A stretch of 64,000 nucleotides of DNA. It comes from Linnemannia elongata. Taxonomy: Eukaryota > Mortierellomycota > Mortierellomycetes > Mortierellales > Mortierellaceae. Positions 1-64,000 of this stretch are shown here, piece after piece (position 1 is the stretch's first letter; each line of letters opens with the position of its first letter). The DNA is taken from positions 1 through 64,000 of the forward strand of contig JAXBDG010000019.1 in NCBI GenBank assembly GCA_036320915.1, given 5' to 3'. The translations under genes and the position numbers were made by a program. The notes under the pieces are model-generated. The model was not told the DNA's origin. It worked only from the letters and a program-made list of their open reading frames with translations, and searched no databases.

Positions 1-507
1 TTTCTCGATCCCTTTACCCATAAACAGACTCACACACCACCACGCCGGGACATGTTAAACCCAACCGTGAGAATAAACATTAACCACCTCACTTTACTGC
101 CTTTTGTATTGTGTTTCTGACAATGCGTCATAAGCTCGCCAACGGTGGGAAAAGGGTCTGACTTCTTTTGCACCAGATCGCGTTGACTCTTTCGACTACT
201 GCAGCGTGTTTTTGGTGAGAGGCAGGGGGATATTCTTGGTTAGCCTATTCATATCACATTCTTGGATCCGTTGCTTTGACAGGCCCCCGCAGGATCGACC
301 CCGCTGTCACTTGATGTCTCCGCCTTGCGATCAATCTTTGGTACTGCTCGATAGCATTCCTTGTTAAAGCAGACATTGTTAATCGGAGCTCATTAAAAAG
401 GGGGGTTGGAGTTGAAGAGGGTCGTCTTGTGCGTTACTGATTTCTCAATTTTTTGGCCGGATGCTGGATAAGCAAGGGCAAGACAACGATACATTTCGCT
501 TTACTTA
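1..507. other. Intergenic, no gene seen
   Basis: No open frame with coding character and no RNA gene is visible. The stretch is ordinary unique-looking sequence that ends at the TA dinucleotide flanking the foldback element. Confidence 0.5.
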
Positions 508-897
508 CACTAGGGTTCAAAACTGCCCCAATGATTGCAACTTTATAACTCTTTTGATCACCATGCACTCCAGGACAGAGGTAGCGCCTTCATTTTTTTG
601 CACTCAATAGCCCTACCAATGTTGTGTGCAAATACCAAGTTTAGCGTGTCAATCTTGTGCTATCGTTGTATTATAAAAAAACAAAAAAAAAGTAATCATT
701 GGGGCAGTTTTGCACCCTTCGATTTTTCCATATGAACCATAAGAAAAGATTGCATGGGTTTAGCACGGCGGACAGGCTTTTTTTTTAAAACCATGCCTTA
801 CCTCTTGCTCAAACACAGAATCAGAGAGATAAATAATGAAGAAGACAAGTGTGCAGTCTCATGTCCTTGGTTGCAGGTGATTAGAAGCCCTAGAGAA
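508..897 (+). repeat. Left arm of foldback inverted repeat
   Basis: Pairs with 980-1369. The two arms match almost base for base, with small differences such as one length change in an A/T run and a few substitutions near the loop, which suggests recent formation or gene conversion between arms. Confidence 0.9.
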
Positions 898-979
898 GGC
901 TTAATCACAAAAATAAGGCAGCAGTTTGCATAATTCCTATGAACCTTCTATGTTCTGACGAAATACTAAAGACTACGCT

Positions 980-1369
980 TTCTCTAGGGCTTCTAATCAC
1001 CTGCAACCAAGGACATGAGACTGCACACTTGTCTTCTTCATTATTTATCTCTCTGATTCTGTGTTTGAGCAAGAGGTAAGGCATGGTTTTAAAAAAAAAG
1101 CCTGTCCGCCGTGCTAAACCCATGCAATCTTTTCTTATGGTTCATATGGAAAAATCGAAGGGTGCAAAACTGCCCCAATGATTACTTTTTTTTTGTTTTT
1201 TTATAATACAACGATAGCACAAGATTGACACGCTAAACTTGGTATTTGCACACAACATTGGTAGGGCTATTGAGTGCAAAAAAATGAAGGCGCTACCTCT
1301 GTCCTGGAGTGCATGGTGATCAAAAGAGTTATAAAGTTGCGATCATTGGGGCAGTTTTGAACCCTAGTG
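980..1369 (-). repeat. Right arm of foldback inverted repeat
   Basis: Reverse complement of 508-897. The outer end carries the same CACTAGGG terminus next to a TA dinucleotide. Confidence 0.9.
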
Positions 1370-1371
1370 TA

Positions 1372-1771
1372 TGCTCTGAGCATTGACCATACTGATTGTG
1401 CCATTTTTTATTTTTATTTTTTATTTTTAGGTCAGGCGAGCGAAAAATCGATAAGCAGTGATGGCAAGAGGCTAGGTTCTGAGTAGTGTTGCATGGCGTG
1501 GAAGCAGGAGAGAGAAGGAGGGGACGGATGGTCTCTCAGCTGGGACCAGGTCGTTATAAAGACACACCAGTGAGGAAAATCTGTCGCGATACTCCTTGAA
1601 AAGTGAGTTGGACTGTCAGAGAGAGGAGAAGAGGAGGAATAAAAAAAAACGAGAAGAGTGCAGAGGTCATTGGGACCAAACAGACAGAGCGAAAGAGAGG
1701 GATGTAAGCAAGCAAGACATGTCGGTGTGTGTGCCTGGGTGACCGGTGTCAAAGAACCAAGGGTTAACCTA
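1372..1771. other. Spacer between two elements, no gene seen
   Basis: About 400 bp lie between the foldback element and the next MITE. The plus strand is purine-rich (GA-rich, 1500-1700). No coding frame has homology that I recognise. Confidence 0.5.
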
Positions 1772-2176
1772 ATTGACAACTCGGGTTGCTCGAATTATTT
1801 GACAACTTCGTACTAAGTCCATGTAGATCACTTTTTTGTTTTCAAGACGAAGACGTAGACAGGAGAGGCCAAACTCATGGAGATACCTTGCTTCCCTTCG
1901 CGCTCCCTCGGAGCATCATTTGCGCACCGTCAGAGTAGATCATTGAAGCGTTTTGGCTGAAACTATCACTTTTGAGCTACTGACAAGCCGTGGTGATAAC
2001 AATATGGGACACGAACTCCATGAATTGAACCACAGGAAGCAGGGCAACGAATTGAACGCATTAGTAACGAGCTTGTGATATTGCAACAAAGTGCTGTGTA
2101 AAAAAAACAAAAAAAGTGAGTTGCATGGACTAAGTACGGGGGTTGTCGAATAATTCGAGCAACCCGGGCTGCCAAG
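1772..2176. mobile_element. 405-bp MITE with about 50-bp terminal inverted repeats
   Basis: Imperfect terminal inverted repeats lie at about 1772-1824 and 2123-2176. They share the core CGGGTTGCTCGAATTATT and, further in, the sequence GTACTTAGTCCATG in inverted form. A TA dinucleotide sits immediately outside each end (1770-1771 and 2177-2178), consistent with a TA target duplication. There is no transposase frame. The ends differ from those of the neighbouring foldback element, so this is a separate family. Confidence 0.7.
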
Positions 2177-2232
2177 TAGAATATTCCAAGAACCAAAAGA
2201 GAAGACCTGCTCCTACAAAAGGAGAAAGGAAT

Positions 2233-2304
2233 GGGCCGAACCGGGAATTGAACCCGGGACCTCTCGCACCCTAAGCGAGAATTATACCACTAAACCATCC
2301 GGCC
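2233..2304 (-). tRNA. tRNA-Pro(AGG)
   Basis: A 72-nt cloverleaf on the minus strand. The acceptor stem GGCCGGA pairs with TTCGGCC. The D-arm is TGGTTTAGTGGTA, the anticodon stem CTCGC/GCGAG encloses loop TTAGGGT (anticodon AGG), and the T-arm is CCGGG/TTCAATT/CCCGG. No intron. The internal A and B boxes are the usual Pol III signals. A T-rich stretch follows the 3' end on the minus strand. Its acceptor stem is fully paired, so this is the better of the two local copies. Confidence 0.93.
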
Positions 2305-2450
2305 AATCAGCTTAATGTGAGCCAAATTTTAAACACAGCTTGCTTCCTGAGCTCAAATCGGTCCGAATTTGGTGGCGTCGTTAATTTGGTGGCGTAATAT
2401 TCTATGGAAACTAGTAGGTCAGATATTCTGTTGGATCCAACAAGCCGATT

Positions 2451-2522
2451 GCCCGGATGGTTTAGTGGTATAATTCTCGCTTAGGGTGCGAGAGGTCCCG
2501 GGTTCAATTCCCGGTTCGGCCC
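2451..2522 (+). tRNA. tRNA-Pro(AGG), second copy, inverted
   Basis: Same tRNA as at 2233-2304 but on the plus strand, with anticodon loop TTAGGGT. The body is identical apart from one base: the acceptor stem starts GCCCGGA, giving a C:C mismatch at the second acceptor pair against TTCGGCC. Similarity to the other copy extends a few bases upstream (AAGCYGATT) and downstream (CATTC followed by T-rich sequence). The pair therefore looks like an inverted duplication larger than the tRNA itself. The mismatch may make this copy weak or a pseudogene. Confidence 0.85.
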
Positions 2523-5500
2523 ATTCTCTTTTACTTTTGTTCCTGGGTAGTGGACACTCGTGGTCCTCATCTGCTGAGAGGTTCGCATCTACGATGATAT
2601 AGATATCGATGCAGTGCGCACACTTCATTTGCGGCGCTTGGGTTGTTTACAACTTTATGATTTGCTTCTTCCTTTCCTCCCTGCCTTTTCTTTTTGCCCT
2701 CCTCTTACTTGAACAACTAATTCGCGCCGGCATTGATTCGCTCGCATTCTCGCCATTCGTCTTCATTGTCATCATTTCAACCACGCATTCATTCTATCTT
2801 GTTTCATTTGGTATTCTCTTTCCCGTTGAGACAGTCCCACAAGCAGACAGACGCACTCCCCCGCCCCAAGGTCTCATATCCAACCATGTACCCATTTACA
2901 GTTTGCTGATTGAGGGTACCCGCGTGGGCGCTAATGAAAGTACGGTCTCCATCCATCCTCATGTCTCTTATCTTTTGTTTTCCTTCCCGCACCTGTTCTA
3001 GAACGATCTCTTTCTTCTTTCTTTTCTCTTCACTCCTTCGTCCCACTTTCTTTACCCTTCACCTTCACTTCTTCGTTCGCGGCCGCGAACCTAACAAATA
3101 GGAACGACATCGGCAGAGAGGTAATTCGGAGGGCAGAAGGAGTATCCATTCCCGACCACCACCACGTTGGCAATGTCCCCTTTAGCAGACAAAAGCCTCT
3201 CTTGTCACAGCAATAGCACCAACGCTATTTTGTTCTCAACAGCCCCTGGTGCCAAGATCAACAATCGTAGGCACACTGATCATCCCAACGACTCCCGATT
3301 CGTGTACAAGATCGACATGGTCTGACCAAATCTTCATCATCCTAACACTTCTACCCCCAGACCATTTTACAATCCTGTGCGAACGAGCCAATTGGACAAC
3401 CTCACCGCATTCCGCCCAGGAGGACTGCAGTTGTTGACCGTCGATTCTTGTTCTACACCCCCCTGCGCCTGTGATAGATCGACGGCAAGCTGTGCCTCAG
3501 CCCTGCATCAGCAGCAAGATCACCTTCAGCACTGCTGTAGTGCTGTCGTCAATTGCGACTCCTGCGAACGCTTGAATACACTGTACCTTGGTAAGGAAGG
3601 AGGAGTTATTAGTCTTGAGTAGTTCGGTGCTACTGTCTGGATGGTATTGAGAGGGAGAGTCCAAAGTGGTGCCATTATTTGTATTCAGATCCAGCGACCG
3701 TACATCACACCATTGTGTGGGAGAATAATGCCTGAAAAGACAAGAAAAAGGGGAAAAGAGAACTTTACCCCTAGTCCCAGAAACCAAACGACGTACATTT
3801 GCTCCGAGCGGAACCTGAAAAAATAGACATCATAGAAATAGAAGCGAAGAAGGGAGGAAGGAAGAAAGGAATGAGTGAGCTGTGGGGATAATGAAAAGTG
3901 GAATGAAATGATACATAGAACAAAGAGAACCTATAGCTAATCAAGGGAAACACGGAATTGAGGCAAAGGAAATAAAATGAAGCAAGGAGTGTCGTTGTGT
4001 TTCCAGACGGACGGAATATGTTTGATGTAGGGACGACAAAAAGGGCAATTCTCTTACAAGGAACACTGAGAGCAACAGCATCAGCGATGACTCCAGTGAC
4101 AATTTGTTCTTTTTCCGTGGGACTGTGGGTGCACAAGAAACGACATGGCTAAGAAAAAAGAGGGTACTGAGCATATCAACAACGCTTGTTTAAAAAAAGA
4201 ATGAAGGAGAGTGAGCCAGGAGTTGAAGGGATGTGATACTCAGATCTCTGGATGTTTTAGACCCAGGATGGTTGTGCCTCCTTCACAATGCTGTTGGCGT
4301 GTTGGCATGGCGACATTATTGAAAGATGGCTTCTTTTTATATATGGTTATGTAAAGACTCCAAAAGACGACACACAAGTAGGACGGCCAGGCATTGGTTG
4401 GACGTGCTACTTGTTAAAATTGCGGGATGCGCCACAACTAGACAGAGATCCAAGAGATGTGAGTGAATGAATGGATTGGATGAATTGATGAATATGAGAG
4501 TGTGTATGTGCTAATGCGTTTCTGGTTCTCCTGCGCGCGTCTCTCTCCTCTTTTCCCATTGAAGATGTTCACATCAGCACCAATGGCGAAGAACAAGAAG
4601 AAGAAGAGGAAGAAGAAAAGAAAAAAGAAGAGGAAGGGTGCATCTGAATTGTGTGGTCCAAACCATACCAAGGCATCTCTTCTTTAAGAAGAGAAATGAT
4701 AGCAAGATCCTCCGGCCTCTTCCTTCTTTGCAAGGTTGTGTGTTTGGTATAGCTGATTAGGTCGTGTGTTGTAAGATAGAGTATAATATCTTTCTGATCT
4801 TTTTCTTTGATGTTGACCATGAGGCATTCAACAACTCCAACTCCAACAACGACAGACAAGACACAGACATATACCCACACCGTCTCCTGGATCCCTGTGT
4901 GGTCTTCTCCTCCTACCTCCTTTCCCTCCCTTTTTCTCTTCATCCTCATCCTCTCTTTCCCCTTCTCTTTCTCCTCCTTCTCCTTCTCCTTTGTTTTGTT
5001 TGTTTGTGTGTCTCTCTATCCTTTTCTCTACCTCTCTCTTACTCTCTCTCTTTCTGACTTTCTTGAACCCCTCCCTTTCTCCGCACTTGCATCTGCATCC
5101 CTCCAGATGTCGATATTGTGCGATACTTGTTGTCGTCTGTCCCATTACATCGCCCATACCAATCGTTTGTTTTCGTATTTGCTTTACTTTGTATTACTTT
5201 ATGTCCGTTCATACGCAGACAGACGACAACAGCAAACGAGTAATTGGGTACATGCAGTTGAGTATGGTGCTCACCCTTCATAGCAGTAGCCCCACTCATT
5301 TCATCTTTGGTCCCTGTATTCTTTCTTATTTTTTTTTTCCTATGATCCTTCGTACATTATCATATCATATCATGTCATATCATTTCCATTTACTTTTTTT
5401 TTCTTCTTCTCCTCGCTCTCATCCTTGCTCATCCTCCTCCTTCTCTTCGTCTCCTCCAATCCTTCTAGAGTCACCATCCCCAGAGCCGAGTCGACGGCGA

Positions 5501-6589
5501 CCACACAACATACAGCAGCATTGGTTTCTTTTGTTTAGCCCCTTCCTCGACTTACTCTTCCTTCTCCTCCTCTTCGTCTTCGTCTTCCTCCCCCTCGCCT
5601 TCGTCCGGCGTACCATTATCATTGCCATCATCTACATCATCATCACCCATCCTTTTCATCTTAGCACCTAGGAACTTTAGTCTCCTCTCCTTTTCCCTCT
5701 TCATTTGACTCTTCCCGCTCGCTCTCACCTCTGCGATCAACAAGCTTCTCGATCCAAGCCGAGAATAGCGACGAAAAAAAAAACAAGGACGGCAACGACG
5801 ACAACTGTGCTGCAGTATCAACCGCTCTTGCATCGGAGAGCAGCAGCAATATTGCAGGTATTACATGACTACCAGGAGGGAAACAGCTACCTTTTCAACA
5901 AACGACGCCTTGAACTATTTACGGCCTAATTGCTTCGGACGCTCACAAGGTGCATTTCGCCCGACCCCCGTTTCCTATCTCCATCTCTCTCTGTCTCGTT
6001 CTGCCAACACATCAAAGTAATATCGCAATATTAAGAGTCAACGACAAAACAGTAAAAACAATTGGGCATTGGCGATGCTACAACAAAGCAAAGGGAAAAG
6101 CACCAAAAGTGCCAGCATTAGGAGCAAAACCAGAGGCGATAATAATTATCGAGATGGAGATCTTTCAATACTTGTCTTCTTGAATAACGACAAAAAAAAA
6201 AAAAAAAAAAGAGAGACCCATCCGTTTTTTTTCTGTCGATGTGTATGTGTGTTTGTGTATGGTATTCCGTTTCTGTCACTGGTTAGTTCAGGCATTAACG
6301 CGGATCTGTCTCCGTTTCTCTTTGTAATTTTGCCCCCTTTGCCTTTTACAAACCTTTCTGGCGCTCGTTCGGCTCCATTTCCCTTCTATTCGTATTTGTC
6401 TGTCGCCATCATAATCATCATCACCACCACCGCCATCCATCACCATCGCCGATAGAGTTCTCCGTGTCTTCAGCCAACTCCAACTACTGTCGCCCTTTCA
6501 ACGAGAACAGCATCAGCATCGCCTTGACTTCCTCACCATCCTCGTCCTGCACACACTTATCATCGTTCTCACCCACAGCCCATCAAGCC
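2523..6589. other. 4-kb region without a supported gene, upstream of the DUF1765-like gene
   Basis: No multi-exon gene model with recognisable protein families could be built. The stretch 3100-3800 has more balanced composition than its surroundings and contains short frames (see the candidate at 3497-3787). An (AAG)n-like tract lies near 4591-4632. CT-rich plus-strand tracts fill about 4880-5090 and 5400-5700, and an A19 run is at 6192-6210. The CT-rich part from about 5.4 kb to the ATG probably contains the promoter and 5' leader of the next gene. Confidence 0.5.
3497..3787 (-). CDS. Doubtful small open frame, unassigned
   Basis: An open minus-strand frame of 96 codons. Its C-terminal third looks protein-like (Cys, Ala and Val rich, ending in a Leu-rich stretch followed by a stop), and the local base composition differs from the simple-sequence DNA around it. 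I recognise no family, there is no clear signal peptide, and no partner exon with good splice sites was found. It may be a decayed gene fragment or chance. It is listed only so that the stretch is not overlooked. Confidence 0.2.
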   Translation of the reverse strand: MVSGTRGKVLFSPFSCLFRHYSPTQWCDVRSLDLNTNNGTTLDSPSQYHPDSSTELLKTNNSSFLTKVQCIQAFAGVAIDDSTTAVLKVILLLMQG

Positions 6590-9500
6590 ATGTCTTTCTA
6601 CCCGAGACCCTCTGCCATTCCTGACTCCTATCCCTTAATTATCTCTGGACCAACTCTCTCTCCCACTCCCACTCCCACTCCCACATCTCTGACCATTCTT
6701 CCTCCCGAACCCTCATCCGCTCCCTCTCCTTCTTCCTCCTCTTCCTCCTCTTCCTCCACTTCCTCCTCTTCCTCCTCTTCCTCCACCTCTTCCTCTTCTT
6801 CACCCACCACTCCCTCTTCCAATCCCTCACCCTCTATTGCCGCATCTCCTTACCCATCCACCTCAGATCGCGCACTCACTCGCCCTCCACTCTCACCTTC
6901 ACCCTCACCCTTGCCTTCCAATCCTGGTCGACTCCACAATAACAACAGGAAAAGCGATCCACCACCTTCACTCCCACTCCTAACTTCACTTCCATTGTCA
7001 CTCTCACTCTCCTTCTCTGCACCCTTCTCCTCTTCTCTCCCCTCGTTTGACTCCTCAGCATCCTTGTTGTCTCCGACTCCCACCCTCTCTCCTTTGCCCT
7101 CCACCTCCCCTCTTTCTCTACACCCTAACTCCCCAACCGTCTACTCGCCCTCTTCACCCTCAAGCATCGCATTCATTGACTCAACAAGAGACTCTGTAAC
7201 ACAAACGAGAGCGGGTAGTCAGGACAGTACCACAGCCTCTTCTCTGGCACCCGCACCCTCTGCGAAGCCAGCATCTGTGGACTCAAGCGCCTTTCCCATC
7301 GCCTCTCGTCACTCGTCGACCTCCTCCCTTCTCTCTCCCTCCTTTCAATCGTCCATTGAAGCAACATCGTCTTCATCTTTGACAGCGCTACCAACACTAA
7401 CGACAAGTGCCCTTTCTGATTCAGGAACAAGAGCGACAATACCTCCTCTCCAACTGACACAGGCACGGGCGATCAGTTTACCAGATCTTGGCGTCAATAT
7501 GGCCCGACGACAGTCATGTAGCGATCTTCCTCCAACCTCCATTATCATCCCACCTTACTCGCGCACTTCCTCCCCGCCCTTTGTCTCCAAAGTCAGCTCG
7601 CACTCAAGATCGGCCAGCACAGATATGCGGCCATCGGTAAAGAGTCGCCTCTTGCGCAACTGGATTGGACAGAGTGGCCAGCAGGAATACAAGGTCCTCG
7701 AGCGCTCACTGGCAAGGTACGCAATTATCCATTTCTGCCAATGCCTATTCAATCAATGCTTTCATGCCAAGTTTCCCTTTCCTTTTTCCTTCTTTTTTTC
7801 TTTCTTTATTTTGCATTGCATGTGGGCTGGGAGAGCTCCTATTATTCGATCGCTTGACCGACATCTGGTCTGGTCTAGCATGTCATCACTATGCACCAGC
7901 CAAAACAACAACAATACGCCAAAAAAAGGAGTGCGCAGAGGCGTACGAGACCAACACCAAAAGCTAATGTTCACTTGACTTTCTATTTCTTTGCTGTCGT
8001 GTAGATTCCACCAAAAGGACCGATACAGGATTGATGTCCTCAAGACTAGCCTCTTGCCATGGCTTAGGAAGGACCAGCCCAGTCTAGGTATACATACGAA
8101 CAGCACAACAAGGAAGAAGGGATGAAAAAAAGGGCAAAGTGCAATTTGGATAAGAGTGAAAAAAATTGAGGGGTGGGACTACCGGCAAAATGAGAAAATC
8201 GACAAAGGTCGAATTGGGAATGACTATCGTTTGCATTGATGATCCCGTCACTGGAAGGATGTGTTTGGCACACTCTGTTACAAACAGCGCTGATTCTTGA
8301 TACACTCAAAGGAGGTGTAAAACAAAAAGAAGAAACGAGAAGGATGATCTCTTTACATCCTCCGCGGACAGTGCGCCATTAGCACCCTGAGTGTTGACTA
8401 AAACAGGGAAGGATTGTCCTTGGCTGGCAGGACAGGAAACTCATCTTCAACTTTCTTTTTTTTTCTTCTCGCTGCTGTGTTAGATTCCTTGTCAGAGACT
8501 TCGCTTAGGACAGGAAGGCAACTTATTATGCAGTGGTAAGCAGGACACATTGACGACATGAGAAGGGGGAGGCAAGGGGAGGGGAGGGGAGGGGAGGGAA
8601 ATGGGAAGGGGATGGGGATAGCTAAAAATATACCCCTTTTTGCTTTGCCAAAAGATGAAGGATATCAAACGAGAGCAAGGCATAAAAAATGGATTGACCA
8701 TGGTGAAGAAGAAACAAACATAAACGTGTTACACGAATACGAGAGAACGCTGTGCAACTAACAATCTGGTTACGCTGTGTGCACAATCATCTAGGTGGAC
8801 GACGCTTCTTGCAGTGCTCCCGGATGCCCTCTACACGGATCGGTGTCATTATTTTGAATGTATCATCGCCCTCATGACAAGGTACAGTCAAGGCCATGAT
8901 GGGATGCGATGAACATTCGTATTGCCACAAGGATCAATGACTCTACCGTACAGCCTGAATTAACATTCTGTCGTTCTCTTTCGTTTGATTCATAGGAAGG
9001 AGTTTGACGAGTTTGGTAAGGACCGGGTGACAGTCATGGAATATTCCCACCATGAAAAAAAACATCAAGTCTGGTCGGCTGACGCGCGCTTCCGTTTTGT
9101 TACCACTCACACATATTAGATCGTTTGGAGGATGTCGTTTCAAAACCAACAACACCATCAACAGTCAGGACATTCTTGGACGGCTCAGTGACAGAGCACA
9201 ACTCTTCCTCGACTTCGGTCTCGTCCAGTACCACCCTTGGATCGGGATACCCCTTCTCGGACTCGGGAGCATTCTGGTCATCATTTCACCAATACCGCAA
9301 GATGTTGACCCAGTCGCTTCAATATGCAATCGAGCGTCTGAACCAGAAAGGTGTCTACTCGAATGTGATCACCTTTTGCGCAAAGATCCTGGCGCTCTGC
9401 TTTTTCAAATTGCCGGGTGTTGCGTTTGGTTTGCTCCATGCACTCCCTGCGAGCCGATCCTATATTAGCCGCATGGCTAAAGCAATGGATCTTCTCGGGT

Positions 9501-12500
9501 ATGTATCTTGATCATACAACACCCGGAACATATCTCACGTGCATTTCACGGTATGGTAACTTGTTTCTTGAACTTGCTAACCAGTTGCACGCGCTTGTCC
9601 TGCTCGATACATTTTACCACATCTAGAGAGAACTGTGGGATGCCTCAGATCATGACGTTCTTCCCAGAGCATTTGGCACCCATCTGTTTCACTGGAACTG
9701 GATCCTGGTGGAGGGAATTCGAGAATCAAAAGCGCAGAACAGCAACAGGCGACTCTGTCCCTCCCATGGAGATGTTTGGAAATTGGGTTCGTCGGTGGCA
9801 GAGTGATGACAGCGAGCTCTTTTTTGCATTCTACCGCCATTATCACCACTGTCTGTCTCAATACTTGGAAGCGCCACTGCAGCGGATTCAGGCTGGCGGC
9901 TGGGCGACCTCGGCGATCACACCCAAGGTCTATGCAGGCGCACCTGGATATCTTTACTTGTCGGCGTTCTTCTTGACCAAGATTGAGGGGCTGGTTCACC
10001 GCGAGATTCACCCTGTCACGACGATTGTACAGTTTGAGCCAAACGCTGCCAATGGGAATGGTGCTGCCGAGAGGGATCGTGCCATGGCCTCTGTTGCGAC
10101 AGGAGAGTTCCCGGGAACAGCGGCCCCACCAGCCGTCAAAGCCAATGGAGATGGAAAGGATTCAAACGGTGGACCTACGAATGGCAAGCCAAAGGTGCTG
10201 GACATGGCATCCAGGAGATTCGTGGAGACGATTGTCGCGATCATGGAGGATCATGGCAATATTTATGGAGCAATGCTGGACATTTGGATTAAGGCTGTTG
10301 TAACAAAGACAAGCGTGTATGATGTGGAGAGTGTGTTTTGTCTACTGGACTTTCTAGACATGCTCATCGCTGAATTGGAGTCAAGGTACGTTGCTCATGG
10401 CTATATTGTAATTGTCAGTCGAATTAATTGTATCCGAGCTAACATAAAGAGCACTTTCTCAATAACATTTTAGAGAGTGTATTCGACTTTACGACAGCGA
10501 GCTTTCGACAGTACCACTCAACACAGGACCCAACATCGTCTTTGTCCCTATTCACGTCCAGTTTATCCTTTCGACCCTCCACCTCCTTCTGACAGCTTCG
10601 GACCACACTGTGACCTTAATGCGCACCATCTCGTTTATATACCAAAACTTTTCACTTCTTACGGGAACTGTCCAGACACTAGAGCAACTCACATTGGGAA
10701 CGTTGCTTTCGCCAGACGTGTTTGAAAAATGCTTTCTTCACTGGGCACGGAACGTCCGGCTGTACTACATGCGTTGCTTGGTCTGGCGGGTGGCGAGGAT
10801 TGGTGGAGGCGTGGGCGTGTTGCCAGGATTCAGGGCGTGGACACCCTCTGCGCGGAGTTCTATGCAGGAGGGATCTGTGCCTACGGGAGGAATGATGGCA
10901 GCGTCGTTGAATGGGGGACCGACCTCTGACTCGTCGATCAAGAAGAAGGTGAAGGACTCGCCTCCTACCTCGCGAGGTTCTGTGGCAGAGTCCCCACTAA
11001 GCCTGATCGTGAGGTATGTCTCTTTTTTGAGCAGGATGCTGCAACCTCGCGGTTTATAATTTGGTGGCGTTTACTAATCGTGACCTATTTCTACCCAATA
11101 GGAATATTTTTGAGGTGATGGAGAGCAGAATCGACATGGTTAAGCGTCAATACTCTGGCGAGCTCTCCGAGGTCATGTCAACACGCATCAGCGACAAGGA
11201 GTCAGAATCCCTTACATGCGATTCAGCACCCTCGTCGCCAGGTTTGGAGAATGTCCCCTCCATCTCCACCGCAGGAGACTCACCCGCAGGATCGTCGCCT
11301 TCCCGTCAACGGTCCCTGTCGGATGGAACGATGATGCACAACGGTGGCGACGACGACAGCCAAGAAAGGGCACGGTCCTTCTACCAACTTCAGGCACAGC
11401 AGATCTATTTGACCCATCAGAGGCTGATCGCGTCTGATGACGGCATCAAGGACAAGGATAAGGATCGTGCCAAGAAGTCGCCCAGCCGGTCCAGTTTGCT
11501 TTCGCGAAAGTTTAGACGGCTCAGTCGACCCGACAGCTCTGCCGGGTCGGATGGTCAGCAGCAGAGACATTCGTTCCAAGAAGGCGATGCAGGACTGTAC
11601 GACCCTACACTCGGTAACTTGATGGGCGGCGGTCAGAGCAGTCCTAATGGGAGCACCAAACGTGCCAGCACAGGATCCAACTCCCTCACTGCAGGAAGTT
11701 TGTTCCGGTGGATGTTTATGGGTGGCCAGAGTTCGGGTAGCAGCAGCAAGCTGTCAGCGCTTGTGTCTAGTGGTGGTGGTGGATCTAGCAGTGGAGATCG
11801 ATCACCGTACTCTAATCAGTCGTTGGCAAGTCAGTCATCGACCTCGTCGCTGAGTTCGTTGACACTGATGAACAGCTACAATGAGCAAGCTGGGGATGTG
11901 TACCGACACCGTGGCAATGGATATGGTACATCATACCCACGTCCTCTTACGGACTCGTTCTTGAGGTACGGGATGAAGTCTCGTAAGTATCCTGACCACC
12001 TCACGACTTATGCCGGACGCGCTCTTCCCGAGCATACTGCCGTGTTGAACGAGTATGTCGACTGGTTGGCGCAATGCCATGCCTATGGCATCAAGTCCAA
12101 GATGGGTTATGTCCAGCAAGGCAGCAGCAACGGAGGTGGAGCCGCAGGACAAGGAGCAGGTCAGCCTGGAGGAGTTCCTGGTCTTGGATTGGGTACCAGC
12201 CCTGCAGCAACGGGAAGCATGAGTGAAGGATGTGGCGTGGTCTCGGGCGACTTTAGTATATTCAGTCTCAGTCTTGGCAAGGTTGTGGATGCGAGCACTG
12301 TCTCGGGTCACCACCATGACGAATGGATCTCTGCCGGGATGGCCCAGATGATGATTCTTCGGTTCCCTGGTCTGGTGGTCGAATGGCCCAAATTCTGGAA
12401 CAACTCTCGAGAGGCATCCGGTCCACCACCGGGCCCCATCACGACCTTGACGGCCATGGCAGTGGTCAACAACCCGATGCTGTCTCTGGGTAAAGGAAAC

Positions 12501-12719
12501 GCTGGTGGAGTGGGTGGAGGAGTGAGTGCAGGTGCTGGAGGATCATTTGGAGGAGCAAATCTCAATGGGTCGTCTGGGAACGGACCCAGTTCATTGAAGC
12601 ATCAACAGCAGGCTCAGATGCATCATCAACAACAGATGCAACTTTGGAGCCGAAATGCTGCTGCTGCTGCCGCTGCTGCCGCCGCCGCGTCGGCCACTTC
12701 TGGCCTTGCAGCCACGTAA
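6590..12719 (+). CDS. DUF1765-like large protein of unknown function
   Basis: Nine exons: 6590-7716, 8005-8087, 8484-8535, 8795-8881, 8996-9015, 9120-9498, 9627-10385, 10474-11013 and 11102-12719. All junctions are GT-AG and keep frame, giving about 1554 residues. The ATG at 6590 is chosen because the longer frame upstream starts only at GTG. The first ~375 residues are Ser/Pro/Thr-rich and disordered. The conserved core starts near the end of exon 1 and runs through exons 2-8, including a stretch reading LPDALYTDRCHYFECIIAL and a later segment ending LPGVAFGLLHALP. These resemble the fungal DUF1765 family. The C-terminal exon is again low complexity (Ser, Gly, Gln, a run of Ala) with a conserved-looking island around 11900-12480. 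No catalytic motif or membrane span was recognised. The family name is my recollection; the gene model itself is firm. Confidence 0.75.
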
Positions 12720-13121
12720 CAGTACCATCCCACTACAAACAAAAAAAAAGGACGGCTCTTTATTTAAAGCCGCGAGCAACTGCCGAGAGAACTTCCCTTA
12801 ATCCTAGTTATTTTTTTACCCGTTTTCTTTCTTTCATTTCCTTTGCTTTGTTTTTTTGCTTGTTACCCCCCTTACCTTTTTACTAAATAATAATCGCGTC
12901 TTTTTCGACTATTTGAACTAAATGAACACTAGACGTGCCTGGATGAGGTCATGTTTGGAAGAAAGGTCCAGCCCTCAACCAAAGCTTTTGGTTTTTTTAT
13001 TTTATTTTATTTTATTTTTTCTGTTTTGTTTATATGATTCAAGAAAACGTGAATGGGAGGAAAGAAGGAAGAGGAGGGAGAAGATATTGTATACTACACG
13101 AGTTCCAAAAGACAAGACGCT
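12720..13121. other. Convergent 3' regions
   Basis: About 400 bp between two converging stop codons, AT-rich with T-runs (12830-12860, 12990-13020). No gene is seen. It presumably holds both 3' UTRs and termination signals. Confidence 0.5.
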
Positions 13122-14871
13122 TTAGTCCTCGGCCAACTCGGCAAAAATGGAGGTCGAGCCACCAAGGGGTCGGGCAACAGGGACACCAGGCTGACCAGGT
13201 TGAACGATGGCATCCTTTGGAGTGACTTGCAAATCCCAGCAAGAAGCATACCACTCATTGTTGTTCAACTCCCACCGCCACTGGACCAGATAAGTCCCCG
13301 CAGTTCGGTTTTCGGGGACCCGGAAACATCCACCACAGGGGGTATGATCGGAATCCCCAGGAATATGATTACAGTTCTTGTACCTCAAAGTTGCAATCGT
13401 CATCTTCATCAACTGGGACTGGTTCGGGTCGCGAACGGTCGGGGTAGGAGGCATGTTGATGAACACTCCACGATCCCGCTCATCCTTGACGGCATGGTTC
13501 TTGGCCGGCCACCGGACACAGATCTCGTCTCCGGCCTTTACGGAGGCCATGGCACCGAATCGGCCTCCGTAAGCGCGAGAGATGGGGTTTTGGCGGGTTT
13601 CGTCGGCACCAGGTTCGTTACCGTGGAACTTGTCAGAGCAAGGGATGAAGTCGTCAGGGTCCTGTTGGTAGTGTCGGTTGGGGGATGCGGAGTCGAGGCC
13701 GCCGAAGCGGACGCCAGAGTTGACGGGGTATTGGCGCGCCCATCCGTGACATTTGCCGTGCTTGTCCGTCCACCCTATGTTTTGGTGGTTGTGTGTTTTA
13801 CCGGGGGAGAGGGAAGGGGAAAGAAGATGAATACGAATGGACGAACAGTTAGATTAATTTCGTGGATAGTCTCGAAAAGTCTGCCTTTGTTTGTTGTGGT
13901 ACAACAACATGACTAAGGTTGGTAAGAAAATGAGGAGGGGAAAGGCAGTGAGTGAGGGAGAGGTGGGTGCGTGTGTTGTGAGAGCCGAGGAAAGCGAGAG
14001 AAAGAGGGTAGGTGTGTAAAATGAGAGCAGCGAAGGACGGTGACCCGAGGAACAGTGATAAAAAAAAAAAAAAAAATGGGCGGGGTCTGATGTGTTTACG
14101 TGTGTTCTTATGTTGTTCTGATGTTGTGAGTTGAGTGTTTTTGTTTTTGACGCTAGTGATATTGCGGATATCTTGTTTTGTTTGTATGTATGTATGTATG
14201 TATCTTTGACTCTTTTTTTGTGAGTGTGTGAACAGGAGTGTTTCGAGTGCACAATTGGGAAAGAGGAGCAAGCAATCCTAACAAAGAAAGGTAGAGGACG
14301 GGAAGCGAAGGAGAGGAGGATGCGTGGATTGAAGAGTTGTAATTCTTTGTCCGCGTCGGCAGTGAGGGCGTAATAGATAAAAAAAAAGAATAAAAAGAAT
14401 AAAAAGAAAAAAGAAAAAGAAAAAGAAAAAGAAAAAAACGGAATGCTGCCATCACCATGAAAAAAGCTGATTGGGTGAGACCAGGAACAGTAGTGTATGA
14501 ACGAGACACTTGTGTGTTGGTATAACTCCAACTGGGTTTGGGTTTCTGGTTGGCTGGGTCTCGAAGGATAGTTTGTCTCTTTCCTTTTAGTGTTTTCAGG
14601 CACCAAACAGTCAATCAATCACTCAGGAACAATCCGTGGAGGGAAAGGAAGGGAGACAGGGTAAAGGGAAACGATGATGATCATGCACAGATAATGAGAG
14701 GGTGAGGGGTGGGAGAGTAAAATGTGGAGAAGAGGAAGATGGGATGGACGTACCAGGCTTGGCTGGGTCGTTGAAGCGCCAGTCGACGCAGTCTGCCCAG
14801 GAGTGGGCTTCGGCCAAGATGGCCAGAAGAGCAAAGGCTGTTGCCAAAGTGAAGAGGGACTTGAGTGGCAT
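13122..14871 (-). CDS. Secreted LPMO-like copper protein (histidine-brace fold)
   Basis: Two exons, 14871-14754 and 13774-13122, split by an unusually long 979-bp intron; 256 residues. A signal peptide of about 22 residues ends ...ILAEA, so the mature protein would begin HSWADC with a free N-terminal histidine, the hallmark of lytic polysaccharide monooxygenases. A second histidine lies in the segment RWPAKNHAV. Near the C-terminus, EWYASCWDLQV matches the conserved Tyr/Cys/Asp stretch that closes many LPMO domains. Many cysteines point to disulfides. The expected role is oxidative cleavage of an extracellular polysaccharide (possibly wall chitin or plant polymer); which AA family and which substrate cannot be told from sequence by eye. 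No carbohydrate-binding module or GPI signal is visible. The intron is rich in simple repeats, including an A15 run near 14058-14072. Confidence 0.78.
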
Positions 14872-16079
14872 TATGGTGACGGTGATGGAATTATGGCCGT
14901 GTATGAGGAGGATGGGATGGGATGGGATGGGAAGGAGGGTTGATTATCGAAAGGAGACGAGAGAGAAAAGGACAATCGGTGTGCAGAGATGAGAGGAAGG
15001 TGAGGAGTACGGGACGTAAGGTTGAGGAGAGGGAAAGAGGAGGGCGAGGAGGAGTGGAGGGGGGTAGGGATAGAGGGAAGGGAGCGTGAAAGTGGGAAGG
15101 CGTGAGTGGGGCAAGGAGCAAAAAAGAAGTGAAAAGTGGGCGGCCCTTTCATTTTTATAACTTTTTTTACCGAGAGAATGAGTTGTAGTCTGCGTTGAGC
15201 ATCTGTCTGTGTGTGAAAAGTGTATGCGTGCTTGTGAGTGTGCGAAGTATGCGGAAGGAAAGAAGGAATAAACACAGAGTGCATCCACCCCTGCCCAAGG
15301 GAAGTGAAACATGGTGAAGTCAAAAATTGATTTCTCAGTGTTCTTTTTCAACTGGGTCGTACACCCATCAAATGCAATTAGGAACAAACACTTCGTTGTT
15401 CTTTCATTCCTGTGTTTGTTCGTATGAGGGATCTGGATGAGTGTGTAGAAGGAATTGAATAAGATCACTCCACTTGGAGCCTAGAGAGCCAGAGTCGATG
15501 GCTGCCCCGGGCAACCCTTCTCAGGGGATACCAGTCCTCCTGCTTTCATTTCATGAAGGGTTACCTTTTATCGTCTCGTTTCCTATTTTCCTAACACCCG
15601 ACGGAATCTCTAGATTTTCCATTTCAAAACTATCGAAGAAGAAACATCATCTGGCTCACTCGGCTAGCAAAGCAGCGAGAGCAGAGAAAGAAAGGGGTGA
15701 GGAAGGAACATCTCTTGCACTTGCCCTCATAGATGATCTAAGCCAATGTAGCTGGCGTGCTAGCTGATGTTCATTTTGAGGCAACAGACAGAGACCAAGC
15801 CATTGCTGGGGTAGTCATGATGAGAGTAGGGAGCAACAGAGTGTGTTTTCCGGGTAAGGTTTTTCTAGAGAGAATGACATGGTGCGTGGTCTGAAATTAC
15901 AACTTGAAATGAATATGGTGACTGCTCGATGAACTCGACTCCTTGAAGTGTGGTCTGACTCGCCTGCATGGGAGGAGTAGAGTTCAAGAAAGAGATCTCG
16001 CTGTTGAATGGGGATTCTCTTCCTCACACCCTCACACCCTCACTCCACAACAACCACAACTCACCACTCATTATTATCA
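14872..16079. other. Divergent intergenic region
   Basis: About 1.2 kb between two divergent starts. The left half (14880-15130) is purine-rich on the plus strand, that is pyrimidine-rich in the sense of the LPMO-like gene. The last ~70 bp before 16080 are CT/CA-rich in the sense of the next gene. No open frame with an ATG and coding character was found. Confidence 0.5.
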
Positions 16080-17176
16080 ATGCGCAAGCCATTCCTTCAA
16101 CTCGCCCTCGCAAAGGCAAAGGGTCTGCCTCCAAAACCCTTCCAGACCACACTCACCGCAACGAGCTCATGGCCATTCACAATCGACCGACCAGCATCCA
16201 CCACTCGCCCAACCAGGATAGCAGTCCTCGACTCGTCATTCAACCCTCCAACCAAGGCGCACTACCAGCTCCTCAAGGCTGCCGCTCGAGTCGGGTGTGA
16301 TGCTGTGTTGCTGTTGCTTGCGACTAACAATGTTGACAAGGGCCTGACAGGTGCAGGAGCTGTTGAGCGACTGGAGATGATGGAGGCTGTGGCTATGGAC
16401 TCGATTCGCAATGAGAAGGAGGACCCTGCTCTCCGTCATATGGCCGTTGGACTCACTGTAAGTTTCTGTAGAGGCAGAAGTGAGAGTGGAAGTTTAGTTG
16501 CTTGACGTACTGTCTTCTCTTTTTGTATATTTTTGGTTTGTGTGCCTGAGTGTGTACCTGACTTGGTGCGTCCATATACAACATGGTGACAGGGATTGCA
16601 CCATAGTAAAATAAGGAAGCCAAAAATAACTGTTAATCTACTTGTCTCCATTCATCACTCTAGATCCATGCAAGATTTATGGACAAGGCACAACCGATCT
16701 TGGACAACTACCCACCCAACACTGTCCAGCTCTCATGGATTATGGGCCACGATACCATGACTCGACTCTTTGACCCCAAGTACTACAATGATGTCCATGC
16801 GGACATGGCGCCATTCTTTGAACAGTGTGATGTCATTTGCTCGTCTAGGCCTGGGTATGGTACTCGAGATGAGATGATGAAGTTTGTGGAGGCGAGTGGG
16901 CATAGCAAGAAGGTCACCCTGGTTGATATCCCTGATGATGATGAAGAAGAACAGAAGGTTGGCGCTCTAGCCATCGAAGGCGATGTTGGTAGTGAAGGAG
17001 GAGGAAGAGCTGAGACCACTATGACAAAGATAAATGCACGTGGCATTCAGGTCAAGGAGATGTCGTCGACGGTGGTGAGGAATGCGATCAAGAGCCAGGA
17101 CTGGACCCTGGTCGAACGATGTGTCCTTCCATCGGTCCGACAGCTTATCGAGAAGAATGGACTCTACATCGAGTGA
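16080..17176 (+). CDS. Nicotinamide mononucleotide adenylyltransferase, Pof1 type
   Basis: Exons 16080-16457 and 16664-17176 (phase-0 GTAAGT...TAG intron), 296 residues. It should catalyse NMN + ATP to NAD + PPi in the NAD salvage/biosynthesis route. The nucleotidyltransferase Rossmann signature is visible as SSFNPPTKAH near residue 50 (equivalent of the GSFNPxHxGH motif), followed by the helix that packs on it. Near the C-terminus, SSTVVRNAI corresponds to the ISSTxVR motif that binds ATP phosphates. Overall it looks closer to the yeast Pof1 branch than to Nma1/2. The ATG at 16080 is preferred because the preceding 70 bp read like a CT/CA-rich leader; an in-frame ATG at 16008 would add 24 residues. 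The N-terminal ~30 residues are basic and could be a mitochondrial presequence, which is inference. Confidence 0.82.
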
Positions 17177-18597
17177 ACCTGCGTATGATAGTTCAACTGG
17201 TGCTTTTTTTTTCCTATTCCCTTTTCACATACATATTAATACCCTCACCCCGATTAGACCGATAGAAACAGCTTACTTCCACGCACGTAGATGTACTGTA
17301 CATTTGAGCCTACAGAAGCAACAATAAAAAGGCACAACTCCCAAATTAAACGCCGCACATTCATCCAACAACCACAATGTCCATCCACACATCCGCACAC
17401 ACATACTACATTCAATCGTCTGCCCATTCCTATCTCTTTCATATCAGTCCACGGTTGGACAGACGTACATCTACTCAACTTCCTGCACTCTGCCTGCACT
17501 CTGTATGTTTGTGTTCACAAAAAAAAATGCAACGGTTCGATTGCTACAACAACGAACAAGAGAGCACCGTTGATTTTTTTTTTGTTGTTGTTAGAGTTCA
17601 TGTTTGCTGATATGGCGGACTGGGAACCCACGCTGCGCGCATTTGTTTACTTTGCCTCACCAATGGGCAAGCTTTTTTTACACTTTTTGTTGTCAACTGC
17701 ACACTTGGGCATCTATCCCCCTGCTTGCTTGATCGGCCTACTCCGACGGAAACAGAAAAAAAAAAAAAAAAAAAAAAGAGTGAGCACGAGAGTGAAGTAG
17801 TGGAGGAGCAACAACCACACCAACATATCACAATAGAAAAAAAGGTAGCACTTGAACCAACCGTTATTATTTGTTGTCGCTCGACTTTTTCAAAAGAACT
17901 TGTTGCTAGTCTATCCCATTTTATGGCATGTTCATCTTTTGTTCATTTTGCTGCTTCTCTGAGTAAAGTTGAATGAATGCTACAGGTCGGTGAGAAAGTC
18001 AGTGGATGTCAAAGAAAGTTGTGCTCATCTGCGCAGGTCTTCTCTCTCTTGTGTTTGCTGGCTGTTGGCTGTTGGATGTAGGATGTTGCAATGTGTTGGT
18101 CCTCATCTGCAGGTCCATGTGGCAACCAAAACTCCCCTCACTGGATCTTTCTGTCCGTCTCTCTGACGCTATCACTGGTTGACCTTTTTTTTATTCGTCG
18201 TTTTTGTTTTCTTTGTTCGTCGTTTCTGTCTCCATCTCTCCTTCCGAACCTATGCACGTCTATCTATTCTATTCCATAGTCAATGTCCGGTTTATCGTTC
18301 TCGTAGCCCGTTCTCCTTTTCTTCACGGCCAATCCCTTTTTTTTAGTTGTCATTAGCCACCTAAAAGGTATATACATCCTTTCTGGTTCATGGATACCTC
18401 CTTTTTAGCGTACTGCATTCTTCCTCTTAGTGTCGTACTCTCTCCTCTTAGCTCCTTTTCAAAGGTCCCAGGTTCCTTTCCTTTCTCTTGCCTTCTCCCC
18501 TGGATTGACTCTTTTTTTTTTCTTTTTTTTCAGCGTTTGTGTGGATGTGCATCGGGATCAGGGTCATGCCAGTGATCCAACCTGGGAGAGAAAAGGC

Positions 18598-18598
<1 letters not shown>

Positions 18599-18629
<31 letters not shown>
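18599..18629. repeat. (AG)n microsatellite
   Basis: About 15 uninterrupted AG units in non-coding DNA upstream of GALE. Confidence 0.9.
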
Positions 18630-18633
<4 letters not shown>

Positions 18634-19051
18634 ACAAAGGAGAGAGAAGAGACAAAGGAGGGAAGAGAAGGGGCAACGGGATAGGAAAGAAGAGAAGAGA
18701 ACGAGAGAAAGATGAAGAAAACAAAAAAGCTAAGCAGAAAAGGAGGACTTGTTATCATTAACCCATATCGGAAGAGCAACGAACACAGGCATCCTTACTT
18801 TTCAACTTTCTTGCTCGCCCGATGATCTGCCGTGGTCGTTTTTGTTAGCTTGGCATGGGATGGCATAGAATGGCCTGGTGTGTCATCTCTATCTCCTTTT
18901 GCCTGTGCATTCGCATTCTCTTCTGCTTAAAAAAAAAAGGAACCGGATAGAGTAGTTGCTATGAAGGAAGGTGTCCAAGAAGTAAACGGCAAAAAGGGTT
19001 TTTAGTTGCATGTCCTTTCAACCAAACCAGGGTTAGCCAACACAACAATAG

Positions 19052-19054
<3 letters not shown>

Positions 19055-19096
<42 letters not shown>
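19055..19096. repeat. (TC)n microsatellite
   Basis: About 21 uninterrupted TC units. Its strand sense is the same as that of the pyrimidine-rich leader closer to GALE. Confidence 0.9.
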
Positions 19097-19099
<3 letters not shown>

Positions 19100-19815
19100 C
19101 TTCCATGAACATTCGCCATTGTTGTTGTTTGTTTGGTTTGTTTGTTTGTTTGCTTGTGAACAAGTATTTTTGTTATTACTGCACTCTCTTTTCATACTAC
19201 GCTTACAACGAATAAATTATGGTTGCCAGCCAGTTGCCTGGCCCCCCTCCCCCTCTCTTCTTTCGTCCCTGCCCTCTCCCTGCTCTTTGTTTGTGCTCTC
19301 TGTTCTCACTGTCTCTCCACCCAAATTATCCCCTTCGTTATCTCTTTTCTATCCGTCCGTCTGTCCGTCCTGTCCATTCGTCGGTCTGTCTGTTGTCCCT
19401 TCTTCCGTCGTCCTTTTTTATCTCTTTTCTTCTTCTTTCTCTTTCTCCTCTTCTTCTTTCCTCTCTCCTTCCTTCCCTTTGTCTTTCCACCCCCCACAAT
19501 ATCTACACCCTTCCTTCCCTTCCCTTTTTCACCTTCTCTCTCTCTTTCCTCACCGCTTCCCTCACTTCGTTAATCTTCCATCACCGCTGCTCCATCTCAG
19601 CCCTCTTGCTCATCAACTTCATCTCTTTTCACGCCATCATCCACTCCGCCCTTCATCATCATCATCAGAGAACTTTTCTCATCTCTTCTCTCCTACCCCT
19701 CTCTCAATACTAATACATTTTCCCTAGTTTTTGATTGTCCTGCTGGCCGGGGCACTCACCATCACATATCTTTTCCACCATTCCACACAACACTTTCTCC
19801 GGCCTTCAAGAGCCA

Positions 19816-21114
19816 ATGACTCTCGCCTCTCAAAACGCCAACAACAACGACCAGGAGGTCATCCTTGTCACCGGCGGCGCCGGTTTCATTGGCTCTCACA
19901 CCGTTGTCCAGCTCCTCACCCTGGGCAAGCGCTTGGTCATCATTGACAACCTCTGCAACTCGTCCGAGGAGGCCCTCCACCGTGCCAAGGTCCTGGCGGA
20001 TAACAAGGGTTCTCTGGTCTTCCATAAGGTCGATCTCCTCGATGCTGCTGGCATGGAACACATCTTCCAGCTCTACACCTTCTCTGCCTGCATCCATTTC
20101 GCCGGCCTCAAGGCCGTCGGCGAGTCTGCCCAAATCCCTCTTGGTTACTATCAGACTAATGTCACCGGCTCTCTCAACCTAATCCAGCTCCTCCAAAAGT
20201 ACAACTGCAAGAACTTGATCTTTTCCTCGTCCGCCACCGTCTACGGCCTCCCCACCTCCAAGGACCCCATCAACGAGGATGCCCCCATCGGAGCCTTGAA
20301 CCCCTACGGTCGCACCAAGCAATACATCGAGGAGATTCTTGCCGACATTGCCGTCAGCGAGCCCGACCAGTGGAACATTATCCTCCTCCGGTACTTCAAC
20401 CCCGTCGGCGCACACGAGTCTGGCAAGATTGGTGAGGACCCCAACGGTATCCCAAACAACCTGATGCCTTTTGTCGCCCAGGTCGCTATTGGACGCCGCC
20501 CAGTCATCAGCGTTTTTGGAGACGACTATGACTCCCCAGACGGCACCGGAGTCCGCGACTACATTCACATTGTTGACCTTGCCCGCGGACACGTCGCTGC
20601 TCTGAAGAAGCTCGAGACAGCACAAAGCACCGGCAGAACGTTAGGTTGTGTCGCCTACAACTTGGGATCGGGTGTCGGATACTCCGTCATGGACATGATC
20701 CACACGATGTCCAAGGCCGTTGGTAGATCGTTGCCATACAAGGTCGTTGGCCGGAGGGCAGGCGATGTTGGTACCGTGATTGCAGATCCTTCGCGGTCGT
20801 TTAAGGAGCTTGGCTGGAAGGCAGAAAAGACCTTGCAGGACATGTGCGACGATCTCTGGCGCTGGCAGACCCAGAACCCCGACGGATATACCACCGCAGA
20901 AGAGACTTCGGCCCCCACCACACCCACACCGGCACCTCACTCAGCCTTTGTCCTTCCCACCACACTTTTGCCTATTGTCACCTCTGTGCCCAAGGCGCCA
21001 CTAAAGTCGATCTCGGTCGAGACTGGTGCATCTGTGCCATCAACATCCCTGGCTTCGACTCGATCGCCCGCCAGTTCCCCCGCGCCAGGAATCAACAGCA
21101 ACCATTTGTTTTAA
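19816..21114 (+). CDS. GALE: UDP-glucose 4-epimerase
   Basis: Single exon, 432 residues. It interconverts UDP-glucose and UDP-galactose (Leloir pathway and supply of UDP-galactose for glycans) in the cytosol. The NAD-binding Rossmann motif TGGAGFIGSHT lies near residues 18-28. Ser139 in SSSATVYG and the YGRTK motif (Tyr164, Lys168) give the short-chain dehydrogenase catalytic set. The conserved RYFNPVGAH segment and the RRAGDVG segment that contacts the nucleotide are also present. After about residue 355 there is a Thr/Ser/Pro-rich tail that is not part of the fold. Unlike Saccharomyces Gal10 there is no fused mutarotase domain. The ATG at 19816 is the first in frame; upstream codons in frame contain no other ATG. 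Codon choice is strongly C-ending, consistent with high expression. Confidence 0.95.
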   Translation: MTLASQNANNNDQEVILVTGGAGFIGSHTVVQLLTLGKRLVIIDNLCNSSEEALHRAKVLADNKGSLVFHKVDLLDAAGMEHIFQLYTFSACIHFAGLKAVGESAQIPLGYYQTNVTGSLNLIQLLQKYNCKNLIFSSSATVYGLPTSKDPINEDAPIGALNPYGRTKQYIEEILADIAVSEPDQWNIILLRYFNPVGAHESGKIGEDPNGIPNNLMPFVAQVAIGRRPVISVFGDDYDSPDGTGVRDYIHIVDLARGHVAALKKLETAQSTGRTLGCVAYNLGSGVGYSVMDMIHTMSKAVGRSLPYKVVGRRAGDVGTVIADPSRSFKELGWKAEKTLQDMCDDLWRWQTQNPDGYTTAEETSAPTTPTPAPHSAFVLPTTLLPIVTSVPKAPLKSISVETGASVPSTSLASTRSPASSPAPGINSNHLF

Positions 21115-23220
21115 ACCCTAAAAAAAGACAATGGACAGGACCAGCGAGCGGAGGACAGAGATTGGACTGAGAAAGAGCATCAACAACAAGACCATTCGCA
21201 ACCAGAGGAAGGGGAGGGGAGGAGGAGGACGATGGGTCCTGGTGTCGATGGAGAGAGAATGGAACGAGCCAAGGATGCCTGCCATGCGATGCGACTGACG
21301 GCCAAGATTGGACCCTGAGTGTTTTCTATGGACACACGAGAGGGTACAGTGTCGCTGTGTCTATTTTAGTGAGTAGTGCCGTCGTTAAGTTCGTCAATTC
21401 AGGCACACCCACACCCACTGGACTGAACTGGACCCTTGGCTGTTCCATCTCTTCACTGTACAGCACCAATCAGAGTGCGTTATCATGTTTCACCTTAATT
21501 CTCTGATCAATCACAAATCACCTTTCTTTCTTGTACCTCTGGATGGCGCGTTCACCTTGTTTTTGTTATCTTTTCTCTCTTCTCCACTTCTTCTATGCTT
21601 TGTTCAATCCATGGTCACCTTTGCAAGTCATTTTTACATTTACACATCCTCATACCAGTACAATAACTCTCCACTAATAATAACATATTCCTTTTCAAAG
21701 ACTACTCTGTTCGTCATTCCTGAATGTTTGCCATGTTCATATGTTAAACGAGAGTCTTGGATGACAGAGGAGGAGGAAAAGGAAACCACCGCTTGTAACA
21801 GAATAAGGGCCATCACATCCGTCCATCCTCTTGTCTCTGACCCCTTCATCATCGTCCCACTCCTGTCCTTCCCCTGATACCAACTCGCTTTTTGTATCTT
21901 TTTTTTCCAGCTCGGCTTGGTGCTATTCTCTTTCTCTCCCTGATGTTTGTCTCGTTCCCGACTGGTTCCTTGGCTAGCGTTTATCATAGACCCCCGCGTT
22001 TTTTTGTACAAGGGCGAAATCCCTCATCCTCCTTTCCCTACTGTTCTCTGTCCCCGCGCATGCATACACAGGCAGTTCTCCTTCCTGAAAAATGTTGACC
22101 CTCTTCCGGGGACGATGAGGTTATTTTTATCTCAACACCCTGACTGATATCTCCAGACATAATACATATTCACGCATCGTGAGAGAGAGAGAGAGAGAAA
22201 GAGAGCCGAGAAGAACATTAAAATGCCTGGTAGAAAGTTCAGACTGAACTGTGGTCGTCTCTGCATCGCGCACTCTTTCGTGATTTTGGGAATCTTTTTT
22301 TTTTTTTTACTTTTTCACATTAACGACATTGCCTTACCAAACAAAAAAGAAAGGTATATGTGAGGAAGTTATGAGATTAAAACGAACCAGATTCCAACTT
22401 GTATCATAATTAAACTTCTTCTTTTTGACCTTAAAGACTGAGCTATTGGAATGAACAAAAAGAAGGGTTATCAAGCATTCCTTGGGGCTGTTGCAAAAAA
22501 AAAAAAAAAAAAAAAAAAAATAGAATGACTATGTGGAGAAGTGGGAGTATGTTGGAATGTTTATTGTTTTGTCTCATTTGTGTTCCTGTCTGTGCGTGCA
22601 CGTTTTTTTTATTTTTTATTTTTTTTATCTTTTATCTCATGGTAGCACCGAAAGTATGTGCACGGTCATTTAGGGAGGGCGTCGACATGACTGATATCCA
22701 ATCTTTTTCATCTTTTAGTTACCACTGCGACTGCTGTCCCCCCCCCTTCCCGTTCTTGTTGTGCTTTTTGTGTACCTTAACTCATCTACATGGGCATGTG
22801 GCATGTCACACGCCCTCCAGTTTGCATAAACAAAAGGATGGTGGATGGTGGGGCATGATCGTTCATGCTGGCAGTTTACTTACACGACTTGAAAAAAATA
22901 ATAAACTATGGGGGATAGGCAATGTGTATCGACTTCATCCTGGCAGAACGTAAAAGAAAAAAAAAATAACAGAGAACATGATATTCTAATAGCCGTGGAG
23001 TTGCTGTACTTCACTTGTAGATCTCTGTTTTCAGAAAAGACGAATGAGGGGGAAAAAAGGGAAGTTTGTTGTACGGGTTTTTTTGTTTTGTTTTGGTTGT
23101 CTTTTTTATTTTTTTCCTTATTTTTCTCTGCGGGAGACGAGGGGCATACTACGGGTCAGGTCAAGATTGGGGATATCAAAAAGAGAGGACAAAGGTGTTT
23201 TAAAAAGCCAGTTGGGAGGA
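21115..23220. other. 2.1-kb convergent intergenic region
   Basis: Holds the 3' ends of GALE and of the membrane protein gene. Features seen are a GA-rich block 21190-21240, a short (GA)n at 22181-22202, an A26 run at 22495-22520 and T-rich tracts at 22600-22640. No gene is supported. Confidence 0.5.
22495..22520. repeat. A26 homopolymer
   Basis: An uninterrupted run of 26 A in intergenic DNA. It is not accompanied by target duplications that I can see, so it is read as a simple repeat rather than a retrogene tail. Confidence 0.85.
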
Positions 23221-25611
23221 CTATGAACTATGAGTAGTAGACGAAGAATGTCCGGAGGACGATCGGACAAGCACAGATTCAGACGTGACAGGAGGAGGGA
23301 TTGGGAACGAACCCAAGAGCGTAGAGTTGGACCGCTCATCTTCAACATTCACTACCAGACTGGGACTGGAAGAGTTAACGACCATCAGCGCTCTGCTGTT
23401 TGTCGGTGTCGTATCTATTGATCCACTACCATTTCCTACCACGATCGCTGGATTCCGTTCGGTGGACGAAGAACCGCTCGACAAAGGACGTTCTTCAGAA
23501 GAGGAAGAAGGAAGAGGAGGCAAGGGAATGACGTGCTGGTCGGCAAAGGGACTCATATCCAGCAAGATCTCGTTCGAATCAAAGGTCTTGAATGGGTCGT
23601 TGGTCGACGTCAGCGAGGGGACAGAACTAGACCTCCAACTCTCATCATCCGCACCCGTCATGATCGATGCTGCGGGAGGAGCCTCGTAGCCATCATCGTA
23701 GTTGACGGTGCTCATGGTTATGGTCGGGTTCTGGCGGTAGAGGTGGGTGTAGTACTCGAGTTGGCGTTCTTCACTCCGCAGGGACTTGATGTTGAGGTGG
23801 TTCAGGAACTCGCTATCGATTGGAGGACGAAACCCAGTACCTCGTGACCTTGGCGCGTTACCAACCCCTGCACCACCACCGACATTCGAGTTCTCTTCTT
23901 CGGATGAGGAAGTGAATGTCGAGTGGAGACTGGAGAGACTCATGGTCATAGACCGCTGGAGGTAACTCTGGACAGAGTTCATGGTGTTGCGGTAGCGGCG
24001 TTTCAGAAACCCGTCTTCTGCTGGGAGGACATTCGACTCAGCAATGGACGCGGAATCGAGCGTCAAGATCTCAGCCTTACGCGACATAGACGAAAAGGAA
24101 AGCGTCCGGCATTGTTGGCCTCCAAAGACTGACCCCTCGTCGTAAAAGTCGATCGTTGGTGGGTAGCCTTCCAGACGACGTTCGGCTCGGGCGGCCATGG
24201 AGGCTGCCCAGTACTCGCGAACAACCGAGGAGGTCTCACAGCTTGACCGCATTGACGACATAGTGTACTCCTCATCAGCATAGTCATAGGGGAAAGGGGC
24301 TGACCGGCGCCAGGTAGGGTCCAGATGGGCTGTGGGAGGATAAGAGAGTCTCGAGTCCAGATGGCTCACAGACTGTTGATCGCTCTTCTCAGCCGGTTCG
24401 GAGAGGTCGATGAGGACAGGCACAGGAGGAGGCTGGACTTGGGATGGCGACCTCTGAAGCTTTTTCGAAGCGGCGCTGGCGACCTGTCGATCGATCTCAG
24501 GGTTATCATAGTCACCGTCGTCGTGCATGAGGTGGAAGAGGCCCTCTTTCTGATCGGACTTGCTGCGGTTGCGAATAAGCTTGAGATGGGGCAACTTGAG
24601 ACCATGGCTTCCGTTCATGCCGCGTCCGCCGTGCCGCTTTGACCTCCGCCTCCTCAGGACCAAGAGCGAGACAATGATCACGAGTGCAGCGGCCGAACAG
24701 ATACTCGCCAGGAGCGTTTTGGTCTGACTACTACCACCGCCACCACCAGCACCACCACCACTTGACGATGGTGGCATCTCAGGAAGAGGAGGTAATGGTG
24801 GGAGTGGTGGGTAGGGCTTGGTAGGAAGGTAAGGGATGCTGACAACAGTGCCGGAGATGGTGGTGACCATGGTGGGCATTACTGATGGAGAACTGTTAGT
24901 GAGTGTCGTTGCTGTCGTAGGGGGTTGGCCCGAGATGGTGGAAGTAGTGCCGGGAGGGGTCACTGGTGGGAGAACAGTTCCTGTGGGGTTATTAGTTGTG
25001 ACTACAGGTGGATTTTGAGTGGTTGTCATAGTGGGCTGAACGGGTGCTTGTGTGGTAGTAGTGGTAGGAGGAGGGTTGACAGCAGCCTTGGTATCCATCT
25101 TGAAGTAGCAGGCATCGTTTTGGATAGCAGACCCCCGACCGAGCGCGACGATTCGAATGGCGGCGTTGTTAGCCAGAGCACCGCAGTTGGGGACCGAGAA
25201 CTTGACTTCGCCTTGGGTGCTGACGAGGCCCTTGTTCGAGAAGATGGTCTTGATGTTCCTCCACATCCCGCCCTGAGGACCGTAGAGATCCATGCAATAG
25301 AGGGTAGCCGTTATACTCTCATAACTAGAGATGTCCCCGTTCGAAACCTGCCAGGAGAGGACTGAGGTGTCTCCAGCCTTGACCTCGGTCAAGTAATTTG
25401 GATATGTGCATGCTACCGCCGCATCGGCAAAGAGCAGTGAAGATGGTTTTGAAATGGAGGAGAAGGAGTGTAATGAGTGGAGAGTGAGGAAGGTGAAGAG
25501 GAGGCGACGATAGTCAAGACGACCTGGAGTGGACGTCCGGGACTTTGGTGGGGGTGTATATATTGATGGGAGAGTACAGGCTGGCATAAACAAGGATCTA
25601 TCTGACGCCAT
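23221..25611 (-). CDS. Single-pass membrane protein with Kre9/Knh1-like extracellular domain
   Basis: One exon, 796 residues. A hydrophobic stretch around residues 36-66 ending near AVACTYP fits a signal sequence, though the N-terminal region before it is long. Residues about 68-175 form a compact domain with four or more cysteines resembling the Ser-Thr-rich GPI-anchored membrane family (Kre9/Knh1 N-terminal fold, known in beta-1,6-glucan-related wall proteins). Then comes a Thr/Pro-rich mucin-like stalk (about 180-295) likely to be O-glycosylated and a Gly-rich hinge. A single transmembrane helix (about 300-319) follows, ended by RRRRSKR, which sets the stop-transfer and an N-out topology. 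The cytoplasmic tail of ~475 residues is Ser-rich with no recognised domain. This layout suggests a wall-stress-sensor-like or adhesion role, which is inference only. Confidence 0.72.
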   Translation of the reverse strand: MASDRSLFMPACTLPSIYTPPPKSRTSTPGRLDYRRLLFTFLTLHSLHSFSSISKPSSLLFADAAVACTYPNYLTEVKAGDTSVLSWQVSNGDISSYESITATLYCMDLYGPQGGMWRNIKTIFSNKGLVSTQGEVKFSVPNCGALANNAAIRIVALGRGSAIQNDACYFKMDTKAAVNPPPTTTTTQAPVQPTMTTTQNPPVVTTNNPTGTVLPPVTPPGTTSTISGQPPTTATTLTNSSPSVMPTMVTTISGTVVSIPYLPTKPYPPLPPLPPLPEMPPSSSGGGAGGGGGSSQTKTLLASICSAAALVIIVSLLVLRRRRSKRHGGRGMNGSHGLKLPHLKLIRNRSKSDQKEGLFHLMHDDGDYDNPEIDRQVASAASKKLQRSPSQVQPPPVPVLIDLSEPAEKSDQQSVSHLDSRLSYPPTAHLDPTWRRSAPFPYDYADEEYTMSSMRSSCETSSVVREYWAASMAARAERRLEGYPPTIDFYDEGSVFGGQQCRTLSFSSMSRKAEILTLDSASIAESNVLPAEDGFLKRRYRNTMNSVQSYLQRSMTMSLSSLHSTFTSSSEEENSNVGGGAGVGNAPRSRGTGFRPPIDSEFLNHLNIKSLRSEERQLEYYTHLYRQNPTITMSTVNYDDGYEAPPAASIMTGADDESWRSSSVPSLTSTNDPFKTFDSNEILLDMSPFADQHVIPLPPLPSSSSEERPLSSGSSSTERNPAIVVGNGSGSIDTTPTNSRALMVVNSSSPSLVVNVEDERSNSTLLGSFPIPPPVTSESVLVRSSSGHSSSTTHSS

Positions 25612-27226
25612 GAGGGGTCATATGGAAGGAGGGGTATGAGGAGACGAGTATGAGGTAGAGAGAGGAAAACGAGCAAACAGAAGAAGGGGAAGGGGCGGTT
25701 TTGCTGGTTTGGTGGATGTTATCGGTTGAAAGAGGACGAGACCGAAGAGTTGGATTCGAGGGGAGGAGCGAAAGAACGAATGAGAAGAGAGAAGAAGAGA
25801 GAAGAAGGAAGGAAGAAGAGGAGAGCAGATAAAAGAAAGGAGAAGAGAAGAAAGGGAAGGGAAAGTGGGCGTGGATAGAGGATGGATTGGAGTAGAGATG
25901 GGTGGTGTGAAGATTAAAACGAAAGTGTAAAGAAGTAAAGGGAAAGGAATGACAATCGTCCGAGGAAGAAAGAGGGGCGGAAAATAATGCAACGGAAGTG
26001 GAAGAGAAAACAGCAAGGGAGAACAGGAAGTGGAAGGGTGAGAAGGGAAGGAAGGGACAGGAGGGGATATGGGTATCAGAGAATGAATGAATGAATGAAT
26101 ATAAAGCTGAATATGAAGTGGAGAGCACTTTTTGCATTGGGGCGGGACATGCCTTTGGTTTCTTGTTTGCTGCATACTTTACTGTTTTCACATCCAGACC
26201 AGAATCATACATAATATACATGCACTTGAAGACATCACATTCTCCATATCCACTCTGCCCGTCAATTCAATTGTATGCCATTCGTTCTCTTTTCTTTACA
26301 TCGATCTTCTTTCTCACCACTGAACACACGCAACTCAGTCGGTTACCAGATAAAAAACCGATATGGTAAAGCCCAGACAGTCAGCCATTCAACCAGCCAA
26401 AACTCTGTTACATTTTGACCCATCTGTCTCTTCCTTCTTTCCCCTTCACTTCCATCGCAATTCCCTTCCAGAACACACACACATTTGGTGTTTGTGTGTT
26501 CATGATCAAACTTCAAAGAGAGAGAGAGAGAGAGAGATATCCTACCAACAAAAAGACATGGAGCGCTTCAACCCCCTCCTCATCTATGGACTCGCAAGGT
26601 TAGAGTTTTTCTCTTCCTCTGTCCGATAAGCGATCAAAAAACAAGCAAAATGAGAGAAGTGTGAGCATTTGTGTGACGAGACAAGAGGTCGAGAGGGTAA
26701 GCTATCAATTGGATCGGACCGAAGTCAAGGGCAATGTTGGCGTAAATGGAAAGGTGAAGCGGAAGGAAAGTGAAAGAGAAAAACAATCAAGAACAAGCAG
26801 CAACAACAAAAGCAACAACAAAGCGAACAGTCTTCTTGTTGTTACATGATTCTAGACCGCAATTTTATTTATCAGTGGAGGAGTGAGCAAAAACAACAAA
26901 CAAGTACGAGAGAGATGAATGAAGTGGGAAATTGGATGAAGATGAGCTGAAGAGTGGGTCCCCAGATGATAGAGACAGTGGCTAAGATTGTGGACCATGC
27001 GCGGCACTCAGGCGTCTTTTTTTATGTCTAGTCTTGCCTCGCTGGCTGTGAACCACGGACACGGCAGGATAGGGAGGAGGGAATCTTGATCGGAGTCTCT
27101 GGGACAGAAGACATTTGGCGAAACAGACAGAGGGTATAGAGAAGACGTTGGGTAATGTTATGTTGCCCAAGGCACAACCACATACAATTCATTCATTCAT
27201 TCATTCGTTCTTATTAGCTGAGCCCA

Positions 27227-27266
<40 letters not shown>

Positions 27267-29589
27267 TCTGTCTATGTCTACCTGTTTCTCTCGTTACGCA
27301 ATTGAAATGAAAGCAGAAATGTCTTTCCTTTTGCACCTTCTCTCCAAGAAAGTAGATAGTATGGACAGATAGACATGGTGGGAGAAAAGAAATGAAAATG
27401 GGGTTACAAAATTCAAAATCGCCAAAGAGTCATTGCCCAATCTCTCCATCCATCAAAGAAAATCCAAGAAAAAAAAAAGGGCGATCGGCCCTTTGGATGG
27501 AAAGGGAGGGTGATAAGAGCGCGTTTTTTATTTTTTATTAAAACGCGCGCACCCACCATTGGGAACTATTCCGGATTATTACAATGCATTCCAAAGGAAA
27601 CAGGTCTGGGGCATGGCTCTGATGATGGCCATGGTGATGATGGTGAGAAGAGGGGTCAATTTTACGCCCCCGAATGCTCACATTCCTCACCCCCTCTCAC
27701 TCAGCATCTCTCTTTGTCGCTCTTTTTCTTTTTCCTCGTTGTTGGGCAATGCATCAATGGTGCTGTCATTTTTTACCAGGGTGTCTCAACCTTCCTTCAA
27801 TAAAGTCGACATGCACCAGCAGCCAGAAGGGGCCGACTCAACGCAACTGTGTTTTCTAGTTCAGCCCACTTTCTCTCACACTTTACGACATCCTCCTCCT
27901 TCCCCTTCATCTGTGCACAAAACTCTCTTCCTCATAGACACACGTACATGGACTCTCAACTTAAATCCTCAACTATGCATTATGACCATGAGTCTTTCAT
28001 CCCATCCATTGTCCATGGAGTTTTTATTCTCAGGCGTCTCTGTCCAATGCAAGGTCTCACGTTCGCATGGTCACTGGTCAGTCGTCACCCATCGAAACCT
28101 TTTTTGTCGCGCTTCCACCCCCCTCCTTTGGCGCCGTTATGTTTCGTCTTTATGCCTTCCGGTCCACTCCCTTCCCCTCCTTTTTTTAAAGGCGCCGTGT
28201 CCATCATAGTCAAAACAAAAAAAATATGCGCGCGCCTAATTGTCAATTGAGGTCCGCGCCACCCCTGGTACTTTTCGTTTTTTTCAAGTTTCCTCTTTTG
28301 CTTGGCAGTCCGAACAAGAGAAGGAGCCGAAGGGAGCCGCGAAAATGAGCAAAACGGGAAAAGTTTACCCCCCTGTTCACCCTCTTTTTCAAATACCGTT
28401 AAACCCATGGTCCCCCCCTTTGTTCCTGGATGGAACACTTTACTTGTACTCGTATATATGTAGAGGTACATATACATGTGTCCAGCAGGGGGCATAGCAT
28501 GCATAGCATTTAGCAAGGGAGGAAAAACAAAGGAGGGATGAGCGTTGTAGAACAACGGGCAATGAACAATCAGGGGGAAGGGGCTGGGGGGTTTGGATCG
28601 GAAACCGGGGATTGTCAAACTGGCGCCTCTTCTTACTCACTTGTTCGTGCTCTCTCAGACATATATATTTTTTTCTAGGGACCGATCGAGAACATGAGGA
28701 AGAAGGGGAGGGGAGAGCAACTAACACATCATCAGCTCCTATGTGAGGTTCTGGACTGACCTGGAGTAGAGAGCACCACCATGCCATGATGCATTGTCAA
28801 TCAACGAGCGCCCATTGATTGGCTTGCAAAATGAAACGGGGAAGGGGACTGAACATACTCTATCCTGCCCTGGCCTAGCCTTTATGGGCATGCCCTCAAG
28901 TTACGACAGTCGACACACAATGCAGTAGCAAAAGTGAGCAAGAGACGAGAGGGAGAAGAGAGTGGTTCGCGTCAAGAGATCCGAGCTGTAACATTGAGAT
29001 GTGTGGCTTGCAAACGCGATGCAACGATGGATTCATAGGCAATGGTTGGGGTTGAACAAGCCACTCTTCCTCTCTCACACTTTGCCCACAGGCAGGCAAG
29101 GTAAGCAATGATGCGAATGAGAGAGAGGGAAGAATGGTCTGTGATTGTGCGCCCAATTCAGGCATACGCCTTTACTTGTTTGCTTGTAATAAACGACATT
29201 CTCCATGGACTGTACTGTGTGCCGTCTGCACCTCCTGCAGCTGTGTTGTGTGTAATGTGAGGGAGCGAAGGAGTGTTGTGTTTGTGCGATAGTAAGATCA
29301 TTGTCACACAGGAGCATTCAATTGCATGCATGACAACAGCGATTTTTTTTTTTTTTTTGATGGTATTATTTGGGTTTATTATGGTACAGGGGTTCAAAAA
29401 AAAAGGTTGTGTAAGAAGAGTACGGAAATGTGGGGTGAGAAACTAGCACAAGAGAGAGAAAAGGAAAAAGGATAGTATGCACAAAATGGCTAGAAAGTAA
29501 GAGGAGATGTAACGTGTAGACGGTAGTAGTACTAGGAGTAGTAGAAGGTACTACTATGCTAGAAATTAAGACGCGTGGCAAAGACAAGT
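25612..29589. other. 4-kb intergenic region without a supported gene
   Basis: 25640-26060 is purine-rich on the plus strand, so pyrimidine-rich in the sense of the membrane protein gene, and is probably its leader and promoter. Further right are a short (GA)n at 26516-26536, a (CT)n block at 27222-27266 and a T17 run at 29342-29358, plus a GC-poor hairpin-like stretch near 27520-27550. Open frames of 60-216 codons occur but have no coding character and no splice partners. Confidence 0.5.
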
Positions 29590-30967
29590 TTACTTCTTGG
29601 TCTTGGCCTCGTAGTCGAGCCAGCTCCCAGAGTAGTTACGAGCACCGCTGTATCCGAGCTGTCTGGCCAGGTCAAAGGCCATTCCTGAGCGTCTTCCTGA
29701 TCTGCAGTAGAAGATCACCTCATCGTCCTTTCCGAACTTCTTGAATCCTGTTTAATTGTAAATGAATAAGACAAGAGGGTTAGTTGTCAGATTCTGATGA
29801 TTGTTATCCAGCTGTTGTTTGTTTCGATGGCATATAGATTGGAGATAGGAGAAAGAGGCGCTGAGAAAGAAACAAAGAAATGTCCGAAGGAGAGTCCGCT
29901 GTGTCCAATGTTAGCCATTCAATTCCGCCCCGTCAAGTCCGTGGGAATGGACCACACCAGTCCTTCCCAGAGAATGAAGGATGAGTGTCCTCATCTGGCG
30001 TCACCAGCAGTTGAGTCTCCTCTTTCTTCTTCCGACAGTGACTCACTTGTAGGTCCTCCGTATTCCTCCCCTTCCTCGTCCTTGCAACAGTACACAAAGT
30101 CACAAAAGTCAGCTTGCCCTTTGCATCTTTTGGTAGTCCGCTTGCTCGCCTGGTTCACCCCACATTGACGGCACTTCCTTTTTGGTCATGCTCCCTCTTT
30201 TTTTTGAGATCCCTCCAATACATAGCAATTCCTCCCTCGCTTATTGAACTCAATTTGTTGTCAATTATTCTCCCACGAAGTAAAGGTCGACTGAGGGCGG
30301 GCAAGTAACTGTAGTGGTCATTGATCCTGCAAGTGTAACTCCCGTATGTATCTCAGAGGTGTCGACCTCCCTCTCAGTAGCGTTGTTGTTGAGTTGTGCG
30401 CCAAAGATTGTTTGTTTCAGTCATGAATCCGTTTGAAGATGCCTTGATGCATTGATCACAGATGGAAGGATAGAGTGGGAAAGTGGGGACACTCACCAAA
30501 GCGAGCCTCGAACTCCTTGTCGGGCAAAGCAAGGGCCTCCTGAATGTTGGCCAAGGGGACGTGGTGCGAGGTGGGGATGACACCCTGAGCAACCTCGCCA
30601 GGTTCACGAACATCGATCAGCAACACATTCTAAATTATCACGCCATTAGTGCAGCAAATGAGAAAAATGTTCATAAGTACGTGGGTCCACTTTGTTTGCT
30701 TCTCCGAGAGTCGAAAATAGTTGAGTCGTTGTTCTGCCCTTTCTCGAGAGTTTTTGAATGTCAAGAAAAGAAGGGTGGCAAAGAAAGCGGCAAAGGTACC
30801 TTGTTGCCTTGGTGGATGAGGGTATCGATCTCCTCGTAGGTGACGAGGTCGGGCTTGGAGGCCTTGGACGCGAACTGAGCTTGACGGATAGCGGCCATGG
30901 AGCGAGGGGCGAACTGACGCGAGGTCTGGTAGAGAGCGGGAATAGCGAGAGAAGTGAAGGAAGGCAT
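29590..30967 (-). CDS. Single-domain rhodanese, probably mitochondrial
   Basis: Three exons: 30967-30800, 30629-30497 and 29747-29590; 152 residues with all junctions in frame. The first ~35 residues are basic and hydroxylated without acidic residues (MPSFTSLAIPALYQTSRQFA...), a typical mitochondrial presequence. The rhodanese domain follows: VLLIDVREPGEVAQG near residues 58-72, the substrate-loop region HVPLANIQ, and the active-site loop FYCRSGRRSG with the catalytic cysteine. The C-terminus is GSWLDYEAK, the conserved Gly-Ser-Trp ending. It transfers sulfane sulfur, for example from thiosulfate or a persulfide, in mitochondrial sulfide detoxification; the true acceptor is unknown. The last intron is long (749 bp). 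Confidence 0.9.
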
Positions 30968-31422
30968 CTTTGTTTGTGGATGTGTGCGTTGTTCTTTATA
31001 AAGAATTGAGGAGAAGCAGGAAGAGAGAGGTGATGGAAAGGATGGAAGGGATGGAAGCAATTGAATGGAAGAGCGTGTGTGTGTGTGTGCGTGGAAATAA
31101 ACAAACAGCAGAGAAAAGGTGAGCAACTTGTAAGTTATGGGCAAATTCCACAGGTTTTATAGTTTACTCCTTGCTCATTCTATCTGACAATGATGAGAGG
31201 AAGGAAGATGTTGGGAGTGGGGTGCGTGTTTGACTGTTTAAGTAAAGCTCCGCTCCAGTGTGCAATAGGGATGTCCATGGCCACTAGGATTGTGTACATG
31301 TGACTGTTACTCGATGGCGCCATCAGGGGTTGATCTGGCTTATCCCTTCGTCTGTCCACGGTCACAGCAGGCTGCAACTGGAGGCAGTCGTGAGGATAGA
31401 TGTCACGTTCAGTTCGTGAACG
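30968..31422. other. Intergenic region between rhodanese and the XPG-Fanzor gene
   Basis: About 455 bp. It holds a (GT)n at 31076-31089 near the rhodanese start, a 12-bp perfect palindrome at 31313-31324 and a 7-bp-stem hairpin at 31405-31423. The part closest to the Fanzor stop is where other Fanzor/TnpB loci encode their guide RNA. Confidence 0.5.
31313..31324. repeat. 12-bp perfect palindrome GATGGCGCCATC
   Basis: Self-complementary 12-mer lying about 100 bp beyond the Fanzor stop codon. It could be part of an RNA stem or a protein site; alone it is weak evidence. Confidence 0.6.
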
Positions 31423-31423
31423 T
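31405..31423 (-). ncRNA. Hairpin at Fanzor 3' end, possible guide-RNA element
   Basis: ACGTTCA and TGAACGT form a perfect 7-bp stem with a 5-nt loop. The stem touches the last base of the Fanzor stop codon (31425-31423). In characterised Fanzor and TnpB loci the guide (omega) RNA begins in or just after the 3' end of the nuclease gene. The position fits, but the RNA itself is not demonstrated here. Confidence 0.3.
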
Positions 31424-34400
31424 TACAACGATAAAGCTTGTGGGGGTCGTTCTAGAGGTAATGGCCGGGTTTGATCCGTCATCCAGCGTTCGGCAATCAA
31501 CGCAATGTTTTGAGCACCAACAGAGTCCCTATTGATCCACCGACCACACTCCAGGCACACACACGACCGCCGAGTAGGTTTGGCGACTCTAGATGGTACG
31601 TCATGAGCCGCACAACTGGGGCACATAGTCGATGTTAGGTATTCGTCGACCAAGACTACAACGTGGCCAGTGCTCTAGCCTAGATTATTGAAAGAGTAAA
31701 GGCATGATTAATAAATTGTATCTCAACAGCAATGTTTTTGCATGAAAACAAAGGAGCAATTGTATATTACTGAATGTTACCTTCTTGGCAAAGTGCGTTT
31801 TAAAGCACTCATGTTTCGAAGCAAGATTGAATCCTGTTCTGAACGTGCCATTTCCGACGGCGATCAGACAAGGCTCCGGACCGCACAATCTGAGAATGGC
31901 ATCCACTGCCATGTCCAGCTCCGCCCGCTTGGCCCTCTTCTCGGCCCACGAGTCTTTTTGAAGTCGGCTTGTCGAATAAATCTCTCGTAGAAGAGGCTCC
32001 AAGGTCAACCTAACAAGAAGGGCTTCTTCAAACTCGTCCACCGTATACTGCTCCTGCGACGGTAGCGCACTTTCCATGTTTGCAAGTGAGGGGAGCCGTA
32101 ATGTGACTGCTGTCGGATCATGCTCTCGAACCCAAAGATCACCGGTGACAACTTCGTTTGGCCGAGCTTCTGGAATCCTGTTCTTGACCCTCTCGCGGTC
32201 GGCTCTTGCACTTGTTGTTGGGGAATAGAGCGCAGATCGGCGAATCAAGAGGTTTGAAACAGCTGGATCATTTGTCTCGGGTTGCCGATTCCAGTTGTGA
32301 GCATGATGGATCATACAGAGTGCTGCTGTTACAAGCTCTCCAGGGTCCCAGCCAATGCATTTTGGGATCTGACCATTGAAGATCCGCATGATCGTGGCGT
32401 GATCAGGCAAGACCTTCTCTACGCGCATGATCGGATCGATGGCGAAGGAGGGCTGATATCGAGACCTTGTGTCGTACGCCAACACCTGCAATTCTAATCC
32501 GTTTGTGCGTATAAAGTTGTTGACGGCGTATCTTGAAGAGGGCTGGTTGTTGATCGGAAACACTGGAGGAACTTGTAAGCAGGGTACACCACGGTCACGA
32601 GCAATTGCCGCAGCCCTATTGTAAGCGATCTGTTGGTTGACGAAGCCCTGCAGGGCCCGGTATCCGAACTGCTGAGGCATCGAGTCCGCCAAAGACCCCA
32701 TTGTTGTCGTATGTTTGTCGTAGCTTGTAAGATGGGTTTTGATGCCGATCCTAGGATTTTGTGATCCTGTGTTCCTTGTCCCGTAAAAAAGAAGCTTTAT
32801 CAGCTCTCCAGGTCGTGCCTTCACCATGTTGTCTGCATCTGACGAGCTTAAAAGCCGAGTGACGATGGGAAGCGCTGGATTTTCCCCCTTGCCCCAAAGA
32901 ACTGCCTTCAGCCCTCGCTTCTGCATTTGCATAAATGGTGGGTGGAGTTTCGCATGGGGGTGAAGCACGGTCGCAGGTCCGCAGGCAAAGAAAGTAAATG
33001 GCTCCACCAGGTTCGAATGTGGCCGGGCTGGATATCCGAGCATTCGTCCTCGTTCGGTTCATCTTCGTCTTCCAGCTCATGGTCGAGTGAGTGATCATCG
33101 GCGTTCTCGCTCTTGTCCTCACCAGGTATTCGAGGAATCTTGCTCTCATCCCAGCCTAACTTCCTCATTTACAGGAAGAGATGAAAAGAACTTATTAGCA
33201 GTCCAATCAAAGAAGACCTGCAAAGCAATAAACAGTGGGAGCGTGTCGAAAGTACCTTGGCCACAATAGTATGCGGTAACTTCTTGAAGTGTGTTTGGAT
33301 AGGGACAAACACACTCAAACCAAACTCCATGACGTTATCAGCCGTGTTGATTGATGTAGTGTTGAGTGGGCGTAATCCGTGAGCGATCTCCTTGTACCGA
33401 TCGTACGTACGCAGGGCCAGCCCGCGAGCCGCAATGCCATCGACATTCTCGCTAGTCTTTTCCCCCAAACTATCATTGAGGACCAGCGTGGCGAGGTTTC
33501 TTATAAGCAACGTTCCTGGGGCTTTCCTCAACAACAAATCCAACGAGTCCGAACTCTGAAAACCCTCAATCTCCATCGTTGGTCTTGTTAATTCGTCCAG
33601 TACAAGCATCGTCAGCATATGGAATACGTGACCCCTAACATCGGACATCAAGTGAGCGGCGGACTCGAGACGGGACGCGATGATGTTGATCTCCTCATCA
33701 CTCACTCCCTGACTGCCAATCCCGCGTCGCAGGCTCGCCTTAATTGATCCCACATATTGTGTGACAGCCTTGTACGTCGCCTTAAAGGCATCTTTCAAGA
33801 GGGCGGGTGTTGGGTGCGCGTCAACATTTCTGGTTTTCGGGGTGGAGCTTGACGCGGTCTTCTTCTTCTTCTTCTTCTTCTTCTTCTTCTTGCTGTTGGA
33901 CGATAGTGGTGGGGAAGTAGACGCCGAGGAGGAAGGTGCCGATGATGACGATGAGATAGGGGAAGGCTGATCGGAGGCGTGGTTGTTGGAAGCGGTTGGT
34001 CGTCTTGGAGGCGAGGGAGTCATCTTGCTAAGGGCTGCATCGTCCACAGGGCTGGCTGTTGAGGGATCTTCAACCCTATGAGCTGAGTATCGAGGATTCG
34101 AGTCATTCCTTGAGCGATATCTAATTTATTTCAAGCAACATATAAGTATCAGTTACCTGCTTTTGTTCATGCGCAGACCATCATGCAAATCCCAAAATAA
34201 AATACTTGGACTGCCGCCACTTTTTTCGTGTAGCGTATTTTTTTGAGTTCTTCTTCCTTTGCTTGCTCTTCTGAGTTTTACTCCGCCGGTGCCGTCGCCG
34301 TTTGGGGTTCAATGCTGGCTGTTGCAGGGGTGGAGGCTGCAGTTGTTTCGGTAACGCTGTGTCCCGAACGAGTTTGTCTAGCTCCAGCTGATACAGAACA

Positions 34401-35937
34401 CTAACGACAAGCTCATGTGATGTGGTGTCCTGCAGAGCGGATGTCGAGGATGCCTGGTTTGGGGACGGCGCTGGAGTCAACTCAAGGGGTGCGCCGTCAA
34501 TTTCCATCGGAGTCGGCATGTCGTCGAGAGCCTTGCTGAGTTCCAAGTCCAAATTCATCTGCGAAGTCGCCATGTCTGGATCGCCATTGGGCTCTTGGTC
34601 ACTGTTGGGCTCTGGATCCTCCGTCATCTCCACAAATGCCCTCAGCGCATGCTCAAAGTCCTCCACTCCTACCGCCAGCTGTGTCTCCATCCTGCGGCGA
34701 TTTTTTCGGGTGCGTTTTCTGGCGAAAATCTCTCGTTGAACGCGGACAAGGTACTCCTGCACGTACTGTCGAAAGGACTCGATGTCGTTGAGGGGTAGAT
34801 CCATTGATCGGATGATGTCACACGAGCGACTCAGGCCGTAATAAGGCACGCCACTGGTATAATCGTTTCCTGCAACAATAGCGGCCAACAGCAGGTGGCT
34901 GTCCGAAGGGAGTTCCAGCACGCGAAGAAGGTCTGCCTTCTCGATCACGGTCATTTCACGATGCTTTCCGAGAGGGTAGATAAGCCGTGGAATGGACTTG
35001 AAGGCAATCATGTCGGAATCTCCGCTGACAACAAAGAGGTCCTCCGGGTGAACGACCTGGGCACAACGGCGCGCAATGCACGTATCGGCCTGATAAGAGC
35101 AAAAGCATACATTGCACCCATAGGTCAAGATCAACTCGGCAATGATCTCACCAATGACGCCGAGGGGGGGCCGGTAGACATTCTTGGCCTTTTTGTACGC
35201 TGCCTTCCTCCTAGACCCTCCAACAATCCGCGCCTGAGTGGTCGTTGATCGAAGAACATCCATGTCCTTGACTTGCCGGTCCTGACGCCGTTGATGCTCC
35301 TTCTGGTTCTGCAGCGATGGCAGGCCATCCCAGTGCAAGATAGTCGACTCTGCCTGAGGATCACAATATTTCGACATTTGATTGAAAAGTTCCTTCGCAA
35401 TATGAGAAAAATTTTATTGAGAAAAAAATAGAAAATTGTAAGCAATGTGTTTACCCGTGTACATCGAAAACGTAACATCTATCATCAAATATGAATACAT
35501 ACCATCGATCTGCGATGATCTCCGTCCTCGACCTTGCCCTCTTTCGTCACAACGACCGACAAAGGACCTGCAGCATCATACGCCAACTGCGACAGTTTGT
35601 CCGCGAGTGAAAAATGTGTGTTGGCTTGCTCCAATAGCTCCGCATTCAAGGTGAGGAGACTGTCGGGGTCTACTGTCTCAATCTGCTCAGTGGCGGTTAT
35701 ATCAGTCTGTTCAGAGGCAGTAAGGGGCGCTGATGGTGTTTCCTGCATGCTGGGGTGGTTGACGGCGGCTGCGCGGGCCACTGACGACGCGTACTTTTCC
35801 ACCACAGAGAAGGTCCGGGCTTTTATCAGCCGAAAGTAGGCTCCGTTGACATCGATGTGCACTTGTTTGTCCTTGATGACGCTCGGTATACGCCCGTTGG
35901 CAGATGCAATCTCCGATGGCAATCCGTGGACGCCCAT
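31423..35937 (-). CDS. XPG/FEN1-like nuclease fused to Fanzor RuvC nuclease
   Basis: Six inferred exons: 35937-35503, 35392-34207/34206, 34120-33256, 33159-33123, 33027-31781 and 31674-31423 (introns 110, 86, 96, 95 and 106 bp). With exon 2 ending at 34206 every junction keeps frame, giving 1340 residues. N-terminal part: XPG N-region starting MGVHGLP with Asp29, WDG (Asp167) and XPG-I region GDSDMIAF (Asp270, Asp272). AGNDYTSGVPYYGL (Asp322) matches the helix-hairpin region; the FEN1 ExE site reads QAD. Then come a basic linker, a Ser-rich linker with an 11-Lys run, an unknown helical region, and a Fanzor half. The latter has RuvC-I IGWDPG (Asp ~1069), RuvC-II VDEYLTS (Glu ~1268), zinc ribbon CPSC...CLEC and RuvC-III NRDSVGAQNI (Asp ~1307). 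All RuvC acids are intact. If exon 2 were not spliced at 34206 it would stop at 34181, and a separate Fanzor would start at ATG 34023, only 158 bp away. Confidence 0.75.
33862..33891. repeat. In-frame (CTT/AAG)n tract inside coding exon
   Basis: A triplet repeat in exon 3 of the XPG-Fanzor gene, encoding a run of about 11 lysines on the minus strand. It is likely length-variable and could act as a nuclear localisation or nucleic-acid-binding patch. Confidence 0.85.
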
Positions 35938-36702
35938 TCTACAACAGCAGCAATAAGAATGCAGGGTTATTAGGATGGATGGATAACATAGATCGAACTA
36001 TTGCCTAAATACTTCTTTTACGCGTCAATCCGCTTCGTGAGAAAATTGCTGTGCTTGTTTACCTGCAATTTGTCTTGGCAGAGTCAGTAAACTGAATGTG
36101 TGAGTTGAGAGTTGGGATAAAGGGGAGCTGAGGGCTGGAAAGTGGTTCGTGCAGGTTACTGACGAAAAACAAGTGAATGTATAGTAGAGTTGAGTAAAGT
36201 ATAGGAGTAGAGTGAATGACTAATGACATCAGGGACATAAATGGAAACAAACAACGTTAGCACATCTATCAAAAAAAACGCTGATCTCTTCATCGTTCTT
36301 AAAAAGACAAAGATCTAATCGCCTTACTCCAATGGCTGTCGACAGGGTTGTCGGAAGGTTTGTCGAAGTCCTATGCTGACAACAGGTGAAAAAGCATTGG
36401 TCAGCTTTGACCCTTTTGACCTTGAATGTTAAATCAATCAGCCTTCGTAATGTGAAAAGCTCGATGCACTCACGTAGTTCGCGGTCTTGGTTGGCAGTGA
36501 ATCGGTGTAGGTACAGTAAATGAAGACTTGGATAGAGTGGAGAGCGTGGGGAGCGTTGGGAGCGTTGGGAGCGTGAAGAGAACAAAGGGAAATGCTTCGA
36601 GGAGACGCGACGACGGCCTATCCAAATAGGGAGAAAAGTAGAAAAGCCCCTTAACTTTGCTTGTAGGCTTAAGTGAGTTCTGAGAGTAGCCTTGAAAAAT
36701 AA
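35938..36702. other. Upstream region of the XPG-Fanzor gene
   Basis: About 765 bp between the XPG-Fanzor start and the piggyBac remnant. It should hold the promoter and the far end of the element carrying the fusion gene. I could not find a terminal inverted repeat shared with 30968-31422 by eye. A GGAGCGTTG-type direct repeat occurs at about 36540-36575. Confidence 0.45.
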
Positions 36703-36731
36703 TTTCGACCAGGAATTCTGGTCCAATTTTT
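36703..36731. repeat. Left palindromic terminal repeat of piggyBac remnant
   Basis: TTTCGACCAGGAATTCTGGTC followed by a T-rich stretch; matches 39366-39390 with about four differences. It lies 27 bp beyond the transposase stop. Confidence 0.7.
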
Positions 36732-36757
36732 TTATTCAATCTTTATTCAATCGCATA

Positions 36758-39134
36758 TTAAGAGGAATGGGCATGATATTGGCGGAAGCAGTTGGATGTG
36801 GGTTTAAAGCAAAGGGAAACATCACATTTTACACAAACTACGTTGGTTCGTCTACGCCTGGAAGGCACGCCTTGTTTTTTGTCTTGGGTGGCACACCAGA
36901 CACAGTTACGCTCCTTTTCAGTGTACTCAGGCATATGATCACCTTCATAGAAGCGGGCGGGGTCAAGGGCGTGTTTGTGCTTGGTGACATAGGCTGCTGG
37001 TCGGTTTGGCTGTTCGGGTTGGGGATCCACTGATTGTTGAGAAGAGGATGATCGTGGGCATTTGTGTCCTGCTCTTGTGATAGTGAAGTCGAGTGATTCC
37101 TCCTCGGTAAATGCAAGCTCTAAAAGTTATTGAATTAAGGCTAGACGGAACTCGCGGTGGGACCCCTTTGCATTTTTATTCTTGGTGTGGATAGTGCGCA
37201 TAATGTAGGCGTTGATGGTGGCGGTGTCCAGTAGCCAAAGAAATAAGGGAAACCAGTTTCTGAGTGTGCGCATCTGGGTTGTGTAGTACTGTCGGAGCTG
37301 GTCAGCAATATCCACTCCTCCCATGTGGTAATTGCAGTCGTTGATGACGCGCGGAATGTGAAGCAGCTTGCGGTGGGCGTCTCCAAAGACTCGACGGACC
37401 TTGTCGGCATTGGTACTTGTGGTTCGCGGCTTCCTCCTCTCCTTCTCAACATACCACTCGGGGCTGTGAATGGAGTGGATCGTTGACAGCATGGTAACAG
37501 GGCCGTTGTCCATCCATAAAAGAACAAGCACATCATTGACGATGACGGCCCCTTTCTCATCCCAATCCAGACGCGCATCCTTGTATCCCTTCAGCTCTGG
37601 AGGAAAAGAGGGTGAATGGGTTCGGCAGGTTCCACAGGCTCCGATCTGTCTGGTGCGTAGGTTCTTGAAGAGGGGAATGGTCGAAAAGTAATTATCCATG
37701 TACACGTTGAAAAACGTGCGTATCAAAAGGTAGTTGCTCGACCAAGTGCATGACCTTCCGACCAGTCATAGAGAGGCGCTCATCATCGACAGCACCTTGG
37801 GTGGGTACTTCCTTGGCTTGAGATATGCAGGACTCGGGCAGGAAGGCGTAGGTGTAGCCAGCGTCGCAAAGAGCAAGGATCTTGTATCCTACAGGAGTTG
37901 GCTTGCCCTTCAACCGATACGTGTGTTGACTGCGACCTCCAAATCGAGCCACCATCTCGTCCAGGGAAACGCATGTTTGCGGAACATAATGCTTCTGTGA
38001 TGCAGATTGAACATGGCCCATAAGCGGTTGCACCTTGTCATAGTAATTAACGTGAGGAGTGGTGTGATCGGAGACATGGAGAAATCGTTTGGTCTGTTCA
38101 AAGCGAACCAGAGTCATAAGAGAGCTAATCTTGTGGATAGGAAAGCGGTGGTCTTTCGCCCAATAGTCTCTCAGTTGGGGTGAAGGGAAGATGCCTCGGT
38201 AGAGAAGAAGGGCAAGGAACTTCAAAAGCTCAGATCTTGTCAACGGGACCAATGTCGTTGGGCAGCAGTACTAGGGCGTTTGGATTCAGCGTAATGATGG
38301 GAGTTGTTTACGATAGTATCGAGGATATGGTCAGGGAAGAAGAGGCGAAAAAAGGACAAGGGTGTTGGGTCACGTTTGACGAGGTCTGGGATGTGATGTA
38401 AATAGGAGTCGTGATGGAATCGTGAGGTTGATGTCAGATCTACTCCTGGTGGTTGGGTTGTTGCATGCTGGTTGATGGGATGGTACACTGGTAAAGAAGG
38501 AAGTCCTACAGGCTCAGGGGCTCTACACGCAGAGAGTGAGGAACATGTTGTTCGATCAATACGAGTAGCAGAGGCTTATCGAAAGAGGACTGAGCAACAA
38601 AAAAAAAGGATGTTAACAGCATTGCTATTCAACAGTGACAAAATGAACAAAAAAAAAAAGAGAGACATACCTTGCTTCGCCCAATGGAGTTTCTTCAGGT
38701 CCGTTATCTCCTGGGGCCCCATCCAGTTCTGCGCGGCCCTTACCTCATCCACCACGGCCACCACGGCCACCACGTTTACCTCTACCACCACGGCCTTCTC
38801 TTCCTCCTCTACCTCCTTTGGCTCCATCTCCACCTAAGCCTCCATCACCCCCATCACCACCTTCATCACCACCATCACCACCCACTCCTCCGTCTCCCCC
38901 AGGTCCACCTTCTCCACCTGGTCCACCTTGGATAGTACCCTCTCCTCCTTCACCTCCTTCCCCTCCAGCAGCTCCTACAATCTCAGATGCATCGTAGAAT
39001 TCTTCCTGATCTGAATCACCCAACACTTCTCGATGAGAGAGAACATGTGTCAGTGAACCTTCTGGGGGCGGCGAGTTGAAGACTGTGCAAGTCGCGCTGC
39101 ATCTCTTCAAGGACATCTCTGCCGGGAAAGTCAA
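36758..39134 (-). pseudogene. piggyBac transposase (DDE_Tnp_1_7), disrupted
   Basis: The three catalytic aspartates of piggyBac are recognisable: VSLDEMVARFGG, VYMDNYFSTIPL and MGGVDIADQL. The C-terminal cysteine-rich zinc finger is present (CVWC, CVKC, LCF, NCF). The frame is broken at least three times: a one-base shift near 38250, just before the PLTRSELLKFLALL helix; a one-base shift in the A5/T5 run at 37710-37714, just before the second aspartate; and an in-frame TAA at 37127-37129 ahead of the zinc finger. An intron from about 38670 (GTATGT) to about 38563 may join the N-terminal exon. The N-terminus (from 39134) is extended by a long Gly-rich run (38745-38960) before the domain. It cannot make active transposase as it stands, unless some breaks are sequencing errors in homopolymers. 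Confidence 0.85.
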
Positions 39135-39365
39135 TGTCAGAGTGTTGCATGGGTGAAATAAGGTTCAAGAGTGATAATCGGCAGGTGGGATGCCTTTTTT
39201 TGAGGATGATGCTATGATGAACTTCATCTCTCCTAGAGAAGGTGCGGCGGGTTGTGTAGAGGGAAACCCAACGGTCATTTCCTACTATGGAATAGGGGAC
39301 TAATGACATAACAGTATTTGTCGTAATTACATCTTTAACAATAAAACCAGCCAAAATGCCAAAAA

Positions 39366-39390
39366 TTTCGACCAGGATTTCTGGTCGAAA
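39366..39390. repeat. Right palindromic terminal repeat of piggyBac remnant
   Basis: A near-perfect 25-bp palindrome beginning TTTCGACCAG and ending CTGGTCGAAA, about 230 bp upstream of the transposase N-terminus. Confidence 0.7.
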
Positions 39391-39616
39391 ACAGACAAAG
39401 GGATAGCCTCGTTTATTGGCCAGAGTGCGTGCTTCTCTCTCTCAGGATTCGTACTCCCTACACTGCAGCCTCGTCTCTCCTCTCTTCTGCGGATATGCGC
39501 GACCGAGCAAGAGACTATGTGTCCATTTCAATTCATGGCAATTGTTTTTCTGCTATGTATACTTGATTAGTTTTTATTCGTGGCAGTTTATTTTTATTTT
39601 TACATAGACCAAGGAT

Positions 39617-41661
39617 CTAGGGATTGGTAAGCTGTTCGCTAAAAGATGAATACACAATGGCAGAGAAAGCTTGTAGCTCCTTGACCATCGCCAAACTCTC
39701 AACATACTCGTTCGGAACACCGTTGATAATCAAATGGACCTGTCTTGCGACCAATGGCAACAACGTCACCAATGGCACCGCGCGGTCAATATCCTCATCA
39801 TCCTCAATCTCAGCAATCACTGCACTGTTTCCAGATTGAGGTGGCGAGAGGAGGAAGGGGTTGAAGGTGGGTTGGAGGGCGAGGTTGAAGCGGGCAAAAG
39901 TGGTGGCCAAGGTTGAGCTGAGGACGGTAGTAAAATCGGCGCTGTCAATGAAATCGCGAGTCTCATCCAACAAGTTCCGAAGCACTGGGTCCACCACCAG
40001 ATCGAATTCGTCCACGCCGCCGGCACGCAACACCTCACGTTCGTCTGATGCCTCGTCAGGCAGCATGTATTCGCGCATGCTGTAAAAAGAAAGGTTGGGC
40101 AAGGGAAAGAAAGAAGGTGTGGTTAGAGCTACTGGGAAGATTAAACATGTATGTACTGAGGAAAACAGTCAGTGGGGAAAGGAAAAAAGACAAAGAGGTC
40201 CATGCTTACTTGACTGGAACACGTTCGCCTTCCATATCCTCGGTGTACTCGAGACGGGAACGGATCTCTCCAAGGAGATCAGAAAAGTCTTTGGAAGTAA
40301 ATGCCTTCTTCAATGAGATACTATTACACATGTCAATGCACAAAAGCTCTTCGTTAACAGCTATGACTTTCATGCTGAACCGCTAATATAGATCATAAGT
40401 AGATAAAAGAAATCATTCAACTTACCCGCCAACAACATCCTCGACAACATCGCGGACCTTCTCGCTCCAGCGGCGCCAGCCCTCGTGCAAGAGCCAGTAG
40501 CTGAAGGTCAGATATTTCTTTTCCGTCTGGAAATCCAATTGACCTGCAGTTGATGATAGGGATCCCTTGACTGCTGGCGCATCCACACGGTAGGAAGCGT
40601 CAGTGGTGTTGGAGAGAGCGATCACCGAGGAGACATAGGTGAAGCGACCGAGAAGGTTGAGCTGCACCTGGGTCAACAGCGTCAAGAAGGTCAGCGAGTA
40701 AAGCGCCGTGACTGTACGAGTGAAGCTCATGATTTTGAGCTCATTCCAGAGTTCCAGCTTGGTCTTGCGCTCAATGGCTGCAGCCGCCTCATCCTTGACA
40801 ATGATCTCAGGTACAGCGGCGATGGGGGTAGTCTCGGTGGTTGCAGCAACAGCATCCTGTGATTCCGGCTTGGCAGCCTCCTCATCCTGAGTTGCCGTCG
40901 TCGTCTCGTCCTTATCAGCCTCGGATGCAGTACTGCTCGGTTGTGTGGACTGGTTGCTGTCGCCATTGGTGTCCGACATAGCCGCAGAATCTGTACTGTC
41001 ATCCTTGATGTGTCCCTCTGTACCATCAACAGCAACAGCTGCCTCCTGATCTTCCTTGACATTTTCCGACTCCTCCTTCTGCTCCTCCTTGTTCTCTGCA
41101 GAGCCCACCTGCTCCTGTTTGTTCTCGTCTTGTTCAGGTTTAGGTGGGAGAATCATGGAGCTGTCGGGAGTGGGTGCCGGAGTCGATCGCTGCGACCGGG
41201 TCTGTTGCAGCTTGGCAGTGATCAATTCGACGTTAAGCTCGTGCAGGAGTTGGTCGCCGAGGGTTGGGAGGAGCGACAGCACCGTGAACACACAATCCTG
41301 CTGGTTCTGCTCAAATCGACGCTTCATGCTGTTTCGTTCAATTGGATGCTTGTGGTTAGTTCTGAGTAGCCATAGATATCCAATTGAAGGTGTATCGATC
41401 GGCAGCCTTTTTTGCGTTCAGGAACAAACGCTCAACCGGAATGAAGAAGACAGGCAAACAGTTCGGTCCGGACTTGGAATGGCGAAAGTGTGAGGAGACT
41501 TACTTCTCTTTGGCAGTACGTTCAGAGGCGCTCTTTTCGTGGAACTCGATCAGTTTGCTCTTGGCGTACTTGCCCATCATATAGATGCCTCCGGTGAGTC
41601 CGGCGGTGATGACCAGACCCTTGCGGTGCCTGTTGGCGAATCCCTGAACGGCTGAGAGCAT
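39617..41661 (-). CDS. PEX3: Peroxisomal biogenesis factor 3
   Basis: Four exons: 41661-41504, 41328-40426, 40320-40210 and 40079-39617; all introns are GT-AG and in frame; 544 residues. Pex3 is the peroxisomal membrane receptor that docks Pex19 and inserts peroxisomal membrane proteins. The N-terminus has the expected basic stretch and membrane helix (RHRKGLVITAGLTGGIYMMG near residues 11-30), followed by the conserved KYAKSKLIEF and EKSASERTAKE heptad region, then MKRRFEQNQQDCVFTVLSLLP. Residues about 105-210 are an acidic Glu/Gln/Thr-rich insert absent from yeast Pex3, probably a disordered cytosolic loop. The core resumes with KTKLELWNELKIMSFTR and continues to the C-terminus. It is transcribed divergently from BET4. 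Confidence 0.92.
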
Positions 41662-42291
41662 GGTTGATCCTTTTGAGTACAGTAGTTTGTCGGGGCTGGT
41701 GTTGGAAAGGGGAGGAAAGAGGGAGAAGAGGGAGGAGGGAGAGGAGGGAGAGAAGGAAAGAGAGGAGAGGAGTAAGAGACTAAAGGGCTAAGAGAAAGGA
41801 GGAAGGGAGGAAAGGAGTGGAAGGTTAAAGAAGAAGAACGAAGAACAGGGTTGGTTACAAGTGTGTTATGTCTCTTTACTTTACTGCATCCCGTGGGTAA
41901 GAGGAGAAGGTTCGTTCTCTGTGCTCCTTGGTCGCTTCTCTTTTCTTTTCTCTTTTGTCCGCTGTCGGTTGGAGCGATCATTTTCCAGCCGTGTCTGGGA
42001 GCAAGAAGAGGATGCACGTGAGAATACTAGGGTATCAATGGTCAACCCTCGCTAATTGATTAGACTCTCTTCATACCCAATTACAGAGGGGATTTTTTTA
42101 TCTTTTGTCGTGGGCAAATCGAGGACGAGAAAAGAGTACAAAAGGGTGGGACACCTTCCTTACCTGCGAAAGTAACAACTTGTCCCTCTCTTCCTCTTCA
42201 TTCTCACAAAGTCATCTCTCTTTCTCTCTTTTCCCTTTGCCACCAATACTCTAAACCTTCCTACCTACTCACTTACAACAAAAAACATACA
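41662..42291. promoter_or_regulatory. Divergent promoter region of PEX3 and BET4
   Basis: 630 bp between two divergent start codons. 41690-41830 is purine-rich on plus, so pyrimidine-rich in the PEX3 sense. 42180-42290 is CT/CA-rich in the BET4 sense. No frame of its own. It must hold both promoters, but no specific factor site is claimed. Confidence 0.6.
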
Positions 42292-45241
42292 ATGGTACAC
42301 CACTTTACTCTTGCATGGCTCACTCTACTCTCATCTTTCTCACCTCCGCATGCAGCAACAGAACTCTCACCCATGCTTCTTTTGCTGTTGTAGGAAAGTC
42401 GCCACGGGAGAAAGAAGGAGCAGGCAGAGTCGCCAGAGGTACTCAAGGCCAGAGAGGAGAAAGAAGCTGTCCTCGTGCGCGAATACCTCGCCCTCAAGGA
42501 CACCCTCAAAGAAATTGTACGTTGTAACTGTTACGTCGTCCTTCCTGCCAACGAAAACTGTGCGAGACGCAAAGGCTAACCATTGCTCTTATTTTACTCA
42601 ATCCACGATGGTTCAGGTCGAATCGAACAAACGCGACAACGACGCGCTCAAAGTTACAACGGCATTGCTCCGCAAGAGCCCCGACTACTACACCATCTGG
42701 AATGTGAGGCGAACCATTCTCAAGGAAGGGTTCCTCGACAACGCGTACGTTCATGTAGCTGTCGTTGGATTTGCTACTTAGACTCGCGCCAGCTTTGCAT
42801 CGTTAGCTGACTTTTCACCTTCTCTCTCTCTCAAATGACTCGAGTAGCGATGACGAGACGGCCAACAAGATCTACACCGGTGAACTCGAGTTTGTGCAGG
42901 AGAACTTGAAGTTAAACCCAAAGTCATACTGGATGTGGAACCACCGCCGCTGGTGCCTCGAAAGCATGAGCCAACCTCGCTGGGACAAGGAGCTCGCCAT
43001 GGTCGGCAAGTTCCTCGAGATGGATGCTCGCAACTGTAAGTTTCTGCTTTCTTTTTTTCATCCTCGCTGGTTGCTTATCGTGGGAGTTCCGTATTTTGTA
43101 CTTGCGAGCAATGCATTGGCTTAGTCTGGAACGAGTGATGTCATTTTGATATGGGCCTCCTTTTTGGTTTACCAGTGCACTTGGCGCTAACGAATCGCCC
43201 CCTTTGCATTGCAATACTTGACCCTTGTCTACTTTGACATTGACATTCTAGTTCACGGATGGGATTACAGGAGGTACATCATCCGACAGCTAGACTTGAA
43301 GGACAAGGAGGAAAAGGGCAAGGTGCTCGACCGAGCACAGTCCGAGTTTGACTTTACTACATCAAAGATCCACAAAAACTTTTCCAACTACTCTGCATGG
43401 CACAACAGGAGCACTCTGCTCGGCAAGCTGGTAGAGGACATGTCGACAGAGGAAAGGGAGGCCATCGTCGACAATGAGTTTGATCTTGTCAAGAATGCCA
43501 TCTATACCGACCCCGAGGACCAAAGCGCATGGCTCTATGAACTCTGGCTTATCGGACGAGGTATGACATTCTCTGCGAATACTCACAAGATACTTCACAA
43601 TATTTACAAGGCACAATTGAATAACACAATCTTTTCTCATGGATAATAGAGGAGAGGAGTATCTCGATTCTGGGCGCACATGTCATCTCATTCCACCCTC
43701 TGGAGATTGTTGTCGCATTTGACGAGACGGTCAAGATGCGCAACCCTTTTACAGTGTCGACCCGCGTCGAGCATGTTGCTCTCCCACTCGAGGGAGAATG
43801 GAAGGCTACAGGATCAGATTCGGCGCGCGGCAGTGTATGGATCTTCCAGCAGGCGCCAGGTGCTGTGTATGGCCCCACAGTCGAGATTGTCATTTTCTCA
43901 GACGATGTTTGTGCGGTGCGAGCAGGATCAAAGCTCCCTGCAGCCGTGTGCTATGAACTAGAGACATTGAATCAGAACCTGGACGACATCTCAGGACGCT
44001 TGGGCAGATTGGTGATTGGACAGAACCTGATGTACGATGTCACCAAGCGTATTGGACCCGTCACTGGCCCTGACGGAACTCTGGAGACACAAGTGGTGCA
44101 TCCCAAGCACCGTGTGACATCGTTGACGGAATCAGACTCGATTGGCGACAGAATTGCACTTCTGGAGCGAGAGATTTCAGCTGTCCGCGAGTTGGTTGAG
44201 CTGGAGCCCGACTGCAAATGTAAGTTAATTCTCATATCCAACGTGTGAGAATCGACTGTATTCCCACATGCTTTTGCACGGAGTATGGAAATGCGCATGC
44301 TATTTATTTCATTAGCAGCGCTAACACCATGTGCCATGGCACTTCTGAATCAAATAGGGCCAATCCAGATCCTGTCGACATTGCTATCCGAGTTGCGCAA
44401 GACAGTCAGCATCCATTCGACACAGGCCAAGGTCATTGACGACGAATGTATTGAACTGCAGGAAAAGCTCATCACTATCGACCCTTTGCGCCAGGAGCGA
44501 TACGAGGATCGCCGTAAGTCATACTTTCATACTTCAGAGAACTGGCTAAAGTCGCATCATTCAGATTCTAATAGTTTCGGCAATAACCACTTGTACTATG
44601 TAGGCACACAATTGGTGTTTGAACGTGAGACGTTGTCGATCATTCAGGACTCGAAGCGGTTCCCAGAGATTGAATACGCAGTTAAACAACCAACCCACCT
44701 GGACCTTTCAATGCGGGGATTGACCCATATTCCCATTTCATCTTACTTGCTTCACATCCACACGCTCAACCTGGATTCCAACTCAATTACATCAACCCGC
44801 TTTCTCCGCAACCTACTGAACGTTCGCCGTGTCAACCTGTCCAACAACTTGATTGAGCGCCTCGAAGGACTGCAGCATGCACCCAGCCTCGAGTTCATGA
44901 CACTTGAGAACAACATGATTGCCAAATGGGAAGATGTGGTCGCAGGATTTGTGTTCTGGGGTGAAGGCAAGCTAGGTCGTACGGGAGGACATGTCAAGGT
45001 CCTGCTCGGAAACAACCCTGTGACTGTGAACGAAGGTGGCGAGTATGTCCTTGAGAAGCGGTGGGAGGACGTTGGGGAGGTCGGTATCGAGATCCAATGG
45101 AAGTCAGAAGAGCTTCGTCTGGCCGAGGAAGCACTTTTGGCGGCTGAGGGTGAAAGTGGTGCTATTGGAAACATAGTTGTGGATGGCACTCGGCGTGTCA
45201 GCGCGACGGTAGTTGAGTTTGATGCCGGGATTGCCCATTAA
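42292..45241 (+). CDS. BET4: Rab geranylgeranyltransferase alpha subunit
   Basis: Eight exons: 42292-42294, 42394-42516, 42617-42744, 42848-43035, 43252-43560, 43650-44219, 44358-44513 and 44604-45241; 704 residues with all junctions in frame. The first exon is only the ATG codon, followed by GTACAC; the next exon reads ESRHGRKK, matching the HGR N-terminus of this family. The protein prenylates Rab GTPases as a dimer with Bet2, needed for membrane traffic. Five prenyltransferase-alpha repeats are visible (TIWNVRRTIL, YWMWNHRRWCLE, FHGWDYRRYIIR, YSAWHNRSTLL, SAWLYELWLIGR). They are followed by an insert domain resembling the Ig-like domain of mammalian RabGGTA, and then leucine-rich repeats (LDLSMRGLTHIP, LNLDSNSI, VNLSNNLIERLEGL). 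It thus has the long animal-like architecture rather than the short yeast form. Confidence 0.93.
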
Positions 45242-45451
45242 GCCATAGTTGACTCCAGTTGTACATAAGTAATAAAACAAAATATATGAATGAAATGAAC
45301 CGCTTATTTCATGCATACGGGTTTTATTGTGTTGACGAAGGGTGAAGAGTTGTTGAGTTGAAGAAGGGTAAAGAGTGAAGAGAGGGCGGGAGGGGCTGAC
45401 TATAAACGGCGCATGAAGTCCCGTGCTTGTTCGGATGCCCCAAGCCCAGTC

Positions 45452-45537
<86 letters not shown>

Positions 45538-47032
45538 CTGTTCTGTCCGTCTCAAAGAAAGAAATTAGAGATGAAAATGGGGTTTGAGAGATTGCGCAGT
45601 GGGCGCATTTCTATCACTTGTAGTTTATCGCAAATAAAGTGGGTGTACAGACCTCCTAAGCCAGGGCCGCCTTCCTTTTTCTTCCCTTCTTCCCTTGACC
45701 ATGCGGTCAAATGTTTGCTTTTTTAAAGTTGGCATTCTGAGGTCATGCCACACTCACCATTTAACGAACACACACACAAGAACGAAGGACCCAACCAATT
45801 TTTGCTGTCTATTACTGTTCCCCATGTCCTCGCTCTTCCTTGTCTCTCTTCGCTTTACCCACTTTGCCCTAGCCTCAAGTCTACCACGCATAACAGCAAC
45901 CGTCTCCCTCCCCAACAAGGCGTTAGTTGATTTCGCTTTTCGGCGTCATGGTTCTATCATGGTCGATATCCTTTCATTAGTCCCTCCGACAGCTTCTATT
46001 TGTTGGCTGTTGTCTTGAATAGGGGTGAGCCAGATTGCACAGGTCTTTTGTAATGTGATTTGATCGCCATAAAGATCAAGAGATTTCAGGAACCAGGTTG
46101 GCAAGACGCCACCAGATATCAGGCACCCAATGGAAAACAGGAGAGCTTGTTCTCTTCTCCGTGGCTAGTTGTTTGCCCAATATGACAATGAACAGCATTA
46201 ATTCACGGCAAAACCATAGTCCCTCACCCTCACCCACCGTCTCTCACCTTTTTTTTTCACCTTTCTTGGAGTCTATCGATGTATGAATGAAAGTAAAATG
46301 AATGCTCAACACAAACAAACAAAAGGCCATTTGCCCAAAAAGCAGCTCCGCAGGCTGATGCAGATGAATGGACCGGACGGACTAATCGACAATGATATCA
46401 GACCCTTGGAGCCCACTCGGATGTGTTTGTTTGTCGATGTAAATGGCAATAAGAGAGAAAGAGAGGCACGCAAGCAATACGGGCTTGTTGGTCTTGCAAA
46501 AAAAAAAAAAAAAAAAAAAAAGCCTTGGCCGTTCCTGGCGTTTCCTGGACTTCCAGTCCCTTCTCCCAGAATGTCCAGTTTGTTCGTTACCCTTACCCTT
46601 GGTATTAAATGAGTGAATGAATGCATTGGACCTTTGGGTCGACTTTGCCCTTTGCCCGTTCATATATATATTACACCACCCCCTTTCGATGGCCGTTCTT
46701 CTGTTCTTTTTTACTTTTGTCTCCATTCCCTTAATTGTCTATTATCACCAACACCATCCTCTTCCTCCTCGCCCTCACTATCGTTTCTCCTTCCTTCCGT
46801 CCTTTCTTCCTTGCTTGTCTTCTTCACTCACAATACCCCACCTTCTTACTCATTTCTCACCTTGAACAATTCTCTTCATTGCTCATTGTCACTCCATTCC
46901 GACCCTCTCCTCCTCGTTTGCATTCCTCCTTCTTCCCCTTGACCGTCGCCGTCCTGACTGTCTCACTTTTCTTCTCCACAGAACAAAAACCTCCGACATA
47001 CAAAGCAGTCGTCCCTCCCTCTAAATACCATA
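45242..47032. other. 1.8-kb intergenic region with compound microsatellite
   Basis: Contains (CAGA)n at about 45450-45480 directly joined to (GA)n at 45481-45533, and an A24 run at about 46498-46521. A pyrimidine-rich stretch, 46690-46980, leads to the F-box gene start. No gene is supported. Confidence 0.55.
45450..45533. repeat. Compound microsatellite (CAGA)n(GA)n
   Basis: About eight CAGA units passing directly into about 26 GA units, in non-coding DNA 200 bp past the BET4 stop. Confidence 0.92.
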
Positions 47033-50000
47033 ATGTCTACCAATTCATCGCCACCACCAACACCAACAACGCCCTCCTTCTCCTACCCCTCGTACACCAT
47101 GCAGCAACGAACCCGCTCGACGTTACCTGCAGAATGCCTAGTCATGATCTTCAACTACCTGGATCAGGACCGGTCGACCCTCCACGCCCTCCTCAGAGTC
47201 AACCACCAATTCTTCCAATTGACCATCCCCATCCTCTATCGATCGCCTTTCCGTCTGTTGGAATCGAGGGCGGAGGCGTGGTCATGGTCAGAGCGGACCC
47301 AGCGACAGGTCCACCTCCTCCAGTTGTTTATGCACGTCGTCCAGATCAAACAAATCGACCGACACGAGGCCACCACTGCTGCTGCTGCTGCTGCCGCGAT
47401 AAAGGCAAGCACAAGGACAGGGACACAGAGAAAGTGGCGCCATCCACAATCGCACGATCCTCACTCAGACTATGTCACCGCCAATCCCATGACCATTGCC
47501 GTTACTACTTCAGCCTTGTCTTCTCCAACAGGCAGCAGCAGCAGCAGCAACGGTATTGCGATGGATAGAGGGCAGTCTGGCGACGATGCAAAGCAACAGC
47601 AGCAACTACAGGAGCAACGACAACAGCCTCCCCAGATTGACCGGCGCCAAAGGAAGATCTTGCGGTTCAAATCGGGAACACAACCATGGTGGACCAGGAG
47701 GCGTCCTTACTTCTCTGCTTCTTCCTCTTCCTCAACCACCACCACCGTCACCGCCACTGCCTCTTCTTCCCTCTCTTCCTCCTCCTCCTCTTCCTCCTCC
47801 TTTTCATTTTCGTCCAATTGGACTTTTTCTTCTCCTTCATCTTCTTATTCCTCCTCCTCATCAGCCTTCTCCGCGTTCTTTGGTTCAAAAAAGGAAAGCA
47901 ATGTTCCTCTTGTCCCTGGGAACATTCAGGAGGCAGCGGCGTGCTTGCAACAGGACGAACCAATCCCCTTATCGATCACAGCTGACAACCAGCGACACCT
48001 CTTGCATTATCAGCCTACTTTGACAACAACGCCCACTGTAGCTATAACAGACGATAACAACAAGGACAAATACAACAATCCTGTTCATCATACTACCTAC
48101 CTTAATTACCCGATCGCGCGCAGCAAGGATATTATTACCAACAATAACAACAACGACAGTGTCATCGATTGCGGCCAGCATCGCTCACATCGTTGGAGTG
48201 AGCCTCCTCAGCAGACCGACCTCTGCCTCCGGTACTACTTCGATCCGGATGACTCTCCCTCTCCCTCTCCCTCTCAACAACACAACAACAACAACAACAA
48301 CGACAACAATAACAAACACATCAGGTTTGGGGACCGCAGTGGCCATTCATCTGGGAACCCATTTACGGACACGGACCACCACGATCATCACCGCCAACTT
48401 TATTCCGACACATACATAGACTCTGACGATGATAGTCTAGAGGGAAACGACAGTTATGACGACGATGACAATGACGATGAGTATGGGACCAACAGGACAC
48501 TAGTCGATACCACGACCACTTTCTCGCCCTGGTGCGGTTCTTCTTTGGAGCCGGACCTTGGACCCTTCAACGCCCAACCTGACAAGACGACCTCCAGCAA
48601 CTGGACCAGAGCATTGCAACAAAGGTTGAGGTGCATGACAGGATTGGGAGTAAAGGAAGCAACATCCCAAGAACAACAGCGCAGTGCCTCTTCTACATCC
48701 GAGGGCGTGATGGCGGACTACCTACAGCATTATGTTGATCAGAGTCATCCGGGACTCGTCAGAATCCTGCCCTTTGTCTTTCCCACCCTCCCTGCTGAAG
48801 CCTTTGACCAACTTTCCTACTCGAGGGCTATGATACCAACAGCAACACCACTACCAGGACACAGGGGGTCGGTCTCTCCTTCAACAAGCCACTCTGTCCT
48901 CAACATATTCAATACTCTACAACCGTCGCATGGATCCAATCTTGAGAGGGCACAGTCTATCCGGGTGGGTGTCGAGCGAGATTTACTCCACCACTCTCCT
49001 AATAGGATCAACACCATTGCCGTCTCTGTCTCACGGCTTCCTGCGATCATGTCTCTGCCCCAACGCCAGTCCACTCCTTCATCTCCTTCTCCACGGCGAG
49101 GAACTTCAATGCAGTCGGCAACAACAGCAACGGGAGGGCTTCATTCGACTGCTGTCTCTTCTCTCACCTCCCTCTTCTCCTTCCTCTCCTCATCACCCTT
49201 CTCGACCTCTCCACTTTCCAACATGCCCACCGCAACATCATCCTCCTCCTCGCTATCTTCACTACAATCAACACAATCATCGTGCTCTACAACCTCGTCG
49301 TCATCGTCGGTATCTTCAACACACACAGACTCATGGACGGGCACGAACCGGTTCAGCCGACTTCGACACCTTACACGGATCGAGTTCCACGATATCCATC
49401 ACAAGTTCGACGAGGAGGCCGTGGTCGACTTTTTGACCTCTCACAGTCGGACATACGACACTATCCGCGAGGTCAAGATTGGTGGACCCAACGATATTGG
49501 CAAGTCGACCGCCCCACGGGTCGTCAGGATCCTGTCCTGTCTGAGAAAGGTCAAGGTGCTGGATATGACAGAGTGGAGGGAAGCCATCAAGTACCTTGAC
49601 ATGATCCCCACGCAGCACTTGGAGACGCTCTTGCTAGGCAACGTCAGGATGACCAACAACCCGACTGAGATATCGGAGATGGAACAACAACAGCAACAAC
49701 AGCAGCAGCAGCATCAACAACATAGTTATGCGGTGGACGATGAACAACAACACAAGGAGGATCCACAGATCTTGGCGTTGCAGCAGTGTCGACGACTTCG
49801 AGAGCTACGGATGCCTGTCTTGGTCGACGGTCTCTTTGAGTGGGCAGTCCAGGAACGTCAGATAAGACTCGGTTCCTTCTCGCGGCCTTCTCTGTCTTGG
49901 TCTTCGTCCTCTGAGCTGCCCTATTGGGTTGACGGTCCATCACCAGTGCAGCTCGAGAACGTCCATTTGTCCGGGTCAAGCACCGGCCCGTTGATCTCGA

Positions 50001-50971
50001 CACTGCTGCATGTGGTCGATGCCTTCCGAGACTCGCTTAAGGTCCTCCAGAGCACCTCCTGGATCGACTCGACTGAGACGGGGTCGTGCAGCCAGAGTCT
50101 AGCCTGGACGTGGTGTTTACCAAACCTGCAGGTACTTGACCTACAAGGGGAGATTGCCTATCGATTCAAGATACAGTCCTTGGAGTCGTGTCCACAGCTC
50201 CGCGTCTTGCGATTGACGTTGCCTCAGTGTTTCCTGCCTTCGTCGTCTTATTCTTCGTCGTCGTCTACGGCTGGTGGTGCTCCTGTTGGCTTGACGGCGT
50301 TGACAGCAGAGCTCGAGGTGTCAGCAGGACAACCCTCGTCGTCTAGTGGTCCCTCAAATCGCCTTTGCGCTTGTCATCGTCGAGACCTACACCAACGCCA
50401 GTTAAGACAGCAGCGACACCTTTCGTTGGCTGATGTTCTTGGTGATGACGACGCCGACGACTCCGAATGCACTTGTCATGCGCCCAACATCAGCAATAGC
50501 ACCAACAACAATCCTTCTCCATCCTATATCGGTCAAGATCGTCACCGACACCGTCATGATCTGTTCCCTCGACTGGAGGAGCTGAAACTGGTCGGAGATT
50601 GGGGTCTGACGAACGAGTCGCTCTTGGGGATCGCCAAGAAGATGCCACGCCTTGAGCGGCTGTCGCTGCTGCGGTGTGAGAGTGACAAGTTGACAGCCCT
50701 TGGGCTCATTCGAGCCATGCCAAGTCTCCGAGGCGACGTAGTCAATGGTGACGACTATGCTGGTGGTGGTGGATATAGCAGCTGCCGGGTGCGCTGGATG
50801 GAGATCTGCAAGTCTTGGCAGTGCGAGATCGGGGCTGCAATCGAGTATGATGATGGCTGCTGCGAGGGTGAGAGCGATTGTGATAGGAGGAGGAATGGCG
50901 AGATGTACATGGCTTTTGTGGCTGCAGTCAAGGGAGGAATTTGTCCTCTTCATATCGAATACCAGTACTAG
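47033..50971 (+). CDS. Large F-box protein
   Basis: Single exon, 1312 residues. An F-box lies near residues 31-75 (LPAECLVMIFNYLDQDRSTL followed by LRVNHQFFQLTIPILYRSPF), the segment that binds Skp1 in an SCF ubiquitin ligase. The remainder mixes long low-complexity runs (Ser, Gln, Asn, Thr; about 115-480 and 650-750) with structured stretches. In the C-terminal half (about 765 to the end) leucine-rich segments recur, such as VKVLDMTEWREAIKYL, LETLLLGNVRMTN, LQVLDLQGEIAYRF and LEELKLVGDWGLTNESLL, typical of LRR-type substrate-binding domains. The substrate is unknown. The ATG at 47033 follows a pyrimidine-rich leader and is the first in this frame. Such expanded F-box/LRR proteins are numerous in early-diverging fungi. 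Confidence 0.85.
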   Translation: MSTNSSPPPTPTTPSFSYPSYTMQQRTRSTLPAECLVMIFNYLDQDRSTLHALLRVNHQFFQLTIPILYRSPFRLLESRAEAWSWSERTQRQVHLLQLFMHVVQIKQIDRHEATTAAAAAAAIKASTRTGTQRKWRHPQSHDPHSDYVTANPMTIAVTTSALSSPTGSSSSSNGIAMDRGQSGDDAKQQQQLQEQRQQPPQIDRRQRKILRFKSGTQPWWTRRRPYFSASSSSSTTTTVTATASSSLSSSSSSSSSFSFSSNWTFSSPSSSYSSSSSAFSAFFGSKKESNVPLVPGNIQEAAACLQQDEPIPLSITADNQRHLLHYQPTLTTTPTVAITDDNNKDKYNNPVHHTTYLNYPIARSKDIITNNNNNDSVIDCGQHRSHRWSEPPQQTDLCLRYYFDPDDSPSPSPSQQHNNNNNNDNNNKHIRFGDRSGHSSGNPFTDTDHHDHHRQLYSDTYIDSDDDSLEGNDSYDDDDNDDEYGTNRTLVDTTTTFSPWCGSSLEPDLGPFNAQPDKTTSSNWTRALQQRLRCMTGLGVKEATSQEQQRSASSTSEGVMADYLQHYVDQSHPGLVRILPFVFPTLPAEAFDQLSYSRAMIPTATPLPGHRGSVSPSTSHSVLNIFNTLQPSHGSNLERAQSIRVGVERDLLHHSPNRINTIAVSVSRLPAIMSLPQRQSTPSSPSPRRGTSMQSATTATGGLHSTAVSSLTSLFSFLSSSPFSTSPLSNMPTATSSSSSLSSLQSTQSSCSTTSSSSSVSSTHTDSWTGTNRFSRLRHLTRIEFHDIHHKFDEEAVVDFLTSHSRTYDTIREVKIGGPNDIGKSTAPRVVRILSCLRKVKVLDMTEWREAIKYLDMIPTQHLETLLLGNVRMTNNPTEISEMEQQQQQQQQQHQQHSYAVDDEQQHKEDPQILALQQCRRLRELRMPVLVDGLFEWAVQERQIRLGSFSRPSLSWSSSSELPYWVDGPSPVQLENVHLSGSSTGPLISTLLHVVDAFRDSLKVLQSTSWIDSTETGSCSQSLAWTWCLPNLQVLDLQGEIAYRFKIQSLESCPQLRVLRLTLPQCFLPSSSYSSSSSTAGGAPVGLTALTAELEVSAGQPSSSSGPSNRLCACHRRDLHQRQLRQQRHLSLADVLGDDDADDSECTCHAPNISNSTNNNPSPSYIGQDRHRHRHDLFPRLEELKLVGDWGLTNESLLGIAKKMPRLERLSLLRCESDKLTALGLIRAMPSLRGDVVNGDDYAGGGGYSSCRVRWMEICKSWQCEIGAAIEYDDGCCEGESDCDRRRNGEMYMAFVAAVKGGICPLHIEYQY

Positions 50972-53581
50972 GAGGTGTATGAGGAGTATGAAGGCGGGAG
51001 AATAAATTTGCCAAAAATGATCGTTATTGTATGAAACTGAAGTCGCTGTTGTTTGCAACGCCCAACGAAGAAAGGAACAGAGATGATAGTCGACGCCCGA
51101 TTTGCCTGAGATAACGGAATAACAATAATGGTGCTATTTCTGCAAATTGCCTCAGAGGACGAAAGGGAAAGACCACAGCCAGACCGAGGGAATTATTATT
51201 ATTGTTCCTTGCTTGCGTTGAGTAAGGCATATCAAAAGCCCTCCCTCATGATTTTTATTTCCTTGTCTGGACAAGAGGTTTGTTACTCGTAGATGAACCA
51301 AAAAACAACACTGCTTTGTGTACGACGCAGAAGAGTCGATAAACAAGCGAAAACAAAGAAAAAGAAAGGTGGAGAGAGAGTGTGGGTGTGCTGTTTGGCA
51401 TGTGCTGAAGAATGAAAAGTGCAGTACTGGTAAAGAGCAACCAGCAAAGGTGCCCAATTGTTGTTGCTTTTCTACCTTTCTTTTCTGTTCGGGATCGTAT
51501 GTTTGTGTTTTTTTTTGTTTTCGAAAAAGAATTCCGACTCGTGTGAATAATAGCCAAAAGAGAGATATACTTGCTATTCAATCAGTTGGGCGCATTCAAT
51601 TGGCCAATCTAAAGTCAAATAAACTAACCAGAGACACACATCCACTTCAGGCACCATCACAAATGAACATATTTGCTTAACACTCGGACATTGTTCGATT
51701 TTCTTCACTAGAAACAAGAAAGGCATGCTGTAGCAAGCAAATGGATGCTGTTGTTCAAGCAATCTGCCTTTTTTTTTTTTTTTTTTTTTTTTGAAATATC
51801 TTCTTCTTGGCAAGATGATGGCTTTCCTCCCTCAGCCAAACAAAAATGAAATGACAGTGTAAGAGAAAAAATAGGTGGAGTATGGCTGTGGGCCGGAGCG
51901 CCAATTAATCAAGGCTGGGCCTGACAGGTCGTTTTATTGGTCCTCTCTGCTCTGCTCCACAGAGTTTTTTTTTTTTCCCTTTTGTTTTCTTCTTTCTCTT
52001 TTCTGCTGCTCTCATCCTCAGATCTGTTTGGCTGAGAGGCTCTACTTGTCTCTGTTGGCACACACAGGATGTTCTCTTCTTTCCAATTTGCTGTTGTGTG
52101 CTAGTGTGATGATGGATGTGGTGGGTGGTTCACACGCATTTCGTACAAGAAACGAAGGCACCACGCTACCAAAAAAAAAAAAAAAAAAAAAAAAAATCAA
52201 CCCCGGTTAACACATTTCTTCACCCTTTTTTCTTCTTTTTTTGCTCGCTTGGTCCTGGACAAGCAAACAAACAAACAGGTAGAGTGAGGGACAGAGACAG
52301 ACATACATCGTTCGAGCCGCCTCCTCCTCCTTGCCAAAGTGTCAATTCATCCCAGCGAACTTTTTTTTCTTATCCCTGTTACCCCCCACCTTTGTTTCCT
52401 TGCCCTGCAACACCCTTATTTTTCTTTTCTTCAAGCCAGGTAGCTGACCACTCCTTTTCCAGGTACTTGTACATGCTTGAAGTTGTCTTGCCCTGGGATC
52501 CCTTTCTCCTTTTGCAGCTCCTCCTTTCCTTGTGCCCTTGCCCTGTCTTGTCTTGTGAAGTGTTTTTTTTGTTGATGTGGTCATCACGCTACATTGCTGC
52601 ACTCCAGGGAGTATCCCTGCGAGTGGTACTCTTTGACTTGCATATCCCTTGTTCTTTCAGCCCTGCTTCTTCCTCCTGGAAGTGCTCTCTCCATACTTGT
52701 TTCTTTCGCATCGTATACCTTCCCTTTCCGCCTTTCTGCGCGCCCTTCGCAGTCAACAACAGCAATGACAAACGAAGGAAAACTCAGTAGCGTAGCGTGC
52801 GGCTCTCGTCCTTTTTGTTGTTCTCTCTGTGTGTCCTTTACACGCCCTGTCCATTCAATTGAAATGAATAATGAAATATGCCCAGACCCCTGTCCTCTTT
52901 TTTTTCATTTTGCTTTATTAGTTCGCCCCATCCTTGCCTCTCACTCACTCACTCGTCGACCTTTTTTCTTTTCTTTTCCCTTCACCTTCTCTCTTCTTTC
53001 TTTTCTTCTCTTCTTCCTTCTTCTTCTTGCTCTCTCTCTCACTTCTTTCCCTCTTTCCGTCGTTCCCACCTCCCCATCGACTCTCCCTCATCTCATCTCT
53101 TCTTCACCTCTTACGCCCTCTTTCCCCTTCTCATTCGCCATCATCTCCCCCTCTCCTTGCTTTGTCTATTTATTCCCCCACTTTGAAACCACCTTAATCC
53201 TTGATAGGCTATTTTAATTAGACACTCACACTCAGATATCCGACTGCAACCGTTGAACTCCCTTTCTGCCTCTTTTCCTCTCTTCCTCTCACTCTTCCTC
53301 CACCTCTCAACATATATACATTTACCCCTGTGGACATTAATTCGCTCCCCCCCTCAGTCGACTTTTGGACGTTTTTTCCCTTCTCACCCTCCCCTTTTCA
53401 TTTATTCTTTACGACCAGCACACTACCTCCCTCCTTCTCGCTCACTTTACTCTCACAACTTACTCACACTACCCCCCCGGCCAAACAGCCAACCAACCAG
53501 CAAACAAGGACAACACACGACAGGATAGTTATTCATATATCTTCATTTCCCTCACCTTAATATCTTTCCAGTCTAACAACC
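50972..53581. other. 2.6-kb intergenic region, repeat-rich
   Basis: No gene is supported. It contains a T24 run (51769-51792) and an A26 run (52171-52196). A strongly pyrimidine-rich tract of about 700 bp (52870-53560) ends at the start of the next gene. The 100-220-codon frames here come from that tract. Confidence 0.55.
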
Positions 53582-55402
53582 ATGGAACCACACCATTTTC
53601 ATATCGAGCATCTTCATGACGACCCCACCCACTCGCCCTGCGGGTCCTACAGCTCCAGCGAGACCCTCGAGGACGAGCTCGACCAGGACCGCCTCAACCG
53701 CCTGAGTAGCACCAGTACCTCGACCCTCGTCGGCGCAAACGGAACCAGCGGCAATAACTCGCGGTCATCTTCGCCCTTTGACCAAGAAGTCAAAATCAAC
53801 CCTACTTCTCGGTCTTCTTCTCCCTCTTCCTCGGCTTCTCACCAACGGGGACTCTGGTACCGCTTCACACACTCCGAGGCCGGTCGAGTCTTTTCGGCTT
53901 TTTGCTACTTCACTTTTGTTTGTATCAGCATGGCCTTTTGCAACCAACTCTCGGACCATCGCTGGGTCGAGACCGGATACACACAGGTCCTGTTGCGCGA
54001 CCGAGGCTTCGATGTGATTGCCCCGCAATCCGATATCGGACCCGCCAACTTTTTTGTCATGACCTCGGTGGTGTTGACTGTCCTTGGTATTGGCTTCATC
54101 TGCCCTACCTGGACCATGCGAGCTGTAGTACTTCGTCGCTGTCTCTGGGTGATTGGATCCCTCTCGGTCTACAGGGCCTTGACCATCTCTGTCACTACCT
54201 TGCCTTCACCCAAGGAGGAGTGCCGGCCAAGTCTCAAGTATGGTTTCTGGGACATGCTTGTCATTGCTATCCAGATGATCCCCGGAACTGTCGAGGCTTG
54301 CACTGACGATATCTTTTCTGGACACACCGTCTTTATGTAAGTCTTATTTTGATAACAGCTGCGCTCACATATCTATCTATGGCCATCCATGGGATAGGAA
54401 GATGAAGATTCGAGGAGGAAGTGAGGAAGGAGGCAATGTTTCCAACGGTTTGAAAACGAAACGAAATAGGGGAGGGGGAAAGGGGAATGAAGTAGAGGGG
54501 CGAGATTGACTTAATTGAGGTACATTGTTGGGCTTGGTAAAGGAAGGGGTCTATAAGATGAAATATGACAATGAGTGCTTGAGATTGTTTTAGACAAGCC
54601 AGAGACACAGGGGTCATTTTTCCCATGGAAGATGGAAGAGAGGATCAAAAGCAAGGAAGAAAGCTCGGGTATTTACAGTGTTGTAAAAAAGAGAAAGGGA
54701 TAGATGTGTGGGAGATGGATGTTGGCGCCCTTCAAAATGAGAAGCATCGTTCCAGGCGCCAAACCCACAACCCCGATCCATTCATGGTGTGCTTTGATGG
54801 TTATCACAAAGGTGGTTCGCCTTCTTCCATGCGGAGTTGTGTCAGTTGTGGGTTCTCGTTAAAGACTCTAGACCTCTGGGATTCAAGAGCCGACATTCTC
54901 GCCCTCTCTCGTGCTTCTTTCTCCAAGGTGGCCCTGCCTGAGTTCAGTTGCCTCTTTCTCTTAATGTTCACACCTCACTCCTATGCGCTTTCTCAATCCA
55001 ACTGAAGAAATATACGCAATGGCATGACTTTTTTTGCAATAGCCCTTTGCATTCCTGTCAATTGTTAGTTGTTGACGCACTCCACGCAGACACACATGCA
55101 AGACGCAGGGCGCCAAGCAGGGGATGCAAAGAAAAAGAGGAGTATAAGCGACGTGAGATAGAGGTGGTGTTTTTGTTCACCAGAACGTTCTCATTGTTGT
55201 GTATTGTGGCGTGTTGGATAGCTGCGCGCGCGGTTCGTTTTGTTGTTGCTGTACACCACTTCCTGTTTTTCGACAGTTTGTCCCTGTGGACAGGGAGTAG
55301 GTTAAAAGGGATAAGAATACGCTACGACGACGGTTTCTGGACCTTAGTGCGCAACTTTTTTTTCTCTTTCTGTTCATCGTTGTTTCCTTTTGACGTGCAC
55401 CA

Positions 55403-55447
<45 letters not shown>

Positions 55448-57167
55448 AACCTGTTGCTCCTGGCGGGGGGTCTAAGCAACTGAGTGAGTGTGATTCGTTC
55501 AAATGGTGGGCATCGAGAAGAGCGCGTGGGTTGCACAGACTTGACAGACGATAGATGGAAGAGGAGAGAGAAGGGTGGGTATGTATCTATGGACCAGTTG
55601 AATCGAACAGCGTCCTTCTAAAGTGGTTACAAGCCCGCCCTCTTGTCGACATATCTACATCGTGTGGATGTCTGTAGATTTGGAGCAATAACAACAACGA
55701 CAATCGACAACAACGCCCAAGAAGAGAAAAAAGGGCTCACACGACGCATTATTTGCTCTCGCTCTCATTCACACACGTATTTAACTCACTCTCATCCATT
55801 CTATCTCAATTTCCGATCGGCTCAATCTATAGGGTATCTTGCGCCATCCAGTGGCGTCTGTACTGTAAGAACAAGTGGGTCACCTACTTCTCTTACCTCT
55901 ACATCAGCGTCGGCCTTTACTTTGTCGTCGCGACCCGTCTCCACTACACCGTCGATGTCGTCCTCGCCATCTTCCTCACCTATGGCTTCTGGTCCGTCTA
56001 CATCGCCATGATCGACGTTGTCATGGAGCGGGAATACTTTGGTATCCAGTCCCACAACGAGAAATACAGCGCCTTTGACTCGACTTCAACCGACTATGAG
56101 TTCTCATCCTACGACAATGACGATCTTTCCACTCGCCACCAGTCTGATTTCCATATCCGTCGCCGTCGCCTTGAACACCAGATGAACCGGATTCGTGGAC
56201 CTGGTATCGGATATGGACGTGGAGAGTATGACCGTGTCGCCTTTGTCCCCATGCAGCTCAACGTCTGGTTGATCAACATTGTGCGCTGGTGCGATGGACT
56301 GGATCTTCGTATGCGTCAGGATATGCCCGCGGCTTCAAAGAACTCAACCCGATGGGAGGATTTGGTGGTTCGTTACCGGTCTGGACGTTCGACCCCTGCT
56401 TCGGATTCGACTGCTGTGACTCCTTGCTCTTCTGCCAACTGCTGCCATCGCAAGTCTGAGGCTGATCTCTATGACCGACGGAACGAGAATGGAAGCGAGA
56501 TGGTTCAGCTGTACCACCCCAACGACGTCAACGCACCACTCACTGGTGGTTTGGATGATGTTTGCAACTGCGCCGATGATGATTATAACAACAGCGACAA
56601 CGGCCAGCAGCAGCACTTTGGACGCTGGCGTTCGCTCCCCCTGCGCTCTGGCTCGTCTCGTCAGCGCTCATCGAACCACAAGGAGGACAAGTACGGAAGC
56701 AAGGACCACGACAGGTAAAGACAACAACATACGTGATCATAGGCGAACGACTTCCTTTTTTCAGTGTTCACTGCAATCATCGCGGACTTTAATGACTAAC
56801 CTCAAGCCTATTTTTTTCTTTACTCGGAACCAACAGAAAATTGCACATTATCAAGGTCGCTTTGATTGTCTTTGTCAACACAATCTTGCTGGTCAAAATT
56901 GTAGAGGCCTACCAAGGCAGGTCAACTGCGCCTCCACCACCCGCTCATCAGGAAATCAATGCCATCAACAACACCCTCCAACCTGACGCTCCCACAGCCA
57001 CCTACCACCCACCTCAAGCCCAGGATATTGATGCCACTGCCACAACTGCCTCGATGTATAAAGCCATTGCCAACGATGAAGTCAACAGCAGCGATAAGTT
57101 TTATAGCCCACAAGCCATCCGCCGGCGTCCGAACCGCCCTACCGAAGAGCCAGAGGGAGCCATTTAA
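53582..57167 (+). CDS. Sphingomyelin-synthase-like ceramide phosphotransferase (PAP2_C family)
   Basis: Exons 53582-54336, 55833-56714 and 56837-57167; 655 residues. The 1496-bp first intron and the second intron keep frame. The two catalytic motifs of the sphingomyelin synthase family are present: CTDDIFSGHTV with His248, and RLHYTVDVVLA with His289 and Asp293. Spacing (41 and 4 residues) is close to that of animal SMS enzymes. Several hydrophobic helices lie between about residues 110 and 325, consistent with a multi-span Golgi or plasma-membrane enzyme. The N-terminal ~90 residues are Ser-rich and disordered. The C-terminal tail is long, with a final hydrophobic segment (IIKVALIVFVNTILLVKIV) in exon 3. 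The reaction would move a phospho-headgroup onto ceramide; whether the product is sphingomyelin, ceramide phosphoethanolamine or another lipid cannot be told. It is unlike fungal Aur1 in motif wording. Confidence 0.83.
54337..55832 (+). other. Long first intron of the SMS-like gene
   Basis: 1496 bp, some ten times the usual intron length here, separating the codons for the two catalytic histidines. It contains a (CA)n tract at about 55400-55444 and no open frame of note. The donor is AT|GTAAGT and the acceptor CTATAG|G. Confidence 0.75.
55400..55444. repeat. (CA)n microsatellite
   Basis: About 20 CA units with one interruption, inside the long intron of the SMS-like gene. Confidence 0.9.
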
Positions 57168-57596
57168 ACTAGCGCAGGACATACATACAACTCCCCCCCC
57201 CCCTCTCCCCCCTTCCCCACCACACTTTACATTTTCTTCACTTCATTTTGCTCCTGTACATATACCCTCCAGACTTTACTTTCACAACCCAAGCAAAGCA
57301 ACAAAACAAGCAAACTACTTTTCAGCTTCGTCTTTCATCTTTCATTTTGTCCTTTTTTTCCCCCCACAGCTTTTCGCTCCATCTACTTCAATTACTCTTC
57401 AACTTAACGCGGAGCTCCTTCTCCATGTACTTCTAACACCTTCCTCTCCCTCCACATCGCCTAATTAATTAAAATAAACCCCCCATGAACCCAAGACCTA
57501 TGAACCCACCCCTCAATGCATGAGCCTATGGTATTGAATATTTTTTCTTATGGTTTATTAATGATGCAAGTTTTTTGTTTTTGTTTTTGTTTTGCT
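57168..57596. other. Convergent 3' regions
   Basis: 430 bp between converging stop codons. C- and T-rich on plus (57190-57430), then AT-rich near 57530-57590. No gene is seen. Confidence 0.5.
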
Positions 57597-60500
57597 CTAC
57601 TTGCGTTCTTTAAGTCGCAAAGAAACTAGCATCCAAAAAGTAGCAACAAACAGCAAAATAAACCCGACCAACACAATCACATTCCTCCAATAGCTGTCCA
57701 ACTCAAACCCAAACAGTTTCTGAAGAATTAACGATCCAGGGACATTAAACGCAACACCTTGGATGTTATCGATCAATTTTGTAGTCGCGACCTCGTTGAC
57801 GGCCAGGGCCTCAAAGCCGTACTTGAACATGGAGAGGTATTGGATCCAGGTGAGGGCTTTGGGGATTTGTTTGGAGTTGATGAGGAAACCGCCAAAGAGC
57901 AACATGAAGAGCATGACGATGGAGGAGGCGAGGGATGCGACGCCCGTAGTGCGGACTCCTGCGGCGATGACGAGACAGAACATTGCGGTGGAAACATTGA
58001 AGAGGACCATGACGAGGAGGAACTTGAAGAATGTTTGGGCGTTTGCCGTGAGACCGATCATGAAGTAAGAGACGGAACCCATCAAAATGGCGGGGATGAT
58101 ACGGAGAGGGATGAGATCGAAGAGTAGGGTTGAAATGATGAAGGGCATGGGTGGGTAGTATCCGTTGGAACGCTCCTTGATAAAGAGGGTGCGGGTATCG
58201 GTGAAGGCGCCCAAGGCAGAGATACTGCTGAAACCAAGAAGGGCGAGCATGAAGAAGAGAGATCCGGCACGGTTCTGGAATCCGGCCAGGTTCATAGCCA
58301 CGTCAAAGTATAGACCTCCGACAAAGATTCCCAGAACCAGGGATACTGCCAGATGGAGGACCAATAGAGACCGGTTACGGATTAGGGTTTGGAAACTGCG
58401 TTTCATGATCACCTGGAGTTGGGTCAGGAAGCTGGTCGGGTAGATGGTGTTTTGTTTCTTTGGCTGGGCCGTGCTTTCGTCAAGGAAGGACGCTGTTGAA
58501 GAGCTGCCGGGCGGTCCTGTCTCCTCTACGCGGACCATAGTCTCCAACTGATGATCCTCGGTGCGGCCCTGAGTAGCGGCGGCGGCATTGTTGCGACGCG
58601 ATACCATGTTCCCGTTCTCATGCAGTTGATGCGATGACGAAACGCCCAGCTTCTCGACATCCGAGTCCTCAAACTCCATTGCCTGCTTCAGCAACTCCTG
58701 GTCCATCGCGATATCCAACAAGTAGTCTGCAATATTGTATGTCGAAGGGCACACCAGACCTCGGCGACGGAAGTAATCGGCAGCGGAGTCCGTAGGTCCA
58801 AAGTACAGGCATGCTCCCTTGCTGATCACCAGTGCCTGGTCAAACATGTAGAAAATATCCGAGCGGGGCTGGTGAATGGTCATGATAACAGTGGTGGTCT
58901 TGCTGGCGGCGAGTTTGCAGAGCTGCTGGACGACCATGTGGGCGCTGTAAGAGTCGAGTCCAGAAGTAGGTTCGTCCAGGATCAGGATTGGTGGGCGGGT
59001 AATCAACTCCAGAGCAATAGACACTCGACGTTTCTCGCCTCCAGAAATCCCACGGGAAGTAACATCGCCAATGATCCTGTCCTTGCAATGCGTCAATCCC
59101 AACATCTCAATGACTTCAGAAACGCGCTCATGGATACGGTAGATGGGCATGGCCTCGGGAAGACGGAGCATGGCAGAGAAGAGAACAGCTTCCCAGACAG
59201 TCTGGGAGGCGGGTAGGGTATCCTCCTGGTCAACAAATCCAACAGATCGACGGATCTCGCTCTCGCGCACCTGCTTGCCGTTCAACAGAATATGACCCGA
59301 GACCTTGCCGTCTTTGCGCTTGCCGGCCAAAATATCCACCAGGGTCGATTTACCAGCACCTGAGGGACCCATGACAGCCAAGACAACACCAGCGGGAGCT
59401 GATCCTGAGATGCCCTTGAGAATCTCGAGACCATCCTTGTTGAGGGTATAGCCGACATTGCGGAACTCGAGCGAAGCGGCCTCAGTGTTGGTGGTGTAAG
59501 GCAAACGGCTGAGAACGGTCTGGTTCCTCTTGGCGATCGAGCAGACGACAACAAGGAATAGGATCAAGGCACCAAGAATGGCTAGGCCTACAATCACACC
59601 AGTAGCCATAGTTGACTGCAAGGCTGTGAGGGATGAGACCATCTCGGATGGGAAAACACACTCTCCCATGTTGCAGTTGTTCAACGGCAAGCCTGTTGGA
59701 AAGAACCCAGCCAATCCAGAAAAGTAGGCATTACAGTTCGTGCTGTTGTGAGGGCAGGTCAGACTAAAAGGTCCCATGAGTGGCTCTAGAAGCCCCTGGA
59801 AGGGAATCGGAGACGGGTTGGGACCACCCCCGCACATTGTCGAAGGGATAATGCATTTGCACTGGAGGTCGGGGCAGCTCCATTTTGTCTCGACCTTGCC
59901 CTCGAGGTCTGAGGTGAGGAGGGAACAATTGCTAAACCCGCAATAGAACTGTTCGGTGTTGTTGATCCAGAACTGAGCATGGATGGTCTTGTTGACCACA
60001 TTCATGTCGAGCGTGAGGGCATTGTCTCCGGGGAAGAGCGTAGTCAGCTCTTCGGAGGCGACACCGCAGGTCATATAGCCGTTGTAAAAGACCTCGGGCT
60101 TCTTGTTGCAGACCATCTTTTCGTCGCCCAATAAGGACGTGCGTGAAGGTGTCCTTGACTGGCACCCCGCATCGGTTTGGCATACTTTAGTTGAATAAGA
60201 GAGTCAGAGCATGCACACGTCCTCGTTAGTGTTTGCTTCGCCTCGTTTTTTAAGTATGATTTTGTGCGACATGGAGGTGACCCCTTCATTTTTTTACCAT
60301 TGCAGTTGAATGCTCCGAATCCAGCGTCGCAGGTTGGGCAGCCAGAACCAGCAGCAACTGTGGCTCGCTGTGAGGGTTCCTGAAGTGAAGAACCGCAAGC
60401 AAGGAGACCACAATCGTTGCCTCCGAATCCAGCATCGCACTTGCAAACATTGTTATTACAAACACCGTTGTTTAAACAACCCTAGAACGTTAAGGAGAGT

Positions 60501-60892
60501 GCAAGCGTCGCCCAAAAAAAGCAAGGTCATCATTGGGATATCAATTAGCCAGTCTGAGGATACAGATGCCTTCCATTGCCTATGCGCAATTCATACGCAA
60601 TGCACAGGGGAAGTATTGGCTGATATGGCTTTTTTTTATCTTGCCAAGGGTTTACCTTGGGTGATGTCGAGCAGTCAAAGGCGGGCTGACATGTTGCTGG
60701 GGAGGTGGCTATAGGTGTGGCTGTCGGTGTGGCTGTCACTGTAATTGTAGTCGTGGTCGTGGCTCTCGCAATGCCAGTAGTGGTAATGGTGGTGGACGAA
60801 GACTGAGCTGAGACAAAGCTGATGATTGTTGTGAGGACGAGGAAGAGAGTGAGGCGTGCCAGGGGATTGAGTCGCGGTGAGTTGAGGCGCAT
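57597..60892 (-). CDS. ADP1: ABCG half-transporter with luminal EGF-like domain, Adp1-like
   Basis: Exons 60892-60656, 60481-60298 and 60184-57597, all in frame; 1002 residues, close to yeast Adp1. It starts with a signal peptide (ends near FVSAQ, residue 30) and a Thr-rich linker. Cysteine-rich EGF-like modules follow (GCLNNGVCNNNVCKCDAGFG and a second CDAGFG repeat), then a luminal Cys-containing region up to a first membrane helix (about 334-357). The nucleotide-binding domain has Walker A GPSGAGKST (about 413-421), signature ISGGEKRR, Walker B ILILDEPTSGLDS and a switch histidine in TIHQPRSD. A linker of low complexity leads to the ABC2-type membrane domain with about six helices. This reverse (NBD before TMD) layout is the White/ABCG type. 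The substrate is unknown; yeast Adp1 has no firmly established substrate either. Confidence 0.9.
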
Positions 60893-62483
60893 GGTGTTGG
60901 GATATATGGGTATGATATTGGAGCTGGAAAAGGGAATATTATGATTCGTGAAACGACCACGACTCGGTTTGGGTAATGAAGGCGACCACTGGTGCAAGGC
61001 GGAGAAAAAAAGTAGAAAATTAGGGGGACAATGACAATGGTCGTAATGAAATGACGAAGAGGAAAGGTGAATGCGAAAGAATGGGAAGAGTGAATGGATG
61101 GAATGGAAGAGGGAAGAGTTGAAGACAGAATAAAAAGTCAAACAGTGCAGAACAACGGTGCAGGAAGAATGCTGAAGAGGAGGCGGGGCCAGACCGTTTA
61201 TATTCGGAGGAACACTGATGAGATGGACAGGATAGTCAGCAGGGTAGGGGACGGAAACAAGAAAAAAAAAAATGAGGCCGATCCAATCTCTGAAGGTAGA
61301 GCTGAACAAACTTTGTAACAGCCGTCGCCTGTTCGTAGAGATGTGGTTCGACACCATATGCCAACAGTTGGCTGCCAGCAAGAAGGGGGGAAAGAAAGAT
61401 AAGGTGTCCAGCAGGAAGCCCCCGTCATTACTGCTACTCCTCCTGCTTTACTCCGTGAGTTTTTTTTTGTTTCCTTTCCATTGCCTATCACCTCTTACCA
61501 TACCTCCCTCTCCTCATTCTTTCCTCACCCTACCCCTTCTCCTGTTTGCATTTGTGTCGCCGATCTCATCTCCTTCTTTTCACTTTGGTTTTCATCTGCA
61601 GACAAAAAATATCCTCCTTCAAGCATCCTCCTTCAAGCATCCATTGGTCGTTATGACCGAAGCGCGTCTCAACATGCCCCAACACAAAAATTGATAAAAG
61701 TCTAAACGCGTCTGACTCTGAAACCAAGCCTAGATATGTCACGCTCCAGAAATGACCATGAACTATCTCTACGCACTCTTCTCTCTTCACCCACTCGAGT
61801 CATTCGTCAAATGTAGCTCCAAGTACGTCGTTTATCACCAAGTGGACAACAAAAATAAAATACTGGGATCTTCCGATTGTCGCCAAGTACTTCTCTCCAA
61901 ACGTCCACAAAAATGGCGGATCGCTTACAAAAAAGACAGTAAACACAGACCTACGCGCACCTTCCTCCAACCTTCAAAACAATAGCCAATGCAAAACTAT
62001 GAGCTTGGCCCCATTGGTCACTAAGCAAGTGGGGTGATGTTTTTATTGTTCTTGTGTATACTCGCGCTACCTTTGTTCACTTACAAGGTTACCTTGACTG
62101 CACACACACGGCTATCATTTACACTTGAGCATTGGCGTACAAAGTGATACTATTCCTTTTCTCTGAACATTTCCTGCCTCCATGCATCTATGGTCTCGAA
62201 TAAGCCTTTTATGCACAAACCTTTGAATAGGAACTCCCTTGAAGCACCACTCTTTTCTCTTTTCACTTTCTCCTTTTTCTTTGAACTCTCTTCATCAACC
62301 TTACTCCCTTCATTCACACTTGGCAAGAATCTTCATTCGGTCTGATAATTCCTCAGTAACGACAACAACCAGCTTCATCATTATATGAGAGAAGGAAGGC
62401 AGAGCAATGCGGATGGTAGAAGACGGCCATAGGGCACAAGGTGACTCGTATTCAGTCGCTAGCGATGGGTGGCTATGGAAAAG
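60893..62483. other. 1.6-kb intergenic region
   Basis: 60990-61200 is purine-rich on plus, that is pyrimidine-rich in the sense of the ABC transporter gene, and is probably its leader. 61440-61600 is pyrimidine-rich on plus. No gene is supported; short frames near 61280-61990 have no recognisable similarity. Confidence 0.5.
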
Positions 62484-64000
62484 CTACACAACCAAAGTCT
62501 CAACTTCATTAGTAACGTGTTGTATCAACTCGACGGGAGGAGCCACAACAGGCCGACTTGCCAAGATCCTCTGGCGCAATGTCGGATCGAGCTCCAGGCC
62601 CAGTTTGGACAGTCCGCCTGAGACTTGAAGTAGGTGATCCAGGCACCGAAGAAGCTTTGTCTCGAGTTGACCCCGGTATTGGAACTCGCCAAAATCGTGC
62701 TGACCTTGCTCATTGTCCAGGTTCTGTACTGCAGTCATCAGCACTTGAACAATGTTGCGGAAAAGTGCCTGGTCGCCAAACTTGGCTCGCGTCTTGGGGA
62801 CCGCAAGAGCAGCGCATGCATTGATCCGGACCTTGAAGTTCTTGCTCTGTTGAATGGCCTGTAGAAGCGCACCATAGACGTCCTTTGTCCAAGAGACCAT
62901 GTCTGAATCCAGCGCATAGCTCGTCCCGGCAGTCGATCCAATGGGAAAGTCAGGATTCAACAAAGCGTTCTGCATAGCATAACAAGCGTTCCAGCGACCC
63001 TAGTGAGAATAGTAAACAAATGCATGAGTTAGTACGAGACGTAATAACGACTCAGATGCTGAACATTACCTTATTTCAAACGCGCAAGATGCAACTGTTG
63101 CTTACCTTCAACGAACCCTGCTCCATATGCTTTATCAGCGCATAAACGGCCTCTTTCACCAAACTATGCCTCTCGCGCTCAAGAATGCCCTCAAACGTCA
63201 CTCGGAGAAGTCCTCCAATAGCACGAATACCATTCGACTTGATCTTCTCGTTGTCCTGACAAACAGCCAAGGCAGTTTTCATGATTTTGGTCCAGAGCGA
63301 GAGTGTCAGAGCCTCCTCCAGAATATCATCCTGTCCGTTTGACTTTAGAAGCACCAGTGAGTCACTGAGGTTGCCTACTGCCCAGCTTGCTCGGACCCTC
63401 ACATTGAGATTGGGATCCCGACACAAGTCAAGCACTGTGTTTGCCATATCGACGATTAGAGTGCAGTCTTCTCGGAGAGAAGGGAATAAAATGAACACGC
63501 CGATCGCACGACACGCCGCTGCTCTGGCAGTCGCATTCTCGTCCATAGCCGTTCCGAGAACCAACGACATAATAAGGACTTCGAGTCTATTCTATGATAT
63601 AGATAAAGGTCGAGTGGTATCGTTAGGAGAGACTGAAGTTTTATTTGAATACGCAGCTGCAACATTTTGTCTGGCACTTACAGGCAGGCCGTTGAATGCA
63701 TCGGCGGATATATGAGAGATACAGTCGCATCCTAATGCCTTAAATGATGGGCTATCCTCTGAGAACAATTTGAGGATATGCCGCTCTAGGATGTCTTTCC
63801 ACCAGTCGGATGTCTGGAGATATTAGATTCACGATTAGTAAAGCTGCGCATGGATAAGCACGTTATATCCATGGAGACAGAGAAGTAAGTAGATTTACCG
63901 AAGGAGGGGAAGCACCGGACCCTGATTTCGCAAACTCTTCCAGAAACAGCAATCCAGCGGTTCGCACGCGAGAGTCGTCGGTATCCTGTTCATTTGCCAG
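62484..64000 (-). CDS. HEAT-repeat protein, HEATR6-like, partial
   Basis: C-terminal part of a gene that continues past the right edge. Exons seen: 64000(partial)-63899, 63813-63682, 63591-63106 and 62999-62484; every junction is phase 0 and GT-AG, giving about 412 residues here. The sequence is a chain of HEAT/armadillo-like helical pairs, for example RVRTAGLLFLEEFAKSG, NATARAAACRAIGVFILFP, VRVRASWAVGNLSDSL and FKVRINACAALAVP. The segment GRWNACYAMQNALLNPDFP closely recalls the conserved KVRWNACYA stretch of HEAT repeat-containing protein 6. These proteins are thought to be scaffolds; no enzymatic motif is expected. Missing N-terminal exons lie beyond 64000. Confidence 0.8.

What the first reader, a model, noticed from the sequence alone, without database searches (positions are those of the whole stretch)
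31423..35937. One gene appears to join an XPG/FEN1-like flap nuclease to a Fanzor (eukaryotic TnpB) RNA-guided nuclease
Seen: the XPG-like frame and the Fanzor frame lie head to tail on the same strand. A GT-AG intron of 86 bp (34121-34206) removes the apparent XPG stop and joins them in frame, and the whole six-exon model is divisible by three (1341 codons). The gap between the XPG stop (34181) and the first Fanzor ATG (34023) is only 158 bp, too short for an easy two-gene reading. Known: Fanzors are transposon-carried, RNA-guided RuvC nucleases; XPG/FEN1 enzymes cut 5' flaps and branched DNA. Inference: a two-nuclease protein that could both cut a target and process the resulting DNA ends. 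I know of no described natural protein of this kind.
Basis: partly seen in the sequence, partly recalled or inferred. Interest (0 to 1): 0.93.

Follow-up and report, generated by a model that had tools for sequence, protein, structure and literature searches.

The report
Flap nuclease fused to Fanzor nuclease
A family of fungal mobile elements carries one gene that is predicted to splice into a single protein joining a flap-type DNA nuclease (XPG/FEN1-like) to an RNA-guided DNA cutter (Fanzor), which would let the element both cut a chosen site and process the cut ends.

Summary
The fusion is real as a gene architecture. An 85-bp phase-2 intron (34205-34121, minus strand) joins XPG-like to Fanzor exons; the same intron is in 11 of 12 related loci read. 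Downstream of it, L028 and L030 run 100 and 212 codons before an ATG, and 93 aligned codons there have pN/pS 0.42, which argues against a separate Fanzor gene. Four of 16 database proteins cross the junction. In the genome 34 of 38 XPG hits have a Fanzor domain 2.9-4.4 kb downstream. Five of six transposon copies modelled have an open fused frame of 1335-1398 residues. These elements have terminal inverted repeats, 8-bp duplications (9 of 11), a TAM-like target motif ACGTCAC (exact in 9 of 18 left flanks) and no transposase found inside. A hairpin, possibly guide RNA, follows the Fanzor stop in 6 of 6 clade copies. Splicing, RNA guidance and nuclease activity are untested.

The parts
35503..35937 (-). 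Exon 1: start codon and N-terminal part of the XPG-like nuclease (predicted catalytic D in HIDV)
   Evidence: frame and GT-AG intron 35502-35393; homologous exon in L017
34206..35392 (-). Exon 2: XPG I-region core (WDG, YQADT, SGDSD, GNDY) and basic tail
   Evidence: aligned with XPG relatives; profile of that alignment matches XPG/Rad2/FEN1 chains in the PDB
34121..34205 (-). Junction intron, 85 bp, phase 2; contains the XPG-frame stop at 34181-34183
   Evidence: same place and phase in 11 of 12 related loci read
33256..34120 (-). Exon 3: N-terminal part of the Fanzor half, incl. RYSAHRV motif upstream of the first ATG and a poly-lysine tract
31781..33159 (-). Exon 4: Fanzor middle with RuvC-I (GWDPGE) and the GNG motif; one-base frame break near 32956-32960
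   Evidence: alignment
31423..31674 (-). Exon 5: Fanzor zinc ribbon (TNB), alternative catalytic E in VDEYLTS, RuvC-III NRD, stop
   Evidence: Pfam PF07282 E 1.3e-10; alignment
31341..31398 (-). Hairpin TATCCT...AAGGGATA just after the Fanzor stop; candidate guide-RNA (omega-RNA) part
   Evidence: same hairpin after the Fanzor gene in 6 of 6 clade-A copies; 1 other match in 334,706 bases held; fold

Best explanation
This is one copy, with a one-base frame break, of a transposon-borne fungal gene whose XPG/FEN1-like and Fanzor exons are predicted to be spliced through one conserved intron into a single protein of about 1,350 residues, which likely cuts element-free sites under RNA guidance and then would trim the 5' ends so that repair copies the element in. 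Shown by sequence: the exon order, the conserved junction intron, open fused frames in intact relatives, element ends with 8-bp duplications, and a motif at a fixed place beside the insertion. Inferred: splicing; a guide RNA made from the element's 3' end plus flank; ACGTCAC acting as the target-adjacent motif (TAM); cleavage by the Fanzor RuvC site (D-E-D in sequence); EXO1/FEN1-like 5' end or flap processing by the XPG half, favouring homologous repair from an element-bearing template. My confidence is about 0.93 for the single-gene architecture, 0.75 for an RNA-guided Fanzor half in intact copies, and 0.35 for the end-processing role of the XPG half. For this particular copy I think a full-length active product is unlikely.
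For: Junction intron phase 2 in 11 of 12 loci read. Coding conservation before any ATG. Four of 16 database hits cross the junction; P0002 from L. elongata AG-77 has exactly the predicted join KKR-ALVDHPRRHK. Paired order for 34 of 38 XPG hits. Open fused ORFs of 1335-1398 aa in five of six clade-B elements for which a model was started. XPG profile matches XPG/Rad2/FEN1 structures, best E 1.8e-10; XPG model (pLDDT 80.5) matches EXO1/FEN1/XPG/Rad2 folds, best E 3.9e-8. TNB matches PF07282; its profile matches the solved TnpB-like L79 (E 4.1e-9), GtFz1 (1.3e-4) and SpuFz1 (1.7e-4). Active-site carboxylates conserved in clade-B XPGs with few exceptions. TSDs, TAM-like motif exact in 9 of 18 left flanks at one fixed offset, conserved 3'-end motif and clade-A hairpin.
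Against: No transcript, protein or activity data. This copy has a frame break and Q where clade B has E (YQADT versus TEAD). The clade-B 3' hairpin has only one pair with changes on both sides. The motif and TSDs could reflect a trans-acting DDE transposase rather than Fanzor. Pfam finds no XPG family in the window exons or in the fused L031 model. Retaining the junction intron would give an XPG-only protein. 12 of 16 database hits do not cross the junction, among them annotated XPG-only proteins P0001 and P0003 of L. elongata; the search could not return proteins over 476 aa. 20 of 54 TNB hits have no XPG at the expected 2.9-4.4 kb. L024 has a stop in its XPG frame.
Confidence: 0.45

Rival explanations
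1. Same fused protein, but the XPG half works in transposition itself (excision or processing of element ends and flaps at insertion), not in repair-based homing; the Fanzor half only retains the element at the donor site.
For: The fused gene is the only gene found in the L028 element, spanning 4182-8511 of an element 4690 bp long; near-identical copies; exact 8-bp TSDs.
Against: TIRs plus fixed-length TSDs usually mean a DDE transposase (general knowledge); the genome holds MULE and hAT transposases that could act in trans.
Confidence: 0.25
2. Same fused protein, but the XPG half trims the R-loop's displaced strand or matures the guide RNA rather than acting on DNA ends.
For: XPG/FEN1 enzymes act on branched substrates (general knowledge); an R-loop presents such branches. 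Conserved carboxylates in clade B.
Against: No direct test here; the passages of PMC11423790 that I saw mention no such partner for the solved Fanzors.
Confidence: 0.15
3. Two proteins: an XPG-like protein ending at the stop in the unspliced intron and a separate Fanzor from its own promoter.
For: The XPG frame has a stop inside the intron in 9 of 9 copies translated there; annotated XPG-only proteins exist (P0001, P0003); no RNA data.
Against: Conserved phase-2 intron, coding for 100 and 212 codons without an ATG in L028 and L030, and database proteins across the junction.
Confidence: 0.06
4. The window copy is a decaying relic of the family, with no present function.
For: Frame break in exon 4; no TIRs found; relatives L017 and L018 also carry stops.
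Against: The break sits in a C homopolymer and could be a sequencing error; RuvC residues are intact; window/L017 pN/pS 0.49-0.52; the 3' hairpin is kept.
Confidence: 0.55

Closest known systems
Fanzor1 (eukaryotic TnpB-like RNA-guided nucleases: SpuFz1, GtFz1, PpFz1)
   Same: RuvC D, alternative E before the zinc ribbon, TNB zinc ribbon, RD motif; carried by transposable elements
   Different: N-terminal XPG/FEN1-like nuclease in the same predicted protein. Term searches of four Fanzor papers showed no such fusion (passages only)
XPG/Rad2 family (FEN1, EXO1, XPG, asteroid-like)
   Same: XPG_N and XPG_I regions in close relatives, conserved carboxylates in clade B, EXO1/FEN1 fold
   Different: Transposon-borne and followed by a Fanzor; the four clade-A members have Q at the first acidic residue of the EA(D/E) motif
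Fanzor-bearing TIR elements of Mucoromycota without transposase (ROr-4, PBl-3, MCi-4; Bao and Jurka 2013, PMC3627910 section 12 read)
   Same: TIRs, short target duplications, Fanzor gene, no transposase
   Different: Those were reported with 9-bp duplications and as MuDR-like; no XPG domain is mentioned in the section read. Whether they hold one was not tested

Membership tests
Fanzor/TnpB | TNB zinc-ribbon domain | tested here: met
   PF07282 E 1.3e-10 for the window exon; PDB profile hits TnpB-like L79 4.1e-9, GtFz1 1.3e-4, SpuFz1 1.7e-4; PpFz1 only 0.13
Fanzor/TnpB | RuvC catalytic D-E-D | tested here: met
   GWDPGE, VDEYLTS, NRDSVG in the window; aligned. The role of the alternative E is from the literature (recalled). 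Fold not confirmed: model pLDDT 45.5
Fanzor/TnpB | Guide RNA from the element's 3' end | tested here: inconclusive
   Clade-B 3' motif in 10 of 12 loci scanned and 13 of 16, weak covariation; clade-A hairpin in 6 of 6; no RNA data
Fanzor/TnpB | Target-adjacent motif at the left junction | tested here: inconclusive
   ACGTCAC exact at one offset in 9 of 18 left flanks; could be transposase preference
Fanzor/TnpB | RNA-guided DNA cleavage | not testable with these tools
   needs biochemistry
XPG/Rad2 | XPG_N and XPG_I domains | tested here: inconclusive
   Relative P0005 passes both Pfam cut-offs, P0014 passes XPG_I. Clade-B exons L026, L023, L031 were below cut-off, and the window exons and the fused L031 model had no XPG hit. 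Profile search met: best E 1.8e-10
XPG/Rad2 | Catalytic carboxylates | tested here: inconclusive
   Clade B: conserved in a 14-sequence alignment with few exceptions. Window: Q for E at one site
XPG/Rad2 | FEN1/EXO1 fold | tested here: met
   Model of relative L031, pLDDT 80.5, best PDB E 3.9e-8 to EXO1; window itself not folded
TIR DNA transposon | TIRs and fixed-length target duplication | tested here: met
   Clade B: exact 8-bp TSD in 9 of 11 elements printed with both ends; not found for the window copy
MULE or hAT superfamily | Cognate transposase inside the element | tested here: not met
   Fused gene fills the L028 element; MULE and hAT transposases occur elsewhere in the genome

The most novel reading that the evidence does not exclude
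A one-gene RNA-guided mobile element: the fused XPG-Fanzor protein, loaded with a guide RNA made from the element's own 3' end, reads ACGTCAC as its target-adjacent motif, cuts the empty site and processes the ends, and needs no transposase of its own to spread. The near-invariant 3'-end motif GTGACGT is the exact reverse complement of the target motif, which would let one binding or pairing surface recognise both.
Probability: 0.15. Interest if true: 0.97.

Novelty: new variant of a known kind. Interest (0 to 1): 0.86.

Why it matters
It would be the first natural protein I know of that joins an RNA-guided nuclease to a flap/5'-end nuclease. It bears on the open question of what Fanzors do for their transposons, because it suggests that end processing after RNA-guided cutting is worth building into the element. 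The TAM-like motif, element ends and candidate guide-RNA hairpins make this directly testable, and such a fusion could inform editing tools that bias repair.

Tried and rejected
Terminal repeats for the window copy: none convincing among 22 inverted pairs. XPG or Fanzor relatives in viral contigs: none confirmed. Fanzor structure model: pLDDT 45.5, not used. An element with the same ends and its own transposase: 32 of 51 end-pattern sites lie near XPG or Fanzor hits, 19 do not. Four of the 19 were fetched and read for ORFs (L036-L039) and one more for its flank only (L075). L036 has a hAT gene about 1.8 kb past a shared 5' fragment that is split by a 714-bp stretch; no right end was found there, so a linked hAT is not strictly excluded, but the other seven hAT hits of equal score lie 28 kb or more from any such end. 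Covariation of the clade-B 3' hairpin: only one pair with changes on both sides. MAFFT misaligned the clade-A hairpins, so no covariation is claimed. My gene-model script ran past natural stops and bridged stops in the window, L017, L018 and L024 copies; only its L023, L026, L027, L028 and L031 introns, re-read to the first stop, are used. It found no start for L019, L029, L030 and L032, which were therefore not modelled end to end.
Full report
What is in the window. On the minus strand, exons of an XPG-like nuclease are followed by exons of a Fanzor. The last exon matches Pfam PF07282 (Cas12f1-like TNB) at E 1.3e-10. My model has five exons: 35937-35503, 35392-34206, 34120-33256, 33159-31781 and 31674-31423. 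Introns are 110, 85, 96 and 106 bp, all GT-AG. The XPG frame stops at 34181, inside the second intron; splicing gives ...KKWRQS-K-YRSRND... in frame.

Is it one gene? First, the junction intron. Of 12 loci whose junction I read (window, L017, L018, L019, L023, L024, L026-L031), 11 have an intron with the codon split after its second base at the same place: the window, L017 and L019 (clade A) and all eight clade-B loci. L018 is degenerate there. In L026 and L027 two acceptors in the same frame are possible; the Mortierella hygrophila protein P0015 agrees with the upstream one. The junctions in L025 and L032 were not read. Second, no start codon. After the acceptor, L028 runs 100 codons and L030 212 codons before any in-frame ATG, with the first stops at 373 and 394; over 93 aligned codons of that stretch pN/pS is 0.42. 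For window versus L017 (33 codons) it is 0.49. L023/L024 have one synonymous and no other change in 16 codons. Elsewhere the first ATG comes after 16-96 codons. Third, other records. A protein search with the L031 XPG exon gave 16 hits, the named ones from Mortierellaceae. All 16 sequences were looked at. Four run across the junction: P0002 (Linnemannia elongata AG-77, with exactly my predicted join KKR-ALVDHPRRHK), P0007 (L. exigua), P0015 (M. hygrophila) and P0016 (Entomortierella chlamydospora). Twelve do not; they include annotated XPG-only proteins (P0001, P0003, both L. elongata) and partial entries. Proteins above 476 residues could not be returned. Fourth, open frames. My script found a start in six clade-B elements; five (L023, L026, L027, L028, L031) have an uninterrupted fused frame of 1335-1398 residues with junction phase 2, and L024 carries a stop in its XPG frame. 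Some of the other introns in these models are short (51-61 bp) with weak sites, so the exact lengths are provisional.

Genome-wide pairing. The window genome is 51.1 Mb and holds fungal-type genes. P0003, annotated as Linnemannia elongata, lies on a contig whose length equals that of G000:C4, so the species is very likely L. elongata. PF07282 gives 54 hits (53 over the cut-off) and a clade-B XPG query 39, of which 38 were used in the pairing script (a second piece of the C1:1009967 copy was left out). Thirty-four of the 38 XPG hits have a TNB hit downstream on the same strand at 2.9-4.4 kb. Of the 54 TNB hits, 34 pair this way, one weak hit shares an XPG at 6.9 kb, and 19 have none. Of those 19, L020, L021, L022 and L034 look 5'-truncated, with no XPG found upstream in L020-L022 and none in L034, and L033 and L035 are TNB pieces near contig ends beside an unrelated ORF. 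For the others I looked at most at the 3' side.

What carries it. Clade-B copies that have both ends are elements of about 4.7-5.7 kb with imperfect inverted repeats (GGGTGCAGGACAATGGACGCC / GGCTGCAGGACAATTGGCGCC). For 11 elements both ends were printed, and nine have an exact 8-bp duplication (for example ACGTAAAC, AGCCGTCC, CAGATGAC, CATTGTTC, GGAACGAA); C4:147k and C1:1006k do not. Four further elements whose ends came from separate fetches (C32:1941k, C28:2213k, C5:47k, C27:1198k) were not scored; one looks like a 9-bp match and one like 7 of 8, two do not match. L030, L023, L024, L025, L031 and two copies lacking the left-end pattern (L067-L070) were also not scored. Seven XPG copies are 97-100% identical to the L028 query. 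In L028 (4690 bp) the fused gene spans 4182-8511 of the locus; opposite-strand ORFs of up to 140 aa exist and were not searched against Pfam. MULE and hAT transposases exist elsewhere in the genome.

Target and guide-RNA clues. In 18 left flanks the 7-mer ACGTCAC lies exactly 2 bp before the 8 bases next to the element in nine; one more has it one base further out; three have one mismatch, one has two, and four have none at that place. Three of the 18 (L036, L037, L075) are left ends without a known complete element. No other offset within 40 bp has the exact 7-mer. Background is 5.2e-5 per position in 11 loci. At the 3' end, CGGTGAC was found in 10 of 12 loci scanned (not in L022 or L034; the L034 end was not covered) and CGGTGAC or a GTGACGT variant in 13 of 16 stretches behind further TNB hits (not in L044, L050, L022). 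The 19 sequences aligned were chosen because they had it, so 19 of 19 there is no test. GTGACGT, present in 18 of those 19, is the reverse complement of the target motif. A hairpin there pairs in 81.8% of cells but has only one pair with changes on both sides. In clade A, a hairpin TATCCT...AAGGGATA follows the Fanzor stop in 6 of 6 copies; the pattern was written after viewing five, and L020 was the one found blind. One other match exists in 334,706 bases held, some of them overlapping. Folds of five of the six are; z-scores run from -0.69 (L018) and -1.62 (window) to -4.18 (L019).

The two halves. The XPG profile matches XPG, Rad2, FEN1 and EXO1 chains of the PDB, best E 1.8e-10; the L031 XPG model (pLDDT 80.5) matches EXO1/FEN1/XPG/Rad2 folds, best E 3.9e-8. 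By Pfam, P0005 passes XPG_N and XPG_I and P0014 passes XPG_I, but the window exons and the fused L031 model show no XPG family and other clade-B exons stay below cut-off. Clade-B members keep the acidic positions with few exceptions. All four clade-A members have Q where clade B has E (window YQADT, L017 FQSDT, L018 YQADT, L019 HQADC); matching this to FEN1 E158 is recalled knowledge. L017 also has DSN for DSD. The Fanzor half keeps the RuvC D, the alternative E and the RD motif; among the copies aligned, L018 has no E at that place. Its structure model was too poor to use. Clade-A Fanzor hits are 34-53% identical to the window.

How it likely works. Established for TnpB/Fanzor (from the literature, partly recalled): RNA-guided cutting at a TAM-flanked site helps the element persist by recombination. 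The anatomy here fits: the empty site would read ACGTCAC-NN-TSD-flank, and the element's 3' end reads into TSD-flank. The fused XPG half, closest in fold to EXO1/FEN1, would resect or trim 5' ends at the cut and favour copying from an element-bearing template. That step is inference; roles in excision, R-loop trimming or RNA maturation are not excluded.

Literature. In the library held, no paper has both Fanzor and XPG or Fanzor and Mortierella. One paper has TnpB and XPG; only its listing was seen. Searches listed none on such a fusion by title and abstract start (capped lists). Passage searches of PMC10711439, PMC3627910, PMC10432273 and PMC11423790 showed no fusion, and section 12 of PMC3627910 was read. 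Subscription and non-commercial-licence papers, including the 2023 Science Advances Fanzor survey (recalled), were not searched, so priority is not proven.

Noticed in passing
L056-L075 and related left flanks: Target motif ACGTCAC at fixed spacing before the duplication is the reverse complement of the near-invariant 3'-end motif GTGACGT of the elements.
   Followed up: partly
window 31341-31398; L017:8130; L018:2456; L019:2890; L020:6194; L021:5490: Conserved hairpin with invariant basal stem and differing inner stems right after clade-A Fanzor genes.
   Followed up: partly
window exon 2 (YQADT); L017, L018, L019: All four clade-A XPG domains have Q instead of the first E of the acidic motif.
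   Followed up: partly
L033:6304-6531, L035:5608-5826; also C32:6152, C6:6338, C9:1447301, C31:2724596, C27:2931583: TNB zinc-ribbon pieces near contig ends (likely subtelomeric); in L033 and L035 behind an unrelated long ORF that looks F-box/LRR-like by eye.
   Followed up: no
L036 (G000:C9:202001-208000): Fragment of an XPG-Fanzor element 5' end split by a 714-bp stretch, with a hAT transposase about 1.8 kb further on; seven other hAT hits of equal score are 28 kb or more from any such end.
   Followed up: partly
C31:23364-23900 (L047): An element inserted right at the 3' end of an older truncated one.
   Followed up: no
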